Part shown: piece after piece, positions 1-64,000 of the stretch
How positions within the stretch are numbered: position 1 is the stretch's first letter
Layout of the letters: each line of letters begins with the position of its first letter
NCBI GenBank assembly: GCA_025060325.1
Contig: JANXBW010000001.1
Span: forward strand, 62,001-126,000
Reading direction: 5' to 3'
From: Thermoguttaceae bacterium
Lineage (GTDB): Bacteria > Planctomycetota > Planctomycetia > Pirellulales > Thermoguttaceae
Length of the DNA: 64,000 nucleotides
Notes under the pieces: generated by a model
What the model saw: only the letters and a program-made list of their open reading frames with translations
Told to the model about the DNA's origin: nothing
Database searches by the model: none
Made by a program: the position numbers and the translations under genes

Positions 1-1407
1 TCGGACTGACCTGGCATCGGGCAGATCCTTGGCAACAAGCGAGGAAGTCTCTCTCCGGTGCACTCTGGGGTAATTGTAAAGGACCAACTGCTACGCGGAG
101 CCTTTTATTCGCAAGATCGTCGTCCGGAAGTCCGAGAAGACCGGCTTTCGTAAGTCTTACATCCCGCGAAGATGGCCCCTCCGCCAATTGCTTACGTTGC
201 CAAACCGGCCCTTCAACGGACGCTGGCAAACGGAAATCCCCTTGATGATGACCACCCGACTAGCGATTAAACCTCAATCATCCATAAGCAAGTACCAGTG
301 CACAAAGGGGCCGTTGACCTTCCACTGAGCCTGTCCCCCTAGAGGAGGGAACGGTTTTGGCTGGTGACATTGAGGGCAGGTCAAAGGCTCTCTCGCTACT
401 CGGGCCAATGAGAGAGTTGGCCCTGTTTATGCGACCACTTGTAAAAAACTCCTGCCCGCGCTGGTAGCGGAAGCACGTCCTTGGGCCGACGGGTGCCCTT
501 GGGACCGTCATATCCGCATACAGACCCGGGACTGAGGGAACCACCGGGGAATCCTTACCCCCCAACTGGCCGACCTGCTTGACCGCTGCGGTTAACGACA
601 AGGACTTTCGCCAACTCAGGCGCCGCTGCTTCGGATAGGAAACGCCAATCAAAGGACGGTAACAACTGCGTGCGAGTGGCCTTTCCGATTACTCCAAGCA
701 AAATCTCGGGATGTCCGAGAAAGATCATCAAACAACTAACCTTAATATCAACTTTGTTCGCATAAAAAAGGTTCGCAAGCTTTGGTGAGGCGGTAAACCA
801 CGACGCGCGGGTTTCACCGCCAAGAACGCCACCCGCGGAAATCGCAATGGCGAGGGGTTCCCTGTCGGCCTATCCGGGACATAGATGAGCAGGTAAGCTT
901 CACTGAAACCGCTCCAGCCATCGCCGCTCGCGAGAAACGTCTCGGATTGTCTTTGGCATCCGGAGGCAGCACCCTTGCTTAGCTTCGTGGCCCCGGCGCA
1001 GTTTAGCGCGGGCCAGGGATCGATCCGAGAATTCCAACTTTTTCGCGATAACAGCGCGGCAGCCCTCTCATCGGGCGGGCCTTTTCGATACAGGCGGGCT
1101 TGTTTTAGGGGGATTTGGAGTTTTCGGCTGAAAAAAGGAGCATAAAAGAGCCGATTTTTCCGGTTGCATGTAGCCGACTTTCTGCGAAGATTACCCGAAC
1201 TCGATTCGGCGGGTGGGCTGATCGGGATTATTAGCCGAAGAACAATTGTGAGACCCAGAAGCAACCTGAGGGGATCCAGCCACGGCGGACAGGACGATCC
1301 CCTCGGTGGGGACCACTAGTTTCGGGGAGTCGCAAGAGGGGGACGGGAACGGGCCGGCGAGGGAGCACCGGCTTAACCAGCAAGGAAGTTGGCTCCGGAG
1401 GCAAATA
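1..1407. other. Long region without a recognisable gene
   Basis: I find no gene I can support. Reading frames at the left edge close within about 75 to 250 bases and their translations resemble no family. The longest minus-strand frame (728-1264) has a composition like random translation. The region holds one strong imperfect hairpin (789-821, listed separately). It also precedes the DUF1571 gene, so its last 100-200 bases probably carry that gene's promoter, although I see no clear -35/-10 pair. Confidence 0.5.
789..821. other. Imperfect inverted repeat / hairpin
   Basis: GGCGGTAAACC at 789-799 pairs with GGTTT plus ACCGCC at 810-821. This gives eleven base pairs interrupted only by a bulged C at 815, around a 10-base loop. 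No T-run follows on either strand, so it is not a classical intrinsic terminator. It lies in the gene-free region about 590 bases before the first supported start codon. Function unknown. Confidence 0.4.
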
Positions 1408-2373
1408 ATGGGAATAAGCTTTCCTTATCTTGGCCGGCAGATGGCGATCGGTTCGAGCTTATTTGCTGTTTTCGCCGCGTGGGTCAATCTTATCGGTACG
1501 GTTTCAGGTCAAGAATCTCCTGCAATAGCACCTACGGGTAACCGCAACGCTGTCGCCCCAGGACAGGTAGCCAGCGAGCCGGCCAAATCGTCCGGCCCTG
1601 CATATCGTGTTGCCGAACATACGGTAATGTCGCCGATTTTGGCGGCCCTACTTGCCTCGGCCAAGCCGGACGAACATCCCCTTATGCCTTCCATCCGCTG
1701 GGCTAAACAAGAGCTAGAGCGCATCCGGCGTATTGAAGACTACTCAGCGATTATGGTCAAAAGGGAACGCATTGGGGGCGAGCTGGCCGAGGAAGAATAT
1801 GCCTTTGTGAAAATCCGCCACCGTCCGTTTAGTGTTTACATGCGATTCCTCCATCCCCCCAGCATCCGTGGACAAGAAGTGATTTGGATCGCTGGGGCAA
1901 ATGACGGCAAAATGTGGGCAAAAGGGACCGGTTTAAAGCGGATCTTTGGCACGGTCTCCTTGAGCCCCACAAGTCCCATCGTGATGCAGAACAATCGTTA
2001 TCCCATCACTGAGATTGGGATCCTTCGGCTAGTTGAACGGATTATCGAAGTGGCGGAGCAGGACGCCCAATTCGGTGAGTGTGAGGTGACATATTATCCC
2101 GGCGCAAAGATCAACGACCGGCCTTGTCTGTGCATCCAGGTCGTTCATCCCGTGCCGCGAACTAACTTCCGCTTCCATATCGCCCGGGTTTTTGTCGACG
2201 AAGAGCTTCGTCTGCCGGTTCGTTATGAGTCGTACGACTGGCCGAAAGAACCGGGGGCTCCGCCGCTGCTCTTGGAGCAGTACACGTATTTGGACATCCG
2301 GCTCAATAATGGATTCACCGACCGCGACTTCGATATCAACAACCCGGAATACGGGTTCACGGGGAGAAAATGA
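1408..2373 (+). CDS. DUF1571 family exported protein
   Basis: Secreted protein of 321 residues belonging, by overall pattern, to the DUF1571 family, which is common in planctomycetes and related in fold to LolA-type lipoprotein carriers. The ATG at 1408 is chosen because a CGGAGG motif lies about six bases upstream and the protein then opens with a signal peptide (residues 1 to about 34, ending near SGQE). The frame is open back to 1306, but that extension is polar and unlikely. The mature part carries family-like blocks such as YSAIMVKRERIGG, GQEVIWIAG and a C-terminal DRDFDINNPEYGF segment near the end. A role in binding or moving lipid or lipoprotein in the periplasm is inferred from fold similarity only. 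It stands alone; the next gene starts about 250 bases later. Confidence 0.8.
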   Translation: MGISFPYLGRQMAIGSSLFAVFAAWVNLIGTVSGQESPAIAPTGNRNAVAPGQVASEPAKSSGPAYRVAEHTVMSPILAALLASAKPDEHPLMPSIRWAKQELERIRRIEDYSAIMVKRERIGGELAEEEYAFVKIRHRPFSVYMRFLHPPSIRGQEVIWIAGANDGKMWAKGTGLKRIFGTVSLSPTSPIVMQNNRYPITEIGILRLVERIIEVAEQDAQFGECEVTYYPGAKINDRPCLCIQVVHPVPRTNFRFHIARVFVDEELRLPVRYESYDWPKEPGAPPLLLEQYTYLDIRLNNGFTDRDFDINNPEYGFTGRK

Positions 2374-2625
2374 GACGGGACGGGGCCCTACCGACACTTA
2401 ATGGAAACGGAGCGTGTTTGACCCAATCATTAATCGCAGGGTGAGGGGGCTCCCGGTCGGACATATGGGCCGGAGACAAGAAGGGCTTTCCCCGCGACAA
2501 AGTGCCCTTGTTTGGCTTGTCGCAGCCCTTTCGGAGAAAAGCAAACTTTTCCGGACGTGTCGCCTCCTATGTTGCCCCCCCGCAAAAACAGCGGGAACGG
2601 TCAGCTATTTCGGGGCCCCCGGTCG

Positions 2626-3486
2626 ATGTCCCGCGCGTTTTTATCGCTGGGTCGCTCGGTTATTCGCTTTGTGATCGTAGTTGGTCTATGCTGGGCCACT
2701 CTACTTGCTTTAGCGATGCTCTGGGAAGAAGCATTTATCTTTTTCCCTTCGCCTTATCCCGAAGGTGACTGGACTCTCCCGCCTGGGACGGAAAATGCAG
2801 AATTTACGGCGGCTGATGGGACCAGACTTCATGGATGGTTCCGAGAGGTTGCCGACGCGGTAGGTGTGGTTCTTTACTGCCACGGTAATGCGGGAAACGT
2901 AACCCACCGGGCGGCGATTCTTCAATGCTTCGCAGAAATCACCGGCGCAAGCATTCTGGTGTTTGACTATCGGGGGTATGGCAAAAGCGAGGGACGGCCG
3001 ACCGAGGCCGGGATCCTTGCTGATACCCGAGCGGCCCGGGCTTGGCTTGCTCGCCGAACGGGGGTCGCAGAGCGCGATGTGGTTCTAGCTGGCCAATCGC
3101 TCGGAGGAGCGGTAGCGGCCGTTGTCGCCGGACAAGACGGAGCAAAGGCGCTGATCCTTGAGAACACATTCACCTCGATTCGAGACATGGCCGCATACCA
3201 CTATCCTCTGCTCCCAGTGGGGCCGTTTCTCCGAACAAAACTTGATGCCCTTGCCCATTTGCATCAGTATGCCGGGCCAGTGCTTATAGCTCATGCGGAA
3301 TGGGACTCAATCGTTCCTTTTCAACACGGCCAGCGCCTCTTCGACGCGGCACGTGGGCCGAAGGAGTTTTTCGTCGTGCCAGAAGCCGACCACAATGATC
3401 CGATGCCGCTAGGCTATTACAGGAAGGTTCGGGAGTTTTTGATTGAGACCGCTAAGCTCGGCGACCGGGGCGAAAAAGCAGAGTGA
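2626..3486 (+). CDS. Membrane-anchored alpha/beta hydrolase
   Basis: Serine hydrolase of the alpha/beta fold, similar to the BEM46/YfhR group. From the ATG at 2626 the protein has 286 residues. A hydrophobic segment (about residues 12-35) acts as signal anchor. Then come the oxyanion-loop motif HGNAGN (86-91), the nucleophile elbow GQSLGG with Ser158, the acid Asp227 in EWDSIVPF, and His256 in ADHNDP, so the catalytic triad is complete. The frame stays open upstream to 2512 with other ATGs at 2512 and 2569. I prefer 2626 because it puts the membrane segment at the N-terminus, but no Shine-Dalgarno site decides it. The substrate is unknown; esterase or acyl-hydrolase activity facing the periplasm is inferred. 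Confidence 0.85.
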   Translation: MSRAFLSLGRSVIRFVIVVGLCWATLLALAMLWEEAFIFFPSPYPEGDWTLPPGTENAEFTAADGTRLHGWFREVADAVGVVLYCHGNAGNVTHRAAILQCFAEITGASILVFDYRGYGKSEGRPTEAGILADTRAARAWLARRTGVAERDVVLAGQSLGGAVAAVVAGQDGAKALILENTFTSIRDMAAYHYPLLPVGPFLRTKLDALAHLHQYAGPVLIAHAEWDSIVPFQHGQRLFDAARGPKEFFVVPEADHNDPMPLGYYRKVREFLIETAKLGDRGEKAE

Positions 3487-3700
3487 AAGTGCCGGCCGGG
3501 AAAGCGGAGGGGAAGGCTACCAACGGCACAGTTAGCCAACAGGAATTCCAGCTTTCCCAGTTTGCTGGGGATGATTGGGCCGGGTCTGGGAAATACCGAC
3601 CACGCTTGGCCTTCACGGACGGCCGAGATTAGAATGAACTCGGGCGGGTACTTTACCTAGCAAGCAAAGCTTCCCATATTTTGAGGCACAGAGATTTGTT

Positions 3701-3730
3701 GGAGTTGAGGGGGACTCGAATCCCCCGGCC
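3701..3730 (-). other. tRNA 3'-end-like element (T-arm and acceptor relic)
   Basis: On the minus strand the element reads as a T-arm-like hairpin, GGGGGATTCGAGTCCCCC, followed by T and then CAACTCCA, which looks like the 3' side of an acceptor stem with discriminator A. It is not a normal tRNA end. The T-arm is one base too long, or its closing pair is A-C. The best 5' partner (GGAGCTG, 3765-3771) leaves a mismatch, and no proper D or anticodon arm folds between. The ending recalls tmRNA 3' ends, but no matching 5' domain or tag reading frame is found on either side. It is most likely a decayed tRNA or tmRNA fragment or an integration scar. Confidence 0.3.
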
Positions 3731-3797
3731 CATTCGGCTCTGAGCAGTTCGCGGAGCTACGGTCCAGCTCCCCGATTTGCGACTGTTTGGGTTTTTT

Positions 3798-3872
3798 CGG
3801 GGCGTAGCGCAGCCTGGGTAGCGCATCTGCTTTGGGAGCAGAGGGTCGGCGGTTCAAATCCGCCCGCCCCGA
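3798..3872 (+). tRNA. tRNA-Pro(TGG)
   Basis: Complete cloverleaf of 75 nt. The acceptor stem CGGGGCG (3798-3804) pairs with CGCCCCG (3865-3871), discriminator A. The anticodon stem TCTGC/GCAGA closes the loop TTTGGGA, giving anticodon TGG. The T-arm is GGCGG-TTCAAAT-CCGCC. The 3' CCA is not encoded. It reads the CCA/CCG family of proline codons by wobble. A second proline tRNA (CGG) lies at 32783-32858. Confidence 0.97.
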
Positions 3873-4379
3873 CTTCCTCTGGATGGAGTCCCCTCCATCC
3901 AGTAGTTCTCGTTAGGTTTTCGTAGGATTTGGCCCGCAAGCTGCGCGTGTTACGCCTCCTCGGGTTGCTAGCGCTTATCGCCCCGCGCGGGCAGGTAGAC
4001 TGCAGGAAATGAATCGCCCCTCCGCGCTGCTTGACTTTCTTTCGGGCCGCATAGGCAGATCACAGCAGGGTGCTTACTGGAGAAAACTGGCCCGGCGAGA
4101 AAGAACACTACCTCAAATCCCCTACCTTATCAGCTTGAGCCCAAGCACGAGCCCTAAGTAACTGATCTTTTACGTGCTAACGTCGGGCTAACCCGCGCAC
4201 CCCGCTCGTGTGGAAGCCCTCCTAATCGCCAACTTGTCGCCAAAACGCATAATTCACAAAAATTCAGAAAGTTGCTCGGCAAGCGAGCTAATTCTCATAA
4301 GCAATTTCGGGATTTGAGATGACAGCTGATCACAAGTGAGGTAGCTGATTGAAAGCGGCGCAACTACGACAGGACAGCT

Positions 4380-5087
4380 ATGGCCGGTCTAATCGATCGT
4401 GTGGATGTCCTTGTGATCTCGCCCCATCCCGACGACGCCGAGCTGGGGATGGGAGGAACCATTCTCCGACTGAAAAGTGAGGGGCGGAAGGTCGGCATTT
4501 TAGACCTGACCAACGGCGAGCCTACCCCCTACGGATCTCCGGAGACAAGGGCGGCAGAAACTGCGGAAGCTACGAAAATTCTCGGGATAGACTGGCGCGG
4601 CAATCTGGGGCTACCCAACCGATCTCTTCAAGCGACACTCGAGGCCCGAGCCCTACTTGCAGGGTATATCCGACAGCTTCGTCCCCGCTGGATCTTCGCC
4701 CCGTACTGGGAAGATGCTCATCCTGACCACGTGGCCGCCACTCAGCTGGCAGAGGCAGCTCGGTTTTGGGCTAAACTAACGAAAATCGATTTGCCCGGTG
4801 ACCCCTGGTACCCGGAAAGAATCTGGTATTACTTCTGCATTCACCTTCGCCTGATCCCTCAGCCGGCCTTCATCGTGGATATCTCCCCATTCTGGGAGCA
4901 GAAATTGGCGGCGATAAGGTGCTATCGAAGTCAATTCTCAGTCGGTCCCCGCGCCGAAAGCCCGACGTTTTTTGACCGGTTTGCTGAGCAAGCAGGAACT
5001 TGGGGGTGGGCAATAGGTGTCCGCTACGGCGAGCCATTTGCAAGCAAAGAGCCCGTCGGACTAAGTGGACTACGAGAACTCCTCTGA
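4380..5087 (+). CDS. bshB1: BshB1-type N-acetylglucosaminyl-malate deacetylase
   Basis: Zinc-dependent deacetylase of the PIG-L/LmbE family, 235 residues, the usual length for BshB1. In bacillithiol synthesis this enzyme removes the acetyl group from GlcNAc-malate before cysteine is added. Zinc-site motifs are present: HPDD at residues 16-19 near the N-terminus and HPDH at 114-117. Family-specific stretches such as DLTNGEPTPYG and NLGLPNR also fit BshB1 rather than mycothiol or generic PIG-L enzymes. The ATG at 4380 has an AGGA about seven bases upstream. It is a single gene, flanked by gaps. A BshC-like protein is encoded at 42802-44466; no BshA is seen in the window. Confidence 0.88.
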   Translation: MAGLIDRVDVLVISPHPDDAELGMGGTILRLKSEGRKVGILDLTNGEPTPYGSPETRAAETAEATKILGIDWRGNLGLPNRSLQATLEARALLAGYIRQLRPRWIFAPYWEDAHPDHVAATQLAEAARFWAKLTKIDLPGDPWYPERIWYYFCIHLRLIPQPAFIVDISPFWEQKLAAIRCYRSQFSVGPRAESPTFFDRFAEQAGTWGWAIGVRYGEPFASKEPVGLSGLRELL

Positions 5088-5345
5088 TAAATAACGATCA
5101 GAACGCCGACCCCTGCTCGGACCATTGGACCTCTCTGCAGGATCCAATCCGGCCGGCGGTGCCTCAGGAAGGACGTCCCTCGCTCGGAGTTAGACGATTA
5201 AACCCGGCGGGGATGGGATCCACCCGCTTGCGCGGCCAGGGCAGTTCATAGGATGTGTGGAGATCTTTTGGAAAAGCGCTGGCGCCCTATAACTCGAGGG
5301 TGGTGAACGAGTAAAATCGCCGCGAAATCCGTCCCGAAGTGCCCA

Positions 5346-5873
5346 TCAGGCCTGGCCGGCACTAAGTCCCGCTCGACGCGCTGCTTCTTGGAGCGCGATA
5401 AAAAGTCCCTCGTGGCCCGGCCAAATTGACCGGATTCGAAAATGCCGTTCGGTGTCGCCCTGGATGGTAATTTCGATGGTCAAGGCCTCCGCTGGAAGGG
5501 CTTCCGAAACCCGATCGGCCCATTCGACAAAGACCAGATCATCCGAGTCGAATAGCTCCTCAACCCCTAGCTCCAGGAACTCCCGAATTGAGGTCACGCG
5601 ATAAGCGTCGATATGCGTGATGCCCCGCTTGCCGAGGTACCGCTGAACCATCACGAAGGTAGGACTGACGACGAAATGATGCCCGCAATCGGCCGCCTCG
5701 GCCACAGCTTGCACCAGCCGCGTCTTTCCCGACCCTAACGTTCCCTCCAGCCGGACGATGGTGCCGTCGGGCAGTAATTCCGCCAGGATTCGGCCCAAAC
5801 GGCGAGTGTCCTCCTCGCTTAACGAAACTACCGTAAAAAAACGTTCCTGGTGGTGACTAAGAACCTGGCTCAT
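5346..5873 (-). CDS. tsaE: TsaE, ATPase of the tRNA threonylcarbamoyladenosine pathway
   Basis: Small P-loop ATPase (176 residues from the ATG at 5873) that works with TsaB and TsaD to put threonylcarbamoyl on A37 of ANN-decoding tRNAs. The Walker A motif GTLGSGKT spans residues 44-51. Typical family features follow: SPTF with a following Tyr, the HIDAYRV block that acts in metal binding, and VEWADRV near the C-terminus. The frame extends upstream to a TTG at 5918, but the short ATG start fits family length (about 150-165 residues plus tail). No strong Shine-Dalgarno site is visible for either. It converges with bshB1 across a 258-base spacer. Confidence 0.9.
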   Translation of the reverse strand: MSQVLSHHQERFFTVVSLSEEDTRRLGRILAELLPDGTIVRLEGTLGSGKTRLVQAVAEAADCGHHFVVSPTFVMVQRYLGKRGITHIDAYRVTSIREFLELGVEELFDSDDLVFVEWADRVSEALPAEALTIEITIQGDTERHFRIRSIWPGHEGLFIALQEAARRAGLSAGQA

Positions 5874-6683
5874 CGACACTGTGGCAGGGAGTTTCAAGAG
5901 CTTCCGGCAAAAGGCCAAAAATAGGGGATTTGGGCCAATTTGGCCCCCCAGCTATACCCGCAGTATTAGCGCCAACTTACCCCAGTCCTGACTCCATCCG
6001 AGGTTGCGCCCACACCGACCGACTCCGAGTTCACTCGGCACGCGAAAACATGACAATCAGGATAAAAAATATCAACATCTAACCCAAACCGTGGGATGTA
6101 GTTGGGGGTGGGACTACCCGCAGCCAGACGCTTCGCCCCCTCTGCGGGGAGGGTGCACAGCCTTTCCCACGCCGCGCGACTCCGAGTGGTCAAAACCGTG
6201 GGACTCTCCCAGTCCATGCGCACGGATCAAGTCCCCTGGATCGAGTCCCCTAATTGGAGCCGCCGTAAAGCTTAAAGCGTATATCCCTAAAACTTAGACC
6301 GCCGACCCTCTGGGGTATTGAGGCCACGCGCCACCTCGCCCTACAATCCAATTTCCCAACCCAATGGTCGGGGGCGCCCGAAGTTTCGGGTTGATTTTCC
6401 CATAATACCGTTAGCCAGCAAGCCCAAACGGCAGGAATTGTGTGCGCTCCCCTTTGGTTGCCGGTGCAAGTTCGACCCCCCAAAACTATTTTGGGGACCG
6501 CTAGGACCGTCTAAGTTAGCTAACCGTTCTCTCACAGCACATTGTTTCTTCACGTGGTTTTACCAAGCCTCAACCCTTTTGAGATTCTTTCAAGGGTAGA
6601 AGGCCTCAACGCGGCACGTCTGCTTTCAAGACTTATTGAAGGCAATCAACCCACGAATTCAAGCGAATGAGGAGTGGTCGGCA
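5874..6683. other. Gene-free region
   Basis: No supported gene. Open frames on both strands here have low-complexity or random-looking translations. The only structure noted is a weak hairpin around 6572-6597 (ACCCTT with AAGGGT) and a short direct repeat GCCTCAAC flanking it, just before the zinc-ribbon gene. Confidence 0.45.
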
Positions 6684-6881
6684 GTGGGAAGACTTCGAGA
6701 GCGGACGAAACTAGTCCTCGCGAGGAAAACAAGGCGTTGTTCCCGATGTGGGGCCCGGTTAGGAAAACATGACAAAAGGTGCAAACGTTGTCACGTTGTC
6801 CAACCTCTCCCCAAACCTAAGGCTCGCCGGGAGGCATATCGCCGCCGGAAAATGAAACGTCTCAAAGCTTTGTCGAGATAA
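6684..6881 (+). CDS. Zinc-ribbon microprotein
   Basis: Small basic protein of 65 residues. The GTG at 6684 is chosen because GAGGAG lies nine bases upstream; the frame is also open from a TTG at 6636. Counting from that TTG, cysteines 35, 38, 49 and 52 form a CSRCG ... CKRC pair of knuckles spaced as in a zinc ribbon of the L40e/rubredoxin type. The rest is rich in Lys and Arg (KPKARREAYRRRKMKRLKAL), which suggests RNA or ribosome binding. I cannot assign a named family. It is flanked by long gaps, so context gives no help. The case for a real gene rests on the metal-site spacing, the good ribosome-binding site and the coherent basic tail. Confidence 0.6.
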   Translation: MGRLRERTKLVLARKTRRCSRCGARLGKHDKRCKRCHVVQPLPKPKARREAYRRRKMKRLKALSR

Positions 6882-7255
6882 CGGAGCACCGGGTCCGCTT
6901 TTAAGCCCCAGAACAATGGCAACCCCTAAAGAGCCTTGACCTCCGAGGCGATCGGTAGCTCCCGGAGAGCACTTGGCCAATCACGGCGCACCCGGGCCAT
7001 CAGCGAGATGCAGCGGCGACGGGGAGTCCGAACGCGAGCGGTCCTACCTACCCCAACGCCCTATCTTGCTCGCGGGTTTAGTCGCAGGCGTTTGACTGCT
7101 GCGCCTTGAGGCGCCATTCCTTCCGGCGGGTTTCACACGGCGTCGCGGTCGAGCCTTTATTTTCGAGGACCCAGAAAATCGGCCCAATTTCGGGAGCCAC
7201 TGGGCATTTCTCGCGGCCAGGTGGGCACTCCGCGCGGGTTTAGATAGGTTAAGAC
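6882..7255. other. Convergent spacer without gene
   Basis: Between the zinc-ribbon gene and the end of malate dehydrogenase on the other strand. I see no coding potential and no convincing terminator hairpin with a T-run. Confidence 0.45.
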
Positions 7256-8209
7256 TCATAGCGGGCAAAGCTCTTTCATTTGCTCCACGAGACGCCGGAC
7301 CGCGGCAATGCTCCGGGCCATCGCCGCCTGCTCCTTCGGGGTCATTTCGATTTCGATAATCTTCTCGACCCCCCTAGCTCCGAGCACCACCGGCACACCG
7401 ATAAAAAGCCCACCTGCACCGTACTCTCTGTTGCAAAAAGCACAAACCGGTAGTACGCGCTTTTGATCCCGGAGAATCGCCTCGACCATTTCCGCTGTGG
7501 CCGCCGCCGGAGCGAAATAGGCACCACCCGTCTTCAGCAGGTTGACGATTTCCGCGCCGCCATTTCGGGTTCGCTCGATAATTTCATCAAGCCGCCGTGG
7601 CGAAATGAGCTGGGTCACAGGGATTCCGCTCACTGACGTACAGCTAACCAGAGGCACCATGGTATCCCCATGCCCGCCAAGAAGCATGGCCGACACATCG
7701 CGAACACTTACCCCCAGCTCCATGGCGATAAATGTTCGGAAGCGAGCTGTATCCAAAATCCCGGCTTGCCCCATGACACGATGCGGGGGAAATCCCGTCA
7801 CCTCCCACGTACGATAAACCATCGCATCAAGCGGATTGCTCACCACGATGACAATCGCATCGGGAGAACTTTTGCGAATGTTCTCCGCCACGGCAGTAAC
7901 GATCTTCACGTTAGCGGTGAGGAGGTCTTCCCGACTCATGCCGGGCTTGCGCGGAAAGCCAGCCGTGATAACAACAACGTCGCTGCCGACCGTTTCTTCG
8001 TAAGAGGTGGTACCGACAATCTTCGAATCAAAACCGACAACCGGCGAGGCCTGTAGGAGATCGAGGGCTTTGCCCTTCGGCATTCCCTCAAGCTCGGGAA
8101 TGTCAACAAGCACGATATCACCCAGGTCAGCAGCTGCACACCACAAGGCCGTGGTGGCCCCCACATTGCCAGCGCCAACAATAGTGATCTTAGCACGACG
8201 GGACATCAC
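7256..8209 (-). CDS. mdh: Malate dehydrogenase (LDH-like type)
   Basis: NAD-dependent oxidation of malate to oxaloacetate in the citric acid cycle; cytoplasmic. Length 317 residues. The nucleotide-binding GAGNVG lies at 12-17, with Asp36 at the end of strand two, consistent with NAD rather than NADP. Substrate arginines are Arg87 and Arg93 in FPRKPGMSRED and Arg156 in DTARFR; the catalytic His180 lies in GGHGDTMVPL. The RKPGM loop marks malate rather than lactate use. The GTG at 8209 and the ATG at 8206 both follow an AAGGAG nine to twelve bases upstream. It is divergently oriented from tilS, with a 527-base region between them. Confidence 0.95.
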   Translation of the reverse strand: MMSRRAKITIVGAGNVGATTALWCAAADLGDIVLVDIPELEGMPKGKALDLLQASPVVGFDSKIVGTTSYEETVGSDVVVITAGFPRKPGMSREDLLTANVKIVTAVAENIRKSSPDAIVIVVSNPLDAMVYRTWEVTGFPPHRVMGQAGILDTARFRTFIAMELGVSVRDVSAMLLGGHGDTMVPLVSCTSVSGIPVTQLISPRRLDEIIERTRNGGAEIVNLLKTGGAYFAPAAATAEMVEAILRDQKRVLPVCAFCNREYGAGGLFIGVPVVLGARGVEKIIEIEMTPKEQAAMARSIAAVRRLVEQMKELCPL

Positions 8210-8736
8210 AGAATGTTTCTCCTTAACTCATTTTGTGAACGGATAAACCATCGCAGCAAATACCGGTAGCCGGCCAATTGTCTCCGGTTAGACACCGCAG
8301 ACAAAACGGGGAGAGTTGCCCAGTCATCCACATCGCGAAATTTCGTTTGCCAGAGGCCTGTGCCCTTCCGAAGTTCCCAATGGGACTCACGCAACTTTCA
8401 GGAGTCCGTAATCGCGGGCGGATCCTGTGCTGACTCCCCGTCGACTCGGCTACAGGCTTTAGGTGATTATGAGGTTGGCGTTGCTTTCAGTTGACAAAAA
8501 CTCAAGATCTGCCAAAGTATCGACCTCAGGAGCAAAAACGTCAAGGCCTCACCTGATAAACTAACCGATGCCCTTTGAACGGCCACAGTTGGCACACTAG
8601 AAGGCTTTGGCATGAAAAGGACCTTGCCCTAAGGGGCCCAAAAAGAGCTTTTTATCCGTAAGTAGCAGTTCATACTTGAGTAGCAGATGCCGTCTACAAT
8701 TCTCCAATTGAAAATACCAAAGCACTGTTTACGAAA
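8210..8736. other. Divergent intergenic region (mdh / tilS)
   Basis: It must hold the promoters of mdh (leftward) and tilS (rightward). A perfect TTGACA at 8491-8496 faces tilS, but the hexamer 17-18 bases downstream (AAGTAT) is a poor -10, so I do not call a promoter. No small gene is supported. Confidence 0.4.
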
Positions 8737-9948
8737 ATGGGTGTAAGCTCGGAAACTCATCCGTTTGTCGATCGTATCCGCCACTCCCTTGCTACATTAG
8801 GATGGGATCGGGGATCCACCGTTGTGGCGGTCTCCGGCGGCGGGGACAGCATTGGGCTTCTTCTTGCCATGAACACAATCTGCCGGAGCACCAATTCACC
8901 GCTGTGGGCTGCTCACTTTAATCACGGCTTGCGCGGACCGGAGTCCGACGAAGACGAGCTTTTCGTCCGCCAGAGATGCGAGCATTTAGGGATCCCTGTC
9001 CGTGTTGGCCGTCCTTCCCGCCCGGTTGAGGGATGCGGTGCGGGCGGAAGCTTGGAGCACGCAGCAAGAGTGGCGCGATACCGCTTCCTCCTGGCAGTTG
9101 CCCACGAATGTCAGGCCAAATTCGTGCTTACAGCCCACACGGCCGACGACCAAGTGGAAACCGTTCTTTTTCGTGTCATCCGAGGCACTGGGCTTCGGGG
9201 TCTAGCGGGCATTCCCAGCCGTCGGACAGTTCCGGGTGGGCCGATTTTCCTTCGGCCACTCCTTAACTTTTGGCGAGACGAAGTGCGCTCATTCTTGGCT
9301 GAGTTGGGCGAGGAATTTCGTGAGGATAGCAGCAACCGGGACCTCCGGTTTACGCGAAACCGCATCCGGCAGGAACTTTTGCCACTCCTTGAGCGAAATT
9401 ATCATCCTGGGGTGCGAAAAGCTCTTTGGCGACTAAGCTCGCTTGCCCAGGATTTGGTCGCCTTCACGAGTTTCGCCGTCCAACGTAGCCTTGCAAACGC
9501 GGTGCTTGAGGAGGATTTCCAGCGGGTCGTGTTGGATGCCGGCCAGCTGGTCGGGCTTCCACAGCTCCTTCTTACCGAGTCACTTCGGCACATTTGGCGT
9601 CAACGGGGTTGGCCTGAAGGCAAAATGAGTTGGAAGCATTGGCGCCAATTGGGCGACATGGTCCGACTCGCCGCGGGCCTTACGGAACGAGAAGCGCCGT
9701 CTTCCGATAGCACGCCTCTAATCCCACGCCAAGACGGGGAAGATTCATCTTGCCTTGACAGCAGGGATGCAAAAGCGGTCGGACCGACTGGGGTATCATC
9801 CCCGCACTTTGCTGAGGAGCATGGTTTCGGAGACAGACCGCAAGAGACTCCTCGCCCTTCACTTCGACAAACCTTCCCCGGCCGAATCGAGGTGATTGTG
9901 CGACCGGGAAGTGTGGAGCTCCGGTGGCAGGGCGGAATCGAGGATTAG
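8737..9948 (+). CDS. tilS: tRNA(Ile)-lysidine synthase
   Basis: ATP-pyrophosphatase-family enzyme that converts C34 of the CAT-anticodon isoleucine tRNA to lysidine, so that it reads ATA codons. Length 403 residues. The PP-loop SGGGDS is at 33-38, followed by the AAHFNHGLRG segment, TAHTADDQVET, and RPLL with the DSSN/RNRIR block that contacts tRNA. The C-terminal part holds a Gly/Ser/Asp-rich linker (about 325-380) before a short end, rather than a well-defined TilS C-terminal domain, so that domain may be shortened or divergent. The ATG at 8737 has no Shine-Dalgarno motif. The next gene starts 288 bases downstream, and nothing recognisable lies between. Confidence 0.92.
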   Translation: MGVSSETHPFVDRIRHSLATLGWDRGSTVVAVSGGGDSIGLLLAMNTICRSTNSPLWAAHFNHGLRGPESDEDELFVRQRCEHLGIPVRVGRPSRPVEGCGAGGSLEHAARVARYRFLLAVAHECQAKFVLTAHTADDQVETVLFRVIRGTGLRGLAGIPSRRTVPGGPIFLRPLLNFWRDEVRSFLAELGEEFREDSSNRDLRFTRNRIRQELLPLLERNYHPGVRKALWRLSSLAQDLVAFTSFAVQRSLANAVLEEDFQRVVLDAGQLVGLPQLLLTESLRHIWRQRGWPEGKMSWKHWRQLGDMVRLAAGLTEREAPSSDSTPLIPRQDGEDSSCLDSRDAKAVGPTGVSSPHFAEEHGFGDRPQETPRPSLRQTFPGRIEVIVRPGSVELRWQGGIED

Positions 9949-10236
9949 TCGCCTACCACCTGACCTAGGGCGAGGGGTTCGGCAAGCCGTTCCGCTGTCG
10001 GTCGAGAGCTGGGAACAGGCCGGGACGCTCCCGGGCTTGCGGGTGCAAACGGGACATCGGCTCGCTGGCATCGACTGGTCGAAATCCCGGTCTTTGCCAA
10101 ACGGGCAAACTTTGTCTCGGACGTTAGTGGGGGCCTCGACCTAAGTAATCACCCGAAGGGACAAATTTGGGGTCCCGCCCCAGGATTTTGCGGAAATGCG
10201 GAAATAAAGGTTAGACGTTGCGTAGGACAGTAACTT

Positions 10237-11070
10237 ATGGCTCCGACGGACAAATCAGGGCCGGGATTGCCCGAGGTTGCATGGACCCGAAGCACGGGCG
10301 CTCGGGGAGTGGCAGGACAAGTGTCGATGAAATTTCCTCCGCCTCAGGCATGGCGAAGAGGCCGCCGGCTCGTCCGCACAATTCTTACAGTGTTCGTAAC
10401 GACGTTCTTCCTCGGGGCGCTCCTGGCGATTCTTGCGCTCTGGGTCATTTTGCGCGCCATTGCCTATGTCCCGGATTTCTACAGAATCGGACTGAGTGTT
10501 CCCGATTCCCAGCTTGCGCCGATTTATGACAAGTTTGTTGATCGGGTATCGGCATCTGTCGCCCAGCTAAAGAAGAACAAGGCGATCGAAGCGGTACTCC
10601 CGGAGGATGAACTGAACGCATGGCTTACCATTCAAGGCCCACGTTGGTGGCGCGGAGAAACCCCAGTGACAATCCGAAGTCCCCGCGTCCGCCTCGGGGA
10701 CAAAAAAATCTGGCTCGGCGCCCAGGTCGAGATGCGGTGGCTCAAAGGCGTGCTGTGGTTTGCTGTGGAACCGGAAGTTCGGGGACCGAACGTTGTGGCG
10801 GTACGAATTGAAGAAGCTCGCCTGGGCCGGGTACCTATTCCCACGGACCGCCTCGCTAGGTTGGTTGTGTCGGGGTATCTCACTGAGACTGTGGGACCGC
10901 ACCGGGTCACGCCTTATTGGGAAATGGGCGCAGATGGCCGGCCGATATTGGTCCTACACCTTGATGTCACGCCCGATCCAAACTCTCCAGACCGAATTCA
11001 GGTGGACGGCTTCCGCGTAGGAGAGGGAGCGGTCGCCATTTCCTTGCGAATTGTCCGCCCTCCAAAGTGA
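10237..11070 (+). CDS. Single-pass membrane protein, DUF2140/YpmS-like
   Basis: Protein of 277 residues with a basic N-terminal stretch, one transmembrane helix (about residues 48-75, rich in Leu, Ala and Ile), and an extracytoplasmic domain. The mature part includes LPEDELNAWL, followed by alternating beta strands (VTIRSPRVRLGDKKIWLGA), a pattern like the YpmS/DUF2140 or BPI-like membrane-associated domains. I infer lipid-facing binding only from this pattern. AGGA about nine bases before the ATG at 10237 supports the start; another ATG at 10327 (MKFPPPQAW) would give a shorter cytoplasmic tail. No named function. Confidence 0.7.
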   Translation: MAPTDKSGPGLPEVAWTRSTGARGVAGQVSMKFPPPQAWRRGRRLVRTILTVFVTTFFLGALLAILALWVILRAIAYVPDFYRIGLSVPDSQLAPIYDKFVDRVSASVAQLKKNKAIEAVLPEDELNAWLTIQGPRWWRGETPVTIRSPRVRLGDKKIWLGAQVEMRWLKGVLWFAVEPEVRGPNVVAVRIEEARLGRVPIPTDRLARLVVSGYLTETVGPHRVTPYWEMGADGRPILVLHLDVTPDPNSPDRIQVDGFRVGEGAVAISLRIVRPPK

Positions 11071-11648
11071 GCAAATGCTCAATTCTTTGGTTCAGAAACC
11101 ATCTTGCCCAGGGTTATGAGAAAAGACCCCCATTCAAACTGTTTTGCCTAACTGTCCCAAAAGACCAACCTTCCCTAGCGATTTGCCAGCCCGACCACGT
11201 GGGGACCACGCATAGAACTAAGCATAGAGCAAGACCTGAAGCTGTTCGGCTCCAACCGTTGAGGCATCACGATTTAACGGCCGCAACACGCTTCGGGTGG
11301 ACTTCCCTGGTTGCCACAAACCGCGCCTGGTTCTCAAAGTGCTCTTTGGCGCCCGGAGAAAAAACATGAAGGCCCAAAAGCCACACGTCGCCGGGCTTGG
11401 CTCAGAACTCAGCCTATGGTCGCAGCCATCGGGGAAGCGGTGAACAAGTAATCTAAACTGGCCTTGCGGATCCCTCCCAGCTTGGCTAGTTTCTCCCGAC
11501 GGGCAGAGTATGGCTTTTTGCGAAAACTCCTTTTCGTCACCGTGAGCTATTCGAAGGCGCAACTGAAAGAGGCATCTCGTCCCGGGTGGTTGGCCGATTC
11601 AGCGAGGAGACACCCTCTGGGCACTCCAGGCTCCAAAATCATTTACCC
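11071..11648. other. Gene-free region
   Basis: I see no supported gene, repeat or terminator. Frames on both strands have random-looking translations. The last part is the leader of the SH3-type protein; the upstream extension of that frame to 11586 is not a likely signal peptide. Confidence 0.45.
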
Positions 11649-13436
11649 ATGAAGCACTTCCGGCGAAAGACCTGCAAAACGGGCCTCCTCCCGCACCGGT
11701 ATACTCCGGCACCAAAGGTTGCCATCCCAATCGCTTGCTTTCTTTACCTGCCACTTTGGGGTAGCGTTCTTCTGGCAAATCCCCAACCATTGACCAGGTC
11801 AACCCCGTTAGTTGACGGCCCCCCCCGTTCTCCGATCTCCAAATCTGGCCTCGCACCTTTGCCACCCTCTGCTACTGAGCAAAAAAGCGGAACCTATACA
11901 CACCGAAGCCTGATCCCGCAAAGAGGCGTGATCGTTACCGAAGAAGCCTACGTGCGAGCCGGTCCAGGTCTTAGCTATTATCCCACGCAAGTCCTCCGGC
12001 AGGGGAGCGAGGTAGAGATTTACTACGCCGACCCAAACGGGTGGCTCGCGATTCGTCCCCCGGAAGGAAGCTTTTCGTGGGTGCGGTCAGAAGACATCGA
12101 GATTGGCCCCGACGGTCTGGCAGAGGTTATACGAGAGGGTGCGCCCTCATTCATCGGAAGCCTGCTTTCTTCTGCTCGCGATTATGCCCCCGTCCATTTG
12201 CGCCGCGGCGAACTCCTGAAAGTCCTAGAGGTACCTGACCCGCCCGAAATTGCTCCCCTTCCTGGGGACTTGCTTAAGCCGCCCGGCCCAAGCGCTCCAA
12301 ACAGTGGTTGGGTCAAAATCGCCCCACCTTCCGGGGAATTCCGGTGGGTTGAGGCTGGGGTGGTCGAGTTAGTGGAAAAAGCCGTTCATTTGACCGGCTG
12401 GAATCAACTCGACCCCGGGGAGGGACAGCCCCCGGCACTCTTGGAGGGGCAAGAGTGGCGGCCGCTCGATAGGTGGGAGAGGCCTCAGGGTGAGAAACCG
12501 GGAACCGCGCCAGCGGCAGAAGTGGAACTGGGCGAAGAACCGCAGAGACTTGGCAGCCCCCAGTTGCCTACTCCCCAGGGACGATCCTCCCCAAAAGCTG
12601 GGGCGGATCCTAATTCGCTAATGCTGGAGCGCACTTTGGTAAGTCAACCCGGGGGTGGCTTGGCCAGTCGTCCCCACCAAGGGACAGCTTTTAAGGAATG
12701 GGTCGCCCGGGCTGAACCGCTTCGTCCCCAACCGGAACAACCCCGGCCCTCGGCCGCCGACCAGCATCAACAAAGGCTCGACCAACTCAGCCTCGAGTTT
12801 GCTCAGATGCTCCTTTTGCCCCCGGCCCAGTGGAGTCTTGATCAACTCAGTAATTCCATCCGGGAACTTGTTGCGCAAATACCTGCGGGAACTCTGCAAG
12901 AAGAAGCCCGAGCCCTTGCAGCCCGGATCGAGCGGGCCAAGGTCTTACGTGAGCAAGCGCTTACCGGGCCACCAAAAACTCCGATGCGTGAACTAGCGGA
13001 GGACCAAAGCCGGAAGCAACCTCAGCCGCCAAGGGAAGGCATCTCAGAAGTTCCCAACCCGAAACCCCCAGAAAGTGCAACCAAGCTTGTTTCCCATTCC
13101 ACCCAAGCCGCGTTAGGAGGGAGGGATCCTGCTTGGCTGCCGGAAGCGGGTATTAGTCAAAAAGTTTTCTCGTCAGCGACCGCCCAATCCCCATTTGATG
13201 CCACTGGCCGATTGATGCGGGTGCTGCCGGCTGGATGGGGAGTGCCCCGATACGCGCTCGTTGACGAAAACGGCAATATTCGCGCCTTCGTGACTCCGAC
13301 GAGCGGGGTCAACCTCGAGTATTACGTGGGAAGCCAGATCGGCGTAAACGGCCCGTGTACGCTTTATGGATCAGGCCAAGTTCCGCACGTGATGGCTAAA
13401 TCGGTCGTGCCACTCGAGCGGTTATCACGGCGTTGA
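11649..13436 (+). CDS. Secreted SH3-type domain protein, planctomycete-specific
   Basis: Exported protein of 595 residues from the ATG at 11649, where a basic n-region and hydrophobic stretch (VAIPIACFLYLPLWGSVLLA) form a signal peptide. Two bacterial SH3-like modules follow. The first (about residues 96-146) contains YVRAGPGLSYYPTQVL ... WLAIRPPEGSFSWVRSEDI. The second (about 150-245) ends in GWVKIAPPSGEFRWVE. A long Pro/Gln/Glu-rich linker follows (about 260-510). The protein ends in a compact conserved-looking domain (LVDENGNIRAFVTP ... GVNLEYYVGSQIGVNG) ending in VVPLERL. SH3 modules of this kind often bind cell-wall or envelope polymers, so a structural envelope role is inferred. It converges on the barrel-like protein gene at 13523. 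Confidence 0.75.
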   Translation: MKHFRRKTCKTGLLPHRYTPAPKVAIPIACFLYLPLWGSVLLANPQPLTRSTPLVDGPPRSPISKSGLAPLPPSATEQKSGTYTHRSLIPQRGVIVTEEAYVRAGPGLSYYPTQVLRQGSEVEIYYADPNGWLAIRPPEGSFSWVRSEDIEIGPDGLAEVIREGAPSFIGSLLSSARDYAPVHLRRGELLKVLEVPDPPEIAPLPGDLLKPPGPSAPNSGWVKIAPPSGEFRWVEAGVVELVEKAVHLTGWNQLDPGEGQPPALLEGQEWRPLDRWERPQGEKPGTAPAAEVELGEEPQRLGSPQLPTPQGRSSPKAGADPNSLMLERTLVSQPGGGLASRPHQGTAFKEWVARAEPLRPQPEQPRPSAADQHQQRLDQLSLEFAQMLLLPPAQWSLDQLSNSIRELVAQIPAGTLQEEARALAARIERAKVLREQALTGPPKTPMRELAEDQSRKQPQPPREGISEVPNPKPPESATKLVSHSTQAALGGRDPAWLPEAGISQKVFSSATAQSPFDATGRLMRVLPAGWGVPRYALVDENGNIRAFVTPTSGVNLEYYVGSQIGVNGPCTLYGSGQVPHVMAKSVVPLERLSRR

Positions 13437-13474
13437 CGATTCAGACCATCGCATCCCTCCAGCTTAGTCCCTTG

Positions 13475-13520
13475 AACGGACTGTCCGTTGGTTACCCACG
13501 GGTTTCTTGTTAGGCTAACA
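13475..13520. terminator. Paired inverted repeats in convergent spacer
   Basis: The 86-base spacer between two convergent genes carries two palindromes. One is AACGGAC-T-GTCCGTT (13475-13489), which can fold as a 5-bp stem. The other is TGTTAG-G-CTAACA (13508-13520). Together they may end transcription from both sides. T-runs are short, so this is a positional argument rather than a strong rho-independent call. Confidence 0.35.
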
Positions 13521-13522
13521 GA

Positions 13523-14905
13523 TTAGGGCAAACGCTGGATAAGGTATCGATTGTCTGCGACAGGAAGCAGCGGCCGGAAAGGGTCGGTCAGAGCACAACT
13601 GTTCCCACGCACCGGATACCACACCAGGCTGAGTGTCACTGCCCAACTTTCCTCCGCAAGCGCCGCCGTGGATGTCGCCTCTTTAGGGATCAGGTAGCTG
13701 AAACCGCCTTCGAAGGCAAACACCTGACCTGCCGGGAGGAGAATATCGGCGCCAAACAATCCGTTGCCCTGGCCGGAAAATCCCGCAAACGCCCGCCACT
13801 CGCCCCCGCAAGTGAGCGTTTGCCGGTAGAAGATCGTGTACAAATCGCGGGATTCCACATCGCGACGATAAGGTTGCCCTCGAATTCCATAGTCATACTG
13901 GTCGTCGCCGGTCATGAATGCGCCCCAAAAACCGATCTCGTGTCCACAGAGGAATTTCCAGGACATTTCGGTCCGCAATTGCTGCAAGTCGGCCGAGCCG
14001 TAGTAGTTGTCATGAAGGTAATCAAACACAACGGCCCATTGGAGGCCACAGTCGCTCTTGCGATGAAACAGGCCTGTCGTAAGGAAGAATTGATTCCGAC
14101 TGGCGGGGTCGTAGGAGTCGATTCGGGTTCCGGCGAAGTCACTGTGCGCTGCCCGGAAACCAAACTGCCACCCTATTCCCCAGGGATCGCCCAGTGGGCC
14201 GCCGGCGTTAAAACCCTCGTGGAAACCGAAATTTCCGTTACGCCCGCGGTCTGGCGCACTCTTGAACCCGTGGACGCCCGCAAACAGTTCCGTCCGAGAA
14301 AGAAGGGTGGCTACCGGACCTCCATACCACCACGGCCAGGCCCACGGCGGCCCAAACCATTCCGGCTCAAGGCATGGCCCACCGCAGGCGCACCCGTCAC
14401 AGGCGGCACAACCTTCGCACTCCGCCTCGCTGCAGGCATCGCACCCTTCTTCGGAAAGCTCCTCGTAGACCACCCCATCTTCGAATGGATCGAGCATCGG
14501 ATGGCCAGGTGACTCCGGGAGGGCCTGGGTTTCCTGGGGGGGCTGATTAGTCGCGCTGGAGTCAGCCTGCGCACTTACCATCCGGGTTGTGGGAAGTCGG
14601 CCGGAGCGGGCACCAGAGGCACTAGACCTGAAACTTGTCGCTCGGTTGCTGACCGAGCTGGATCCCATTAGCAGGTTCCCTACCCCTCTGGGCGAGGTCC
14701 TAGAGGCGAGATGCCTTGCTTGTCCGTTAACGGGTCCTTCCAGCCAGACGTCGGCTCCCCCCCATACCACTCGAGCACCCCACTCCGAGACGAAGGGGTT
14801 GCTGGCCGGCGGGGAAGCTTTCACCGCTTGCGAAAAGCCAACTTCGTTGCATGCCAGCATGAGCATTGCCACCGCAGACGAGACAGTAAGAACGGTCCTC
14901 TGCAT
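13523..14905 (-). CDS. Exported beta-barrel-like protein with eight-cysteine cluster
   Basis: Protein of 460 residues from the ATG at 14905, which has AAGGA nine bases upstream; the frame runs on to a TTG at 14923. A signal peptide opens it. A Ser/Arg/Pro-rich stretch follows. Then comes a striking cysteine knot-like segment, CDACSEAECEGCAACDGCAC (161-180 in the longer numbering) plus C184: eight cysteines in 24 residues. The rest is rich in aromatic and glycine residues in alternating short strands (WGIGWQFGFRAAHSDF, GLQWAVVFDYLHDNYYG, FAFEGGFSYLIPKE) and resembles the DUF6666-type planctomycete outer-membrane proteins. I infer a porin-like or surface barrel with a metal- or disulfide-stabilised N-terminal plug. 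Substrate unknown. Confidence 0.7.
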   Translation of the reverse strand: MQRTVLTVSSAVAMLMLACNEVGFSQAVKASPPASNPFVSEWGARVVWGGADVWLEGPVNGQARHLASRTSPRGVGNLLMGSSSVSNRATSFRSSASGARSGRLPTTRMVSAQADSSATNQPPQETQALPESPGHPMLDPFEDGVVYEELSEEGCDACSEAECEGCAACDGCACGGPCLEPEWFGPPWAWPWWYGGPVATLLSRTELFAGVHGFKSAPDRGRNGNFGFHEGFNAGGPLGDPWGIGWQFGFRAAHSDFAGTRIDSYDPASRNQFFLTTGLFHRKSDCGLQWAVVFDYLHDNYYGSADLQQLRTEMSWKFLCGHEIGFWGAFMTGDDQYDYGIRGQPYRRDVESRDLYTIFYRQTLTCGGEWRAFAGFSGQGNGLFGADILLPAGQVFAFEGGFSYLIPKEATSTAALAEESWAVTLSLVWYPVRGNSCALTDPFRPLLPVADNRYLIQRLP

Positions 14906-16288
14906 TGCCTGCAATCCTTGCAAAAGTGGACCCAGGAGCTAACACCAGGATAAGGCCACCGGCGAACCAGAAAGTTCACTGCCTGCCGACAAGACACCGT
15001 CACGTTAGAGAGGGCTGCGAATAAACCCGGTTTGTTAGAGTTTGGCGACTACTTTCCCTGCACGACGGGAATCGTCCTAGCCGGACGTGAGGAGACATCC
15101 ATCCCCATGCGAAAAGGGGCAAAATGCTGATCAGCTTATCGGAGAGCTGTGCCCAAAACTTGAAGTTATTTCTCGACGCAATGTAGCAGCGGGATGAGCC
15201 CGAACTCCGACTCGGCCATCTTCCCTCGACGGGAAGTTGCGACCTTGAGCGATAAGCCGGCCGGTGGGTTACCCGGGCTTAATAGCCTTCGCGACAAAGC
15301 AATGTGCCCGACGAACTGGGCTCTCCTGGAGTAGCAGCCCTTTGGATCTTTCCCACGGGTAATTGAAGGACACGCGAGATTACTCAAAAACGGGGCTGAT
15401 CCCTCCTAACGCATGCGTCCCGATTGATTCCCTAGGTTCTTAACTTGGAGAATTCCCCCTGCCCCTCCCAAGCGATTTTACCTAACCTTTAGCCTGCCCT
15501 AATTACCGATCCAAAAATTGCCCGAGCTTGGTTTTAGGCCGGACGTCCCTCGTGCCCGAGATTCAAAAAAGCACCGCGCCCCTATCCAAGTGAGCCCGTG
15601 CCGCGCGGCTTGTTGGGGCATACTGTGGGAGGGCGGGTAGTCGGCTGATCCGCCTCGCACGGCCTTGGCTGCTTCTCCGAAGGGTACCCGCCCGATAAAA
15701 TCCGCATCCACGTCTTCAAGTTTCCGGTTATTCGGGGAGCGATTTCCCCGGGGATCGCTAAGCTATCCGCCATGATTACCATGCTTGGAACGATTGAGTC
15801 TGTCGACTGGCGTGAGTTTCCCGGGGATCACCGGCGGTAATCTGGAGGACTTGGGGAAAGCGGGCGCTATCCCTTGGTTTGTGGCTTCGCGCGACGAAAG
15901 CACTTGATTGCAGCGTCTGGCACATATTGGGCGAAACTTGGCAAGCGGGGAAATTTCGGCAAGCAACTGAGTGGGAGATCTCTATCTTTGGTTTGGGGAG
16001 GGATTTGCCCGGGACAGAAACCGGCTTAGTTCTTTCCCCTAAAAAGGAGGGGCTTCGTTGTTTCTTCCAGGGCAAGCAATACGACCGTTCACGGTAACCG
16101 TGAGCCGCGTAGTTGTTCCCCGAGCGGTCCCAATCCCCGTCTCCGCAACCTTTGGCCAAATTCTTTACATTTTTGCTTGCGATTCCCCTTTGCCGATGCC
16201 GTATCGGGAGGCCCACGCGGGGGAAGATGCCCCTGAGCTAAGTTTGACCCGCTAAGAGTCCGCCACCTGTGGGAGGATTACCGCGCCG
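14906..16288. other. Long gene-free region
   Basis: Almost 1.4 kb between a leftward and a rightward gene with no supported gene. Minus-strand frames at 15499-15966 and 15776-16216 translate to random-looking sequence. The only structured site is the palindrome at 16089-16103, listed separately. Part of this must be the control region of glgX. Confidence 0.45.
16089..16103. promoter_or_regulatory. Palindrome upstream of glgX
   Basis: TCACGGT-A-ACCGTGA, perfect seven-base arms, 186 bases before the glgX start codon. Its form would suit a dimeric regulator such as a LacI/GalR-type protein. Palindromes of this size are expected a few times by chance in a window this long, so only its place before a glycogen gene makes it worth listing. 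Confidence 0.25.
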
Positions 16289-18415
16289 ATGATGCACGCC
16301 CGACCGACACGGCCGGAGTTCTCATATTCACTCCCCTTTGGAGCAATTGTCCAGCAAAACGGAGTGCAATTCTCAGTCTTTAGCCGTTCGGCGACCGCCA
16401 TGCGGCTCCTCGTGTACGAAAGGGTCGAGGATCCGGAGCCAGTGGAAGTGATCGAGATGGATCCTCGGGATCATCGCTTTGGTGATGTTTGGAGCGTTTT
16501 TTTGCCGGGGGCAAAACCCGGGCTGCTATATCACTTCCAGGCCGAGGGGCCGTTTGACCCTGATCGGGGGCATCGATTTGATGGTCGGGCACGGCTTATC
16601 GATCCGTACGCGAAAGCCTTGGCAGGGGACTTTCTGCCCGCAGCCGATGGCATCATTCGCCCACCCAAGTGTGTAGTCATCGACGACTCGTTTGATTGGC
16701 AGGGTGACACCCACCCGCGCATTCCGTTGTCCGAGACGATCATCTACGAGCTACATGTCAAGGGATTCACCCGATCACCCAGCAGCAAAGTGCGTTTTCC
16801 CGGGACTTACCTAGGGCTAATCGAGAAGATTCCCTATCTTCAATCGCTTGGCATCACGGCCGTCGAACTGATGCCGGTGTTCGAATTTCCTATTCGAGAT
16901 TGTTTCGGCCGGATGCCTCCTCGGCCCAATTATTGGGGCTATGACCCCATGGCTTTCTTTTCGCCGCACAGAGGTTATGCGGTAAGCGAAGAGCCTGGCG
17001 CTCAAGTTCGGGAGTTGAAGACCCTCGTCCGGGCACTTCACCAGGCCGGCATCGAGGTCATCCTGGATGTTGTCTTCAACCACACCTGCGAGGGCAACGA
17101 ACTTGGGCCGACTCTCAGCTTCAAAGGATTGGAAAATCGCGTTTATTACATGCTCTCGAACGGCGGGCGGTATTATCGCAACTACTCCGGCTGCGGAAAT
17201 ACCCTCAACGGCAATCATCCAATTGTCCGCGAAATGATTTTCCACTGCCTGCGTTACTGGGTGCATAACTACCACATTGACGGGTTCCGATTCGATTTGG
17301 CGTCGATTCTTAGCCGAGATCGTAACGGTAATCTCGTGCCGAACCCCCCTCTTTTGGAAACAATCGCCGAAGATCCTCTTCTTGCGGACACAAAAATTAT
17401 TGCCGAGGCGTGGGATGCCGCCGGGGCATATCAGGTGGGCACTTTCGCGAGCTTCCGCTGGCCCGATGCCGTGGTCGGACCTCGCTGGGCCGAGTGGAAT
17501 GGCCGTTATCGCGACGATGTCCGCCGGTTCTGGCGGGGTGATCCGGACACGGTTGGCGCCCTTGCTACGCGTCTTGCCGGCTCAAGCGACCTTTACCAAC
17601 CGGGTGGCCGTCGACCGTACCACAGCATCAACTTCGTCACCAGTCACGATGGCTTCACCCTGAATGACTTGGTGACCTACAGCCGAAAGCACAACGAAGA
17701 CAACGGCGAGGACAACCGCGACGGGGAAAACAACAACTACAGTTGCAACTATGGTGTGGAAGGTCCTACCCGGAAGCCCAGTATCGAGGCCATTCGCTAC
17801 CGGCAGATTCGGAACTTCTTGGCTACACTGCTTCTCAGCCAAGGCGTTCCAATGATCCTGGCCGGCGATGAGTGTCGCCGAACGCAGCGAGGCAACAACA
17901 ACGCTTATTGCCAAGACAACGAGATTTCCTGGTTCGATTGGACGCTCGTAAAGAAAAACCAGGGCCTTGTACGATTTGTTCAGACTCTGGTAGCCTTCCG
18001 TCGTCGGGAGCCGACTGTGCGGCAGCGGAACTTTCTTACGGGCCTGCCGCGCCAGCCCGGCGGACTTCCGGATGTCATGTGGTTTGACCCTTCAGGCCGG
18101 CCAATGGATTGGCGACCCGATGCGCACAGCTTGGTATGCTTCCTTGGGGCCGTGCCCGCCATTCCCGATCAAACCACTCCGAACCATCACTTGCTCATGA
18201 TGTTTCATGCTGGGAATGACCCTCGGGAGTTCGTCCTGCCCGAGCCGGTGGCTTTTCTGCCGTGGCGCCTTTTCATCAATACGGCAGTGGATCCGCCAGG
18301 GGATATTTATCCGGAGCTTGATGGGCCGGCATTCCCGCAAGCAGGCAAAGTGGAATTGGTGCCCCGTAGTTTTATGTGCTACGTCGCTCCCGAAGGGCCG
18401 GCAAAACGCAAGTAA
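16289..18415 (+). CDS. glgX: Glycogen debranching enzyme GlgX (isoamylase type)
   Basis: Hydrolyses alpha-1,6 branches of glycogen limit dextrin; GH13, cytoplasmic. Length 708 residues, as usual for GlgX. An N-terminal CBM48-like domain (about 15-115) leads into the TIM barrel. Region I is VVFNH (261-265). The nucleophile Asp336 is in GFRFDLAS, the acid/base Glu373 in IIAEAWD, and Asp454 in VTSHDGFTLND. A C-terminal beta domain closes the protein. All catalytic residues are present. The start at 16289 (tandem ATG) lies 12 bases after GGGAGG. It stands alone, with a palindrome 186 bases upstream as a possible operator. Confidence 0.96.
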   Translation: MMHARPTRPEFSYSLPFGAIVQQNGVQFSVFSRSATAMRLLVYERVEDPEPVEVIEMDPRDHRFGDVWSVFLPGAKPGLLYHFQAEGPFDPDRGHRFDGRARLIDPYAKALAGDFLPAADGIIRPPKCVVIDDSFDWQGDTHPRIPLSETIIYELHVKGFTRSPSSKVRFPGTYLGLIEKIPYLQSLGITAVELMPVFEFPIRDCFGRMPPRPNYWGYDPMAFFSPHRGYAVSEEPGAQVRELKTLVRALHQAGIEVILDVVFNHTCEGNELGPTLSFKGLENRVYYMLSNGGRYYRNYSGCGNTLNGNHPIVREMIFHCLRYWVHNYHIDGFRFDLASILSRDRNGNLVPNPPLLETIAEDPLLADTKIIAEAWDAAGAYQVGTFASFRWPDAVVGPRWAEWNGRYRDDVRRFWRGDPDTVGALATRLAGSSDLYQPGGRRPYHSINFVTSHDGFTLNDLVTYSRKHNEDNGEDNRDGENNNYSCNYGVEGPTRKPSIEAIRYRQIRNFLATLLLSQGVPMILAGDECRRTQRGNNNAYCQDNEISWFDWTLVKKNQGLVRFVQTLVAFRRREPTVRQRNFLTGLPRQPGGLPDVMWFDPSGRPMDWRPDAHSLVCFLGAVPAIPDQTTPNHHLLMMFHAGNDPREFVLPEPVAFLPWRLFINTAVDPPGDIYPELDGPAFPQAGKVELVPRSFMCYVAPEGPAKRK

Positions 18416-18873
18416 AGTGGCCGGCCCGTGTGTCTGCGATGAGCTAGGCGCGTCCGCCTCTGAAAGCCGCCGTGATACCACAAAGCGCGGCTGGAAAGGG
18501 TTCGGGAACTAGTTTCCGTCCTCTCAAACCTGGCAGTTGCTTCCACCCTTCGGGAAGACCTGACCATCGGATTTTTCCATCTTGTATTGCGGCCCTTCCC
18601 TGATCATCATGATCAACTAAATTCAGCGTGGCAAAGGCCGCTTTGTGAAGACCGATTGGGTGGGAAGCGAAGGTCCTCGCCAAAACGGGCGGCTCCGAGT
18701 CGAGCACCTTCCGTCCCACCTTTCCTCGCTTGAGTCCGTGGACGGTGGGGGTAAAAACCGATATTTGAAAATTTCGGTAGCGCCGGGAGGCAGCCGAGGT
18801 CTTTTGGGCGGAGCAAGCTAAATCACGCAAGTTGACTTATTGTTGGCAAACACCACGAGGCGGAGGTACCACC
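18416..18873. other. Intergenic region glgX to isomerase
   Basis: No gene supported. A minus-strand frame (18444-18830) is open but its translation is not recognisable. It contains the palindrome at 18601-18615. Confidence 0.4.
18601..18615. promoter_or_regulatory. Palindrome upstream of the exported isomerase
   Basis: TGATCAT-C-ATGATCA, perfect seven-base arms around one base, 259 bases before the start codon of the Tat-exported isomerase gene. Possible operator; a chance occurrence cannot be excluded. Confidence 0.2.
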
Positions 18874-19773
18874 ATGAAGGATCTTAACCGGCGGGAATTC
18901 GTTGTGGGATTGGGTGCAGCGGGTGCCGGCGTGTCTCTTTCCAGCATGTTGACGGCTCAGGCACAAATACTTGCTGCCGGGGCACCCAACGCGGAAAAGC
19001 TCGGCTGGCGACTTGGCTGTCAAGCGTACACGTTCAACCGTTTTACCTTCTTTGAGGCCCTGGACAAAATCAAACAGCTTGGCCTCCGCTACGTGGAGAT
19101 GTACCCCGGCCAGCGCCTGAGTCCCGATCGCCCCGACGCCCAAACCAACGACAGGATGCCTCCGGAGATCAGAAAGGAGGTTAAGGCTCGGCTAAAAGAA
19201 TTGGATATTCAGCTCGTTTGTTACGGTGTGGTGGGCCTGCCCAACGACGAAGCCGCTTGCCGGCGCGTGTTCGATTTTGCCAAAGACATGGGGGTGGAAA
19301 CTATCGTCTCCGAGCCGCCGTTTGAGGCCTTCGATCTTATCGAGAAGTTGGCAGAGGAGTACGGGATTAACGTCGCCCTTCATAACCACCCCGAGCCTTC
19401 GCGGTATTGGAATCCTGACACGGTTCTTAAGGTTTGCCAAGGACGAAGTAAACGAATCGGTGCCTGCGCGGACACCGGACACTGGATGCGCTCCGGGATT
19501 AATCCCTTAGAAGCCATTCGCAAATTGGAAGGGCGGATCATTTCCTTCCATCTTAAGGACCTAAACAAATACGGCCGGGAAGGAGCGCATGATGTGCCGT
19601 GGGGAACCGGCCAAGCAAATATGCGCGCTATTCTCGAAGAACTTTACCGGCAAAAATTCCGGGGTGTGTTCTCTGCCGAGTATGAACACAACTGGGAAAA
19701 CAACCTGCCCGACCTGGCAGAGTGCGTGCGGTTCTTTGAGCAGGTAGCAACCGAGCTTCTCAAACGCGGCTGA
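18874..19773 (+). CDS. Tat-exported sugar phosphate isomerase/epimerase family protein
   Basis: TIM-barrel protein of the xylose isomerase-like (AP endonuclease 2) superfamily, 299 residues. The ATG at 18874 follows GAGGCGGAGG by seven bases. The N-terminus has a twin-arginine signal (NRREFVVGLGAAGAGVSL), so it is folded before export. The barrel carries metal-ligand blocks: YVEMYPGQ, HNHPEPSRYW, ADTGHW and FHLKDLNKYG, then AEYEHNW near the C-terminus, consistent with a divalent metal site of Glu, His and Asp. Planctomycetes encode many such exported isomerases next to polysaccharide genes. The substrate is probably a sugar or inositol derivative, not determinable here. A weak terminator follows at 19840. 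Confidence 0.88.
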   Translation: MKDLNRREFVVGLGAAGAGVSLSSMLTAQAQILAAGAPNAEKLGWRLGCQAYTFNRFTFFEALDKIKQLGLRYVEMYPGQRLSPDRPDAQTNDRMPPEIRKEVKARLKELDIQLVCYGVVGLPNDEAACRRVFDFAKDMGVETIVSEPPFEAFDLIEKLAEEYGINVALHNHPEPSRYWNPDTVLKVCQGRSKRIGACADTGHWMRSGINPLEAIRKLEGRIISFHLKDLNKYGREGAHDVPWGTGQANMRAILEELYRQKFRGVFSAEYEHNWENNLPDLAECVRFFEQVATELLKRG

Positions 19774-19839
19774 CCGGCCGGTTCCGATAGCACCACCAGG
19801 CGTTGCCGCGGGATGATTCTCGCCCACGTTGCGGCCGAG

Positions 19840-19864
19840 AGCCGCAAGTTAAAGCGGCTGTTTT
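19840..19864 (+). terminator. Weak intrinsic terminator
   Basis: AGCCGC (19840-19845) pairs with GCGGCT (19854-19859) over an eight-base loop and is followed by GTTTT. It lies 67 bases after the isomerase stop codon and before the DUF4254 gene. The stem is short, so efficiency is doubtful. Confidence 0.4.
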
Positions 19865-19914
19865 GCCGTATCGAGGCTGGTCATTTTGTTCACAAATGAC
19901 GAGGAGTCCTCATC

Positions 19915-20595
19915 ATGGATGAAAATGCGTGTCCCGCGGATGGCCGTGAGACCCAAGGCCCCACCTGTGATCCTTGCTTCGACGATCCTGTGAGACTAGC
20001 AGCACAGATCGTCGGTCTTCAAGCCGAGTGCACTAAGCGCTGGCACGTCCACGCCCTTGACAACCCGTACACAGGTTTTCTTGCCTTGGTGTGTGATCAA
20101 CACAGGCAGAATTTCTTGCTGTGGCACGAGGAGGATAAAGCCCGCTCGCCGGAGGCTTCTGATAGCGAGATTGCCGCGGTCAAAAGGCAAATAGATCGGC
20201 TGAACCAGCGCCGTAATGATCTAATTGAAAACCTTGATCAATGGATCCTCGCGGAGCTTGCTATAAGGGGTGTCGTTACTGAGCCCGGTGCGCGAATGAA
20301 TACAGAGACACCGGGCAGTGTCATAGATCGGCTGTCAATCCTGGCGCTTCGGATCTACCATATGGCCGAGCAGGCGGAGCGTCCGGATGCCGACCGGGCG
20401 CACCGTGAAAAGGCAGCGCAACGGGTCGAAGTGCTTCGTCTGCAGCACGCCGACCTAACTCAGGCGTTGACAGAGCTCCTGGAGGATATTTTCGCTGGTC
20501 GGAAGCGCCACAAGCTTTATCGGCAGATGAAAATGTACAACGATCCCACGATGAATCCCTACCTCTATCGGGCGGCTAGCAAGAAAGTAGCTTAG
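19915..20595 (+). CDS. DUF4254 domain protein
   Basis: Soluble, largely helical protein of 226 residues. Family blocks are NRRN-like DQWI (about 103-110) and the diagnostic ETPGSVIDRLSILALRIYHM (about 128-147). A helical C-terminus ending in KLYRQMKMYNDPTMNPYLY follows. DUF4254 proteins occur beside glycosyltransferase and envelope genes in other bacteria, but no activity is established. The ATG follows an AGGAG-like GACGAGGAG about seven bases upstream. Only 14 bases separate it from the downstream antiporter gene, so the two are probably one transcript. Confidence 0.85.
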   Translation: MDENACPADGRETQGPTCDPCFDDPVRLAAQIVGLQAECTKRWHVHALDNPYTGFLALVCDQHRQNFLLWHEEDKARSPEASDSEIAAVKRQIDRLNQRRNDLIENLDQWILAELAIRGVVTEPGARMNTETPGSVIDRLSILALRIYHMAEQAERPDADRAHREKAAQRVEVLRLQHADLTQALTELLEDIFAGRKRHKLYRQMKMYNDPTMNPYLYRAASKKVA

Positions 20596-20609
20596 ATTAT
20601 AAACGCACC

Positions 20610-21710
20610 ATGTCGCCTGCCGCTTACTTATTTGCCGCGCTCCAATTGATTGGCGGACTAGCCCTTCTTTACTGTGGTGGGGAACGCCTCGTTTTCGGCG
20701 CTGCCCGCTTAGCTGTGGTTCTGGGGATCCCACCCCTCGTCGTGGGCCTAACCGTTGTGGCCCTCGGAACGAGCACGCCGGAACTGGCTGTGACCGTCCA
20801 GGCGGTCATAAGCTCCACCGCGGACGTGGGCCTTGGCAACGTGGTCGGCAGCGGGATTTTCAACATCCTGGTCATACTCGGGATTGCGGCATGGCTTCAA
20901 CCTTTGGAAGTAAGCGCCCGGCTTGTGCGTTACGAGGTGCCGTTGATGATCGTGGTCGCCGCCGGGCTATGGGGACTTAGTTCACGCAAGAACCTGGGCT
21001 GGTTGGAAGGAGCCACCTTCTTAATCGCCCTTTTGTTTTACATGAGCTGGCTTGTGACTCAAGCTCGACGAGAGCATACCCAGTTTCGGCAATCGCTTGA
21101 AAGCGAGGTAGTGCCACAGGCCCCTGGGTCTTGGGCGGGGCCTTTTGCCGCAGTGGTTTTCTGCGCAATCGGTATAACACTCTTGTGGATTGGATCCGAA
21201 TGGACGGTCAGCGGGGCAGTTCGACTTGCCCGTTTGGCAGGCGTGCCAGAGCTTGTCCTCGGACTGACCCTGGTTGCCGCCGGAACGAGTCTGCCAGAGC
21301 TAGCAACCAGCTTAGCCGCCGCCATCAAGCGCAACGCGGATATCTGCGTGGGCAACGTGGTGGGAAGCAATATCCTTAACGTCGTTGCCGTCCTCGCACC
21401 CGCATGTTTACTGGCGCCGGGCGGCCTTGCGGTAAATGAACAACTCCTTCGGCTCGATTTTCCTACCCTACTCGGCGCTTCGGTGCTTTGCTTTCCGGTA
21501 TTTTGGAGTGGCGGACGGATTGACCGCGTGGAAGGGGGACTTTTTATAGTCGTTTACGCCGGGTACATCCTGGCCCTGGCGGCCGAGGCCACCCGATCGG
21601 CCAACTTCCTCTTGTGGACAAATCTGTTCGTTTTGGGGTTCGTTCCTGCTTCGATAGCCGCCGCGTTACTCTGGGCTTTAACCCAGCAATTTTACCGCCG
21701 GAGTAAATAA
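20610..21710 (+). CDS. Calcium/sodium antiporter (CaCA family, YrbG-like)
   Basis: Inner-membrane exchanger of 366 residues with about ten transmembrane segments arranged as two inverted halves. Each half carries the alpha-repeat signature: VVALGTSTPELAVTVQA with GNVVGSGIFNI in the first, and VAAGTSLPELATSLAA with GNVVGSNILNV in the second. The Glu residues in TPEL/LPEL are the ion-binding acids in this family. It exports Ca2+ (or another divalent cation) against Na+ or H+. It starts 14 bases after the DUF4254 gene and converges with the URO-D-like gene at 21907. Confidence 0.93.
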   Translation: MSPAAYLFAALQLIGGLALLYCGGERLVFGAARLAVVLGIPPLVVGLTVVALGTSTPELAVTVQAVISSTADVGLGNVVGSGIFNILVILGIAAWLQPLEVSARLVRYEVPLMIVVAAGLWGLSSRKNLGWLEGATFLIALLFYMSWLVTQARREHTQFRQSLESEVVPQAPGSWAGPFAAVVFCAIGITLLWIGSEWTVSGAVRLARLAGVPELVLGLTLVAAGTSLPELATSLAAAIKRNADICVGNVVGSNILNVVAVLAPACLLAPGGLAVNEQLLRLDFPTLLGASVLCFPVFWSGGRIDRVEGGLFIVVYAGYILALAAEATRSANFLLWTNLFVLGFVPASIAAALLWALTQQFYRRSK

Positions 21711-21906
21711 ACCAAGCGAAGGGAGGGTCACAGCAGCGGCAACTTGTTTTTCCCAAGGAGTGCGTAGCCGCTCCGCTTGTCACCAAGAGCGAACCGTCCT
21801 TCCTCCCGTCCTCACCGGCCGACCGAACTCGTTGGCCAAGGGACATAGCCTGCCTACGTACGTGCTTCTTCGAGCCCAGCCGATCTTAAGGGAAGCAGCG
21901 CCCCTG

Positions 21907-23031
21907 TTACTTACTGCTTGAGGTTGTTTTGGACTGAGAAGCCTGCGGCGCCGACGCCCCGGCCGGTTGCCCTGCTTTTTCTTGTTGTGGCTGCGTGCCT
22001 GAGGTAGCCGCTGCCAACAGAGCCGAGGCAGGCTCGAGCCAATATTCGTAGAAGGTCACCATCGTCTTGAAATTCGTTGACGGCGTCCACCGAAAGCGAG
22101 CGATTAGCCCGACGTTGTTTCCCTGCAAAATGCGTCGCAGCCGACGTACCCCCTCCCGAGCCTGGTCCGGTGTCAACTGAGCTACAGCACTTGGGTCCAC
22201 CGGCCCCACCCAGAAGGCAACCTTTCCGCGGTATTGCGGCAAAATCTCCTCAAATGGCAAGCACTGCCAGTCCACGCCAAGGGCATCCACCCCTATCTCC
22301 ACCAGATCCGGTAATACCTCCGCACATGGCCCGTGGACGTCAAAGAACACAAACTTATCCGCCCGGCGGATCATTTCGCACATTTGCCGGTAGATTGGCT
22401 TAAAAACCTGTCGCCAAAGGCCCACATCGATCGAAGGCTGCTCTGCCCACCAACCGTCGGAAAGAATGACCCCATCCACATCGCTGCTGCACCAGAGCTC
22501 CACTTCGCGGAGGCAGAATTCCTGGACCATCGCCAAAAGCTTGCGGATGGGTTTGCTATCCTTGCGTAAGTCCCCAACGGCAGCGCTTCGACTCCTCAGC
22601 CAGCAAATTCGTTCGAAAAGTCGCCCCTCACAAAAGGCCACGATAAACCGCGAGCTTTCTGCACACTGTTGGCTTACGGGACCAAGGTTCCAGCGTTTGA
22701 GAATCTCAAGCGGCGGCTGGTATCGACTGAGCTTTCCGATGTCCGCCAGGGGGCTGTGGATAAGTCGACAGCGCAAGGAGCTATCACGGATTTCCCAGGT
22801 GCATCCCCAGTCGTCAACATACTGACCAACCTGGCCCCGCTTCCCGGAAACCCGTTCGCCTCGCGGTAACTGAAATTCCGCCCGTTCGATGTCCATCGGA
22901 TACCGGCAGCATATCTCCGCCACATCCGGTGGCATCTCCCCCTCCCCAGCCGGGGCATAAACGATTTGTCGCGGAACTCGGTCCGCCGGCTGCCACAAAA
23001 GCGAGCGAATTACGCGTTCCCTCGACGTCAT
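21907..23031 (-). CDS. Uroporphyrinogen decarboxylase-like (URO-D/MtaA superfamily) protein
   Basis: TIM-barrel protein of 374 residues from the ATG at 23031, which has AGGAAGGAG about five bases upstream; the frame extends upstream to 23103 but lacks such a site. It opens with SRERVIRSLLWQPADRVPRQ, typical of the methyltransferase branch of the URO-D superfamily, and ends its barrel with VDALGVDWQCLPFEEI and KVAFWVGPVDP. It is clearly unlike canonical HemE. Planctomycetes have many such paralogues, thought to act in methyl or corrinoid chemistry, but no cobalamin partner is nearby. A C-terminal Ala/Gln/Ser-rich tail (about 345-374) is probably disordered. Confidence 0.82.
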   Translation of the reverse strand: MTSRERVIRSLLWQPADRVPRQIVYAPAGEGEMPPDVAEICCRYPMDIERAEFQLPRGERVSGKRGQVGQYVDDWGCTWEIRDSSLRCRLIHSPLADIGKLSRYQPPLEILKRWNLGPVSQQCAESSRFIVAFCEGRLFERICWLRSRSAAVGDLRKDSKPIRKLLAMVQEFCLREVELWCSSDVDGVILSDGWWAEQPSIDVGLWRQVFKPIYRQMCEMIRRADKFVFFDVHGPCAEVLPDLVEIGVDALGVDWQCLPFEEILPQYRGKVAFWVGPVDPSAVAQLTPDQAREGVRRLRRILQGNNVGLIARFRWTPSTNFKTMVTFYEYWLEPASALLAAATSGTQPQQEKAGQPAGASAPQASQSKTTSSSK

Positions 23032-23968
23032 CCAGCTCCTTCCTGTGCTAAAAGAACCAACGTGTGTGGGTCTGAGCACCAGTTTCCGAAAAACGCTCGG
23101 CACCTATTTCGATTTCGGTCCCCCGCCCACACTTTCGCCGGAGGATAGCCGTCTTTCCGGCCAAATTCCGACCCCGAAAGCACAAGCTAGCCGGTGCTTC
23201 ATCGCGGTCTGGTTGTTAATAGGGCACCGAACCCTTACCGCCAAACAGTTCGTATGGGCCCTTACCTCCAACCGACCGATGGCGCCCCCGAAACCTACCA
23301 ACGGAGAGCCCCAAAAAACCAAAGACTGGGTTGGCACACAAACCCGGATTGACTGCACCTCTAAGATCATACAGAATCGCCCACCTTGATTGCTCCGCCC
23401 AACGCAAAGATTGATCAAATTTGACAAACATCGGCTACCTCGCGGCCGGCGAGTCAGGCGTGGGGAGGGGACTTCAGCATCCAGTGGGCGGTGGGGAAAC
23501 GCCACCTGGCCAGGGAGGGCTAGGTAGATTCAGCGTAGAGAGGGTTCCGGGGGTATCAAGGTCGCGGTTCAATTGGGGAGTTTTGGGCAATTCACGAGCT
23601 ATGCGTTAAAAAGTAGAGTGGTTGGATCACTGGCAAAGGCAAGTTCGGGGGATACGGGCGGAGCACGGGCGGTAGATTAGCATAACTATGATTTTTATGA
23701 ATTTTTATTCGGCGGCCGATCCCGTCTCGCTGGCTAGTGAACGAAGATCGGGGAAAGATTGTCTCGGAGCCGCCGGGGAAGATGGCCCGCGGTCAAGCAC
23801 CCGCGAAGTTGCCCTCCCTTTCCCATGTGGCAACCAGCCCCGGTGAGCCGCCTCGGCATCGGCGATGAGGACCGCTGCTTGAAGAGTTAAGCAGTTTGGG
23901 CTTTTGCCAAACAACTTGCTGACGCACCTTCTTAGGCACGAAACACAACAGGATAGTATTCGCGACAA
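23032..23968. other. Divergent gene-free region before lysS
   Basis: About 0.9 kb with no supported gene. A conspicuously AT-rich tract (about 23677-23710) may be part of the lysS promoter zone, but I see no good -35/-10 pair. Several short frames on both strands translate to random-looking sequence. Confidence 0.4.
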
Positions 23969-25528
23969 GTGACACCGGAAGGAACAAGCCTTGCGGCCCT
24001 TGAGGCCGCGCGACGGCAAAAGCTTGAGCGAATCCGTCAGCTCGGACACGACCCGTTTGGCCAGAGGTTCGATGGGCGACTGTCAATCGGCCAGATCCGC
24101 CAGCTGGAATCCTCCATCGTGAAAGTGCAGTCGTCCGATGGCGCCGGCGGCCAGGAGCTGATCGAGCGAGGTCCGCGCGTCCGAGCTGCCGGTCGCATTC
24201 TTCTCCAACGCCGCGCTGGAAAAATCGTCTTTCTAGACATCTGGGATTGGACCGGCAAAATTCAGGTGCTTATCGGCAAACAGCAAGTGGGCGAAGCCAA
24301 TTGGGCTTTGGCCGAGTGCTTCGATCTGGGAGACATTATCGGGGTTGATGGTGAGCTAAAACACACCAAGACGGGCGAGCTTACTATCTTCGCCGAAAAC
24401 CTGTACATCTTGACCAAAGCTTTGGCCCCTCCGCCGGCAAAGCACAAGGGGTTGACCGATCCAGATCTTCGACAACGCCTTCGCTACCTGGACCTCATCC
24501 ACACGGAGGGCGTGCTCGAACGGTTCCTCATGCGAAGTCGAATCATCGACTCAATCCGGGCCACGCTGGCCAGGGAAGGCTTTGTCGAAGTGGAAGGTCC
24601 GACACTCCACACCGTAGCCGGTGGGGCGGCGGCCCGGCCGTTCGTCACTTATCATAATGCGTTAGGGATTGAACTTTACTTGCGGATTGCTCTCGAACTC
24701 CACCTCAAACGGCTATTAGTAGGTGGGTTCGAAAAAGTTTACGAACTCGGTCGCGTCTATCGAAACGAAGGAATTAGTCCCCGGCACAATCCGGAATTTA
24801 CCATGCTTGAGGCTTACCAGGCCTACGGGGACTACCACACGATGATGGATTTGACAGAGCAAATTATTGTTGACGCCATTGCCGCCACTGGTCAGTCGTT
24901 GGAGTTGCCGTGGGGAGAAACAGTCATTGACTTTACTCCGCCTTTTGCGCGGCGGACGTACCACGAGCTTTTGGCCGAGCACCTCGGTATCGACCCATTG
25001 GACGAGGCGGCAGTTCGGCGCTGCGCAGCCGAGCGGGGCATCCCGCCCGAGGGCAAGCACATCGATGTTGTTAAAAACGAGCTGTTCGAGGAGTTTGTTC
25101 AGGCAAAGTTGGCCGGGCCCATCTTCGTGCTTGACTATCCCGCCGGGATCTGTCCCCTCACTAAGCGAAAGCGAGATGATCCCACCATAGCCGAGCGGTT
25201 CGAGCTTTTCGTACAAGGGATGGAAATTGCCAACGCGTATACAGAGCTCAACGATCCCGATTTGCAAGAGGAGCTTTTTAGCCGTCAGTTGGAGGGACTG
25301 CCGGAAGAAGAATCCATGGCCCGGATGGATCGGGACTTTATCCGGGCGCTTCGGCACGGGATGCCTCCAGCCGGAGGATTGGGAATTGGAATTGATCGAT
25401 TGGTGATGCTGTTGACTAATTGCCAATCCATTCGGGAGGTGATTCTCTTTCCGCTTTTGCGGCCGGAACCGGCGGACGTTCACCCCGATGGAGCATCTTC
25501 CCCGAAACTTTCGGGTTCAGAGAGTTAA
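23969..25528 (+). CDS. lysS: Lysyl-tRNA synthetase, class II
   Basis: Charges tRNA-Lys; cytoplasmic homodimer. Length 519 residues, starting with GTG at 23969. An N-terminal OB-fold for the anticodon (about 60-170, with GRILLQRRAGKIVFLDIWDW) precedes the class II core. Motif 2 is VYRNEGISPRHNPEFTMLEA, and motif 3 is GGLGIGIDRLVMLLTN near the C-terminus. The block RLRYLDLI and the lysine-pocket stretch EIANAYTELNDP are as in bacterial LysS. It is followed 80 bases later by the ABC permease gene on the same strand. Confidence 0.96.
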   Translation: MTPEGTSLAALEAARRQKLERIRQLGHDPFGQRFDGRLSIGQIRQLESSIVKVQSSDGAGGQELIERGPRVRAAGRILLQRRAGKIVFLDIWDWTGKIQVLIGKQQVGEANWALAECFDLGDIIGVDGELKHTKTGELTIFAENLYILTKALAPPPAKHKGLTDPDLRQRLRYLDLIHTEGVLERFLMRSRIIDSIRATLAREGFVEVEGPTLHTVAGGAAARPFVTYHNALGIELYLRIALELHLKRLLVGGFEKVYELGRVYRNEGISPRHNPEFTMLEAYQAYGDYHTMMDLTEQIIVDAIAATGQSLELPWGETVIDFTPPFARRTYHELLAEHLGIDPLDEAAVRRCAAERGIPPEGKHIDVVKNELFEEFVQAKLAGPIFVLDYPAGICPLTKRKRDDPTIAERFELFVQGMEIANAYTELNDPDLQEELFSRQLEGLPEEESMARMDRDFIRALRHGMPPAGGLGIGIDRLVMLLTNCQSIREVILFPLLRPEPADVHPDGASSPKLSGSES

Positions 25529-25608
25529 GCGGGGGAGGCGGCCTCGGGGCATACCGATCATTCATGCAAGGTCTATAGTAGGAGTCTTCCGACCAAGGAA
25601 GGTATTCG

Positions 25609-27555
25609 ATGTATCAGCTTCTCCTTTGTTTGCGATATTTGCGCACCCGCTGGATTGCTCTCGTCTGCGTGGTGAGCGTAATGCTCGGCGTGGCCACGAT
25701 GATTGTTGTCAACGCGGTCATGTCGGGCTTTACCACCGAAATGCAAAAACGGATCCACGGTATCCTCTCCGATGTGGTCTTAGAGGCCCGAAGCCTCAAC
25801 GGCTTTCCTAATCCCGACTGGCACATGGAGCGGATCCGGGCGATAGCCGGCAGCGAAATCGCCGGAATGACGCCCACCGTTGTTGTGCCCGCGATGCTTA
25901 GTTTTCAAATCGGGGATGAATGGATTACCCGCCAAGTTCAACTTATTGGTGTTGATCCAGAGACTCATGCCCAGGTCAGCGATTTCGCTAAATATCTTCA
26001 ACATCCGCTCCATCGGGCTGGCAAAGTAGATTTCCAACTCCGGGAGGGCGGATACGACACATATGACCACCAATCCCTTCACGGAGGGCCCGACCGCCAG
26101 GCAATGGCCATCGCAGGGTGGGAATACCGCCGACGTTTGGCCGCCTTCCGACGTATCCAAAAGGAGCTCCAGGAGTCTTACCGGCTCAACCGGGGATCAT
26201 GGCTGGAAACCACCCCCCGATCAGAAGCGACCACAAACTACTCGGAGTCCCCGACAAACGGGGCCGATATCGGCCTTGCAGTGGAAACAGAGCCAGTGCC
26301 AACCCCACCACGAACTTCCACGGCTGCCGGTGGACAAGGTGCTTTACCCGGTGAGAGCACAAACCTGGCCAATCCGTTGCGACAAGCCCCACCGTCCGAA
26401 AGGCAATCACTAGCAGAAAGCGCTCCGCCCAATTTCGCTCCGGCTCCTAGTCCACCGCGTGGTGCGGCCCAAGAAGAACCCTTAATGGCACAAAACAACG
26501 AGTCATACCCCCACACTTGGCCCACGGGTGCTCTCGACGCAGAGCCTGACCGGCCCAGTAACGGCGCAGATCCCTTTGCACTTCCCGTTGATCCTTCCGG
26601 CGCACCGACCGTTGATGATCCCTTTCTTGCTCATCGCAGCCGCGATGAGAAAACGTTTGATATGGCCACCCAGCAGCACACCGGGGCTGTGCTGGGAATT
26701 GCCCTCGCGTGTGATCGGCATGTTGATGCCACCGGGCAGGTTCGCGACCGATTCTTTCTGCTGCCCGGCGATGATGTGATCCTCAGCTTTCCCAATGCTG
26801 CCGACCCCTCCAAGGGCGGAAGGCTCGCGGTCATCCACGACACTTTTACCATTGTGGATTTTTACGAAAGCAAGATGGCCGAATATGACGCAAGCTTCGT
26901 CTTCGTGCCGCTTGCTGCCCTTCAAGAAAAGCGGGGCATGTTTGACCGGGCAACTGGTGTTCGATATGTCAACGCTATTCAGATTCGGCTCAAACCGGGT
27001 ATAGACCCCGCTACAATTCGCGACAAACTTCAGGCCGCCTTCCCACCGGACCTTTATGTGGTGAGCACCTGGCAAGATAAACAAAGCGCCTTGCTCGCCG
27101 CTGTGCGGATGGAGACGGCGATCCTCAACGTGCTCCTTTTTCTGATCATCGCCGTCGCCGGATTTGGCATTCTGGCAATCTTCCTGATGATTGTGGTCGA
27201 AAAGACCAAGGATATTGGCATCCTCAAGTCGCTGGGAGCATCTGCCTGGGGTGTGCAGGCAATCTTTCTCGGTTATGGGTTAGCGCTGGGAATAGTCGGA
27301 TCCGGAATGGGGCTAGTACTTGGGCTTTTACTTGTGCGATACATCAACGAAATCGCAGATTACCTCGGTCGACTGACCGGTCGGCCGTTGTTTGATCCCG
27401 AGATTTACTACTTCTACCGTATTCCCACTATTGTGGAGCCGGCAACCGTCGCTTGGATTGTCGGCGGAGCCATCGCGATCGCCATCTTGGCCAGTGTGGT
27501 GCCGGCACTTCGGGCAGCGAGGTTGGATCCGGTCCAAGCCTTAAGGTACGAATAA
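25609..27555 (+). CDS. LolC/E-type ABC transporter permease with disordered insertion
   Basis: Inner-membrane permease of the MacB/LolC/FtsX family, 648 residues against roughly 400 in typical LolC. TM1 spans about 15-38. The periplasmic domain follows, then three C-terminal helices (about 505-535, 545-575, 612-636) including the FtsX-type segment IGILKSLGASAWGVQAIFL that touches the ATPase. The excess length is a Pro/Ser/Asn/Glu-rich, low-complexity stretch at about 198-345 that interrupts the periplasmic domain. Family members extract lipoproteins from the inner membrane or transmit force. The next gene, 32 bases downstream, encodes the ATPase. Confidence 0.88.
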   Translation: MYQLLLCLRYLRTRWIALVCVVSVMLGVATMIVVNAVMSGFTTEMQKRIHGILSDVVLEARSLNGFPNPDWHMERIRAIAGSEIAGMTPTVVVPAMLSFQIGDEWITRQVQLIGVDPETHAQVSDFAKYLQHPLHRAGKVDFQLREGGYDTYDHQSLHGGPDRQAMAIAGWEYRRRLAAFRRIQKELQESYRLNRGSWLETTPRSEATTNYSESPTNGADIGLAVETEPVPTPPRTSTAAGGQGALPGESTNLANPLRQAPPSERQSLAESAPPNFAPAPSPPRGAAQEEPLMAQNNESYPHTWPTGALDAEPDRPSNGADPFALPVDPSGAPTVDDPFLAHRSRDEKTFDMATQQHTGAVLGIALACDRHVDATGQVRDRFFLLPGDDVILSFPNAADPSKGGRLAVIHDTFTIVDFYESKMAEYDASFVFVPLAALQEKRGMFDRATGVRYVNAIQIRLKPGIDPATIRDKLQAAFPPDLYVVSTWQDKQSALLAAVRMETAILNVLLFLIIAVAGFGILAIFLMIVVEKTKDIGILKSLGASAWGVQAIFLGYGLALGIVGSGMGLVLGLLLVRYINEIADYLGRLTGRPLFDPEIYYFYRIPTIVEPATVAWIVGGAIAIAILASVVPALRAARLDPVQALRYE

Positions 27556-27587
27556 CCCACCTCATTCCCAGGAGATAGCAAGCCGCC

Positions 27588-28895
27588 ATGGACGAGCATC
27601 CGCCCCGAGCCAACCGGCCGGCCTACCGTGACGCGGCAGAAAAAGACACGGTGCCCCGCACAAGCGGAACCCTCGGGGCTCAAGCGGGTGATCCAGGCGC
27701 TCCCCCGGCCAGAAGCTCCATCGGAGAGAATTGGCTCCATCAGGCTGACTTTTCCGACGACCTAGACGCGGACTTTCTTGCCTCCCAACCTGACCAAAGA
27801 AAACTTATTCGCATCGATCAGCCGCATCTGCCCTCGCATGCTCAAAGCCTCTCCCCTCAAGTGACGCCGCAAAAGCCCGAAAGCTCAGCGATAACCGCTT
27901 TGCCATCCACTGAGGGCCGGGGCGCAAGAAAGGCTTGGGGGATAAGCTCCGTCGAAAGTCAGGCGCTTGCCGCACGCAATTCCCTTGGAGAAGATGCACG
28001 GGCGTTTTCCGGATTAGTTACCCCGAATGAACAAGACCGGAATGAACAAGTATCTCCCGCGGGTTGCGGTCTGCCCGGTGACTTGCCAGATGTGGGCCCA
28101 GAGGTTGCGGCACTGGCCCCAGCGGTGGGCGCCCCTCCGCTTCAGCCCGCGCCTCATCGGCTCGAACGGCGACAAGTCGCGGACCCCGTCCAGCCAATCG
28201 AGGCGATCCTTGCTGCCCGGGGACTTTATAAGAGTTTCGTTCGGGGATCCACTCGGGTAGAAGTCCTCCGAGGGCTTGACCTGGAGGTTACTCCGGGCGA
28301 ATTCCTGGCGATTGTCGGCCACAGCGGCTCTGGCAAGAGTACGCTCCTTCACCTCCTTGCCACACTCGACCGTCCCGACGAAGGCGAGATTCACTTCCGC
28401 ACCCGGCGGATTGATAACATCTCCGCGCGTGGCCGAGACCGCCTCCGGAATCGGCACTTTGGGATGGTATTCCAGATGTACCATCTCCTGCCCGAGCTAA
28501 CAGCATTAGAAAACGTGATGCTGCCGCTTATGATTGGTCATGGTCCTCTGGGCCTAGTGACTCGTTGGCGGAGTTTTCGCCGACAAGCGTGGCAATGGTT
28601 GGAGGCGGTAGGACTGGCCCACCGAGCGCATCATAAGCCGAGGGAACTTTCCGGCGGAGAAATGCAACGGACCGCCATCGCCCGCGCGCTTGTGCACCGG
28701 CCCGACGTGCTTTTCGCTGACGAACCCACGGGGAACTTGGATCGCAAGACCGGCTGGGAAATCTTGGATCTTCTGCGTGCCTTGAACCGCCGAGAAAAGC
28801 TCACTATAGTCATGGTCACCCATGATCCGCAGGTGGCCCAGTCGGCCGATCGCATTTTGCAGTTGTTTGATGGCCGGCTTTATCCGGCAAGCTAA
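27588..28895 (+). CDS. LolD-type ABC transporter ATPase with long N-terminal extension
   Basis: ATP-binding subunit for the preceding permease. The C-terminal 230 residues form a complete ABC domain: Walker A GHSGSGKS at 244-251, the Q-loop in VFQMYHLLPELTALENV, the signature LSGGEMQR, Walker B VLFADEPTG, and the switch His in VMVTHDP. Before it lie about 205 residues rich in Pro, Ser, Ala, Gln and Asp with no recognisable fold. Family members are normally about 220-240 residues, so this roughly doubles the protein. The ATG at 27588 is 32 bases after the permease stop. An internal start would remove the tail, but the reading frame is continuous and composition stays coding-like. Confidence 0.88.
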   Translation: MDEHPPRANRPAYRDAAEKDTVPRTSGTLGAQAGDPGAPPARSSIGENWLHQADFSDDLDADFLASQPDQRKLIRIDQPHLPSHAQSLSPQVTPQKPESSAITALPSTEGRGARKAWGISSVESQALAARNSLGEDARAFSGLVTPNEQDRNEQVSPAGCGLPGDLPDVGPEVAALAPAVGAPPLQPAPHRLERRQVADPVQPIEAILAARGLYKSFVRGSTRVEVLRGLDLEVTPGEFLAIVGHSGSGKSTLLHLLATLDRPDEGEIHFRTRRIDNISARGRDRLRNRHFGMVFQMYHLLPELTALENVMLPLMIGHGPLGLVTRWRSFRRQAWQWLEAVGLAHRAHHKPRELSGGEMQRTAIARALVHRPDVLFADEPTGNLDRKTGWEILDLLRALNRREKLTIVMVTHDPQVAQSADRILQLFDGRLYPAS

Positions 28896-29147
28896 GGCCG
28901 GCACAGCGGGCCGCTCCGGCAAGGTGCGCAATTGCGTGTTGTCGCCAATTTTTTCTTCGCGGCCAATCGTGGCTCGCACGTTGTCATTTCTTTTGCCACC
29001 TACCGGACCAAGCACGATCGGCTAAAATAAGCCAGCTTTTACCTGCGGCATTTTTGTCCCTTCGGTTAACCGAGGGCCATCCGTGGCAAACCCGGTCAAT
29101 TAGCGACTGCCAATTCCACCCATCGCGAGGCGGAGTCTGCACCGCTT

Positions 29148-30005
29148 ATGAGTCTCCAGGTTTACATCAACGGAAAATATTATCCCAAAGAACAGGCGAC
29201 AATCAGCGTCTTTGATCACGGTCTTCTTTACGGTGATGGTGTTTTCGAAGGGATCCGGAGTTACGGCGGCAAAGTTTTTAAATTGCGCGAGCATTTAGAT
29301 CGGCTGTGGGAGTCGGCTAAGGCCATCCGCCTCACCATTCCCATGTCAAAGGACGAAATGGCGGCGGCCATTGAACAAACGCTGGCAATTAACGGCATTA
29401 AGGAAGGTTATGTCCGGGTAGTAGTCACTCGGGGTGTTGGCGATTTGGGACTAGATCCGGATTTCTGCCAGACTCCTCAGGTCATCATCATCGCGGACCA
29501 TATTAAGCTTTATCCGGAGGAAGTCTACCGTAACGGCTTGCGGATCGTCACAGCAAGCACGATTCGCAACCATTCGGCCGCTCTTAGTCCCCGGATTAAG
29601 TCGCTCAATTATCTCAACAACATCTTGGCCAAAATCGAAGCCAAACAAGCCGGCTGCGCTGAGGCGCTTATGCTAAACCACAAAGGGGAAGTAGCGGAGT
29701 GCACGGGCGAGAATATTTTTATCGTCCGCAGGGGGGAAATCTTTACTCCGCCACGAGATGCGGGGATTTTGGAGGGAATCACCCGGGCAACGGTCATCGA
29801 CCTGGCCAGAAAGGAGGGGATTCCTGTACATGAAGTGCCGTTGACAAGACACGACTTGTATACGGCGGACGAGTGCTTCCTAACCGGAACGGCAGCGGAA
29901 GTGGTGCCGGTAGTGGAAATTGACCTTCGGATCATCGGAACCGGAAAACCCGGTCCGATTACGCGTCGTCTCATTGATCTCTTCCACAGCTTGACGCGTA
30001 GTTAA
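29148..30005 (+). CDS. ilvE: Branched-chain amino acid aminotransferase
   Basis: PLP-dependent class IV aminotransferase that makes valine, leucine and isoleucine from their 2-keto acids with glutamate; cytoplasmic. Length 285 residues, the short form common in bacteria. The N-terminal YGDGVFEGIRSY holds the family loop. The PLP lysine is Lys151 in RIKSLNYLNN. AECTGENIF and GILEGITRATV follow, and the phosphate-binding threonines lie in FLTGTAAEV. D-amino-acid transaminase is the closest alternative, but the FEGIRSYGGKVF and LNYLNN blocks favour IlvE. GGCGGAG lies upstream of the ATG. A hairpin follows four bases after the stop codon. Confidence 0.92.
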   Translation: MSLQVYINGKYYPKEQATISVFDHGLLYGDGVFEGIRSYGGKVFKLREHLDRLWESAKAIRLTIPMSKDEMAAAIEQTLAINGIKEGYVRVVVTRGVGDLGLDPDFCQTPQVIIIADHIKLYPEEVYRNGLRIVTASTIRNHSAALSPRIKSLNYLNNILAKIEAKQAGCAEALMLNHKGEVAECTGENIFIVRRGEIFTPPRDAGILEGITRATVIDLARKEGIPVHEVPLTRHDLYTADECFLTGTAAEVVPVVEIDLRIIGTGKPGPITRRLIDLFHSLTRS

Positions 30006-30008
30006 GGG

Positions 30009-30027
30009 GAGGTTTTCTCAAGACCTC
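30009..30027 (+). terminator. Hairpin directly after ilvE
   Basis: GAGGTTTT (30009-30016) pairs with AAGACCTC (30020-30027), eight pairs with one G-T, over a three-base loop, starting four bases after the ilvE stop. No T-run follows, so it may act as an mRNA 3'-end stabiliser or a pause site rather than a full terminator. Confidence 0.4.
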
Positions 30028-30530
30028 TACTTCCGATAAAAAGCACGACGATATCGCCTGCAGGGTGATTAGGCTTCGTAGGCGGTCTTGGTATTCACGG
30101 TAAGCTGTGCCAATTGCGAGGACTAGCCGCACCAAGTCAGGCCGGCGGCGCAACTAGCACCCCTATCCTCGGGACTTGCAAGGCTTATATACCGGGCAAA
30201 GCCCCAGCTGCGAATACGCCCGAACTCTCGCTTTGTGCGCGATATGAGTCTCGTCTATAGCGGCGAACAGTTTGAATGCGGCCACCCTGCCTGCTTCCGA
30301 ACCCTTAGTGGCCCATTTGCGCTACGGCAGTGCCAACCTCGGCACTTTTCCCGCTCTGCGGCCTAGACTCTCGTTGCTGTACCAAGGTCAGGTGACATCG
30401 GGCATCAACCGTAGGTTAAGCAGCCATAAGCCGATTAGGCTCTGCGCCCTTCTTCGCCCCGAGCTGACCGCAATCTCCTCACTTGGAACCGAGTAAACAT
30501 CAAGGTATTTTCAACGAGATGCGGGCGGGA
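30028..30530. other. Convergent spacer without gene
   Basis: About 0.5 kb between two hairpins that flank the ends of ilvE and of the UPF0210 gene. I see no gene; a plus-strand frame at 30272-30496 is short and unrecognisable. Confidence 0.45.
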
Positions 30531-30555
30531 GCGATTTCATAGCAAATGAAATCGC
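30531..30555 (-). terminator. Strong hairpin after the UPF0210 gene
   Basis: GCGATTTCAT (30531-30540) and ATGAAATCGC (30546-30555) form a perfect ten-base-pair stem over a five-base loop, 28 bases past the stop of the leftward UPF0210 gene. No long T-run follows on the minus strand; on the plus strand CGGCTTTTC follows. It probably ends or protects the leftward transcript, and could act from both sides. Confidence 0.5.
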
Positions 30556-30583
30556 CGGCTTTTCTCCAGAGAAAGCTGAGCTT

Positions 30584-31957
30584 TTAATTCTTAAGCGACT
30601 GCAAGGGTGCAGGGATGCGTCCACCAAAGTGGACGAACTGGGCGCTTGCGCCCGCATTTCTCACGTCCATAACGGGGGCCGAGCCAAACAATCCGCCAAA
30701 GTGAACCCAATCGCCGGCCTTTGCCCCCGGCACCGGGATCAGTCGGGCCGCGGTCGTCTTGTCGTTGATGACGCCGATGGCCATCTCGTCGGCAATGAGG
30801 GCTGCAATCGTTTCCGGCGGCGTGTCCCCCGGCAGGAGAATCATATCCAACCCCACCGAGCAAACAGCCGTCATTGCTTCAAGCTTTTCGATAACCAGGT
30901 GTCCGGCACCGGCGGCCTCAGCAAGGGCCGCGTCCTCACACACCGGGATAAACGCCCCGCTTAGCCCTCCCACCGAACTGGACGCAAAAAGGCCGCCTTT
31001 CTTCACCGCATCCGTCAACATGGCAATGGCGGCGGTCGAACCGGGGGCCCCAATCTTGGCAATCCCCAGCGTCTTAAGAATTTCACCCACACTGTCACCC
31101 ACCGTTGGCGTGGGAGCAAGCGAAAGGTCAACAATGCCAAAAGCCACACCGAGCTCGGCAGCTACTTCGCGACCAATCAGTTCGCCAACCCGGGTTACAC
31201 GAAAGCTGGTGATCTTGATTTCTTCCGCCAGGTCACCAAGGGTTAGGTTCTTGTCCATGGCAATGCGGCGCTTCAGGGCGCTACACACCACGCCCGGCCC
31301 AGATACACCGATGTTTACCGCGGCCTCTGGCTCGCCGGGACCCATATAAGCCCCCGCCATGAAGGGATTGTCCTCAGGAATGTTCGCAAAAACCACAAGC
31401 TTAGCGCAACCGAACCCATGCCGATCGGCCGTGGCTTGAGCAATCTTGAGGATAATGTGGCCCATTTCGTGAACTGCATCCATATTGATCCCTGCGTGAC
31501 GCGAGGCCACATTGACCGAGGCACAAACCCGCTCCGTTTGCGAGAGTACCTCCGGCAAAGAACGAATCACTACGGCATCCGACGGTGTAATTCCCTTGTG
31601 TACAAGCGCCGTAAATCCGCCGACAAAGTCCACTCCTATCTCGGTGGCCACACTGTCCAACGTCTTTGCCACTTGCAATGCCGCCGTTTGGCCATGTCCT
31701 GCCAGAATCGTAGCTACTGGCGAAATAGCTAAACGCTTGTTGATAACAGGAATTCCGTATTTGGCTCCCACACGGTCGCAGACTTCCACCAGTCGGCTTG
31801 CTCGGGAAAGAATTTTGTTCCGCAGCTTGCGGCAAAGAAGGTCTACGCTCGGTGCCGCGCAATCCTCCACGTTAAGCGCAAGCGTGACAGCGCGGACATC
31901 CAAATGCTCCGCATGGAGCATTTCAATCGTGGATAAAATCTCGTCGGTGCGAAGCAT
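30584..31957 (-). CDS. UPF0210 / DUF711 family protein
   Basis: Cytoplasmic protein of about 457 residues from the ATG at 31957 (MLRTDEILSTIEML); the frame extends upstream to 32011 inside the preceding gene. Family-typical blocks are GIPVINKRLAISPVA, GGFTALVHKGITPSD, NVASRHAGINMDAVHEMG and IPEDNPFMAGAYMGPGEPEA, with GVSGPGVV near the middle. The fold is related to pyruvate formate-lyase-like structures, but the usual radical residues are not recognisable and function is not established. It overlaps the upstream ACT-domain gene by 35 bases, so the two are surely co-translated; the same pairing is widespread in bacteria. A strong hairpin follows. Confidence 0.92.
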   Translation of the reverse strand: MLRTDEILSTIEMLHAEHLDVRAVTLALNVEDCAAPSVDLLCRKLRNKILSRASRLVEVCDRVGAKYGIPVINKRLAISPVATILAGHGQTAALQVAKTLDSVATEIGVDFVGGFTALVHKGITPSDAVVIRSLPEVLSQTERVCASVNVASRHAGINMDAVHEMGHIILKIAQATADRHGFGCAKLVVFANIPEDNPFMAGAYMGPGEPEAAVNIGVSGPGVVCSALKRRIAMDKNLTLGDLAEEIKITSFRVTRVGELIGREVAAELGVAFGIVDLSLAPTPTVGDSVGEILKTLGIAKIGAPGSTAAIAMLTDAVKKGGLFASSSVGGLSGAFIPVCEDAALAEAAGAGHLVIEKLEAMTAVCSVGLDMILLPGDTPPETIAALIADEMAIGVINDKTTAARLIPVPGAKAGDWVHFGGLFGSAPVMDVRNAGASAQFVHFGGRIPAPLQSLKN

Positions 31958-32549
31958 GGCTCGTCTGGCCCGGCGGCGTCCCGTAAAGGCGTAACTGATT
32001 GGTAGCGACAAAGATATTTTCGTGCTGCAACTTCACGGTAAAACCCAGTTCCTGCCCCATCTGCTCCAGATCGGCCTGGAGCATACGGATGTCCCAGTAT
32101 TTGGGAATCTCAAGCTGCCCAATGAGCACAAACTCGTCCCCTGAATGATCTCCGTAAAGGTCGACGATGTTTATATCTTTCCCCGCCAGATACTCACTAA
32201 ACCGACGGACAATCCCCGGTTGATCTTTGCCGAAAGCTGTGATGACAAATCGATCGCACTCCGGTCGCGGGACAAATTGATCTGGGGGGATTGTGGGCCG
32301 AACCACTACGTCGTAACCTCGGCCGCTCGTGTCGGCCCGTTCAATTCGCCCGGCAATCAGGGCCGCATCGAGCTTCTCCGGAAAACTGACAATCATGATC
32401 AAAGTGAAATAACCGGCCAAAACCGTTTGGCTACAGGCGTCAATATTGCCACCAAGCTGCTCAATTGCATTGCTCACGGCCGCGACAATGCCGGGTCGAT
32501 CGTCAGCCACAACATTGATCACGTAGGAATGCGGGTAGCGAAAGACCAT
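31923..32549 (-). CDS. Tandem ACT-domain protein, GcvR-like
   Basis: Small regulatory protein of 208 residues with two ACT domains. The first is about residues 5-80 (YVINVVADDRPGIVAAVSNAI, GGNIDACSQTVLAGYFTLIM). The second is about 95-175 (VITAFGKDQPGIVRRFSEYLAGKDINIVDLYG). ACT domains bind amino acids, and this arrangement is that of GcvR-type regulators, which often sit before UPF0210 genes. The ATG at 32549 is chosen for AAAGGA nine bases upstream; the frame runs on to ATGs at 32579 and 32741, but that extension is low-complexity. The gene end overlaps the UPF0210 gene. A sensor role for an amino acid, passed to UPF0210, is inferred. Confidence 0.85.
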   Translation of the reverse strand: MVFRYPHSYVINVVADDRPGIVAAVSNAIEQLGGNIDACSQTVLAGYFTLIMIVSFPEKLDAALIAGRIERADTSGRGYDVVVRPTIPPDQFVPRPECDRFVITAFGKDQPGIVRRFSEYLAGKDINIVDLYGDHSGDEFVLIGQLEIPKYWDIRMLQADLEQMGQELGFTVKLQHENIFVATNQLRLYGTPPGQTSHASHRRDFIHD

Positions 32550-32782
32550 TCGTACCGGTCCTTTAGGAGAAACCACCATTCGGCAAGAAGGCGTCCAGGG
32601 GAGACTCGAAGCGTCTGTTGGCGGGGCCGTCCCCTCCGGATCCGCCGAAAATGAGTTGCAGAGGAACCCTCCGAGTTCGAAAAATGGCCGAAAGAAAACC
32701 GGCGGCCGGGAACTCGTCTCCCTGAGCCGCCGTGGCCTCACTGCAGATCCTTGAAATTAGCTGCGAACACCCAGGTCCCAAG

Positions 32783-32858
32783 TCGGGGCGACTGGATTTG
32801 AACCAGCGACCTCTTGGTCCCGAACCAAGCGCTCTAAACCAGGCTGAGCTACGCCCCG
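32783..32858 (-). tRNA. tRNA-Pro(CGG)
   Basis: Complete cloverleaf of 76 nt on the minus strand. Acceptor CGGGGCG (from 32858) pairs with CGCCCCG, discriminator A at 32783. The anticodon stem CTTGG/CCAAG encloses TTCGGGA, giving anticodon CGG. The T-arm is CTGG-TTCAAAT-CCAG within a five-pair stem. CCA is not encoded. It reads CCG codons only, complementing the TGG isoacceptor at 3798. Confidence 0.97.
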
Positions 32859-33486
32859 AGGGTCACTCGACCCCGTTCCCACTCATTTTACGTTCTTTCG
32901 CTGACCGATGGGATAGAGGTTACCAGAAGTCGATATGAAAAGCGAGCAATGCCGGCCGAGGAAGAATACAAGTTCTCGGTGCTGGTTATCTTCCCGACTA
33001 ACCAAGGTTATGTGTTAAGTTGCCAGGGAGAATGCCGAACGTAACGACGAAGGCCGCGGCGCGTTTTAGATAGCTCACTTAGAAATCGCAAGAACTCAGA
33101 TGCCCCGGGTTACTTCGGCGGGTTCTCCCGCGGTCCCCGAGGGCCCAACAGCCCACATCTCCTCAAAGGCAGCCCATCTCGCGGGAAATAGGCACGGGCG
33201 GGGCGATCCCTTAAGAGCCTACGCGCACCTCTCAATCACGGCTGAGGCCCAAGTTCTGCCCCATATGGAGCTACCCTCCCCGATACCGCGGCCGTGGGGC
33301 AACGAAGCCTTTATGCGTATTCGGAAGTGCCAAAAAACAATCTACCTGCCGATCTATCAAAGCTCCCTCGGCATGCAAGGTCTTGGAAGGTAACCCGGCA
33401 GAGCTACGCTCCTTCAGCCGCCGGTACGAAAGAAAGTAATCTCCATCGAATTCATCGGAATACTAATGGCCACGCCGTTTGTAACG
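32859..33486. other. Gene-free region
   Basis: Between tRNA-Pro(CGG) and the end of the first anchored secreted protein. No supported gene, repeat or hairpin with T-run. The stretch from 32550 to 32782, between the tRNA and the ACT gene, is also empty apart from that gene's leader. Confidence 0.45.
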
Positions 33487-34401
33487 TTATTGGGCACCTC
33501 CGCCCGGGCGCTTCTTTCGGCGGGAACGCAGCGCAATGAGCGCCCGAGCCAGCCCCCAACTCACTCCCATCGAGACTGCAAGGAGCACTGTCGGAGGCAC
33601 TGGAATGACCGCCGGATCAATCCTGATTTCCGCGTCGTGTGAGGGAGGTCCGAACACGGGCCGGGGCTCCCTTCGCCCCTCCACAACGCCATAAACATCG
33701 AAATGAATTGTGGTACCTTCGGGCAGCAAACTCGGGTAACTCACGCGCACCCGGTAAACGTTTATCTGACCCAGCTCTGCCGTCGGGGCTGGGAACGAGT
33801 TCTCGAAATTAGCGATTGGCGAATCTCTTAAGGTGAAATCGCCAAGCGAGAATTCTTGCCATACTGTGTCTGGGCCAAAAACTCCGTGGCTGGGCAAATA
33901 AGTGCTGCCGAAGATCAGGGGCGTGGTACCGGGGCCGCCGGAGCCCGAAAAAACGGGTACTGAGGGAGTCGAAGGATCAGTGAATCCGCCCAAACCGCCG
34001 GTTGTAGCCGGAGTCAGCAGAAAGGCGAGGTCATTGCTCCCCGACCTTAAACTACTTGGATAGGCTGCGGAAAGCCGGACGTTGAAAATGGAGCCGAAAT
34101 TGTCCGTCGCCCCTACAGCCCAAAGTCGAAATTCGATTGCCGGCGAAGGCGGCAATTCCAGGACCCACGTTCGGTCATCAGGCCGGAAGTTCACCCCTTC
34201 GATATAAAGCTGCAATATTGGGGCAGCGGAAACACGGCCCCAGGCACTACTTACGAGGGCGAAGAGTGCGACAAGCAGCAACGCTCTAGGTAGCTGCGCA
34301 CGTGGGACGCTCGCTAAGTTGAAGTTCCCGGTTAATTTGCAGCTCTTTCGGAGGAGTCTCTCTCTCAACACCGCAAACCAGGGTCGCAATTCCTTAGCCA
34401 T
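33487..34401 (-). CDS. Secreted protein with C-terminal membrane-anchor sorting signal (paralogue A)
   Basis: Protein of 304 residues. A signal peptide with a long n-region ends near VSAAP (about residue 60). The central all-beta domain begins APILQLYIEGVNFRPDDRTWVL and carries LPSHGVFGPDTVWQEFSLGDF and GQINVYRVRVSYP. The C-terminus is a three-part sorting signal: a short proline motif (VIPVPP), a hydrophobic helix and a basic tail (RSRRKK). It resembles PEP-CTERM proteins, with VPP in place of the usual PEP. GAGGA precedes the ATG at 34401 by four bases. The family is of the planctomycete choice-of-anchor kind; function unknown, probably a surface matrix protein. A paralogue follows at 34609-35403. 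Confidence 0.78.
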   Translation of the reverse strand: MAKELRPWFAVLRERLLRKSCKLTGNFNLASVPRAQLPRALLLVALFALVSSAWGRVSAAPILQLYIEGVNFRPDDRTWVLELPPSPAIEFRLWAVGATDNFGSIFNVRLSAAYPSSLRSGSNDLAFLLTPATTGGLGGFTDPSTPSVPVFSGSGGPGTTPLIFGSTYLPSHGVFGPDTVWQEFSLGDFTLRDSPIANFENSFPAPTAELGQINVYRVRVSYPSLLPEGTTIHFDVYGVVEGRREPRPVFGPPSHDAEIRIDPAVIPVPPTVLLAVSMGVSWGLARALIALRSRRKKRPGGGAQ

Positions 34402-34608
34402 CGGTTCCTCGGAAGGTCAAATCCAAGCCAAAGTATCCTAGCCCGCTTCCGAGCCGACCCGCTAAGACTTCTACGACCCTTCCGGGAATTTTGTTCCAGA
34501 AAGCTGTGAAAAAAGAACATGCCCGCGAGTCTCAATGAACCGTCGTTTACCGAGGGGGTTTAGTTAAACGACGCGGTCTTCCGGCCAGAACGTATGGCTC
34601 TCGGCGTT

Positions 34609-35403
34609 CTATGTCCCTCCCAACTTGTGCCGAAAATAGTGCCTGATAAATCCCACACCTCCGCCAGCAAGCAGCCAGAGTGTGAGAACAAGAGATGGGG
34701 GATTTGGCACGACATTGACCTCGGCATCGTGAGAAAATGGCGCATGGACAGGCTGGCGCCGACAGTTTCTCAACACATACCCGTAAGCGTCGAAATGCAG
34801 CCGATAGTCCATTAGCGACATTCCACCAGTGTGACGCACCGAAACATCGTACACGTTGATCTGGCCACGCAGCTTCCCAGGCTGTGGGAAGCTGGTCACA
34901 AAATCTCCAAGCGGCGAATCCTTGAGGACAAAATCACCCAACCGGAATTCCTGCCAAACGGTCCCGGGCCCAAACACGCCGTGCGAAGGCAACAGGGAGG
35001 TACCGGAAATAACCGGACGGCTCCCCGCCGGACCGGCCTGGACGAAACTCACCGCCGGTGGATAAGACGGATCAAAAAAACCCCCTAAACCTCCGGTAAC
35101 GCTGGGTCTCCAGCTGAACAATAGGTCATACCCACCGGAACGAAGGACACTCGCGTAAGCTACCGAAACGCGTACGTCGTAAATCGGTCCGCGAGGATTC
35201 GGGTTTCCGATTATCCACAGGCGAAAGTCCACACTCCCATCAGGATTTGGAGCACCCGAATACACCCAACTCTGTCCGACCGGGTCATACTTCCCCCCTT
35301 CGACATATAGTTGCAGTATGGGCACGCCCAGCGCGGGCTGCGAAGCGACGACTAGTTGACAAATTGCATAGGTAGCCACCAGCATTACGCGACAAGCGCT
35401 CAT
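34609..35403 (-). CDS. Secreted protein with C-terminal membrane-anchor sorting signal (paralogue B)
   Basis: Protein of 264 residues, paralogue of the gene 207 bases downstream. A signal peptide (about 1-27) precedes the same beta domain: VPILQLYVEGGKYDPVGQSW, GGLGGFFDPSYP, LPSHGVFGPGTVWQEFRLGD and GQINVYDVSV align with paralogue A through the whole domain. The C-terminus again has a proline motif (VVPNPPSLV), a hydrophobic helix and a weakly basic end (RHYFRHK). A strong GGAGGTGA lies seven bases before the ATG, unusual for this window. Tandem order and similarity show duplication. Differences lie in the loops and in the anchor. Function unknown. Confidence 0.78.
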   Translation of the reverse strand: MSACRVMLVATYAICQLVVASQPALGVPILQLYVEGGKYDPVGQSWVYSGAPNPDGSVDFRLWIIGNPNPRGPIYDVRVSVAYASVLRSGGYDLLFSWRPSVTGGLGGFFDPSYPPAVSFVQAGPAGSRPVISGTSLLPSHGVFGPGTVWQEFRLGDFVLKDSPLGDFVTSFPQPGKLRGQINVYDVSVRHTGGMSLMDYRLHFDAYGYVLRNCRRQPVHAPFSHDAEVNVVPNPPSLVLTLWLLAGGGVGFIRHYFRHKLGGT

Positions 35404-36197
35404 AGGCCCTTCACCTCCAGAAGAGACAACTTTCAGACGGGATCCACTTTGCCCGAATGTTCAAACGTCCGACAAGCACACAGGGAATTGCAATTGCGGT
35501 GCCATCGCCCACAGGGCAACCCGAGTTATTAGGTGGGAGAGGAGTGCCATCTCTTTGCTCGCGCGGCAATAGACAAGGTTACGACTCGTCAAATGTCGGT
35601 GAATGCCGAATAAAGGGAATATTCATCCCCGCGGCAACACGGACGAGTGAGTAGCCAGGTTTCAGAAAAGTTATCCGGCAATAGCTGTTGCTAGACTCAA
35701 TTCCCGGGCCGCGCTGTTGATACGCGGCCTGCCCGGCTGGGATTTATTGCTTTAACTAGCTCACTAACGCGAGGAGAAAGCCAAGAAGCGAATACTGTTC
35801 ATCCGCAGGTGGGTTGCGCCCCCAGAGCGAAGGGTTGGACGAATACTCGCCTACGGTGAGTTAAGTATCGAATGGGACTAGCTGTGCCGTTTTTGCCGGA
35901 CTAAACAAGCGCCACCAGATAGGATCAAGCCTGTCCATTTGCTCCCACGCAGCAAACCCTGCGATTCAGTTGCCAATTCTCGACACCACGCCCATCAACT
36001 GCTACCACTTTGCCACAAAGCTTCAAGCCGACAATCCTGTCCAACAGCCGAAAAATAGGGACTCGACCGGCTTTACCAGCGGAGGCGGAAAAAGTAACTT
36101 TAGACCAAAGGCCTAAACAGATTCGACTTACCCAGCATTCCTCAGGGAAGCTCCAACTCCCGCACCACCCTCACCAAGGTCTTCCGGAGATCGCCTC
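35404..36197. other. Divergent gene-free region
   Basis: About 0.8 kb between the leftward anchored-protein genes and the rightward sulfatase relic. No supported gene. It would have held the sulfatase promoter. No repeat or operator-like site stands out. Confidence 0.45.
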
Positions 36198-37782
36198 ATG
36201 AAGTCGCTATCCTGCTTTTCCGAGGCCGTGCTGGCAGGTAGCCTCCTTGCCCTTCTTTGGCTCGGCAACACACTCGGTTGGGGGCCTTCCCTTAGCTGGG
36301 CTGCCGAGGGCAAGTTTAATGTGTTAATGATTTGCGTGGATGATCTTCGGCCCGAACTGGGCTATTATGGTCTTCGCACAATAAAGACGCCCAGATAGAC
36401 CGGTTAGCGGAAAGCGGCTTTACTTTCTTGAGGGCTTATTGCCAACAACCCATTTGCCAACAAGACATATGTAATCCTCCGCGCGTAACGCTTCTTTTCG
36501 GCCTTCGACCGCACTCCGCACGAATCTACGACCTCCAAACTCACCCCCGTAAGAGGCTGGCAGACCGAGTAAGTCTCCCAGAACACTTCAAGAAGCACGG
36601 TTACGTGACCATGGGTTTAAGCAAGCTCTCCCACAACGGGGCTTGACGATTGGCAGAGCTGGAGTCTGCCCCACCGGTCCCCCTCCGGACCGGCCTACGG
36701 GAAGCCGGAGACGATTGCCCGGATTCGAGCAGAGACGGAACGGCTACCTCGGGAGCAGGGGCCTGCCACGGAGGTGCTCGAGGTCGATCCAAAGAGCGGC
36801 ACAGCGCTTCGCGTTAGCCCGCCACGATATCGAGTGCGGAGGCCGGCCTGGGAAGATCCAGATGTGCCAGACGAAGCCCTCCCGGACGGCAAGACCACCC
36901 TCGCGGCCATCGCGCGTTTGGAAAAGTTCCGAGACCGGCGGTTCTTCCTCGCCGTGGGCTATTTGAAACCGCACCTGCCCTTTGTGGCACCGTCACGATA
37001 TTTCCAGCTTTATGATCGCAATGAGGTCCCTCTTGCGCCGTGGCCCCAGGCACCGCGAAATTGCCCTCCCATCGCCCTCCACGATTGGGGCGAACTGCGC
37101 GCGTATGAAGGGATTCCCGCTAAAGGTCCGCTTTTAGAAGAGACGGCGCGCGACTTTGTATGGGCCTACTACGCTGCGACGAGCTACGTGGACGCCCCGG
37201 TGGGAAAACTGCTTGATGCCTTAGACCGGCTGGGACTAACGGACCGAACAATTGTTGTGCTCTGGGGTGACCATGGCTGGCATTTGGGAGATAACGGCCT
37301 GTGGTGTAAACACACCAATTTCGAACGGGCCACGCGATCGCCGCTCATTTTTCGGGTACCAGGGGCGAAAAACCCCGGCGCAAAGATTGACGCCCTGGTG
37401 GAGTTTGTCGACATCTACCCCACCCTATGCGAGCTATGTGGCCTACCTACTCCGGAAGGTTTGGAAGGAATAAGCCTTGTGCCTTTCACAGAAAATCCCG
37501 ACCGCCCCTGGAAAAAAAGCAGCCTTTGGCCAGTATCCCTGGGACAAAGCGATAGGGTATTCGATGGGGACAGAACGTTACCGCTAAACGGAATGGCGGG
37601 GCGCCGTTGGCTCAATAGTTGCCCGCGAACTTTGCGATCACCAGACTGACCCTTGAGAGAGCGACAACTTAGCCTATCGGCCGGAGCTTAAACCGTTGAT
37701 CCAAAAGTTAAGCGGCAAGCTGCGAGCCGGGTGGAAAGCCGCGCTCCCCGCCGATTACGCGGACCAGGTTGGCAATCGCTGA
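36198..37782 (+). pseudogene. Sulfatase pseudogene (iduronate-2-sulfatase type)
   Basis: Reading across frames gives a full-length sulfatase of about 520 residues: signal peptide, VLMICVDDLRPELGYYG, IDRLAESGFTFLRAYC, RIYDLQTH, LPEHFKKHGYVTMGLSK, DDWQSWSLPHRSPSG, FLAVGYLKPHLPFVAP, WGDHGWHLGDNGLWCKHTNFE, QYPWDKAIGYSMG and LAYRPELKPLIQKL. It is broken by a 1-base loss near 36393, a 1-base gain in a G-run (36638-36641), a 1-base gain in an A-run (37512-37518), a TAA after GTERYR and a TGA after HQTDP. The catalytic C-x-P-S-R, whose cysteine becomes formylglycine, reads CNPPR here and follows a five-codon tandem duplication. The enzyme would have desulfated an algal or animal-type polysaccharide in the periplasm; it cannot be made now. 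Confidence 0.93.
36443..36472 (+). repeat. 15-bp tandem duplication at the sulfatase active site
   Basis: CAACAACCCATTTGC is followed directly by CAACAAGACATATGT, 11 of 15 bases identical and codon-aligned, so QQPIC is repeated as QQDIC just before the CNPPR remnant of the catalytic motif. Divergence between the copies suggests the duplication is not recent. Confidence 0.75.
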
Positions 37783-37866
37783 GTCGCAAGCGCTATGTCA
37801 ACGCGATGCGTGGATTAAGGCGGAGCCGAGAGCGAACCTGCGGACAAGCCCTCAAGCCGGCCCTTT

Positions 37867-39015
37867 TCAACGGTCTTCAGGAGACGCCAACCGAGCAAGC
37901 CCCAATTGCCACGGGATCTCCCCGTAGACCTTGCCGGCCATGTTCTCGTCGCTTACTCCCTGAAAAAGCATCGTGAGGTTTTGCGGATCCACCTCGAGAA
38001 ATTCGTCGTACCCAGCCCGAATCAACTCGCCATGGCTAAAAGAGTGACACCAAGGCTGGTCCGCAAAGCGGGCATTCTTAAGGCCAAGAAACGGCCGCTC
38101 CCAACTGTCAGCCACTGGTGTCCACTTGCCCTCGAGGCTATCGGCAGTATACGCCTTGTAATACCGACGGGAGCCGCGCTGGGCCTCGATCACAGCAAGA
38201 TATGTTCCTGTTCCTTTCAGCCGATAAATATGTCCCGCCTCAAAAATGTCCGCCTGCAGGACCACTTGAGGGAGTGACCAACCACGGGGAAAGTCCTCCC
38301 GGCGGGTTTCCGCCCGCCACATCCGACCATCCAGGGACGTAAAGAACAGATGAGCCTTTTTCTCATCGCAAATTACCCAAAAATCAATCCATCTTTCCAC
38401 ATTAGCTGGCCCGGTTGGGTAAAGAAAGTCGGGCGCCGACCAGCCGGAGGGATCCTCCAACCGACTGTTTGTGGAAAAGGCTGGCTGGAGGGCGGGCTTT
38501 CGGTTCGGATCGGTTGTTTGGTAAATCAGATACCATTTTTCGTGTGGACGATAGTAAAAGACCTGCGGGGCACAGTAATACCCCTCGGTAATACCCAGGA
38601 GCACACGAACAGACGGCGAGGCTGACCAATCGGAAAGGATAACATATTCGACCTGGTGAGTTCGTGGCCGGCCACGAACCGTACAAAACAGGTGCCAGGC
38701 ATTGCCGAAGCGGACAACCGACGGATCCTTGATCGAAAAGAAAATCTGTGCACCGAGCGGTTCCCGAGCCGACAAGATTGGCGGCGAAATCTCCCAGAAA
38801 AATTTCCCCGTGCGAAACACCTCCGGCAATTCCGCACCGTGCACCGGCGTGGCTACTCGCCCCGTTAACTCAACTCCGTAGGAGAAGCCCAAAACCAAAA
38901 ACAAAGGAAACGCATTTGCTAAGGCACCTGGTGCCGCCCACCGGCCTGGCTGGCCAGTTCGGGAGGAAAACCACCCTTCTCCGCCGCGGACGCAGAGTAG
39001 TGTTGAGTTCTTCAT
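37867..39015 (-). CDS. GH62 alpha-L-arabinofuranosidase
   Basis: Secreted glycosidase of 382 residues that removes arabinofuranosyl side groups from xylan or arabinan. Five-bladed propeller signatures of GH62 are clear: IKDPSVVRFGNAWHLFCTVRG, SDWSASPSV, GYYCAPQVFYYRPHEKWYLI, DPSGWSAPDF. The likely catalytic residues are Asp97 (KDPS), Asp211 (WIDFWVICD) and Glu259 (FEAGHIY), all present. The N-terminal 60 residues contain a basic stretch then a hydrophobic run ending near HGAE, an atypically long signal peptide. GGAGGG seven bases before the ATG at 39015 is a good start. It converges with the sulfatase relic. Confidence 0.9.
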   Translation of the reverse strand: MKNSTLLCVRGGEGWFSSRTGQPGRWAAPGALANAFPLFLVLGFSYGVELTGRVATPVHGAELPEVFRTGKFFWEISPPILSAREPLGAQIFFSIKDPSVVRFGNAWHLFCTVRGRPRTHQVEYVILSDWSASPSVRVLLGITEGYYCAPQVFYYRPHEKWYLIYQTTDPNRKPALQPAFSTNSRLEDPSGWSAPDFLYPTGPANVERWIDFWVICDEKKAHLFFTSLDGRMWRAETRREDFPRGWSLPQVVLQADIFEAGHIYRLKGTGTYLAVIEAQRGSRRYYKAYTADSLEGKWTPVADSWERPFLGLKNARFADQPWCHSFSHGELIRAGYDEFLEVDPQNLTMLFQGVSDENMAGKVYGEIPWQLGLARLASPEDR

Positions 39016-39174
39016 GGATTGCCCTCCAAACTTAACAATCTTAAAAGGAAAAGTAACTTGATAAACAGGTGGGTACAGACAACGGGCAGGATGTCAAGCG
39101 GGAAACAGTTTACGATCTTCCGCCCCGAAATCTCGTCTCCTGTGCTTGCGGTAGTGCGCAAATGAACACTATGG

Positions 39175-40659
39175 CTATTGGCCCTGTCGGCGCTTCTCTT
39201 CTCGTCGCCGGCGCCGCTCTTCCCGTTCGCGCTGTTTCCGCAAGCGAGCACGCTCCTCCGGTGTCAGGCGTTTTCCCGTTCCCTGCTTCTGCTTTTTGAT
39301 TGTGACCTCCGGATTAGTGGCGAGCACCTGAGAAAGCTGTTGGATGGCCTGGAGACGCCCCCGCATCCCCATCTGTGTCAGCCGACGCATCAGATCGGAC
39401 ACGCCTTCAAATTGCTTGAGGAGCATTGAGACATCCTGGGGATCAACTCCCGCCCCGGCCGCAATTCGTCGTCGTCGGCTTCGGTCGATGATCTTCGGGT
39501 TGCGTCGCTCTTCGGGGGTCATCGAGTCAATGATGCCGCGAATTCGCCGGAATTGGATTTCGGCGTCTTCGCCCCCAATGAGGGAGGTAATCTGCGACAT
39601 TCCCGGCAGAAGCCCCAACCACCGGGTCAGCGACCCCATTCTTTGCGTCTGCTCCAGGATTTCCCGGAAATTCTCCAGCGTAAACTGCCCCTTCTTCAAA
39701 GCCTCCTGTTGACGAAGCATCGTCTCCTGATCGAGCTTTTGGCGGGCCTGCTCGACCAAGGTAAGGATGTCCCCCATCCCCAAGATGCGTCGGGCCATCC
39801 GGTCCGGGTGAAATTCCTCAAGGGCGTCGATTCCCTCGCCGGTGCCCACGAACTTAATCGGTACACCCGTGACCGCCTTGACGGAAAGAGCGGCTCCCCC
39901 CCGAGCATCACCGTCCAATTTGGTCAAAATAACACCATCAATTTCCAAAGCTTCGTTAAAGGCCCGGGCGCTATTGACGGCATCTTGCCCGGTCATGGCA
40001 TCGACGACAAAGAGGACCTCGTCCGGTGCCAACTCTGTGTCCAGCCGGGTTAACTGCTTCATCAATTCTTCGTCAACATGCAGGCGGCCGGCAGTATCTA
40101 CGACAAGCGGGCTGAGGTCGTTACGGCGGGCATACTCCAAAGCCTCCCGGCAAACCGGAAGGGGATCGGTGGCCTGACGGTTGACAAAAACTGGGATCCC
40201 CGCCTTTTGTCCGAGGATTTCCAACTGATCAATAGCCGCTGGACGTTGCAAGTCGGCCGCCACAAGGAGCGGCTTCTTCCCCCGCCTGGCCAGGTAATAG
40301 GCCAGCTTAGCGCAAGTGGTTGTTTTGCCGGAACCCTGCAAACCGCACAGAAGCACGATCCCCCCTTGAGGCCGCATGTGAATCGTGTGGTCCACCGGCC
40401 CCATTAGGTTGACGAGCTCTTGGTAAACGATTCCGACAAGATGCTGAGTGGGATTTAGGGATTTAAGGACCCGTTCGCCAAGGGCCTGCTGACTCACCCG
40501 CTGAATGAACTGCTTCACCACCGGAACGCTCACATCCGCTTCCAGGAGGGCTTGCTGGACCATTTTGAGTCCTTCCCGCATGTTGGACTCAGTCAGCCGC
40601 CCCCGGCCTCTGAGCGTCCGAATAGCTTCCCCCAAAGCTTGCTGCAAAGCTTCAAACAT
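39175..40659 (-). CDS. ffh: Signal recognition particle protein Ffh (SRP54)
   Basis: GTPase that binds signal sequences of nascent membrane proteins and delivers ribosomes to FtsY. Length 494 residues. The N domain (1-90) and the G domain hold P-loop GLQGSGKT (106-113), VAADLQRPAA, DTAGRLHVDEEL and TKLDGDARGG. The methionine-rich M domain (about 300-440) includes the SRP RNA-binding segment GAGVDPQDVSMLLKQFEG. The C-terminal 30 residues are almost purely Arg/Glu/Lys. GGGGAG lies about 11 bases before the ATG. No SRP RNA gene is seen close by. Confidence 0.97.
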   Translation of the reverse strand: MFEALQQALGEAIRTLRGRGRLTESNMREGLKMVQQALLEADVSVPVVKQFIQRVSQQALGERVLKSLNPTQHLVGIVYQELVNLMGPVDHTIHMRPQGGIVLLCGLQGSGKTTTCAKLAYYLARRGKKPLLVAADLQRPAAIDQLEILGQKAGIPVFVNRQATDPLPVCREALEYARRNDLSPLVVDTAGRLHVDEELMKQLTRLDTELAPDEVLFVVDAMTGQDAVNSARAFNEALEIDGVILTKLDGDARGGAALSVKAVTGVPIKFVGTGEGIDALEEFHPDRMARRILGMGDILTLVEQARQKLDQETMLRQQEALKKGQFTLENFREILEQTQRMGSLTRWLGLLPGMSQITSLIGGEDAEIQFRRIRGIIDSMTPEERRNPKIIDRSRRRRIAAGAGVDPQDVSMLLKQFEGVSDLMRRLTQMGMRGRLQAIQQLSQVLATNPEVTIKKQKQGTGKRLTPEERARLRKQREREERRRRREEKRRQGQ

Positions 40660-41152
40660 AAACGGTCACGCTCCCCGAAAAATCAGTGTCTCGCCCTCCT
40701 TTTTCCGGCCGCCTCGTACACTGCTCCCAAATCCGAAATTCCGAGGCCAAGCCACACTCTTAAATCACTTAGTTTGCCGCCATACTAATCTATCTCAGAA
40801 GAAGTTTAGACCCGGCTCTGGCGTAGCGGGTACTCAAAGTTTAGTCACCGTCTCTACAATTTACGACCTACACTCCAAGCTGGCTAATCTGGTGGCACGA
40901 CCTTGCCGAAGCCTCTCGACCAACTAAGAGCGGAATGCACGCGAACCTTTCGGCACCAGAGGGGCAATCCGGGAAAGCAACAGCCGGCCGCTGTCCGTGC
41001 TCTTGGCAGACGAATCTAGACTGCCGTCTCGCATACGTGAAAGGCTCGGCAAAGCTTGCGCGGACATTGTAACTCACCGAACCCAGTCGACGCGACATCG
41101 CCGACTAGCCCGACGAGAAGTTCCCAAGCGGCCTTGCTAGGAGTGCTTGCCT
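40660..41152. other. Gene-free region
   Basis: Upstream of ffh and downstream of the acetyltransferase gene, both leftward. I looked for an SRP RNA (GGAA tetraloop with flanking purine-rich bulge) and see none. No supported small gene. Confidence 0.4.
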
Positions 41153-42547
41153 TCAAAGGATCGCCGGCAAGTCGTCGAGCGTGGAGCGCCAGAACGAAGG
41201 AGGGGGTAATATCGCCTTGGCAAGCCTTGCCGCTTCGGCTGAGCTAGCCGTGGCCCCCGGGCGCAGAAGCTCCTCTAACCCGGCCGAATCTAATTGACCC
41301 AAGATAAGCTGGGTGAAGCTTTTCAAACTGAGTCTGACAAATTCCGCGCCGAGCTGGCAGTGTATGACGTAACTACACTCCCCGTCTAGAAACAGCGCCA
41401 AGCGTCGGGCTCCTACCTGCAGTCCCAAGACCAAGGGGCCTTCCTCCCCTTTCTCCCGCGCTGCCGAATCAAACTGGGGCAAGAGCGACCTTAGGAGCTC
41501 CGGAAGATCCCAGATCTTAGCCACTAACACCGGCCCCTGAAAAACAGTGGCATTTTTCCCTGCCCGCTCGGCCGACTTCATTACCGCCCGGAGCGTACTC
41601 CCCTCCGGTAGATCCAGCAATAGCCAATTCCGGTTTTGTTCCTTTGCCTCTCGGCAAGCGTGAACGAGCATTTCCACTGCAATTGTCAACGAAGTGGAAG
41701 GGACCAAAGCCTCCACAATTCGCCAGCCGCGGCGAACGTAGTAAGCCAGCACCGGTTGCTCTAGGCTTCCGGGGCCAGAAGCGCTTGCCCCACCGCCTCC
41801 ATCCTCGCGTGTGACCACATAAAGTTGATCAAATCCTCGGCGGTTGAGTAACCACTCCCAATACGTTCTTGAGCGTTCGAAAGCCCCGAAATCCGTACAC
41901 GTCTCCCGAGCGTAAAATCCGGCAAGCGCCTCGATATCCCAGCGTCGAATCGGCCGGATGTTGACTCTCTTTCGTCGCCGGCCTGATCGCAAAAGCCCTT
42001 TTGCCGAAAGATCGGCCAAAAATGGATCGACCATGATCTCGGTTACGGGGGGCCGGTAAACAGGTACCCAATCTTGGAGCTGGAAGAACCTCGGCCAACG
42101 CGTCCACGAAAGGCCAAGATGTAACCCGCTGGTCCGCGCATGGTCCTCCAGTCGTCTTAAAAGTTGACAAGGCAGCTCGGTCGCCCGAAGCTCCGGCACC
42201 ACCCGCAACCATCGCACCACACCCACCTTGCATCGTGCTCGGCCGAAGTGCATCACCCGCCTAGCCACCTGGGCAACTCCCACCACCTCCCGGCCTTCTA
42301 GGGCGAGGATGACGTCATGCGGAAAGCTTGCCGGATCAGCAAGACAGGCGGCAATTTCCGCCGGCGGAAGGTCCGTCATATAAGCGCGGGCAAAGGCATG
42401 AATGGCCGGCAAATCGCATGCGGAGGCGAGGCGGATAACTATGGAACCAAGATGACGGCGAAGAGGCTTGGGGTGAACAAAATGCTCGGCGGTGCCACGA
42501 CAACGGTTGACAGCCACTATTGGGGTCGACCCGGTGCCCTCCGTCAT
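41153..42547 (-). CDS. Eis-like multidomain GNAT acetyltransferase
   Basis: Protein of 464 residues. The first GNAT domain (about 35-160) has VIRLASACDLPAIHAFARAYM and VVGVAQVARRVMHFGRARCKVGVVRWLRVVPELRATELPCQLLRRLEDHA, a near-classical acetyl-CoA site (VVPELRATELPCQLL in place of RxxGxG/A). A second GNAT-like half follows (about 190-345). The C-terminal third (about 350-464) resembles the sterol-carrier-like domain that closes Eis-type enzymes and ends in a Leu/Asp segment. This three-part layout matches the Eis superfamily (N-acyltransferases), but the substrate is open. AGGAGGTG five bases before the ATG is one of the best ribosome sites in the window. It stands between ffh and the BshC-like gene. 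Confidence 0.75.
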   Translation of the reverse strand: MTEGTGSTPIVAVNRCRGTAEHFVHPKPLRRHLGSIVIRLASACDLPAIHAFARAYMTDLPPAEIAACLADPASFPHDVILALEGREVVGVAQVARRVMHFGRARCKVGVVRWLRVVPELRATELPCQLLRRLEDHARTSGLHLGLSWTRWPRFFQLQDWVPVYRPPVTEIMVDPFLADLSAKGLLRSGRRRKRVNIRPIRRWDIEALAGFYARETCTDFGAFERSRTYWEWLLNRRGFDQLYVVTREDGGGGASASGPGSLEQPVLAYYVRRGWRIVEALVPSTSLTIAVEMLVHACREAKEQNRNWLLLDLPEGSTLRAVMKSAERAGKNATVFQGPVLVAKIWDLPELLRSLLPQFDSAAREKGEEGPLVLGLQVGARRLALFLDGECSYVIHCQLGAEFVRLSLKSFTQLILGQLDSAGLEELLRPGATASSAEAARLAKAILPPPSFWRSTLDDLPAIL

Positions 42548-42801
42548 GGCACACCTCCTCGGGAGACCTTCAGCTGCTCCTGCCCGACCCCCAAGAAGGC
42601 CTTACGGGGCCACCCACGGGAGAAGCAAGCCGCTCCTGATGGCCCCTCATGGCCCAGCTTGCATTCCTGTCAACAACGCTCCCTCCTTGGGTCTCAGGCA
42701 CGGAAAACTTCTACCGTACCCACTGGCACAGAGACCCGGTCGGCAAGACCTGTCTGTACCGGCCGGACCGAATGCGCCTCAAAGCATCGGCCTACTGCCA
42801 T

Positions 42802-44466
42802 TCAAACGACTCGCCGACCAAGTTGGCAAGTTGCTTGCGCAAAAAACTCCCGCAACGTCTGCTCCGGGAAAAAACAGAATGGAAATTCGCGAAACCGCAG
42901 AATCGTATCCTGCCGTTCCAATTCTTGCAAGCGCCCGAAACGATCTCTTAACTGGCATTCCAAATCGAGGAGAAAGCTGCGAAGACGTTGATTCGCATCA
43001 GAAATCGCGTAGTGGCGCTGCCGAGCATTTTCCGGCGTCTTAGGCGTTGCAATCCATTGATGCTTTTTCCTAATAAGCAGCCCTACTTCCTCTTTGACTT
43101 CCGGATCGCTGAGGACGACGCTCACCCCATGACTGGAGCAATCAAGAAAGAACTTCTCCGGGTGGAACTTTACATCCCGCAACAAATGCTTCGTCCGCCG
43201 AATTTCGCTTGCAAAGTCCGCACCAAGGGGTTTGGCAAGCCATAAGGTTCCGGAAACTACGGCATAGGGCGGGGGCTCCAAGCCAAAAAGCCCTCCTATA
43301 ATTTCGTCGGTCACTTCGTCGTAACGAGCCCCGCCAATGCCGTGGACGAAAAAGTCTCCGATTATCATCCGGAGAAAAAGCGTAGTCATCAACGCCCGGG
43401 GCCGAAGATAAACGCCCTGCTGACGAAGATCCCGCAGCAATTCGGCAAGCCTTGTTAACTTTTCACCCCGTTGATATGGAAGGGCCACCTCCCATCCCCG
43501 AAGATCGGACAAGCAAATAGCCCCGGATTCCAAGCGGACGAAAAGCCGCCGCCGCGTGGGATCGTCGTTTGTCCACAGCCAATAGGGCACTTCTTGCCAG
43601 GGGCCAATGCGGTCCAAATTCGGCACAGGCTGCGCCCTGTTGCGAAGTCGATGCTTAACTCGGTAATGATCCAGCGAGCGATTGTAAACTTCGGCTACTT
43701 GCGGAAGCTCAGCAAGCACAAACGCTAGAAACAATTGGTGCGTCGGCAGGTCCGCCACCACCCCTAGGGGTACGTCAAAAATCCGGCTTCCCCACCGGGC
43801 TTCCAACTGGTTCCTTGCCTGAGCCACAGCATGGCCGAGCCGCGGTCCACTTTGGAGCCGAGCAAGCACCATCGGCCAATAAGTTGTTAAAAGGGGGTTG
43901 TCCACCCACGGGGCCAAGCACGAAAGCGCCCGCTCCTGGAACGAGCTGACAAGGTCCCAGTCAGCCACTCGACGCATCTCGTAAGGCACATTAGCTCCAT
44001 CGGTATCTAAGGGAAGAGATTGAAGCGACGGACTCTCCGGCGATCCACCTAAGATCCAGACCGAGGAGTTTTTAAACCGGTCATTGTCGATTAGGACGTT
44101 GACGGCAATTCCGCCGATATTTTCGGCAATCTGAGCGGCGACGAAATTTTTCAGCCAAACGCCGGGGTGGAAAAGTTCCGGCTGGTGGCCGGTAAGAACA
44201 ATTGGCGCTGAAGGATCTTCCGCTCCTTCCTGGCCAGCTAAGTACTGGCCCGTCCATTGCCGGGCAACCTCGAGAAACTCCCGGCGAGCTTCTACAACCA
44301 GTTCCTTCAAATCTTGGCCTGCTAGGCGAACTGCCCACTTCTTTCGCCGGTCCAATCCACTGGCAGCTAACAGCGAACACTCTGACAGGCTTGGGACGAG
44401 CAACACCTCCCCGTGATTCTTTGGCACCGGCCAACGGGATTGAGTCTTGTGACTTCCGTTCATCAT
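42802..44466 (-). CDS. BshC-like protein (putative cysteine-adding enzyme)
   Basis: Cytoplasmic protein of 554 residues resembling BshC, which adds cysteine to glucosaminyl-malate in the last step of bacillithiol synthesis. The clue is the block VLTGHQPELFHPGVWLKNF (about 93-111), the counterpart of the TGQQ motif, followed by IDNDRFKNS. The C-terminal half is a long helical region with RQRHYAISDANQRLRSFLLD. The match is partial and the length is at the upper end, so I give no gene symbol. The partner activity BshB1 is encoded at 4380. It starts with tandem ATGs (44466/44463) without a Shine-Dalgarno site. Confidence 0.55.
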   Translation of the reverse strand: MMNGSHKTQSRWPVPKNHGEVLLVPSLSECSLLAASGLDRRKKWAVRLAGQDLKELVVEARREFLEVARQWTGQYLAGQEGAEDPSAPIVLTGHQPELFHPGVWLKNFVAAQIAENIGGIAVNVLIDNDRFKNSSVWILGGSPESPSLQSLPLDTDGANVPYEMRRVADWDLVSSFQERALSCLAPWVDNPLLTTYWPMVLARLQSGPRLGHAVAQARNQLEARWGSRIFDVPLGVVADLPTHQLFLAFVLAELPQVAEVYNRSLDHYRVKHRLRNRAQPVPNLDRIGPWQEVPYWLWTNDDPTRRRLFVRLESGAICLSDLRGWEVALPYQRGEKLTRLAELLRDLRQQGVYLRPRALMTTLFLRMIIGDFFVHGIGGARYDEVTDEIIGGLFGLEPPPYAVVSGTLWLAKPLGADFASEIRRTKHLLRDVKFHPEKFFLDCSSHGVSVVLSDPEVKEEVGLLIRKKHQWIATPKTPENARQRHYAISDANQRLRSFLLDLECQLRDRFGRLQELERQDTILRFREFPFCFFPEQTLREFFAQATCQLGRRVV

Positions 44467-44602
44467 GCGGCAAACATGTTTACCAAACCGTTTCGTCCGA
44501 TGCCAATGAGACTTGGCAACTCCAAGCGAGAGCCCTCAGCTTCAAACTCCGCCCCGCACCGCTTGTCGTTTTCGACTTACTTTGACCACACCGCAGGAGT
44601 TC

Positions 44603-45328
44603 TTACAAACATTGAAGGAGCGAAGCCTTTTCCGGCCAATAACGGCAAATGCTTTCGCGGAGCACGCGCCGGTACATTGCCAGCCGCGTCTTTGCATCAT
44701 CAAGCGCCCCGCCAAAGGACCTTCTCTCCTCAAAGTATACAAGCGGGATCGGCAACTCCACGATGCGAAGCCCATATCGCGCCGCCTGCACCCAAACTTC
44801 AAGCGGCATGGCGTAGCCACTTTCGGTGACCTCCAAGCGGCGCAGTGCCTCCACCCGATAAGCCTTAAAACCACAGAACGCGTCGGTTAGGCTGAGCCCT
44901 AATACGCGGTTTAGCTCATCGGTGATCAGACGATTGATCTGTCGGCGGTCTTCGGGGGGCGTGCTGTCGCCCGGAAATTTTTTCAAGTAGCGACTGCCGG
45001 AGACAATGTCCGCCTGTTTGGCTGCGTCAATAAACTCTGGGATAAAACACGGTTCGTGTTGACCATCGCAGTCGATCGTGACCAACACCTCGTAGTGATG
45101 AGCCACCGCAAAGGAAAACGCCGAACGAAGCGCCGCCCCATACCCTAAGTTCTGCCGGTGCCGGATGAGGTAGATGTCCCGCTGAGCAACAAGGATTTCA
45201 CCGCTCCCGTCCGTGGATCCATCGTCAACAACTAGAATATCCTCCGCATAACGCCTCACCTCATCTAGCACCGGTTCGACGAAAGCTCGCTCATTGTAAA
45301 TTGGCAGCGCTACTAGCGAGCGGGTCAT
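44603..45328 (-). CDS. Glycosyltransferase family 2, dolichyl-phosphate-mannose-synthase-like
   Basis: GT-A fold enzyme of 241 residues. The N-terminus has LPIYNERAFVEPVL and VDDGSTDGSGEIL (nucleotide-sugar pocket); TIDCDGQHEP gives the metal-binding DxD-type site; SGSRYLKKFPGDSTP and LTDAFCGFKAYRVEAL follow. This is the usual layout of polyisoprenyl-phosphate sugar transferases, without the C-terminal membrane helices of the DPM/ArnC type, so it is probably soluble or peripheral. It transfers a sugar from a nucleotide donor to a lipid carrier or glycan. No Shine-Dalgarno site before the ATG at 45328. Confidence 0.87.
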   Translation of the reverse strand: MTRSLVALPIYNERAFVEPVLDEVRRYAEDILVVDDGSTDGSGEILVAQRDIYLIRHRQNLGYGAALRSAFSFAVAHHYEVLVTIDCDGQHEPCFIPEFIDAAKQADIVSGSRYLKKFPGDSTPPEDRRQINRLITDELNRVLGLSLTDAFCGFKAYRVEALRRLEVTESGYAMPLEVWVQAARYGLRIVELPIPLVYFEERRSFGGALDDAKTRLAMYRRVLRESICRYWPEKASLLQCL

Positions 45329-45470
45329 TGCGATGAAGGACTATTCCTTGAAAACCGAGGGGTTAGTGTCAACAAAATTACCACCCTCTAGGAAGATGAC
45401 CTCGCGCTGACACCTTCCACCGAAATGCCTCAAAAAAACCCCAAATCATGAACCCAGCGGAATGCCGACT

Positions 45471-46148
45471 CTACCCCACACCGGGAACCAAGTAATCCGC
45501 GCCACTGAGGAAATCCAACACCGCCCGAGCATCTTGCCAAACCGGGTGCATGAATTTGTCGAGGATAAAAAGTTTGATGGCCGCCTTCTGATCGCGCGTC
45601 AATCGCCCAGGGCCTACGATTTTCGACAAAATGTCCTCGTCACCTTTGGCCAGCGCCAAAAGTGCATACCGCGGCGCCAGCTGGTAACTCATCAATCCTA
45701 CCAACCGATACCCTCCCTCAACCGGCCGCATCTTCAGCTCAATTAGTTGAAAGTCACCCTCCAGCGGCAATTCGTCGCTATTTTGCCGGGCGCTGACGAA
45801 ACCCAAGGCCCCTTTCACCTGCCAACCCCGCCCATTATTCTCCCACACGGCATACACCGATGTCTTGTCACAGATTAAGTACACGTTTGAGCGGACAAAC
45901 TTGTCCGGGATCTCAACAGGCCGAATCGCCTCCTCCACAGGGGGACTCACCGGTGCCTTTGTTGGCGACGGCGCGGCAGGAGGCGCCGCCCCTTCCACAA
46001 GCTCCGCCTCCAAATATTCCTCAGTGGGAAACTCGGGTCGGGGCACGCGAAAAGCTACCTGACACTTGGGGCACCGCCGCACTTGCCCGGCTAATTCGTC
46101 TTTGGCGTGAATTCGGCTACGGCATCCCGGACAGACCAACCGGATCAT
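45471..46148 (-). CDS. Zinc-finger plus globular domain protein, planctomycete-type
   Basis: Protein of 225 residues. The first 35 residues form a two-knuckle zinc finger: C6-x2-C9 and C26-x2-C29 with CPKCQVAFRVPRP, as in the MJ0042-type fingers common in planctomycetes. A Pro/Ala/Glu-rich linker (about 40-80) joins a C-terminal alpha/beta domain (VYLICDKTSVYAVWENNGRGW, FQLIELKMRPVEGGYRLVG, then a helical end IKLFILDKFMHPVWQDARAVLDFL). GGAGGG six bases before the ATG supports the start. I recognise no function. Neighbours are a solute-binding lipoprotein and a glycosyltransferase, both on the same strand. Confidence 0.72.
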   Translation of the reverse strand: MIRLVCPGCRSRIHAKDELAGQVRRCPKCQVAFRVPRPEFPTEEYLEAELVEGAAPPAAPSPTKAPVSPPVEEAIRPVEIPDKFVRSNVYLICDKTSVYAVWENNGRGWQVKGALGFVSARQNSDELPLEGDFQLIELKMRPVEGGYRLVGLMSYQLAPRYALLALAKGDEDILSKIVGPGRLTRDQKAAIKLFILDKFMHPVWQDARAVLDFLSGADYLVPGVG

Positions 46149-46424
46149 GATTTTCCCTCCATCACCCGGGTGTGGTTCTCTTGCCGAATTATATGCCCTT
46201 GCCGCCGCTTGCGACTCCTAGCGCGGATCACACAAGCACTAAGCAACCACCTCCAGTTGCTAAATAGACCTACTTCCCACCTAATCTTTTCGAAGACCAC
46301 CGCCGCAAACAGAATTGTCTAAACGGTTTGGGTCGTTCGGGTTGAGCTTCTCCACCGGCAAGCTCATCTAATGCAGGGCCTTACTGGTAAACAAGCTAGA
46401 CCAGCAAACACCCCATGGCGACGA

Positions 46425-48008
46425 TCACGGCAAATTCATGCTATGCCTATAAGCTTGGAGCTGCTTGTCCTGGCCCCACTTTTTATTAATTGCCTCCCAC
46501 TCCTCACGAGCACGGACAAGTGCCTCCCGGGCAGAAAGTTCTCCGCGCACCGTAGCAGCGACGGCCTCATCCAGTGCCCGAAGGTACTCCTCAGTCCCCG
46601 GGATGCCGATGGCGAGCAAAGCCACTGGCTTTTCAAGCATTTGCCGAACAATCAACGCAAGCTCGATGGCCGCCGCGTCCGGTGCCGGCTGGTCCACCCA
46701 CCGTTTAGCTTGTGTCATGTGCTCATTACGGTACAAAGTACAATCGGGAAGCCGTCCTGCCACTTCAGTCGCCTGCTCGCGGGACAGCCAAAAAAGGACC
46801 TGAAAGGCATCTTGTTTACGATCACTTCCTTTCGGAATGGCGCCGACCCATCCCCCCAGCCCTATAAGCGGGATTTGCCAGGGTTCCTCACGACGACGTT
46901 TCTCCCATTGGCCACGGCGAAGGTCGTAGACCTCCGCCGAGCCGGGAAGTTCGGCAAACGCTACTGCCAAGGGAACTTCTCCGGTCTGCCCTTCGTGAGT
47001 GGCGGTGGGACAGGAGATCGCCATGCCACATTTGCCTTGCCAAAAGGCCCGGCGGACTTCAGCCGGCGAATAGGTGACGATCTCTGCCGGCCCCAACCTC
47101 GCTGCCGCCCGCAATTCCTCCAAGGCTCGAACAAAAGGCTCCTGATCTATAAGAGGCCTCATATCGTCAATGGAGAAGAATGTTGAGAAATGGTCGCGGT
47201 GGGTAATGTAGGCCGCTGCCCGGGCAAGAAGCACTCGACCGCCCCAGCCAGGACCAATCGGCTCAAGCACGCCGAACCACTCTCCTTCCCCTACGCTCGG
47301 CTTCCCACCGGGTTCCTGACCCGTGGCTGGCGCCACATTCGACGAGGCCTGGCTACCGGCAGCTTCCTCCAGCTGGCCGGAGCTCTCGCTCGTACCACCG
47401 GGTGAATCATCTTGGTTTCTGTCCGATTGCTGAGGAGAAGTCACTAGTGGTCTAATGCGGGCAAGCTTTTCCGCGAGCTTTTGGTACTCCTGCCAGGTTG
47501 TCGGTGGTTTAGCCTCTAGCTCATCAAGCAGGTCCCTGCGGAGGTAAAGCACGAAAACAGTCACTCCCAGTGGCACTGCCACTGGTCTTTCCGCCCATCG
47601 CAGCTGCCGGACGCGCAAGGTACCGAAGATCCCCGTCCACTGCCCCCGCGGGTCTTCCAAAACGCTTCGCGGGATCGACTCAAGCCCAACCAGCTCTGCA
47701 AGATACGGGAATTGAACGTACGGAAGCACCACCGCATCCGCCCGAAGCTGGCCAGCCTGTGCCCGCTTTTGAAACTCCGCGCTATCAACAGCCTGAACGT
47801 TTAACCCGAAACGGGCCTGCCCGCGCCATTCGCTTTCCAGCCGGGCGATTTGCTCAGCAAGCATCGGATTGCCAACAACCAAAATGGTAACAGGTGGCGC
47901 TGGGCCTTGAACCTCCTGCTGCTTATGCGGACTCTGCGTGCTGCCGCATCCGGCTAGAAACCAAAGCACGGACCAGAGCGAACCAAGCACGAAGCGATTT
48001 CTCAACAT
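46425..48008 (-). CDS. Lipoprotein, extracellular solute-binding protein family 1-like
   Basis: Protein of 527 residues with an N-terminal lipobox LAGC (Cys21), so it is attached to a membrane by lipid. The fold pattern is that of periplasmic solute-binding proteins of the sugar/extracellular type: TILVVGNPMLAEQIARLESEW, VAVPLGVTVFVLYLRRDLLDELEAKPPTTWQEYQKLAEKLARI and GLGGWVGAIPKGSDRKQDAFQVLFWLSREQA. A Ser/Gly-rich insertion (about 195-235) lies in the middle. No permease or ATPase gene is adjacent, so it may be an orphan or work with a distant transporter. The ATG follows GAGGG too closely to be a good ribosome site. Confidence 0.82.
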   Translation of the reverse strand: MLRNRFVLGSLWSVLWFLAGCGSTQSPHKQQEVQGPAPPVTILVVGNPMLAEQIARLESEWRGQARFGLNVQAVDSAEFQKRAQAGQLRADAVVLPYVQFPYLAELVGLESIPRSVLEDPRGQWTGIFGTLRVRQLRWAERPVAVPLGVTVFVLYLRRDLLDELEAKPPTTWQEYQKLAEKLARIRPLVTSPQQSDRNQDDSPGGTSESSGQLEEAAGSQASSNVAPATGQEPGGKPSVGEGEWFGVLEPIGPGWGGRVLLARAAAYITHRDHFSTFFSIDDMRPLIDQEPFVRALEELRAAARLGPAEIVTYSPAEVRRAFWQGKCGMAISCPTATHEGQTGEVPLAVAFAELPGSAEVYDLRRGQWEKRRREEPWQIPLIGLGGWVGAIPKGSDRKQDAFQVLFWLSREQATEVAGRLPDCTLYRNEHMTQAKRWVDQPAPDAAAIELALIVRQMLEKPVALLAIGIPGTEEYLRALDEAVAATVRGELSAREALVRAREEWEAINKKWGQDKQLQAYRHSMNLP

Positions 48009-49220
48009 CCCTCTGTCACCAAAAAATCCCCAAGCAAGCTTGCCTTACCTTAACAAACTTCCGTAGCCGCCGCGGGCATAAGGGAAACCTTCCATCCCGT
48101 CTCTCACCAAGCGAATTGCCCTTCAGTAACCGTAACTTTGCGGTCCGCCAGGAAGATGCGGCTATAACTCTCGAACCCAACGAGCTCACCTTGGCGATCA
48201 AAGATTACCCCGTCCGCAAATTGCTTCGAGAAAACTGGCCCGCCTCGGAAGTCCGCACCTGGGGCTTACTCCTTGCTATCGCGAGTGTCCCATCCGTGCT
48301 AAACCGTAAAGGATGGACCGGGCCACTCCGCCTAAATTGGCTCACGGTGCCTGCCTAGCCCCTCCCCCTTGGCCGTAGAGCGCCGGCATTTCCCGTTTGC
48401 AATGCCGCAACCACTCTCGGAGACCACAAGGGCAAGCAGTTTACTTCCCCCCACATACCCGAAACCTTCCCGAGCTGAGCCTATCCCGAGGATCGTTAGC
48501 CTCGCTCGACAAACCCGGAACGGTCGGCTTCTAAAGTTCCAGCGCACGGTCCCAAGTAAGGCTCGTTATTGGCGGAATTCTAGCCGACACCCGCCTTAAG
48601 GGGTACCAGTCACACGTAAGAGTTCCCACCCGGAGATGATTCATCCGGGCCGGAATCGCGTACCCGAATTTTTCCGGGAGACAGCGCATCGTTAAGCTCG
48701 TGCCGACAGAGCGGGAACAGACTGCTCTGGGGAATGCCCAGATAAAGCAAACGGGTTCGGTGGCCCATCTTTTCGCGGCGCCCTCTGTGTGATAAACGTT
48801 TTTCACATTAAGGGTTTTCCGGCGCGACAACCCCGGGGTGTCTTTCGCCATCGCCAAGATCGAAAGCTCAGGCTCCGTTTCGCCGGGGTAGCTACCAGGA
48901 CCGAGTGCTCAAGCAGAAATTGGGCACTGGCTCCCTTGGCCACTCACTCCGCGAGTCAAATGACTGCAAAGGAGGAAGCGATAAATTCGTTCGACTGGGA
49001 AAACGACCTGTGCCGACCCGTTCATCGTCCGGGGAAGCAGGCCGACAAGCGTTATGTTACCCGGTGCAACCTGACCCGGCCGCCACGCGGACATGCTCGC
49101 CAGCTGCGGTCCTAGTAAGGCTAAAAGCTTAGCGCCTTGTGCGGCTGTGGCGAATTGCAAACGGAGTCGTTCTTTAAGCGGTTCCCGACAAAGGACGAGG
49201 GCACAGTAGGACAATCTCCC
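48009..49220. other. Long gene-free divergent region
   Basis: About 1.2 kb between the leftward lipoprotein gene and rightward bioD. A plus-strand frame at 47894-48358 has a plausible stretch near 48180 but no family match and no start signal, so I do not call it. A near-palindrome lies at 48788-48807. Confidence 0.4.
48788..48807. promoter_or_regulatory. 20-bp near-palindrome, operator-like
   Basis: TGTGATAAACGTTTTTCACA is a palindrome with one mismatched pair, with TGTGA and TCACA ends as in CRP/FNR half-sites but spaced by ten bases instead of six. It lies about 410 bases upstream of bioD. One or two such near-palindromes are expected by chance in a window this size. Confidence 0.25.
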
Positions 49221-49970
49221 ATGGGCAAAACCAAAAAGCAACAACATCGTAAATGCACAGGACTTTTCATCACTGGCACCGATACGGGGGTGGGCAAGAC
49301 CTATGTGGCTGCTCTTATTGCCCGGCAGCTTTGTCAGGAAGGCCTTCGCGTTGGCGTCTACAAGCCGGTGGCAAGTGGATGTCGACAAGAACGAGGGAGG
49401 TTGGTGCCGGAGGACGCTCTTAACCTTTGGGAGGCCGCCGGACGCCCCGCCACTTTGGAACGGGTGTGCCCCCAGTATTTCGCCGCCCCGCTTGCCCCGC
49501 ATTTAGCCGCAGCGCTTGAGGGCAAAAAAGTCGACTGGGCGGAAATCCTTTCCGGTGCCCGTTTTTGGCAAAGCCATTGTGAGCTGCTCATCGTCGAAGG
49601 GGTTGGGGGACTTATGTCTCCACTTGACGAAGACCACTACGTTGCCGACTTAGCCAGCCGGCTAGGCTATCCCCTGGTAGTTGTCACTCGCAATGCACTA
49701 GGCGCGATTAACCACACTTTGCAAACATTGATTGCTGCGTGCGCATTTGAGGACGGCCTGCCAATCGCCGGCGTGGTAATTAATGACACGCTGCCGCCGG
49801 GACAAGATCTCAGTGCCGAATACAATCCCCGCGAACTTGAACGGCGTTGCGGTCCGCCGATATTAGCCCGAGTCCATTTTGGCGCGAAAGAATTCGACCG
49901 GAAGGTCGATTGGGCTAGCCTCGCAACCCCGGGCAAGGATCTGGACCAAGAACCCGCCTCCGAGTGGTAA
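49221..49970 (+). CDS. bioD: ATP-dependent dethiobiotin synthetase
   Basis: Closes the ureido ring of dethiobiotin from 7,8-diaminopelargonate, CO2 and ATP, the penultimate step of biotin synthesis. Length 249 residues from the ATG at 49221; the frame is open back to 49137, but FITGTDTGVGKTYVAAL then lies at the usual place near the N-terminus. The P-loop GTDTGVGKT, the substrate segment YKPVASGC and EGVGGLMSPL are all present. The C-terminus is ordinary until a short charged tail (DLDQEPASEW). No other biotin gene is adjacent, so bioD stands alone here. Confidence 0.93.
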   Translation: MGKTKKQQHRKCTGLFITGTDTGVGKTYVAALIARQLCQEGLRVGVYKPVASGCRQERGRLVPEDALNLWEAAGRPATLERVCPQYFAAPLAPHLAAALEGKKVDWAEILSGARFWQSHCELLIVEGVGGLMSPLDEDHYVADLASRLGYPLVVVTRNALGAINHTLQTLIAACAFEDGLPIAGVVINDTLPPGQDLSAEYNPRELERRCGPPILARVHFGAKEFDRKVDWASLATPGKDLDQEPASEW

Positions 49971-50232
49971 ACAGCCTAAGAGCGCCGGATGTCCGCCCTA
50001 TCCGAAAGCCTGCTCGTGTACAGATCGGTATCGGCTCAACTACGTTGACTTAACCACGCGACCACTTCTTGCGGATAAGGCGACCAAAGACCGGTGCTAA
50101 CTTGTGGCCAAATTCCTTTTGTCCTCGTGCGGGCTCCAATCTTCCTGTGTGTTTGGTTTCAGCGGCCGGGGCAACTTGCCCATTTGACTAGCCTTTCTTG
50201 ATGCGATTTCCACTCCTCACGTTCACTCCGCA

Positions 50233-52788
50233 CTACCGCTTAGCCAGTGAGTAACAAAATAAATGTTTTTCCCCCCGGATGTAAATTCGACCGGGGCTAA
50301 AAGCAGGTGTGGCGCCCAAACAAGCTTCCCCTAAACCCCATTCTACGACACTTGCCGGCTCTTCCCGCGTTGCTGGTACCAAAAGTACACGGCCTCCGCT
50401 GTCGACCAAGCAGATTCTGCCGCCGACTAAGGTCGGAGATGCCTCGAATGAACGCTCAGCTGCCGAAAAATCCTTTGTCCATAACCGGTTGCCGGTCGGT
50501 AGCTCGTGACAGCTTAGCCATCCGTCAGATGTCAACAAAAAGAGGAGTTGACCATCTGAAACCGGGGTGCAAACGCTAGGCAAGTCTTCCTCGATCGTCC
50601 ACGCAATTTCCGGTCCACCTCCTTCTTGTCCGCTTGGTGGGCGAAGCCCAACAACTACGCCGCCCTCTCCCCCAGCCACAACCAATCCCCCGGCATAAAT
50701 CGGCGAGGGCACCATGTAATACACACCCTGTAAAACGTCGCTTTGCCACAGAAGCTTTCCCGTCAAAGGATTGTAACCGGCAAGCCATGGTTCCCCAGCG
50801 GCGACAACCTGCGGACTGCCATTAATGTCCACAACAATCGGCGTACTCCAGCTTGCTCCCACCGGCCGTTTAACTTCCCACACAACTTCCCCGGTAGAAA
50901 GGTCAAGCGTGGTAAGCCGCGAGCGACCTTTTTCCGCGGACGCCTCGTCGACTTGAAGAATCAACAAATCTTGCCAAATAATCGGCGAACTTGCATGCCC
51001 ATAATAGTTGTCGGGCAGACCGACACTCCGTTGCCACAGGAGCGCACCGGTATGATCAAAACAGGCCACATCACCGCTAGCAAACATCACCACTAAGAAC
51101 TTTTCGTTGACGGCGGGCGTGGGAGCCGCAAACGAAGCCTCGTGCCAAAGTTTTGCCGGCCGACCAACTTCCCCACCCAATTGTCCACCAATATTTTGTT
51201 GCCACAAAAGCCGGCCAGTTTCGGCGTCATAACAAAAAACGGCTTGCCGATTTGCAGTTGCCCCCGTAAGGAAAATTCGATCCTCCCAAATAACTGGCGA
51301 GCTATATCCAACAAGTGGCACCGGGCTCTTCCAAAGGAGGGTGAAACCGGAACGGTCATCCGGGACCCCAGCATGCTGGCCAAACCATGCAATCCCCGAA
51401 CCGTTTGGCCCACGGAATCGAGCCCAGAAGCCGTCCTCCCCCACGTTAGTTGACTTGACCTCTTGCCGAACAGGCGACTTTGTCGACTGAGCTAACCGCT
51501 CCTCGGCGGGGGGCGTTCGGGGCTTTGCTTGCATCTGTCCCACCCAAAAAGCGGTTAGACGCCCGGCATTATTGCGACAAAATAAACGCCCGTCGGCAAG
51601 GGCTGGCACAGTCCAAAACCGTCCGGAAAGCATTCGCACGCGTCCATATTCCCGATAAGCTTCCGGCGAGGCTTCAGCAAGAATAAGTTCGCCATGAAGG
51701 GTTTGGATCAACAACTTTCCGCCGGCAATGATACAGCTTGGCCAAGCCAACGGGCGATGAACCCACCGGACCTGGCCAGTGTTGAAATCCAGGCATTTCA
51801 AGTTCATCCGCTGACCGCTTTCCCCGGCGATACTCAAATCATCCCGATCCGGAGCATAAAGATAGCCGCGGTAGTAAACAGCCGTCGAGCAAAGGCCCTG
51901 CACTTCCTCATTCTTCCACACTATCCGGGGAGATCCCCCATCGAATTCCGCCACCACACACTCTGCCCCGCCATAATTTCGACCGTGAAAGGGAGCAAGA
52001 AACACACGGTTACCCACGACGACGGGAGTCAGCACGCTCATCTCGCCATAGGGCAAAACCCACAATTCCCGACCTGTATCAGCCTCAAGACACCGCCCCG
52101 TCCCGTGGATGATATATCGCCGGCCGTTAACAATAGCACCAACCGGCGCCGCACCGTTCCAGCCACCACTTCCCCGGGTTCGCCAAAGCTCCCTACCGGT
52201 CACCTTGTCATAAGCAAGGCAGTGGACGGCTACGTCAACCACAACCATTTTGTCATCCACGTAAACGGGTGCGCACACCCCATATTGCTGGCTGTCACTT
52301 GCACCTGTATCGGCTTGCGATTTTGACCAAAGGAGTTTTCCTGTATCTGCCTCCAGACAGTGGACTTGGCCATCGACACTCAAGGTGTAAACGAAAACCC
52401 CGTCGGTCGCCGGCGTTGACCGCGGACCTGGCAAGCGGACATCGGAAGTTTGGTCGCTTTTGGCCCTGTAGGAGAATCGCCAAATGACGCTGCCAGTTTC
52501 CGCATCAAGACAGTACACTTGGTCCCACCCATCGCGATGCCCCATGCCATAGACACGACCTCTATAGGCAATGACCGACGAAACGCCACTCCCAAGGTCA
52601 AATTCCCACAATTTCTCCGGCGGCCAGGTACCGATCACTTCTTCGCTTACGGCACTGGCTCCGGGGCCTCGCCAACAAGGCCATCCCGGCCCGAAAACCT
52701 CTCCGCTTCCTGGACGTTTGTCCGCGCTAGCTTCGCTCCACCAAGCTATAGCAAGAAGGAAAACTGTTGACACTGGAAGAAAACTCAT
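50233..52788 (-). CDS. PQQ-type beta-propeller protein, exported
   Basis: Secreted protein of 851 residues with a signal peptide (about 1-22) and two consecutive eight-bladed-type propellers (about 30-420 and 455-850). The repeated blade motif is the PQQ/BamB kind: YCLDAETGSVIWRF, HCLEADTGKLLWSK, FCYDAETGRLLWQQ, TTLDLSTGEVVWEV and AGYNPLTGKLLWQS. Each blade ends in a Trp docking motif. No quinoprotein dehydrogenase metal or PQQ ligands are evident, so it is more likely a scaffold or binding protein than an alcohol dehydrogenase. Such long propellers are numerous in planctomycetes. It lies 89 bases downstream of the GH38-like gene on the same strand, perhaps one transcript. Confidence 0.87.
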   Translation of the reverse strand: MSFLPVSTVFLLAIAWWSEASADKRPGSGEVFGPGWPCWRGPGASAVSEEVIGTWPPEKLWEFDLGSGVSSVIAYRGRVYGMGHRDGWDQVYCLDAETGSVIWRFSYRAKSDQTSDVRLPGPRSTPATDGVFVYTLSVDGQVHCLEADTGKLLWSKSQADTGASDSQQYGVCAPVYVDDKMVVVDVAVHCLAYDKVTGRELWRTRGSGGWNGAAPVGAIVNGRRYIIHGTGRCLEADTGRELWVLPYGEMSVLTPVVVGNRVFLAPFHGRNYGGAECVVAEFDGGSPRIVWKNEEVQGLCSTAVYYRGYLYAPDRDDLSIAGESGQRMNLKCLDFNTGQVRWVHRPLAWPSCIIAGGKLLIQTLHGELILAEASPEAYREYGRVRMLSGRFWTVPALADGRLFCRNNAGRLTAFWVGQMQAKPRTPPAEERLAQSTKSPVRQEVKSTNVGEDGFWARFRGPNGSGIAWFGQHAGVPDDRSGFTLLWKSPVPLVGYSSPVIWEDRIFLTGATANRQAVFCYDAETGRLLWQQNIGGQLGGEVGRPAKLWHEASFAAPTPAVNEKFLVVMFASGDVACFDHTGALLWQRSVGLPDNYYGHASSPIIWQDLLILQVDEASAEKGRSRLTTLDLSTGEVVWEVKRPVGASWSTPIVVDINGSPQVVAAGEPWLAGYNPLTGKLLWQSDVLQGVYYMVPSPIYAGGLVVAGGEGGVVVGLRPPSGQEGGGPEIAWTIEEDLPSVCTPVSDGQLLFLLTSDGWLSCHELPTGNRLWTKDFSAAERSFEASPTLVGGRICLVDSGGRVLLVPATREEPASVVEWGLGEACLGATPAFSPGRIYIRGEKHLFCYSLAKR

Positions 52789-52877
52789 CCGCCCATGACC
52801 TCACTTAATTTCTGGAAACGGTCAGAAAAGAGTCCGAGCTCCTTAATTCGGACACCATGCCGATAAACGATGTCTCC

Positions 52878-55484
52878 CTACCTATTGGCCGGCAGAAGCC
52901 TCACTGCAGCAAAACCGTGGGCTTTTAAGTCAACGCGAACCATCCCCTTATTGATTGTTAAAGGACCAAGGTCCCGCTCAAGCAAATCCGTGAGGCAAGC
53001 CCGGCCAAAGCCCTGGAGGCCAATTTCAAGCGGCTCGGAGCGACCGGCGGTTTCCCAAATGCGGAGGATTACTCCCCCGGCCGCTGGGTCATCCGCTGGC
53101 TTCAAACAAGTGGCTACTGCCCGACGAGGGTCAACCGAAACCCGCGGGTAATTCCTCTCCTTTAGCAAGCGACCACGGAAGACGAGAACCGGACAGGTGG
53201 CCGATCGGGCAAAAGCCATCGCTGCCGCTCCGTTCCATCCACCCTGCCTGGCCGTCAGGGCATACCGAATAACAAAATCCTCGTGACCGTGTTGGTCTCG
53301 TGTCACCTCGCGATAATTCTGATCGTTGCCTAAAGACTGGATGGAAATGGGCGTAAGATCCATCCGAAGCACAAACGGATCGACAAGAGCAATCGTCACC
53401 CCAGAATCTGCGGTGGAGCAGTCAACAAACTCTTGGACAGCAAAACGCCGCGTATCTGCCCCGGGAACAAGATCCCCCACTGGTTGCGGTTGTGGACGAA
53501 TGATTGCCCCCGTTGTTGCCAGGCGAATGATGCTCCCCTCAGCACAGACGGGAAAAATTTGCCAAAACCGGTTCTCCTTTTCTGTCCGCGGCATGTGGAC
53601 ATGTAGCTCGAAATCCACCTGGTCAAGCTTGGAGTAAAATGTCACGTAATTGGTGACATCAATCGGCCCGACCTTTCCCGTGATTTTAAGCCGAGCACAT
53701 ACAGGCCCAAGATTATCAACTGCTACCGCGCCCTGCGCAAACCTGTGCTCCTGTCCGTCGTGATATCGACTTTCGCACAGAGCGGCCAAACCGTCCTCGC
53801 CCTGCTTTCTAACCACTAACTCCTTGCCAGTTGGCTTGTGGACGACACTTGAAAGGCCGCCGGTTTTGCGGTCCACGGTAGCTCGATAGAACGGCCCCTC
53901 GAATGTGTCCCCTTCAAATACAAACGGTACCTTTTGCGGACGCGGTTTGTCGACAGTCACGAGCTTAACTTCCGCGAACCCAAATGGCGGTACTTCGGGC
54001 GAAATAAAGCACAAGACCCGTTTGTCGCCGGCGAGCACAATTTGGGAAGGAAGCTCCTTACCCTCGAATATCACTTGGAAAGTTTGGTCGGTATCCAACG
54101 GCAGGAAGACCGGTGCTTTACGGCCGAAACTGAGTGGATTGAAAAGCACAAGATCTCCCGCGCTTGGCACGGCACCCAGGGCCTCCCATCCCACGCTTGT
54201 CAGCCGATCCGCCAGAGCGAGTAAACCTTCGGCCCATTTGCGGCGAAGCTGAGCATTGTGGTCCTTGTTGGCCGAATCGGTACCATTCCAAGCATGGTCG
54301 GAAAGCATGGCCCAATACCACTCTGCCTGACGGCGATCGGCTATGGTGCGTGTGTTTACTTCCGAATCCAAGGCGGAAGCTACAGCGAGTAAGGCCTCGG
54401 CCGCCAAAAGCCGACGCTGACCTATTCGCATCATGCTTACGTATCGGGAAAGTGATACAGGCCAAAGATCCCAGGAATGTCCAAAGTCGCCTCGCACTAC
54501 CCCCAGTGGTGGCCTGGGAAGTCCACTTTTCTCTACCGCCTCCCAAAACATCGGGAATGTTGCGTTAACATATCGGACCTTGCCGCCCGACCGAGCATTG
54601 GCCCGAATAATTTGCTCGGCGAAAGCACGGGCTTGTTTACCGGAACGAGGTGAAATATCCCCGTGCGTTCCACTTGCCAGCACCACACGGAAAGGATAGC
54701 GATCCCCTAACCCTGCATAATACGCAAGCCAATCACTATACACGCGATCACCAAGTTGCAACACATGTGCCCCTTGCGTGTAGCCCCTCCGAGCGCTGGC
54801 GAACACATCAAGGCAGACCATCACCCGGCTTCCGTCCGGTCCTTCATGGTAGAAAAGAGGCGGCACCTTCAGTGAGGAAAAGGTGCTGTCATAACCAAGG
54901 AACGGCACCGTGAGGTACTTAATGCCACAGCCTGCAAGCAAGGTGGCATGGCCCCACGGCAGCGAGGGAAGCTCAATGTGATGAGCGGAGGTGCTCCAGG
55001 GGATGCCCCACTCGCGCTCCAGTCGACAAGCAGGGTAGAATGTCCGCAGAAGCCCTTCAACATCTTGGAAAGCCCAAAGCGAATTGCAAAGATACGGACT
55101 GACGTAAAGCCGTCCTTCTTTAATCCGCGCGATAAGCTCCTCCTTGCGATCAGGATATTTCTCAACAAAGCACAGAACTTCCTGCGTCACGGCGGCATTG
55201 TAACGGTTGCGATTTTCGAAGGGCTGAGGATCTGTCCTGGTCATCTCGTCCAGGTGGGCCCTGACAATTTCTGCGAAAGCTTCCCGGGTTTGCTCCTCCG
55301 TTAGGCCCCACGTGTAATCTGGACAATTGTCATTGGTGATAAAGATTGTCCACGATTGATCTTGATCCTGTGCCCAGACAATCCCCCACCAGGGCCAGCT
55401 CAAAAGAAACACACATACGTGTACAACAAAGCTGGGAGGAAAAATCCGTGGACAAATCGAGCAACTTGTTGCTAAATTTCTCAT
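52878..55484 (-). CDS. GH38-like (alpha-mannosidase superfamily) hydrolase, DUF5054-type
   Basis: Secreted protein of 868 residues from the ATG at 55484, with GGGGGG just upstream; the frame extends to 55508. A signal peptide ends near VWAQDQ. The N-terminal alpha/beta domain opens FITNDNCPDYTWG, which replaces the HxHxDxxW motif of classical GH38, and continues AHHIELPSLPWGHATLLAGCGIKYL and WNGTDSANKDHNAQ, which fits mannosidase-type barrels. C-terminal beta domains follow (about 480-860). The changed N-terminal metal motif suggests a distinct substrate, perhaps a sulfated or uronic sugar. It is followed by the PQQ propeller gene. Confidence 0.78.
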   Translation of the reverse strand: MRNLATSCSICPRIFPPSFVVHVCVFLLSWPWWGIVWAQDQDQSWTIFITNDNCPDYTWGLTEEQTREAFAEIVRAHLDEMTRTDPQPFENRNRYNAAVTQEVLCFVEKYPDRKEELIARIKEGRLYVSPYLCNSLWAFQDVEGLLRTFYPACRLEREWGIPWSTSAHHIELPSLPWGHATLLAGCGIKYLTVPFLGYDSTFSSLKVPPLFYHEGPDGSRVMVCLDVFASARRGYTQGAHVLQLGDRVYSDWLAYYAGLGDRYPFRVVLASGTHGDISPRSGKQARAFAEQIIRANARSGGKVRYVNATFPMFWEAVEKSGLPRPPLGVVRGDFGHSWDLWPVSLSRYVSMMRIGQRRLLAAEALLAVASALDSEVNTRTIADRRQAEWYWAMLSDHAWNGTDSANKDHNAQLRRKWAEGLLALADRLTSVGWEALGAVPSAGDLVLFNPLSFGRKAPVFLPLDTDQTFQVIFEGKELPSQIVLAGDKRVLCFISPEVPPFGFAEVKLVTVDKPRPQKVPFVFEGDTFEGPFYRATVDRKTGGLSSVVHKPTGKELVVRKQGEDGLAALCESRYHDGQEHRFAQGAVAVDNLGPVCARLKITGKVGPIDVTNYVTFYSKLDQVDFELHVHMPRTEKENRFWQIFPVCAEGSIIRLATTGAIIRPQPQPVGDLVPGADTRRFAVQEFVDCSTADSGVTIALVDPFVLRMDLTPISIQSLGNDQNYREVTRDQHGHEDFVIRYALTARQGGWNGAAAMAFARSATCPVLVFRGRLLKERNYPRVSVDPRRAVATCLKPADDPAAGGVILRIWETAGRSEPLEIGLQGFGRACLTDLLERDLGPLTINKGMVRVDLKAHGFAAVRLLPANR

Positions 55485-55831
55485 TCGTCCCCCCTTTTCC
55501 AACCTCACCGGAGAAAGACGGCTTTGGCTCAGCCTTCTGATACAACGATTCCTCTGGCTTTAAAAAGACCTTCCGGAGGTCACGAATAAGGCGGTACAGT
55601 CGACACACCCCGTAAACTTGTTAAAAAGCTCTCGGGCGGAAGTGGTGTTGACCTGAAACTTCCGCGCTTCAACCTCTGCTTTGTCGGCCCCCGGCGGCAA
55701 GCAGGACTTTGCCTTTTAGGTGGCTTGCCATCGCGCCGGCTTGGGCGTGGAAGCATAAGCAATAAACGGATGGCGGAAAACCACTAAACATACATACTGG
55801 GCGGACCAGCCGAGCGATTCTGTTAGGGAAA
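55485..55831. other. Gene-free spacer
   Basis: Between the GH38-like gene start and the end of the NPCBM-type gene, both leftward. No supported gene. It probably holds the promoter of the GH38-like gene; I see no clear hexamers. Confidence 0.4.
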
Positions 55832-57226
55832 TCAGTTCTCTCCAAGAATTACCCGGCCATTACGAACTCTTATAAAAAACCCAAACCCCGCAGCCTGGAC
55901 CGCGCTTACTTTGAGGCGAAGTATCTTTCCGCCGGCAACCGGTACCTCCAATGCTTCCGGCTGAGCAAGCGGTAAATCGCGCTCAAAAACTAATCGTTCA
56001 TCAACAAAGAGGCGAATTGCCACCAATCCGGATCTTGTCAACTTTGATACCGCCTCGACGGTGCCCCGAAAATGGGTGGCACCCTCGGGCAAACGCCATG
56101 TAACACTGGCGCCCGCAGGAAAAGTGAGGTCCTCAGTCGCCCCAGCGGGAACCGGCTCAAACGTCTTGCCAAGCGGCGGCAACAGGATTCGGGCAAGGTT
56201 TTCTTCTAACCCCGGAATCGGCACGAATGGCTCAAACTTCTCCTCAACCACCGGGAGAGAAGACAGAGGAATCTGCCGATGGCGGCTAAAGTCGATCACC
56301 ACCAGCTCATCCCAAGGAAATGCAAAAGCCTGATCTTCCACGCTGACGAGCCTGACCTCCTCCGAGGTGGCCGAAATACTTGCTGCCCAAATTACCGATC
56401 CGCCCCGGTGCTCCACACAGCAGGCGGCCCGCAGGCCCGTTGATCCACGACCAGAGGCCGCAAGCAGTATCCCAACAAGCCGACTGATGGGAACATCAAG
56501 TGTTTCCCCTTCGATTTGGAAGGTGACCTGCCCCGGGCTGATGGCGACGACTGTGCCGGGATAATAGTCCAGAAATTCCCCTCGAGTGACGACCAACCGA
56601 TCGCGTTCCGCTGCAGATTTTTCAAGCTCCTCCCATTGCGGACGGAAGGAAGGCTCAAGTTGCCGAAAAAGGACAAAGGCTACTGCTTTTAAAGAAATCT
56701 CGTGCCCCCGGCCAGCCCCGTTTGCCAGCTTGCACCTTAGTTGACTAGCTCTTGGAGAAAGTTCCACCTCTTGGCAACGGAGACGAGAGCCGCCGACCAA
56801 AGCGACTTCCCAACTGTCTTTCGTCGACACAGATCTGCCGGCAGCCAGTTCCGGATATCGCGAACCCTTTTGACCAACCAGCAAACGCTCAAGCTGCGCA
56901 AATGCAAAAGTCAACACCTGCCCCTCATCGCTGGCAAGTTCCAGCCGACCATCCGCCAGCTTGATCGGTTTCCCGACGAGCGACTCTCCCCGCGAAGTCT
57001 CAGCAGTTATCGGCACGTCCTCAGCTAACGTAAGCGGAACTGATACCACTATCGCCAAGACCCATCCAACACAACTTACGCAAAGAAGGGCCGCCGTCCG
57101 CACAGGTTGCGCGATGAGATTAACCAATTCAATCACAATGCGCTTTGGCACGGTTCCGGAACCGATATTTTCGTGGAAACAAGTAGTGAATCTTTTATCA
57201 ACACGCGTGTTCTTATTGCAGGGCAA
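55832..57226 (-). CDS. Exported NPCBM/NEW2-type protein, last gene of envelope cluster
   Basis: Protein of up to 464 residues. A hydrophobic signal segment lies at about 45-70 (LLCVSCVGWVLAIVVSVPLTLAED), so the true start may be an internal GTG near residue 26 rather than the 57226 start; no ribosome site decides. The middle carries repeated short beta units resembling SH3-like folds (DGRLELASDEGQVLTFAFAQL, GESLVGKPIKL). The C-terminal 120 residues look like an NPCBM/NEW2 carbohydrate-binding domain (FPAGASVTWRLPEGATHFRGTVE, LFVDERLVFERDLPL, RLKVSAVQAAGFGFFIRV). It likely binds a glycan at the cell surface. It lies 37 bases after the 404-residue protein gene, so it is probably co-transcribed. 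Confidence 0.72.
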   Translation of the reverse strand: MPCNKNTRVDKRFTTCFHENIGSGTVPKRIVIELVNLIAQPVRTAALLCVSCVGWVLAIVVSVPLTLAEDVPITAETSRGESLVGKPIKLADGRLELASDEGQVLTFAFAQLERLLVGQKGSRYPELAAGRSVSTKDSWEVALVGGSRLRCQEVELSPRASQLRCKLANGAGRGHEISLKAVAFVLFRQLEPSFRPQWEELEKSAAERDRLVVTRGEFLDYYPGTVVAISPGQVTFQIEGETLDVPISRLVGILLAASGRGSTGLRAACCVEHRGGSVIWAASISATSEEVRLVSVEDQAFAFPWDELVVIDFSRHRQIPLSSLPVVEEKFEPFVPIPGLEENLARILLPPLGKTFEPVPAGATEDLTFPAGASVTWRLPEGATHFRGTVEAVSKLTRSGLVAIRLFVDERLVFERDLPLAQPEALEVPVAGGKILRLKVSAVQAAGFGFFIRVRNGRVILGEN

Positions 57227-57263
57227 GAAGCCCCCCGGGATCCGGTGATGCCCGCAGCCGCTC

Positions 57264-58445
57264 TTAAGGCGTTGTTTTTTTTGGGCGCTCAGCCGGCGCG
57301 GGTTCCTCCGCTAAGCGACGGAAATATTGCTCGATCACCTGCCGGTATTGCGGCGGGAATGTCCGACCAATAACTTGCAGGGCTTCCTCGCGGTCTTTGG
57401 GTGGCAGCGTTCCCCAGTCGGATTTTCCCCCCAAAGTTCGGGGCGCCACATCCCCGGCACCTTTTCCGCCAAGGGGGAGGCTTTCTTGGGCTGGCGCTTG
57501 TGAACGAATACTTCCGGCAGCCACCCCCTGCATTTTCTTTCGCCGTCGCGATGCCTCTTCGATCATTTGATCAAGCATCTTCAAAATTTCATCTTGCTCC
57601 GGCAGAAGCCGCGGGTCCTCGCGGGCCAGGGCTAACCGCCGGGCCACGTCTCCCATTAACTGGCACACATGACGAAGCCGATTTCGCTCCCACCGCGGTG
57701 CTTCTGCACAAATCGTTTGGGCGATCACGCGATATCTGGCGGGAAGTGTTGACCGATAGCTGAGCAGGGCCTCGGCACACCGGCAAGCCTCGGGCCCTCG
57801 GCCGAGAAAATAGTTGACGATTGCCCGGCAGTAAAGCACGGTTTCCGGCGCTACACCCGCCTCGGCAGGCAACTTTTCGAGCAGCTCCAATGCCTCATCA
57901 AGACGGTTCTCCCGCACAAGCCAGAGGGCATGCAAAGTGGCAAGAGAGGCTCGAATAGTAATAGGCAGCTGATCCCCCTCGAGGAGCTCCAAAGCAGTTG
58001 CTTCCCCCTCCGGTCGTTGATAGCTCCACAAGAGCCAGGCTTTCTGAGCTTGGGCATTAAACGCGGCAAATGCCTCAGCCAGAATCCTGAGTCGCTCTTC
58101 GGGATCCTCGGGCGGCACTTGAGGGAGCCCGCCTGAGGGCCCTCCCGGTGCAGAAGCTCCCCCAGCTTGGCCCTCGAGCCAGTTGAGTGCCTCCGTCCAA
58201 GCTTTGTGGACATCAGTCGCCAGACCGGTTTCTTGCGCATCAGGCTGAGCCAACACCGATGCTTTCTCCGACTGGGGTGCCGAGTTCTCCGGTAACGAGG
58301 TCTCTTGTAACCCAAGAGATTGCGAATCTGGCACGGCCCAAGCGCCAAGCCCAAGCCATAGGCTGCAACTGAGAAATAAACGGAGACACTTAGATGGATA
58401 AATCATGCCGGCAGGGGCCTGAGCAATTCCCCGCTGCTTGTCCAT
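57264..58445 (-). CDS. Exported helical-repeat protein, envelope cluster
   Basis: Protein of about 393 residues from the ATG at 58445; a GTG at 58478 and an ATG at 58406 are alternatives. A signal peptide (IYPSKCLRLFLSCSLWLGLGAWAVP) precedes a Gln/Glu/Pro-rich stretch, then a helical array with TPR-like pairs (LATLHALWLVRENRLDEALELLEKLPAEAG, ETVLYCRAIVNYFLGRGPEACRCAEALLSY). The C-terminal 100 residues are polar, with EEASRRRKKMQ and a final KDREEALQVIGRTFPPQYRQVIEQYFRRLAEE helix. I know no function. Position between the coiled-coil membrane protein and the NPCBM protein suggests an adaptor in the same periplasmic assembly. Confidence 0.65.
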   Translation of the reverse strand: MDKQRGIAQAPAGMIYPSKCLRLFLSCSLWLGLGAWAVPDSQSLGLQETSLPENSAPQSEKASVLAQPDAQETGLATDVHKAWTEALNWLEGQAGGASAPGGPSGGLPQVPPEDPEERLRILAEAFAAFNAQAQKAWLLWSYQRPEGEATALELLEGDQLPITIRASLATLHALWLVRENRLDEALELLEKLPAEAGVAPETVLYCRAIVNYFLGRGPEACRCAEALLSYRSTLPARYRVIAQTICAEAPRWERNRLRHVCQLMGDVARRLALAREDPRLLPEQDEILKMLDQMIEEASRRRKKMQGVAAGSIRSQAPAQESLPLGGKGAGDVAPRTLGGKSDWGTLPPKDREEALQVIGRTFPPQYRQVIEQYFRRLAEEPAPAERPKKTTP

Positions 58446-58636
58446 CTTCACAGGTGCCCACAATTTTATCGTCAACACAACGGCGTGCCAAAGTTAGTCA
58501 ACTTAAGGCAGAGACATTCGGTCTTGCCACGCGGAAAGCTTTCAATCGGCGGAACCTCCCAGTTCCCGGACACATCCAACCTTCCTCAAGCTCGGCCTAC
58601 AAGCTGGCGTCCGCCGATCCGAGGATCGCTAACTTC

Positions 58637-60397
58637 TTACGGTCCTGCCCGATTGGCCAAATCCCGGGCAATTTCCTGGAGTCGTGCCTGCCGGGCGGCC
58701 AGTTCCTTAAGCCAACCCTTTAGTTTGACTGCGTCTTGGTTCGGGTCAGCAAGCCAGCGTTGATACTCCTCGGATCGTGTACGAATTCGTTCCTGAAGCG
58801 AGCGAAGCATTCTTAGCTCTGCCAGCAAGTCCACAAGTGGACTTGCACCCGCGGCCATTGGCCCAGTCCCGTCTTGGCGCTCTCTTTCAATTTCCTCCAA
58901 GCGCTCGCGGACAGCATCGAGCATTTCCTGGAGTGCGGCAAGGATTGCCCGTTGTGTGGATAAATTCAAAGGTCCGATGTCTTGGGCGGCAAACAGTTGT
59001 TCCGCCACACTGATGTCGGTCCGAAGCTGGCTTGCTGCCTCGACCATTGCCGGCGCCGAGGCGTCCTCCCGGAGGAGAAGCAGGAGCTGATCGGCCTCCC
59101 AGCCCACGGCGTTTTCCTGTCGGCCCAGCCGGCCAACTTCTAAGGCATGCTCCCGCGAGCGCGCCGATTCGGGAATCGCGGCAAGCTTTTCTGTTCCCGC
59201 ATAAATCTCCCGCTGTAGGGCAAGCATTTTTTCAAGACGAGCCTGGATCCCGGTCAAAAGCCGAGCAACCTCCTCCTGTCGCAATTGCCGAAGGATTCGT
59301 TCTAGCTCCGCCCTAGCACGCTCAAGTTCCCGGAGGGCCTCCTCCTGTTCCGCCAAAGCACCGTCGCGTTGAGCACGCCGGAGCTTTTCCGCCGCCTGAA
59401 GCATACGAGCCTCCGCAGCGGAAAGGGCGTCACTTGCTCGGCCTTCTGGTGTCTCCCGCCGGGACCCGGACATGGGGGGTGATTCGATATCTCCCGAGGA
59501 GGGGGCCCCCTGACCAGGCCCTCCCTTCCCACCTATCCCGCCTTCACCTGGTGCCGGCTTACCAGGGGCCGATTCCTCGCCCGGCCCCGCTCCTTGCCCG
59601 CTCTCCGCTCCTTCGGGATTCTGATCCCCTCCATTTGGTGGTTTTATATCGCCATGATTGGCGCGCCGTCCGCTTCCAGGCGAGCCTGTGCCACCTTGAC
59701 CCGCGGTCCTTGCCAGAGAGTCTCGCAGCTGGGCAGTGTCCTTCCCTAATTGCTCCTGCTCTTTCTCCAATTCCCCGCCCCCAGGAGCTGGCCGAGCGGT
59801 CCGTGCCCTTATGTCCTTTTGTCGCCGGGTTATTGCCTCAAGCTCCCTCAACCACTGCTCAAGCTGCTTCCGCCGGTTTTGTAACTGTCCTTGGCGGTCC
59901 TCCGCAAGCAGAAGCTCAAGCAACGCTTGAAGATCCTGCACCAGCGACTCCTGCTCTTCCGATGCTGCCGCATAGCGCTGGGTGGCCAGGAGCTCCACCA
60001 CCCGATTCATCCGCAACGCGATTTGCCGGGCTTCCGCCTCCCGAAGCGCCTTTTCAATAACGATGGTCCGGTCCGGCTGGGAGAAGCTCCCAATTTCCGC
60101 CAGTCGCGTTAACACGCCGCGAAGTCGCTCGAAAGCAGCGATCAAGCCCATTTGCCGCTCAGCAAGGGGGATGCTACCTGGCTCGCTGGAGGGGCGCATC
60201 TCCTGCCCGGCGGCGATTTCGGCGCTAAAGACCTCCAGCTGACCTGTAGGCGTTGTGATAAATAAGCTCCCCACTAAGAGGTAGATCACCACCCCGACCC
60301 ACGCCTTGCGAAAAAACTGTGCCGGCCCGAGAGACTTTTGCGCGGAGGGCGAGCCAGATAAGAGTCGCGTCTGCATGAGGCGGAGACTGACCCGCAT
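58637..60397 (-). CDS. Membrane-anchored coiled-coil protein, envelope cluster
   Basis: Protein of 586 residues from the ATG at 60397, which has AAAAGGA seven bases upstream; GTG at 60403 is the longer option. One hydrophobic segment (about 30-52, KAWVGVVIYLLVGSLFITT) anchors it. Long helical, charged segments follow: about 85-225 (RQIALRMNRVVELLATQ, QGQLQNRRKQLEQWLRELEA) and about 330-580, with strong heptad-like Leu/Glu/Arg periodicity. A Gly/Pro/Ser-rich spacer (about 230-325) separates them. It overlaps nothing but starts only 27 bases after the end of the preceding DUF4175-like gene. Its role is probably structural, as a spacer or partner for that protein. Confidence 0.68.
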   Translation of the reverse strand: MRVSLRLMQTRLLSGSPSAQKSLGPAQFFRKAWVGVVIYLLVGSLFITTPTGQLEVFSAEIAAGQEMRPSSEPGSIPLAERQMGLIAAFERLRGVLTRLAEIGSFSQPDRTIVIEKALREAEARQIALRMNRVVELLATQRYAAASEEQESLVQDLQALLELLLAEDRQGQLQNRRKQLEQWLRELEAITRRQKDIRARTARPAPGGGELEKEQEQLGKDTAQLRDSLARTAGQGGTGSPGSGRRANHGDIKPPNGGDQNPEGAESGQGAGPGEESAPGKPAPGEGGIGGKGGPGQGAPSSGDIESPPMSGSRRETPEGRASDALSAAEARMLQAAEKLRRAQRDGALAEQEEALRELERARAELERILRQLRQEEVARLLTGIQARLEKMLALQREIYAGTEKLAAIPESARSREHALEVGRLGRQENAVGWEADQLLLLLREDASAPAMVEAASQLRTDISVAEQLFAAQDIGPLNLSTQRAILAALQEMLDAVRERLEEIERERQDGTGPMAAGASPLVDLLAELRMLRSLQERIRTRSEEYQRWLADPNQDAVKLKGWLKELAARQARLQEIARDLANRAGP

Positions 60398-60424
60398 GAC
60401 CACTTCCTTTTACTTGGGGCCGTC

Positions 60425-63169
60425 TTACGGCCGGCCGGGCGGTTTGTCGAGAAGCTCCCGCAGCCGTCTCCTGTGTTCCTCCCGAGTGGCGTCACGAAGC
60501 CCCGCCTGCGCGTCTACAATTTCCCGAAGCATTTCCACCACTCGGCGAAAGTCCTCAAGCTCAAGCATCGCTTGTTGGGCGGCTAAAAGCAAGCTAATGG
60601 CTTCGTCTATCTGGTCACCTACTTGGGCGATCCACTGACCGCTGTCCTTTTCCGAAAGCACAACTTGCTTGCCAGCCCCGCCCGCCACCGCAGCCGGAAC
60701 TTCAAGGGCTGCTTCCAGCTTCCGCAACGCCGCAAGACCATCTTGTAACGGACGTCGAGCAGCCTCGGCCAACGGCGGAATGACGCGGGTTTCCAGCCTT
60801 TCGGTCCAACTGGCAGCCTCTAGCCGATTGTTTACGATCTCGTCGCGGATTTGGAGCACACCTCCGTGAATTGCTAGAACATCGTTTCGAGATTTCTCCA
60901 AAAGGGTCAAAACCCGCCGAATTGCGCGAGCTATGGTTTCCTCCCTGCTTTCTGCCCCCTGAGATGGCGTGTGAGAAGTTGGACTTTCTCCTGACGCGGA
61001 AGTGCTACGGCCCTCAGTTAATTGGGGAGATTTGTCCGCCGCAGGAACCTTTTCACCCTCGGCGGAAGGATTCCCAAAAAGTTTGCGTATTTGTGTACGA
61101 AGCTCGGAAAGTTCCGTCACTACTTGCTCAAGCTGTTGCCGCAGGAGAATCTCTCGCTTTTCTAGGCGAAGCCGAAGTTCATCCGCACTAATAACGTCGA
61201 AAGTCCACAGGGGACTTTCCCCTTGATTAGGCCCGCCTGGCAGGGTGCAACGATCAAAGGCGACTACCCGCAGTTGACAACGCATGCCCACCCGCGGAGT
61301 AAACTGGGAAAGGTCGACCTGCTCGCTGAGAATCAACTTTGTGACCGGCCGTTCCGGCTCAGCCAAGCGACGTTCGGCTGAGGACCGGACAGCACTGTCA
61401 TTGGGGCTAGTCAACTCAAGCTGGATGGCCACGGCGGCCAACCCGTAGTCATCTTCCACAACCCCTTCTAGCGGCAGGCGAGCTTGCGGGGTGACTGCCG
61501 AGCCTATTCTCACCGGTTCCACCTGCACCCGCGGGGAGCGGTCAGGGATTGGCTCAATTTCCATCTGGGTAGGTTTGGCAGCCCTTCGGCCGAAATGGTC
61601 GGTAGCAATCACGGAGACTTTGATCGGGGCAAGCACCACCCCGATATGGTGCTCACAGGAGGAAAACGCCATTTCGTTTGACCATAGCGCGACGGTTTCT
61701 TCCCAATCGGCAAGCCACCTTCGCCATTGCTCTGCCACACTCCAGGCTGGGCTCTGTTGATAAACTTGCCAAGAGACCGTTTGTTGTGAAAGCTCCTCGG
61801 CGCTGCGATAGGCGGAGCGAATTCGCTGAGCCCAAACAGGCAACACTCCTGGAGCAATCCTATTCGTCAACGATCCTGCCTGCCGGCGTTTACCCAGTTC
61901 ATTCAACCGGTCCTCGCAGGAGTCAACAAGCATCCGGAGAACCGTTTGCCACTTAGTTAGCTTCTGCGACAGTTCGGCCGTCGGGCGACCACTTAGGAAG
62001 TCGTCAAAAATTGCCTCCGCTAAATCACCCACTTCTTGAAGGTCCTTCCACAAACCGCTTCCATACTCCGCGGAGTTGCCGGCGGCGTTGACTTCAAGAC
62101 GGACAACCGGTTCGGACAACTCAAAGAAGAGCTTGACTTGGCTACCGGCCGGTACGTGCAGCACGCCGGGCACCGGAACAGTTACGGGACCGCGCTCCAG
62201 ATATGCCGGCGGCTCCACCTGCGCTTGGACGGAGGCCACTACGGCCGGTTCTTTGAGGCGAAGGTACAAATCGTCGACATACCGGTCTCCTGCCCAGAAA
62301 GCAACTTCGAGGGTCTCGTGGACATTTGCCAACCGAAAGACAAACCTGCGGAAAGGCCCTCCGGCGATATGCCGGCCCCCTTCACCCAGCATAAGCGACT
62401 CGCGACTGGCCCCGGACTGCTCTCTGAAACGGACTTTCACCACCCTCGGCACCAGAGGCATGCCGCGATCCACAGCCACGGTCAGCTCGGCTTCCTCACC
62501 TCGCAGGAGGACCTCCTCGCCGCGGTAAAAGCCTTTGATTACCAAGCCGGTGCGAACCGGCCACGGGGTGTCCTCAAAACGGATCCACCGGGCAGCCCAG
62601 ACTGTGGCCTCGTCCGCGCTCCAGTAAACAAAACTAGCCACCAACCCCGCAGCAAGGAGTGCCCAGAAGGTATCTCGGATCGGCCGGGTAAACCGGAAAA
62701 CTTTCCGCAGCCGCACGTTTGCCGCCATACGATCGGCCTGCTCGGCCGCCGCCAAAAGCAAAAGCTTTCGGTAACTGAGAGGATGAGTTGTTCCGTCAAC
62801 AAGCTCGGGAATTCCCTCGGCTGCCGTCACCGCCAGATCGCCAAGCTCCGGGAAAGCCCGCTCCAGGATCAAAGCAAGTTCCGGGTCCCGCAAAGGCCGA
62901 CAAAGAACTCGCCCCCATCGCCACCAGAGAAAAATTATCGCGGCCGCCCCACCCACAAGCAGAAGGACTACCCGGATAAAAACCGGAAGCGGAAAAGTAC
63001 GATCAACAGCATAAGCAAGCCAAAAGAAAGAACCACAAACAATGACAGCCCAAGCCAGAAGCTCCACGAAAAGGAGGCTGCGAATCCCCCGCCGCAAACC
63101 CCGCAATTTGTAAACAAGTGTTGGGCATATCCCTGGCACTCGGGCTTTGCCGCCCGAATATGCTGGCAT
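60425..63169 (-). CDS. Large DUF4175-like inner-membrane protein, envelope cluster
   Basis: Protein of 914 residues from the ATG at 63169 (GGGGAG three bases upstream), or 934 from a GTG at 63229. Counted from the ATG, helices lie at about 31-54 and 63-84, then a conserved-looking cytosolic stretch RPLRDPELALILERAFPELGDL, a third helix at about 167-184, and a large extracytoplasmic region. That region has beta-sandwich character (PVRTGLVIKGFYRGEEVLLRGEEAELTV, VQAQVEPPAYLERGPVTV) and a C-terminal charged coiled coil (about 660-910, ELRLRLEKREILLRQQLEQVV). The topology matches DUF4175-type planctomycete proteins that occur with MoxR, DUF58 and vWA proteins. Biochemical function is not known. 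Confidence 0.72.
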   Translation of the reverse strand: MPAYSGGKARVPGICPTLVYKLRGLRRGIRSLLFVELLAWAVIVCGSFFWLAYAVDRTFPLPVFIRVVLLLVGGAAAIIFLWWRWGRVLCRPLRDPELALILERAFPELGDLAVTAAEGIPELVDGTTHPLSYRKLLLLAAAEQADRMAANVRLRKVFRFTRPIRDTFWALLAAGLVASFVYWSADEATVWAARWIRFEDTPWPVRTGLVIKGFYRGEEVLLRGEEAELTVAVDRGMPLVPRVVKVRFREQSGASRESLMLGEGGRHIAGGPFRRFVFRLANVHETLEVAFWAGDRYVDDLYLRLKEPAVVASVQAQVEPPAYLERGPVTVPVPGVLHVPAGSQVKLFFELSEPVVRLEVNAAGNSAEYGSGLWKDLQEVGDLAEAIFDDFLSGRPTAELSQKLTKWQTVLRMLVDSCEDRLNELGKRRQAGSLTNRIAPGVLPVWAQRIRSAYRSAEELSQQTVSWQVYQQSPAWSVAEQWRRWLADWEETVALWSNEMAFSSCEHHIGVVLAPIKVSVIATDHFGRRAAKPTQMEIEPIPDRSPRVQVEPVRIGSAVTPQARLPLEGVVEDDYGLAAVAIQLELTSPNDSAVRSSAERRLAEPERPVTKLILSEQVDLSQFTPRVGMRCQLRVVAFDRCTLPGGPNQGESPLWTFDVISADELRLRLEKREILLRQQLEQVVTELSELRTQIRKLFGNPSAEGEKVPAADKSPQLTEGRSTSASGESPTSHTPSQGAESREETIARAIRRVLTLLEKSRNDVLAIHGGVLQIRDEIVNNRLEAASWTERLETRVIPPLAEAARRPLQDGLAALRKLEAALEVPAAVAGGAGKQVVLSEKDSGQWIAQVGDQIDEAISLLLAAQQAMLELEDFRRVVEMLREIVDAQAGLRDATREEHRRRLRELLDKPPGRP

Positions 63170-63761
63170 TGTCTCCCCGGGAATACCATGAATCACTGTT
63201 TTAACTTGCCTGACTGCTTTCACCAACACTAGGTCCCAATCAACACGGCCCGTTTGGTGACATTTTCAACAAAAACCACTCTAAGGAGCTTAACTAACCG
63301 CATTCTTGGTAAAGTCCCAAAGATCTGGGGCCTTAAGTCACCGGAAGGCTGATCGGGATGTTGTCATCCGACCGCCGTCCAATTTGAACAATCAGCCATT
63401 TTAGCCCAGCTTCGGATCCATATCCCCCGCAATGTCACGCCGCCGTGGTTGTAATTCCGGCGGAGGTTTTTGTCTTCGAAAGTGTCGTCAATAACCGGGT
63501 ATGGGTCAACGCACTCGCGGCTTTTATGACGACCGGAAATGCTTGCTCGAAAAAGTCGACAGCCTGGCAAACCTAGCACCCGAGCTATCCCTCGCCCGGA
63601 ATCGAAATCGCAACCACTGCCCCTACACCAATCGGAAAACTTCCCTTCTTTGGGCCCTTCAAGAATGTCGCCATTTTAGCTTGGCCCGGCTATGATTCCC
63701 CTCAGAGCCCAAATACTGGCCATCCCCTTTTTGCCCCCTTCCCTGCTGGCCAAAAAGGGGT
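63170..63761. other. Spacer before the envelope cluster
   Basis: About 0.6 kb between the DUF4175-like gene and the upstream partial gene on the same strand. No supported gene. Promoter signals of the cluster may lie here; I see no clear hexamers. A plus-strand shadow frame ends in the coding part at 63232. Confidence 0.35.
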
Positions 63762-64000
63762 TTAGAAAACACTCCCTCGACCAAGTTGACGAAGTAACCA
63801 CTCCGTGGCAAGAAACGCCACCGCAAGGAAAAAAAGCACGCTGTCAACACCAATCGCAAGAACCCGTCTCCCGGCCGACAAACCGGCCGTTTCTTCGCCA
63901 CGTAACCTCCCAGTCAGATATCCCCACAGGTCCCCTAGCGTCGGCTCCACTGGCGGACCAATCACTGTTTCCACCCAGCTGCGGGGGGTAATGAGCCGCG
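63762..64000 (-). CDS. C-terminal end of a membrane protein (truncated by window)
   Basis: A minus-strand frame runs from the window edge to a TAA at 63762-63764. The visible 78 residues read LITPRSWVETVIGPPVEPTL, a polar stretch, then one strong transmembrane helix (VLAIGVDSVLFFLAVAFLA) ending in TEWLLRQLGRG. Large planctomycete BatA/vWA-type membrane proteins often end in such a LAEWLLRR-like helix, which fits the DUF4175-like gene downstream. The family is inferred from the tail alone. The real start lies beyond position 64000. Confidence 0.5.
   Translation of the reverse strand, partial: RLITPRSWVETVIGPPVEPTLGDLWGYLTGRLRGEETAGLSAGRRVLAIGVDSVLFFLAVAFLATEWLLRQLGRGSVF

Follow-up and report, generated by a model that had tools for sequence, protein, structure and literature searches.

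Two choice-of-anchor N paralogues of a Thermoguttaceae bacterium carry glutamate-free tails that probably descend from PEP-CTERM sorting signals

The PEP-CTERM/exosortase sorting system and the choice-of-anchor N domain family (NF038141) are both already known. A PEP-CTERM tail is recognized by a Pro-Glu-Pro motif, a hydrophobic helix and a basic cluster, on a protein with an N-terminal signal peptide and in a genome that holds an exosortase together with exopolysaccharide genes. According to the defining paper (PMC1569441), the PEP motif is near-invariant. What is new in the locus described here is a loss of this supposedly near-invariant glutamate that is linked to one protein family and occurs in a genome with a single exosortase. 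No report of glutamate-free PEP tails was found among the listed titles and abstract openings in searches of open-licence literature.

The window (the whole stretch of 64,000 nucleotides that was analyzed) comes from a genome, G000, of 4.78 Mb in 89 contigs with a completeness of 95.6%. Two neighboring genes lie on its minus strand, the upstream gene B (34609–35403, 264 amino acids) and the downstream gene A (33487–34401, 304 amino acids), separated by 207 bases (34402–34608). The original prediction had described them as paralogues, and this description held: BLASTP gave 44% identity across 267 aligned columns (E 9e-66), and each protein has both of the motifs named at that time, LPSHGVFGP-TVWQEF and GQINVY. 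Both reading frames are intact, with a ribosome site 5′ of the ATG (AGGA-type in A, GGAGG in B). The start of A leads into an unusually long basic stretch ahead of the hydrophobic signal; an alternative TTG start at codon 41 adjoins the signal and lacks a good ribosome site. Judged by eye, the N-termini of both proteins include a hydrophobic stretch, from which A and B are probably secreted. The two proteins are members of the choice-of-anchor N family, with NF038141 scores above the curated cut-off of 40 bits (124.7 bits for A, residues 59–258; 124.2 bits for B, residues 27–228) and matches that cover the whole domain (positions 1–184 and 2–184 of the 184 in the profile). Pfam searches returned no match for either protein, and a search of the genome for further NF038141 members found none beyond these two. 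The AlphaFold2 model of B (mean pLDDT 87.7, with 55–72 in the tail blocks) predicts a beta-sandwich domain plus one helix (residues 236–260). Structural comparison of this model placed integrin leg domains first, while pilins, adhesins, cohesins and others ranked lower (Z at most 8.9), and the TM-score by query did not exceed 0.33 among the 50 Foldseek matches listed. Assignment of a function to B from its fold was abandoned because the beta sandwich may reflect merely a common arrangement.

Other genes near the pair also deserve mention. A broken sulfatase gene (36198–37649, plus strand) opens with an ATG, a signal-like start and sulfatase-like sequence, is then interrupted by stops and frame changes, and continues with an intact C-terminal part (Sulfatase, 73.4 bits). 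It is adjoined by a gene for a secreted-looking glycoside hydrolase of family 62 (37867–39015, minus strand, 113 bits), a family linked to the removal of arabinose from xylan. An ABC transporter ATPase (27588–28895, plus strand) has an extension of about 225 residues, and its ATPase domain begins only after this, at residue 227.

The C-terminal tails are IPVPPTVLLAVSMGVSWGLARALIALRSRRKKRPGGGAQ in A (33490–33606, minus strand) and VVPNPPSLVLTLWLLAGGGVGFIRHYFRHKLGGT in B (34612–34713, minus strand). The layout foreseen for them was a proline motif, a helix and a basic tail; translation, alignment and hydropathy recovered the proline motif followed by hydrophobic and then basic residues in each, and the model of B also predicts the helix. 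The motifs themselves, which had been read as VPP and VPNPP, were corrected on alignment to I-P-V-P-P-T in A and V-P-N-P-P-S in B, so that both tails have P-x-P-P, in which V or N occupies the position of the PEP glutamate. The whole proteins and their tails gave no reported match to TIGR02595 or PF07589 at E 10, in a search from which most matches above E 0.1 were filtered out, and the tails did not match TIGR03370 (VPLPA-CTERM). Compared with a model of the tails of other genomes, the B tail scored 17.5 bits, a value that none of 300 shuffles reached and that is like the 17.0 bits of the VPEPSP tail from its own genome. The A tail scored 2.2 bits, and 12 of 300 shuffles were as high. A regular expression for PxP followed by a hydrophobic stretch and basic residues at the end, drafted after A and B had been seen, matched these two alone among 277 open reading frames (stop to stop, at least 100 amino acids, from the window and contig C29). 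Since A and B have no PEP and match no model, we file them not as strict PEP-CTERM proteins but as a PEP-CTERM-derived variant that probably works like PEP-CTERM.

The genome encodes one exosortase and, besides A and B, four proteins whose tails have PEP. The original prediction would have been refuted by the lack of an exosortase and of other tail-bearing proteins, an outcome that did not occur. The exosortase, located in contig C29, scored 193.7 bits with PF09721 and 126.1 bits with TIGR02602 (cut-off 105.55), and its CSG, NVFR and HDLAG motifs correspond to the Cys, Asn-x-x-Arg and His motifs of PMC1569441. The gene is part of a polysaccharide locus in which an EpsI-like gene is found one gene away (45.9 bits, cut-off 42.8) and an export protein, a tyrosine-kinase/chain-length protein and a PrsT-like TPR protein are recognized below their cut-offs; exosortase and exopolysaccharide genes, the combination expected of a PEP-CTERM genome, thus occur together. 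The PF09721 search found no second exosortase in this genome, and the idea of another one serving the variant tails was dropped for that reason. The four PEP tails have the motifs IPEPGT, VPEPSP, VPEPGM and VPEPPT, the last of them (VVPEPPTGG) showing the same P-P context as A and B with the glutamate present. A PF07589 search at E 10 gave four matches (one tail above the cut-off, two tails under it and a stretch away from the C-terminus), and the fourth PEP tail was recovered outside these matches by the other-genome tail model.

An exosortase was detected in 120 of 146 genomes of the order, and in all ten genomes of a smaller set, nine with the choice-of-anchor N family and one, G043, without it. 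Because it is so common in the order, its presence is weak evidence, and co-occurrence was dropped as proof of tail function. G043 (L067/L048), of the same genus as the window's genome, has an exosortase, no choice-of-anchor N protein that could be found, and a single match to the model of other genomes' tails, IPEPNT, preceded by sequence that resembles the L002 repeat protein of the window's genome. In G130, of the same taxonomic family and 89% complete, nine tails matched at E 0.001 or below and no exosortase match was obtained; assembly gaps or another enzyme may account for this.

The choice-of-anchor N family is rare in the order, where NF038141 identified 12 proteins in 10 of 396 genomes, as well as in the class (6 of 397 genomes). 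Seven of the 12 proteins, A and B included, lack the middle glutamate: it is replaced by V in A and in G071, by N in B, and by A in G102 (same genus), G482, G653 and G639. Glutamate is present in G017, G584, G008 and two proteins of G056 and, beyond the order, in G380 and G297. A scan of named genomes returned 12 loci, of which L031–L034 appear to repeat genomes already counted and L040 to repeat G297; the seven further loci left include six with Glu and one, from an alphaproteobacterium, with Thr. The G584 tail (a Thermogutta MAG, L032/L151) follows that of G017 as far as VALASFLG and is wholly different from there on, which suggests a shifted frame in either the gene or the assembly. The tail alignment, of 11 rows, shows no variation at either proline. 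In a tree of 21 domains without their tails, B and the G102 protein form a sister pair (95/92), with A branching outside it (97/98); therefore, the duplication predates the split of the G000 and G102 species, and the A copy is absent from G102 or was missed there. All three proteins are without glutamate and have three different residues in its place (V, N and A), with both prolines kept through the duplication and the split, at 44–63% identity. On the best tree, E must have been gained or lost three times, two of these changes being forced by well-supported branches; the tree does not resolve the deeper branches.

The loss of glutamate could be a general feature of the tails in these genomes, and other tails were examined as controls. 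Seven genomes were searched using the other-genome tail model, and matches were read by eye. In the six genomes that hold choice-of-anchor N proteins, PEP was present in 104 of 106 other tails (75/76 in G454, 14/15 in G071, 8/8 in G017, 4/4 in G000, 2/2 in G102 and 1/1 in G453) and a residue other than Glu in two, whereas six of the seven choice-of-anchor N tails of the same genomes lack E. Fisher's p, 8e-8 (4e-7 at the first count), is given as a description and not as a test, the rows having shared ancestry. Two of the four G000 tails, missed by the tail model, were added from the PF07589 search. All matches were read in G454 (84), G071 (18) and G453 (5); those left unread (3 of 13 in G017, 2 of 8 in G102, 1 of 7 in G000) were all at E 0.4 or higher. 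Matches other than P-x-P tails were dropped (seven in G454, two in G071, one in G017, and three each in G102, G453 and G000). With a second tail model, the best match in each of 30 genomes of the taxonomic family was a choice-of-anchor N tail with PAP in two and another tail with PEP in 23; of the rest, three could not be placed and two repeat tails already counted. As a check for bias, E was replaced by A, V or N in 72 tails, and 70, 69 and 66 of them, respectively, stayed above 18.5 bits (71 with E). Most tails differing only at the glutamate would therefore have been found, while one diverged as far as that of A (2.2 bits) would escape a tail-model search. A further control was a protein family identified by its domain across 101 genomes of the taxonomic family: PEP was present in four of four proteins, in a family that is small and was first noticed through its PEP tail. 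These results indicated that the substitution of glutamate is concentrated in the choice-of-anchor N family.

Several of the glutamate-free tails in relatives are still connected to the known sorting models. TIGR02595 (cut-off 16) was passed by the PAP tails of G653 (18.7 bits) and G639 (20.3 bits), by the alphaproteobacterial PTP tail (21.2 bits) and by a PVP tail on another protein of G071 (21.7 bits). The PAPP tail of G102 remained below, with 11.1 bits for TIGR02595 and 17.1 bits for PF07589 (cut-off 20.7), and the choice-of-anchor N PVP tail of G071 scored best with VPLPA-CTERM (19.6 bits), below the cut-off of 25.35. These short models are permissive: at 17.0 bits (cut-off 15.9), the LPXTG model accepts the G639 PAP tail too. 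Taken together, the relatives form a graded series from PEP (G017) through PAP and PAPP to PVPP and PNPP. This series is the main evidence that the A and B tails probably descend from PEP-CTERM. The variant exosortase-type signal considered in the original prediction is partly supported: the relatives speak for descent from the known PEP-CTERM signal, of which the tails would be a variant and not a new type.

A tail subclass with the pattern P[AE]PS..L.SMG..G..WRRR, considered as a feature of choice-of-anchor N proteins, was not upheld as a class. Its model matched 47 of 101 genomes of the taxonomic family at E 0.001 and exceeded 50 bits only in G639 (seven matches), G653, G482 and G130 (one each), with none in the window's genome. 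G639 is, by contig and place, the same genome as G454, where SMG occurs with PEP and PAP on proteins that look unrelated by eye. G454 (L159–L162, L086) has two exosortases, and many of its tails resemble either of two subtypes, exemplified by ALGLLGLAWYGRRRR and LISMGLMGLAIAWRRRK and borne by unrelated-looking proteins; there might be one tail subtype per exosortase.

We consider it reasonably probable that A and B are duplicated, probably secreted choice-of-anchor N beta-sandwich proteins whose PEP-CTERM-derived tails, despite having no glutamate, are recognized and cut by the lone exosortase. This proposal builds on the genes, their family, the anatomy of the tails, the exosortase and EpsI-like genes of the polysaccharide locus and the intermediates found in relatives. 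A and B would be exported by Sec and lose their signal peptides, and the tail helix would then hold them in the inner membrane. The exosortase would recognize the P-x-P motif without its glutamate, cut the tail and hand the proteins towards the cell surface or the exopolysaccharide. Most likely, the one enzyme handles PEP and PxP tails alike, with the glutamate dispensable or merely tuning the processing. Conservation of the prolines around a free middle residue suggests that the motif is still in use and that glutamate is the part that is not needed.

The main rival, which we regard as somewhat unlikely, is that the PEP-CTERM-derived tails are not cut when glutamate is missing and serve as plain anchors, leaving A and B as single-pass inner-membrane proteins that face the periplasm. 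The near-invariance of PEP in PMC1569441 and its presence in 104 of 106 other tails argue for this and against shared processing, as do the failure of A and B to reach any sorting-signal model and the low score of the A tail, equalled by some shuffles; the permissive models and the frequency of exosortases in the order further detract from shared processing. However, the prolines, their position, the helix and the basic end have outlasted both the duplication and the separation from G102. Retention of P-x-P would be unexpected in a mere anchor, and TIGR02595 still accepts two tails from relatives that have no glutamate.

A different reading is that the tails form a distinct sorting subclass, read by another enzyme or having glutamate selected against to slow the processing. 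The enrichment of non-Glu tails (7 of 12 in the family versus 2 of 106 others), the two exosortases in each of three genomes with PAP or PVP tails (G071, G453 and G454) and the subthreshold preference of the G071 tail for VPLPA-CTERM agree with it. Nevertheless, G000 and G102 each have one exosortase by the PF09721 search and yet combine PEP and non-PEP tails, and the S-M-G tails of G454 include both PEP and PAP; we consider this subclass improbable. It is slightly less improbable, although still unlikely, that in Pirellulales choice-of-anchor N proteins the glutamate-free P-x-P is a distinct signal with glutamate selected against, a single exosortase having PEP tails as fast substrates and PxP tails as slow or retained ones; in that case, the middle residue would set the time a protein spends in the membrane. 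Decay of the tails into degenerating copies with no sorting or anchoring function left is very improbable, for although the A tail scores poorly, the family is confined to so few genomes of the order and a broken sulfatase gene adjoins, both frames are intact with ribosome sites, and the prolines, the helix and the basic ends have survived divergence to 44–63% identity.

The case is of moderate interest, since the PEP residues are described as having an undefined role. With glutamate loss linked to one family in a one-exosortase genome, the role of the residue can be tested with natural variants: the four PEP tails, the two glutamate-free tails of the same layout and the series in relatives are natural substitutions for testing what the enzyme reads. 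The results also suggest that present PEP-CTERM models miss some descendants.

Among known systems, A and B resemble PEP-CTERM/exosortase substrates in the C-terminal place of the tail, its proline motif, helix and basic cluster, and in belonging to a genome with an exosortase and EpsI, and they differ in having P-V-P and P-N-P for P-E-P and in matching no model. They share the full-length domain with the choice-of-anchor N family, members of which have PEP-CTERM-like tails in other phyla, but, as in most members of the order, the tail glutamate is absent. VPLPA-CTERM (TIGR03370), going by the name of the model, is also a P-x-P signal without glutamate, but A and B do not match it. The C29 exosortase has its best NCBIfam bit score with XrtD (TIGR04152), over the first half of that model, but this score is 166.3 bits against a cut-off of 400, covers positions 3–245 of 486, and XrtD ranks top for nine of the ten other exosortases scanned as well.
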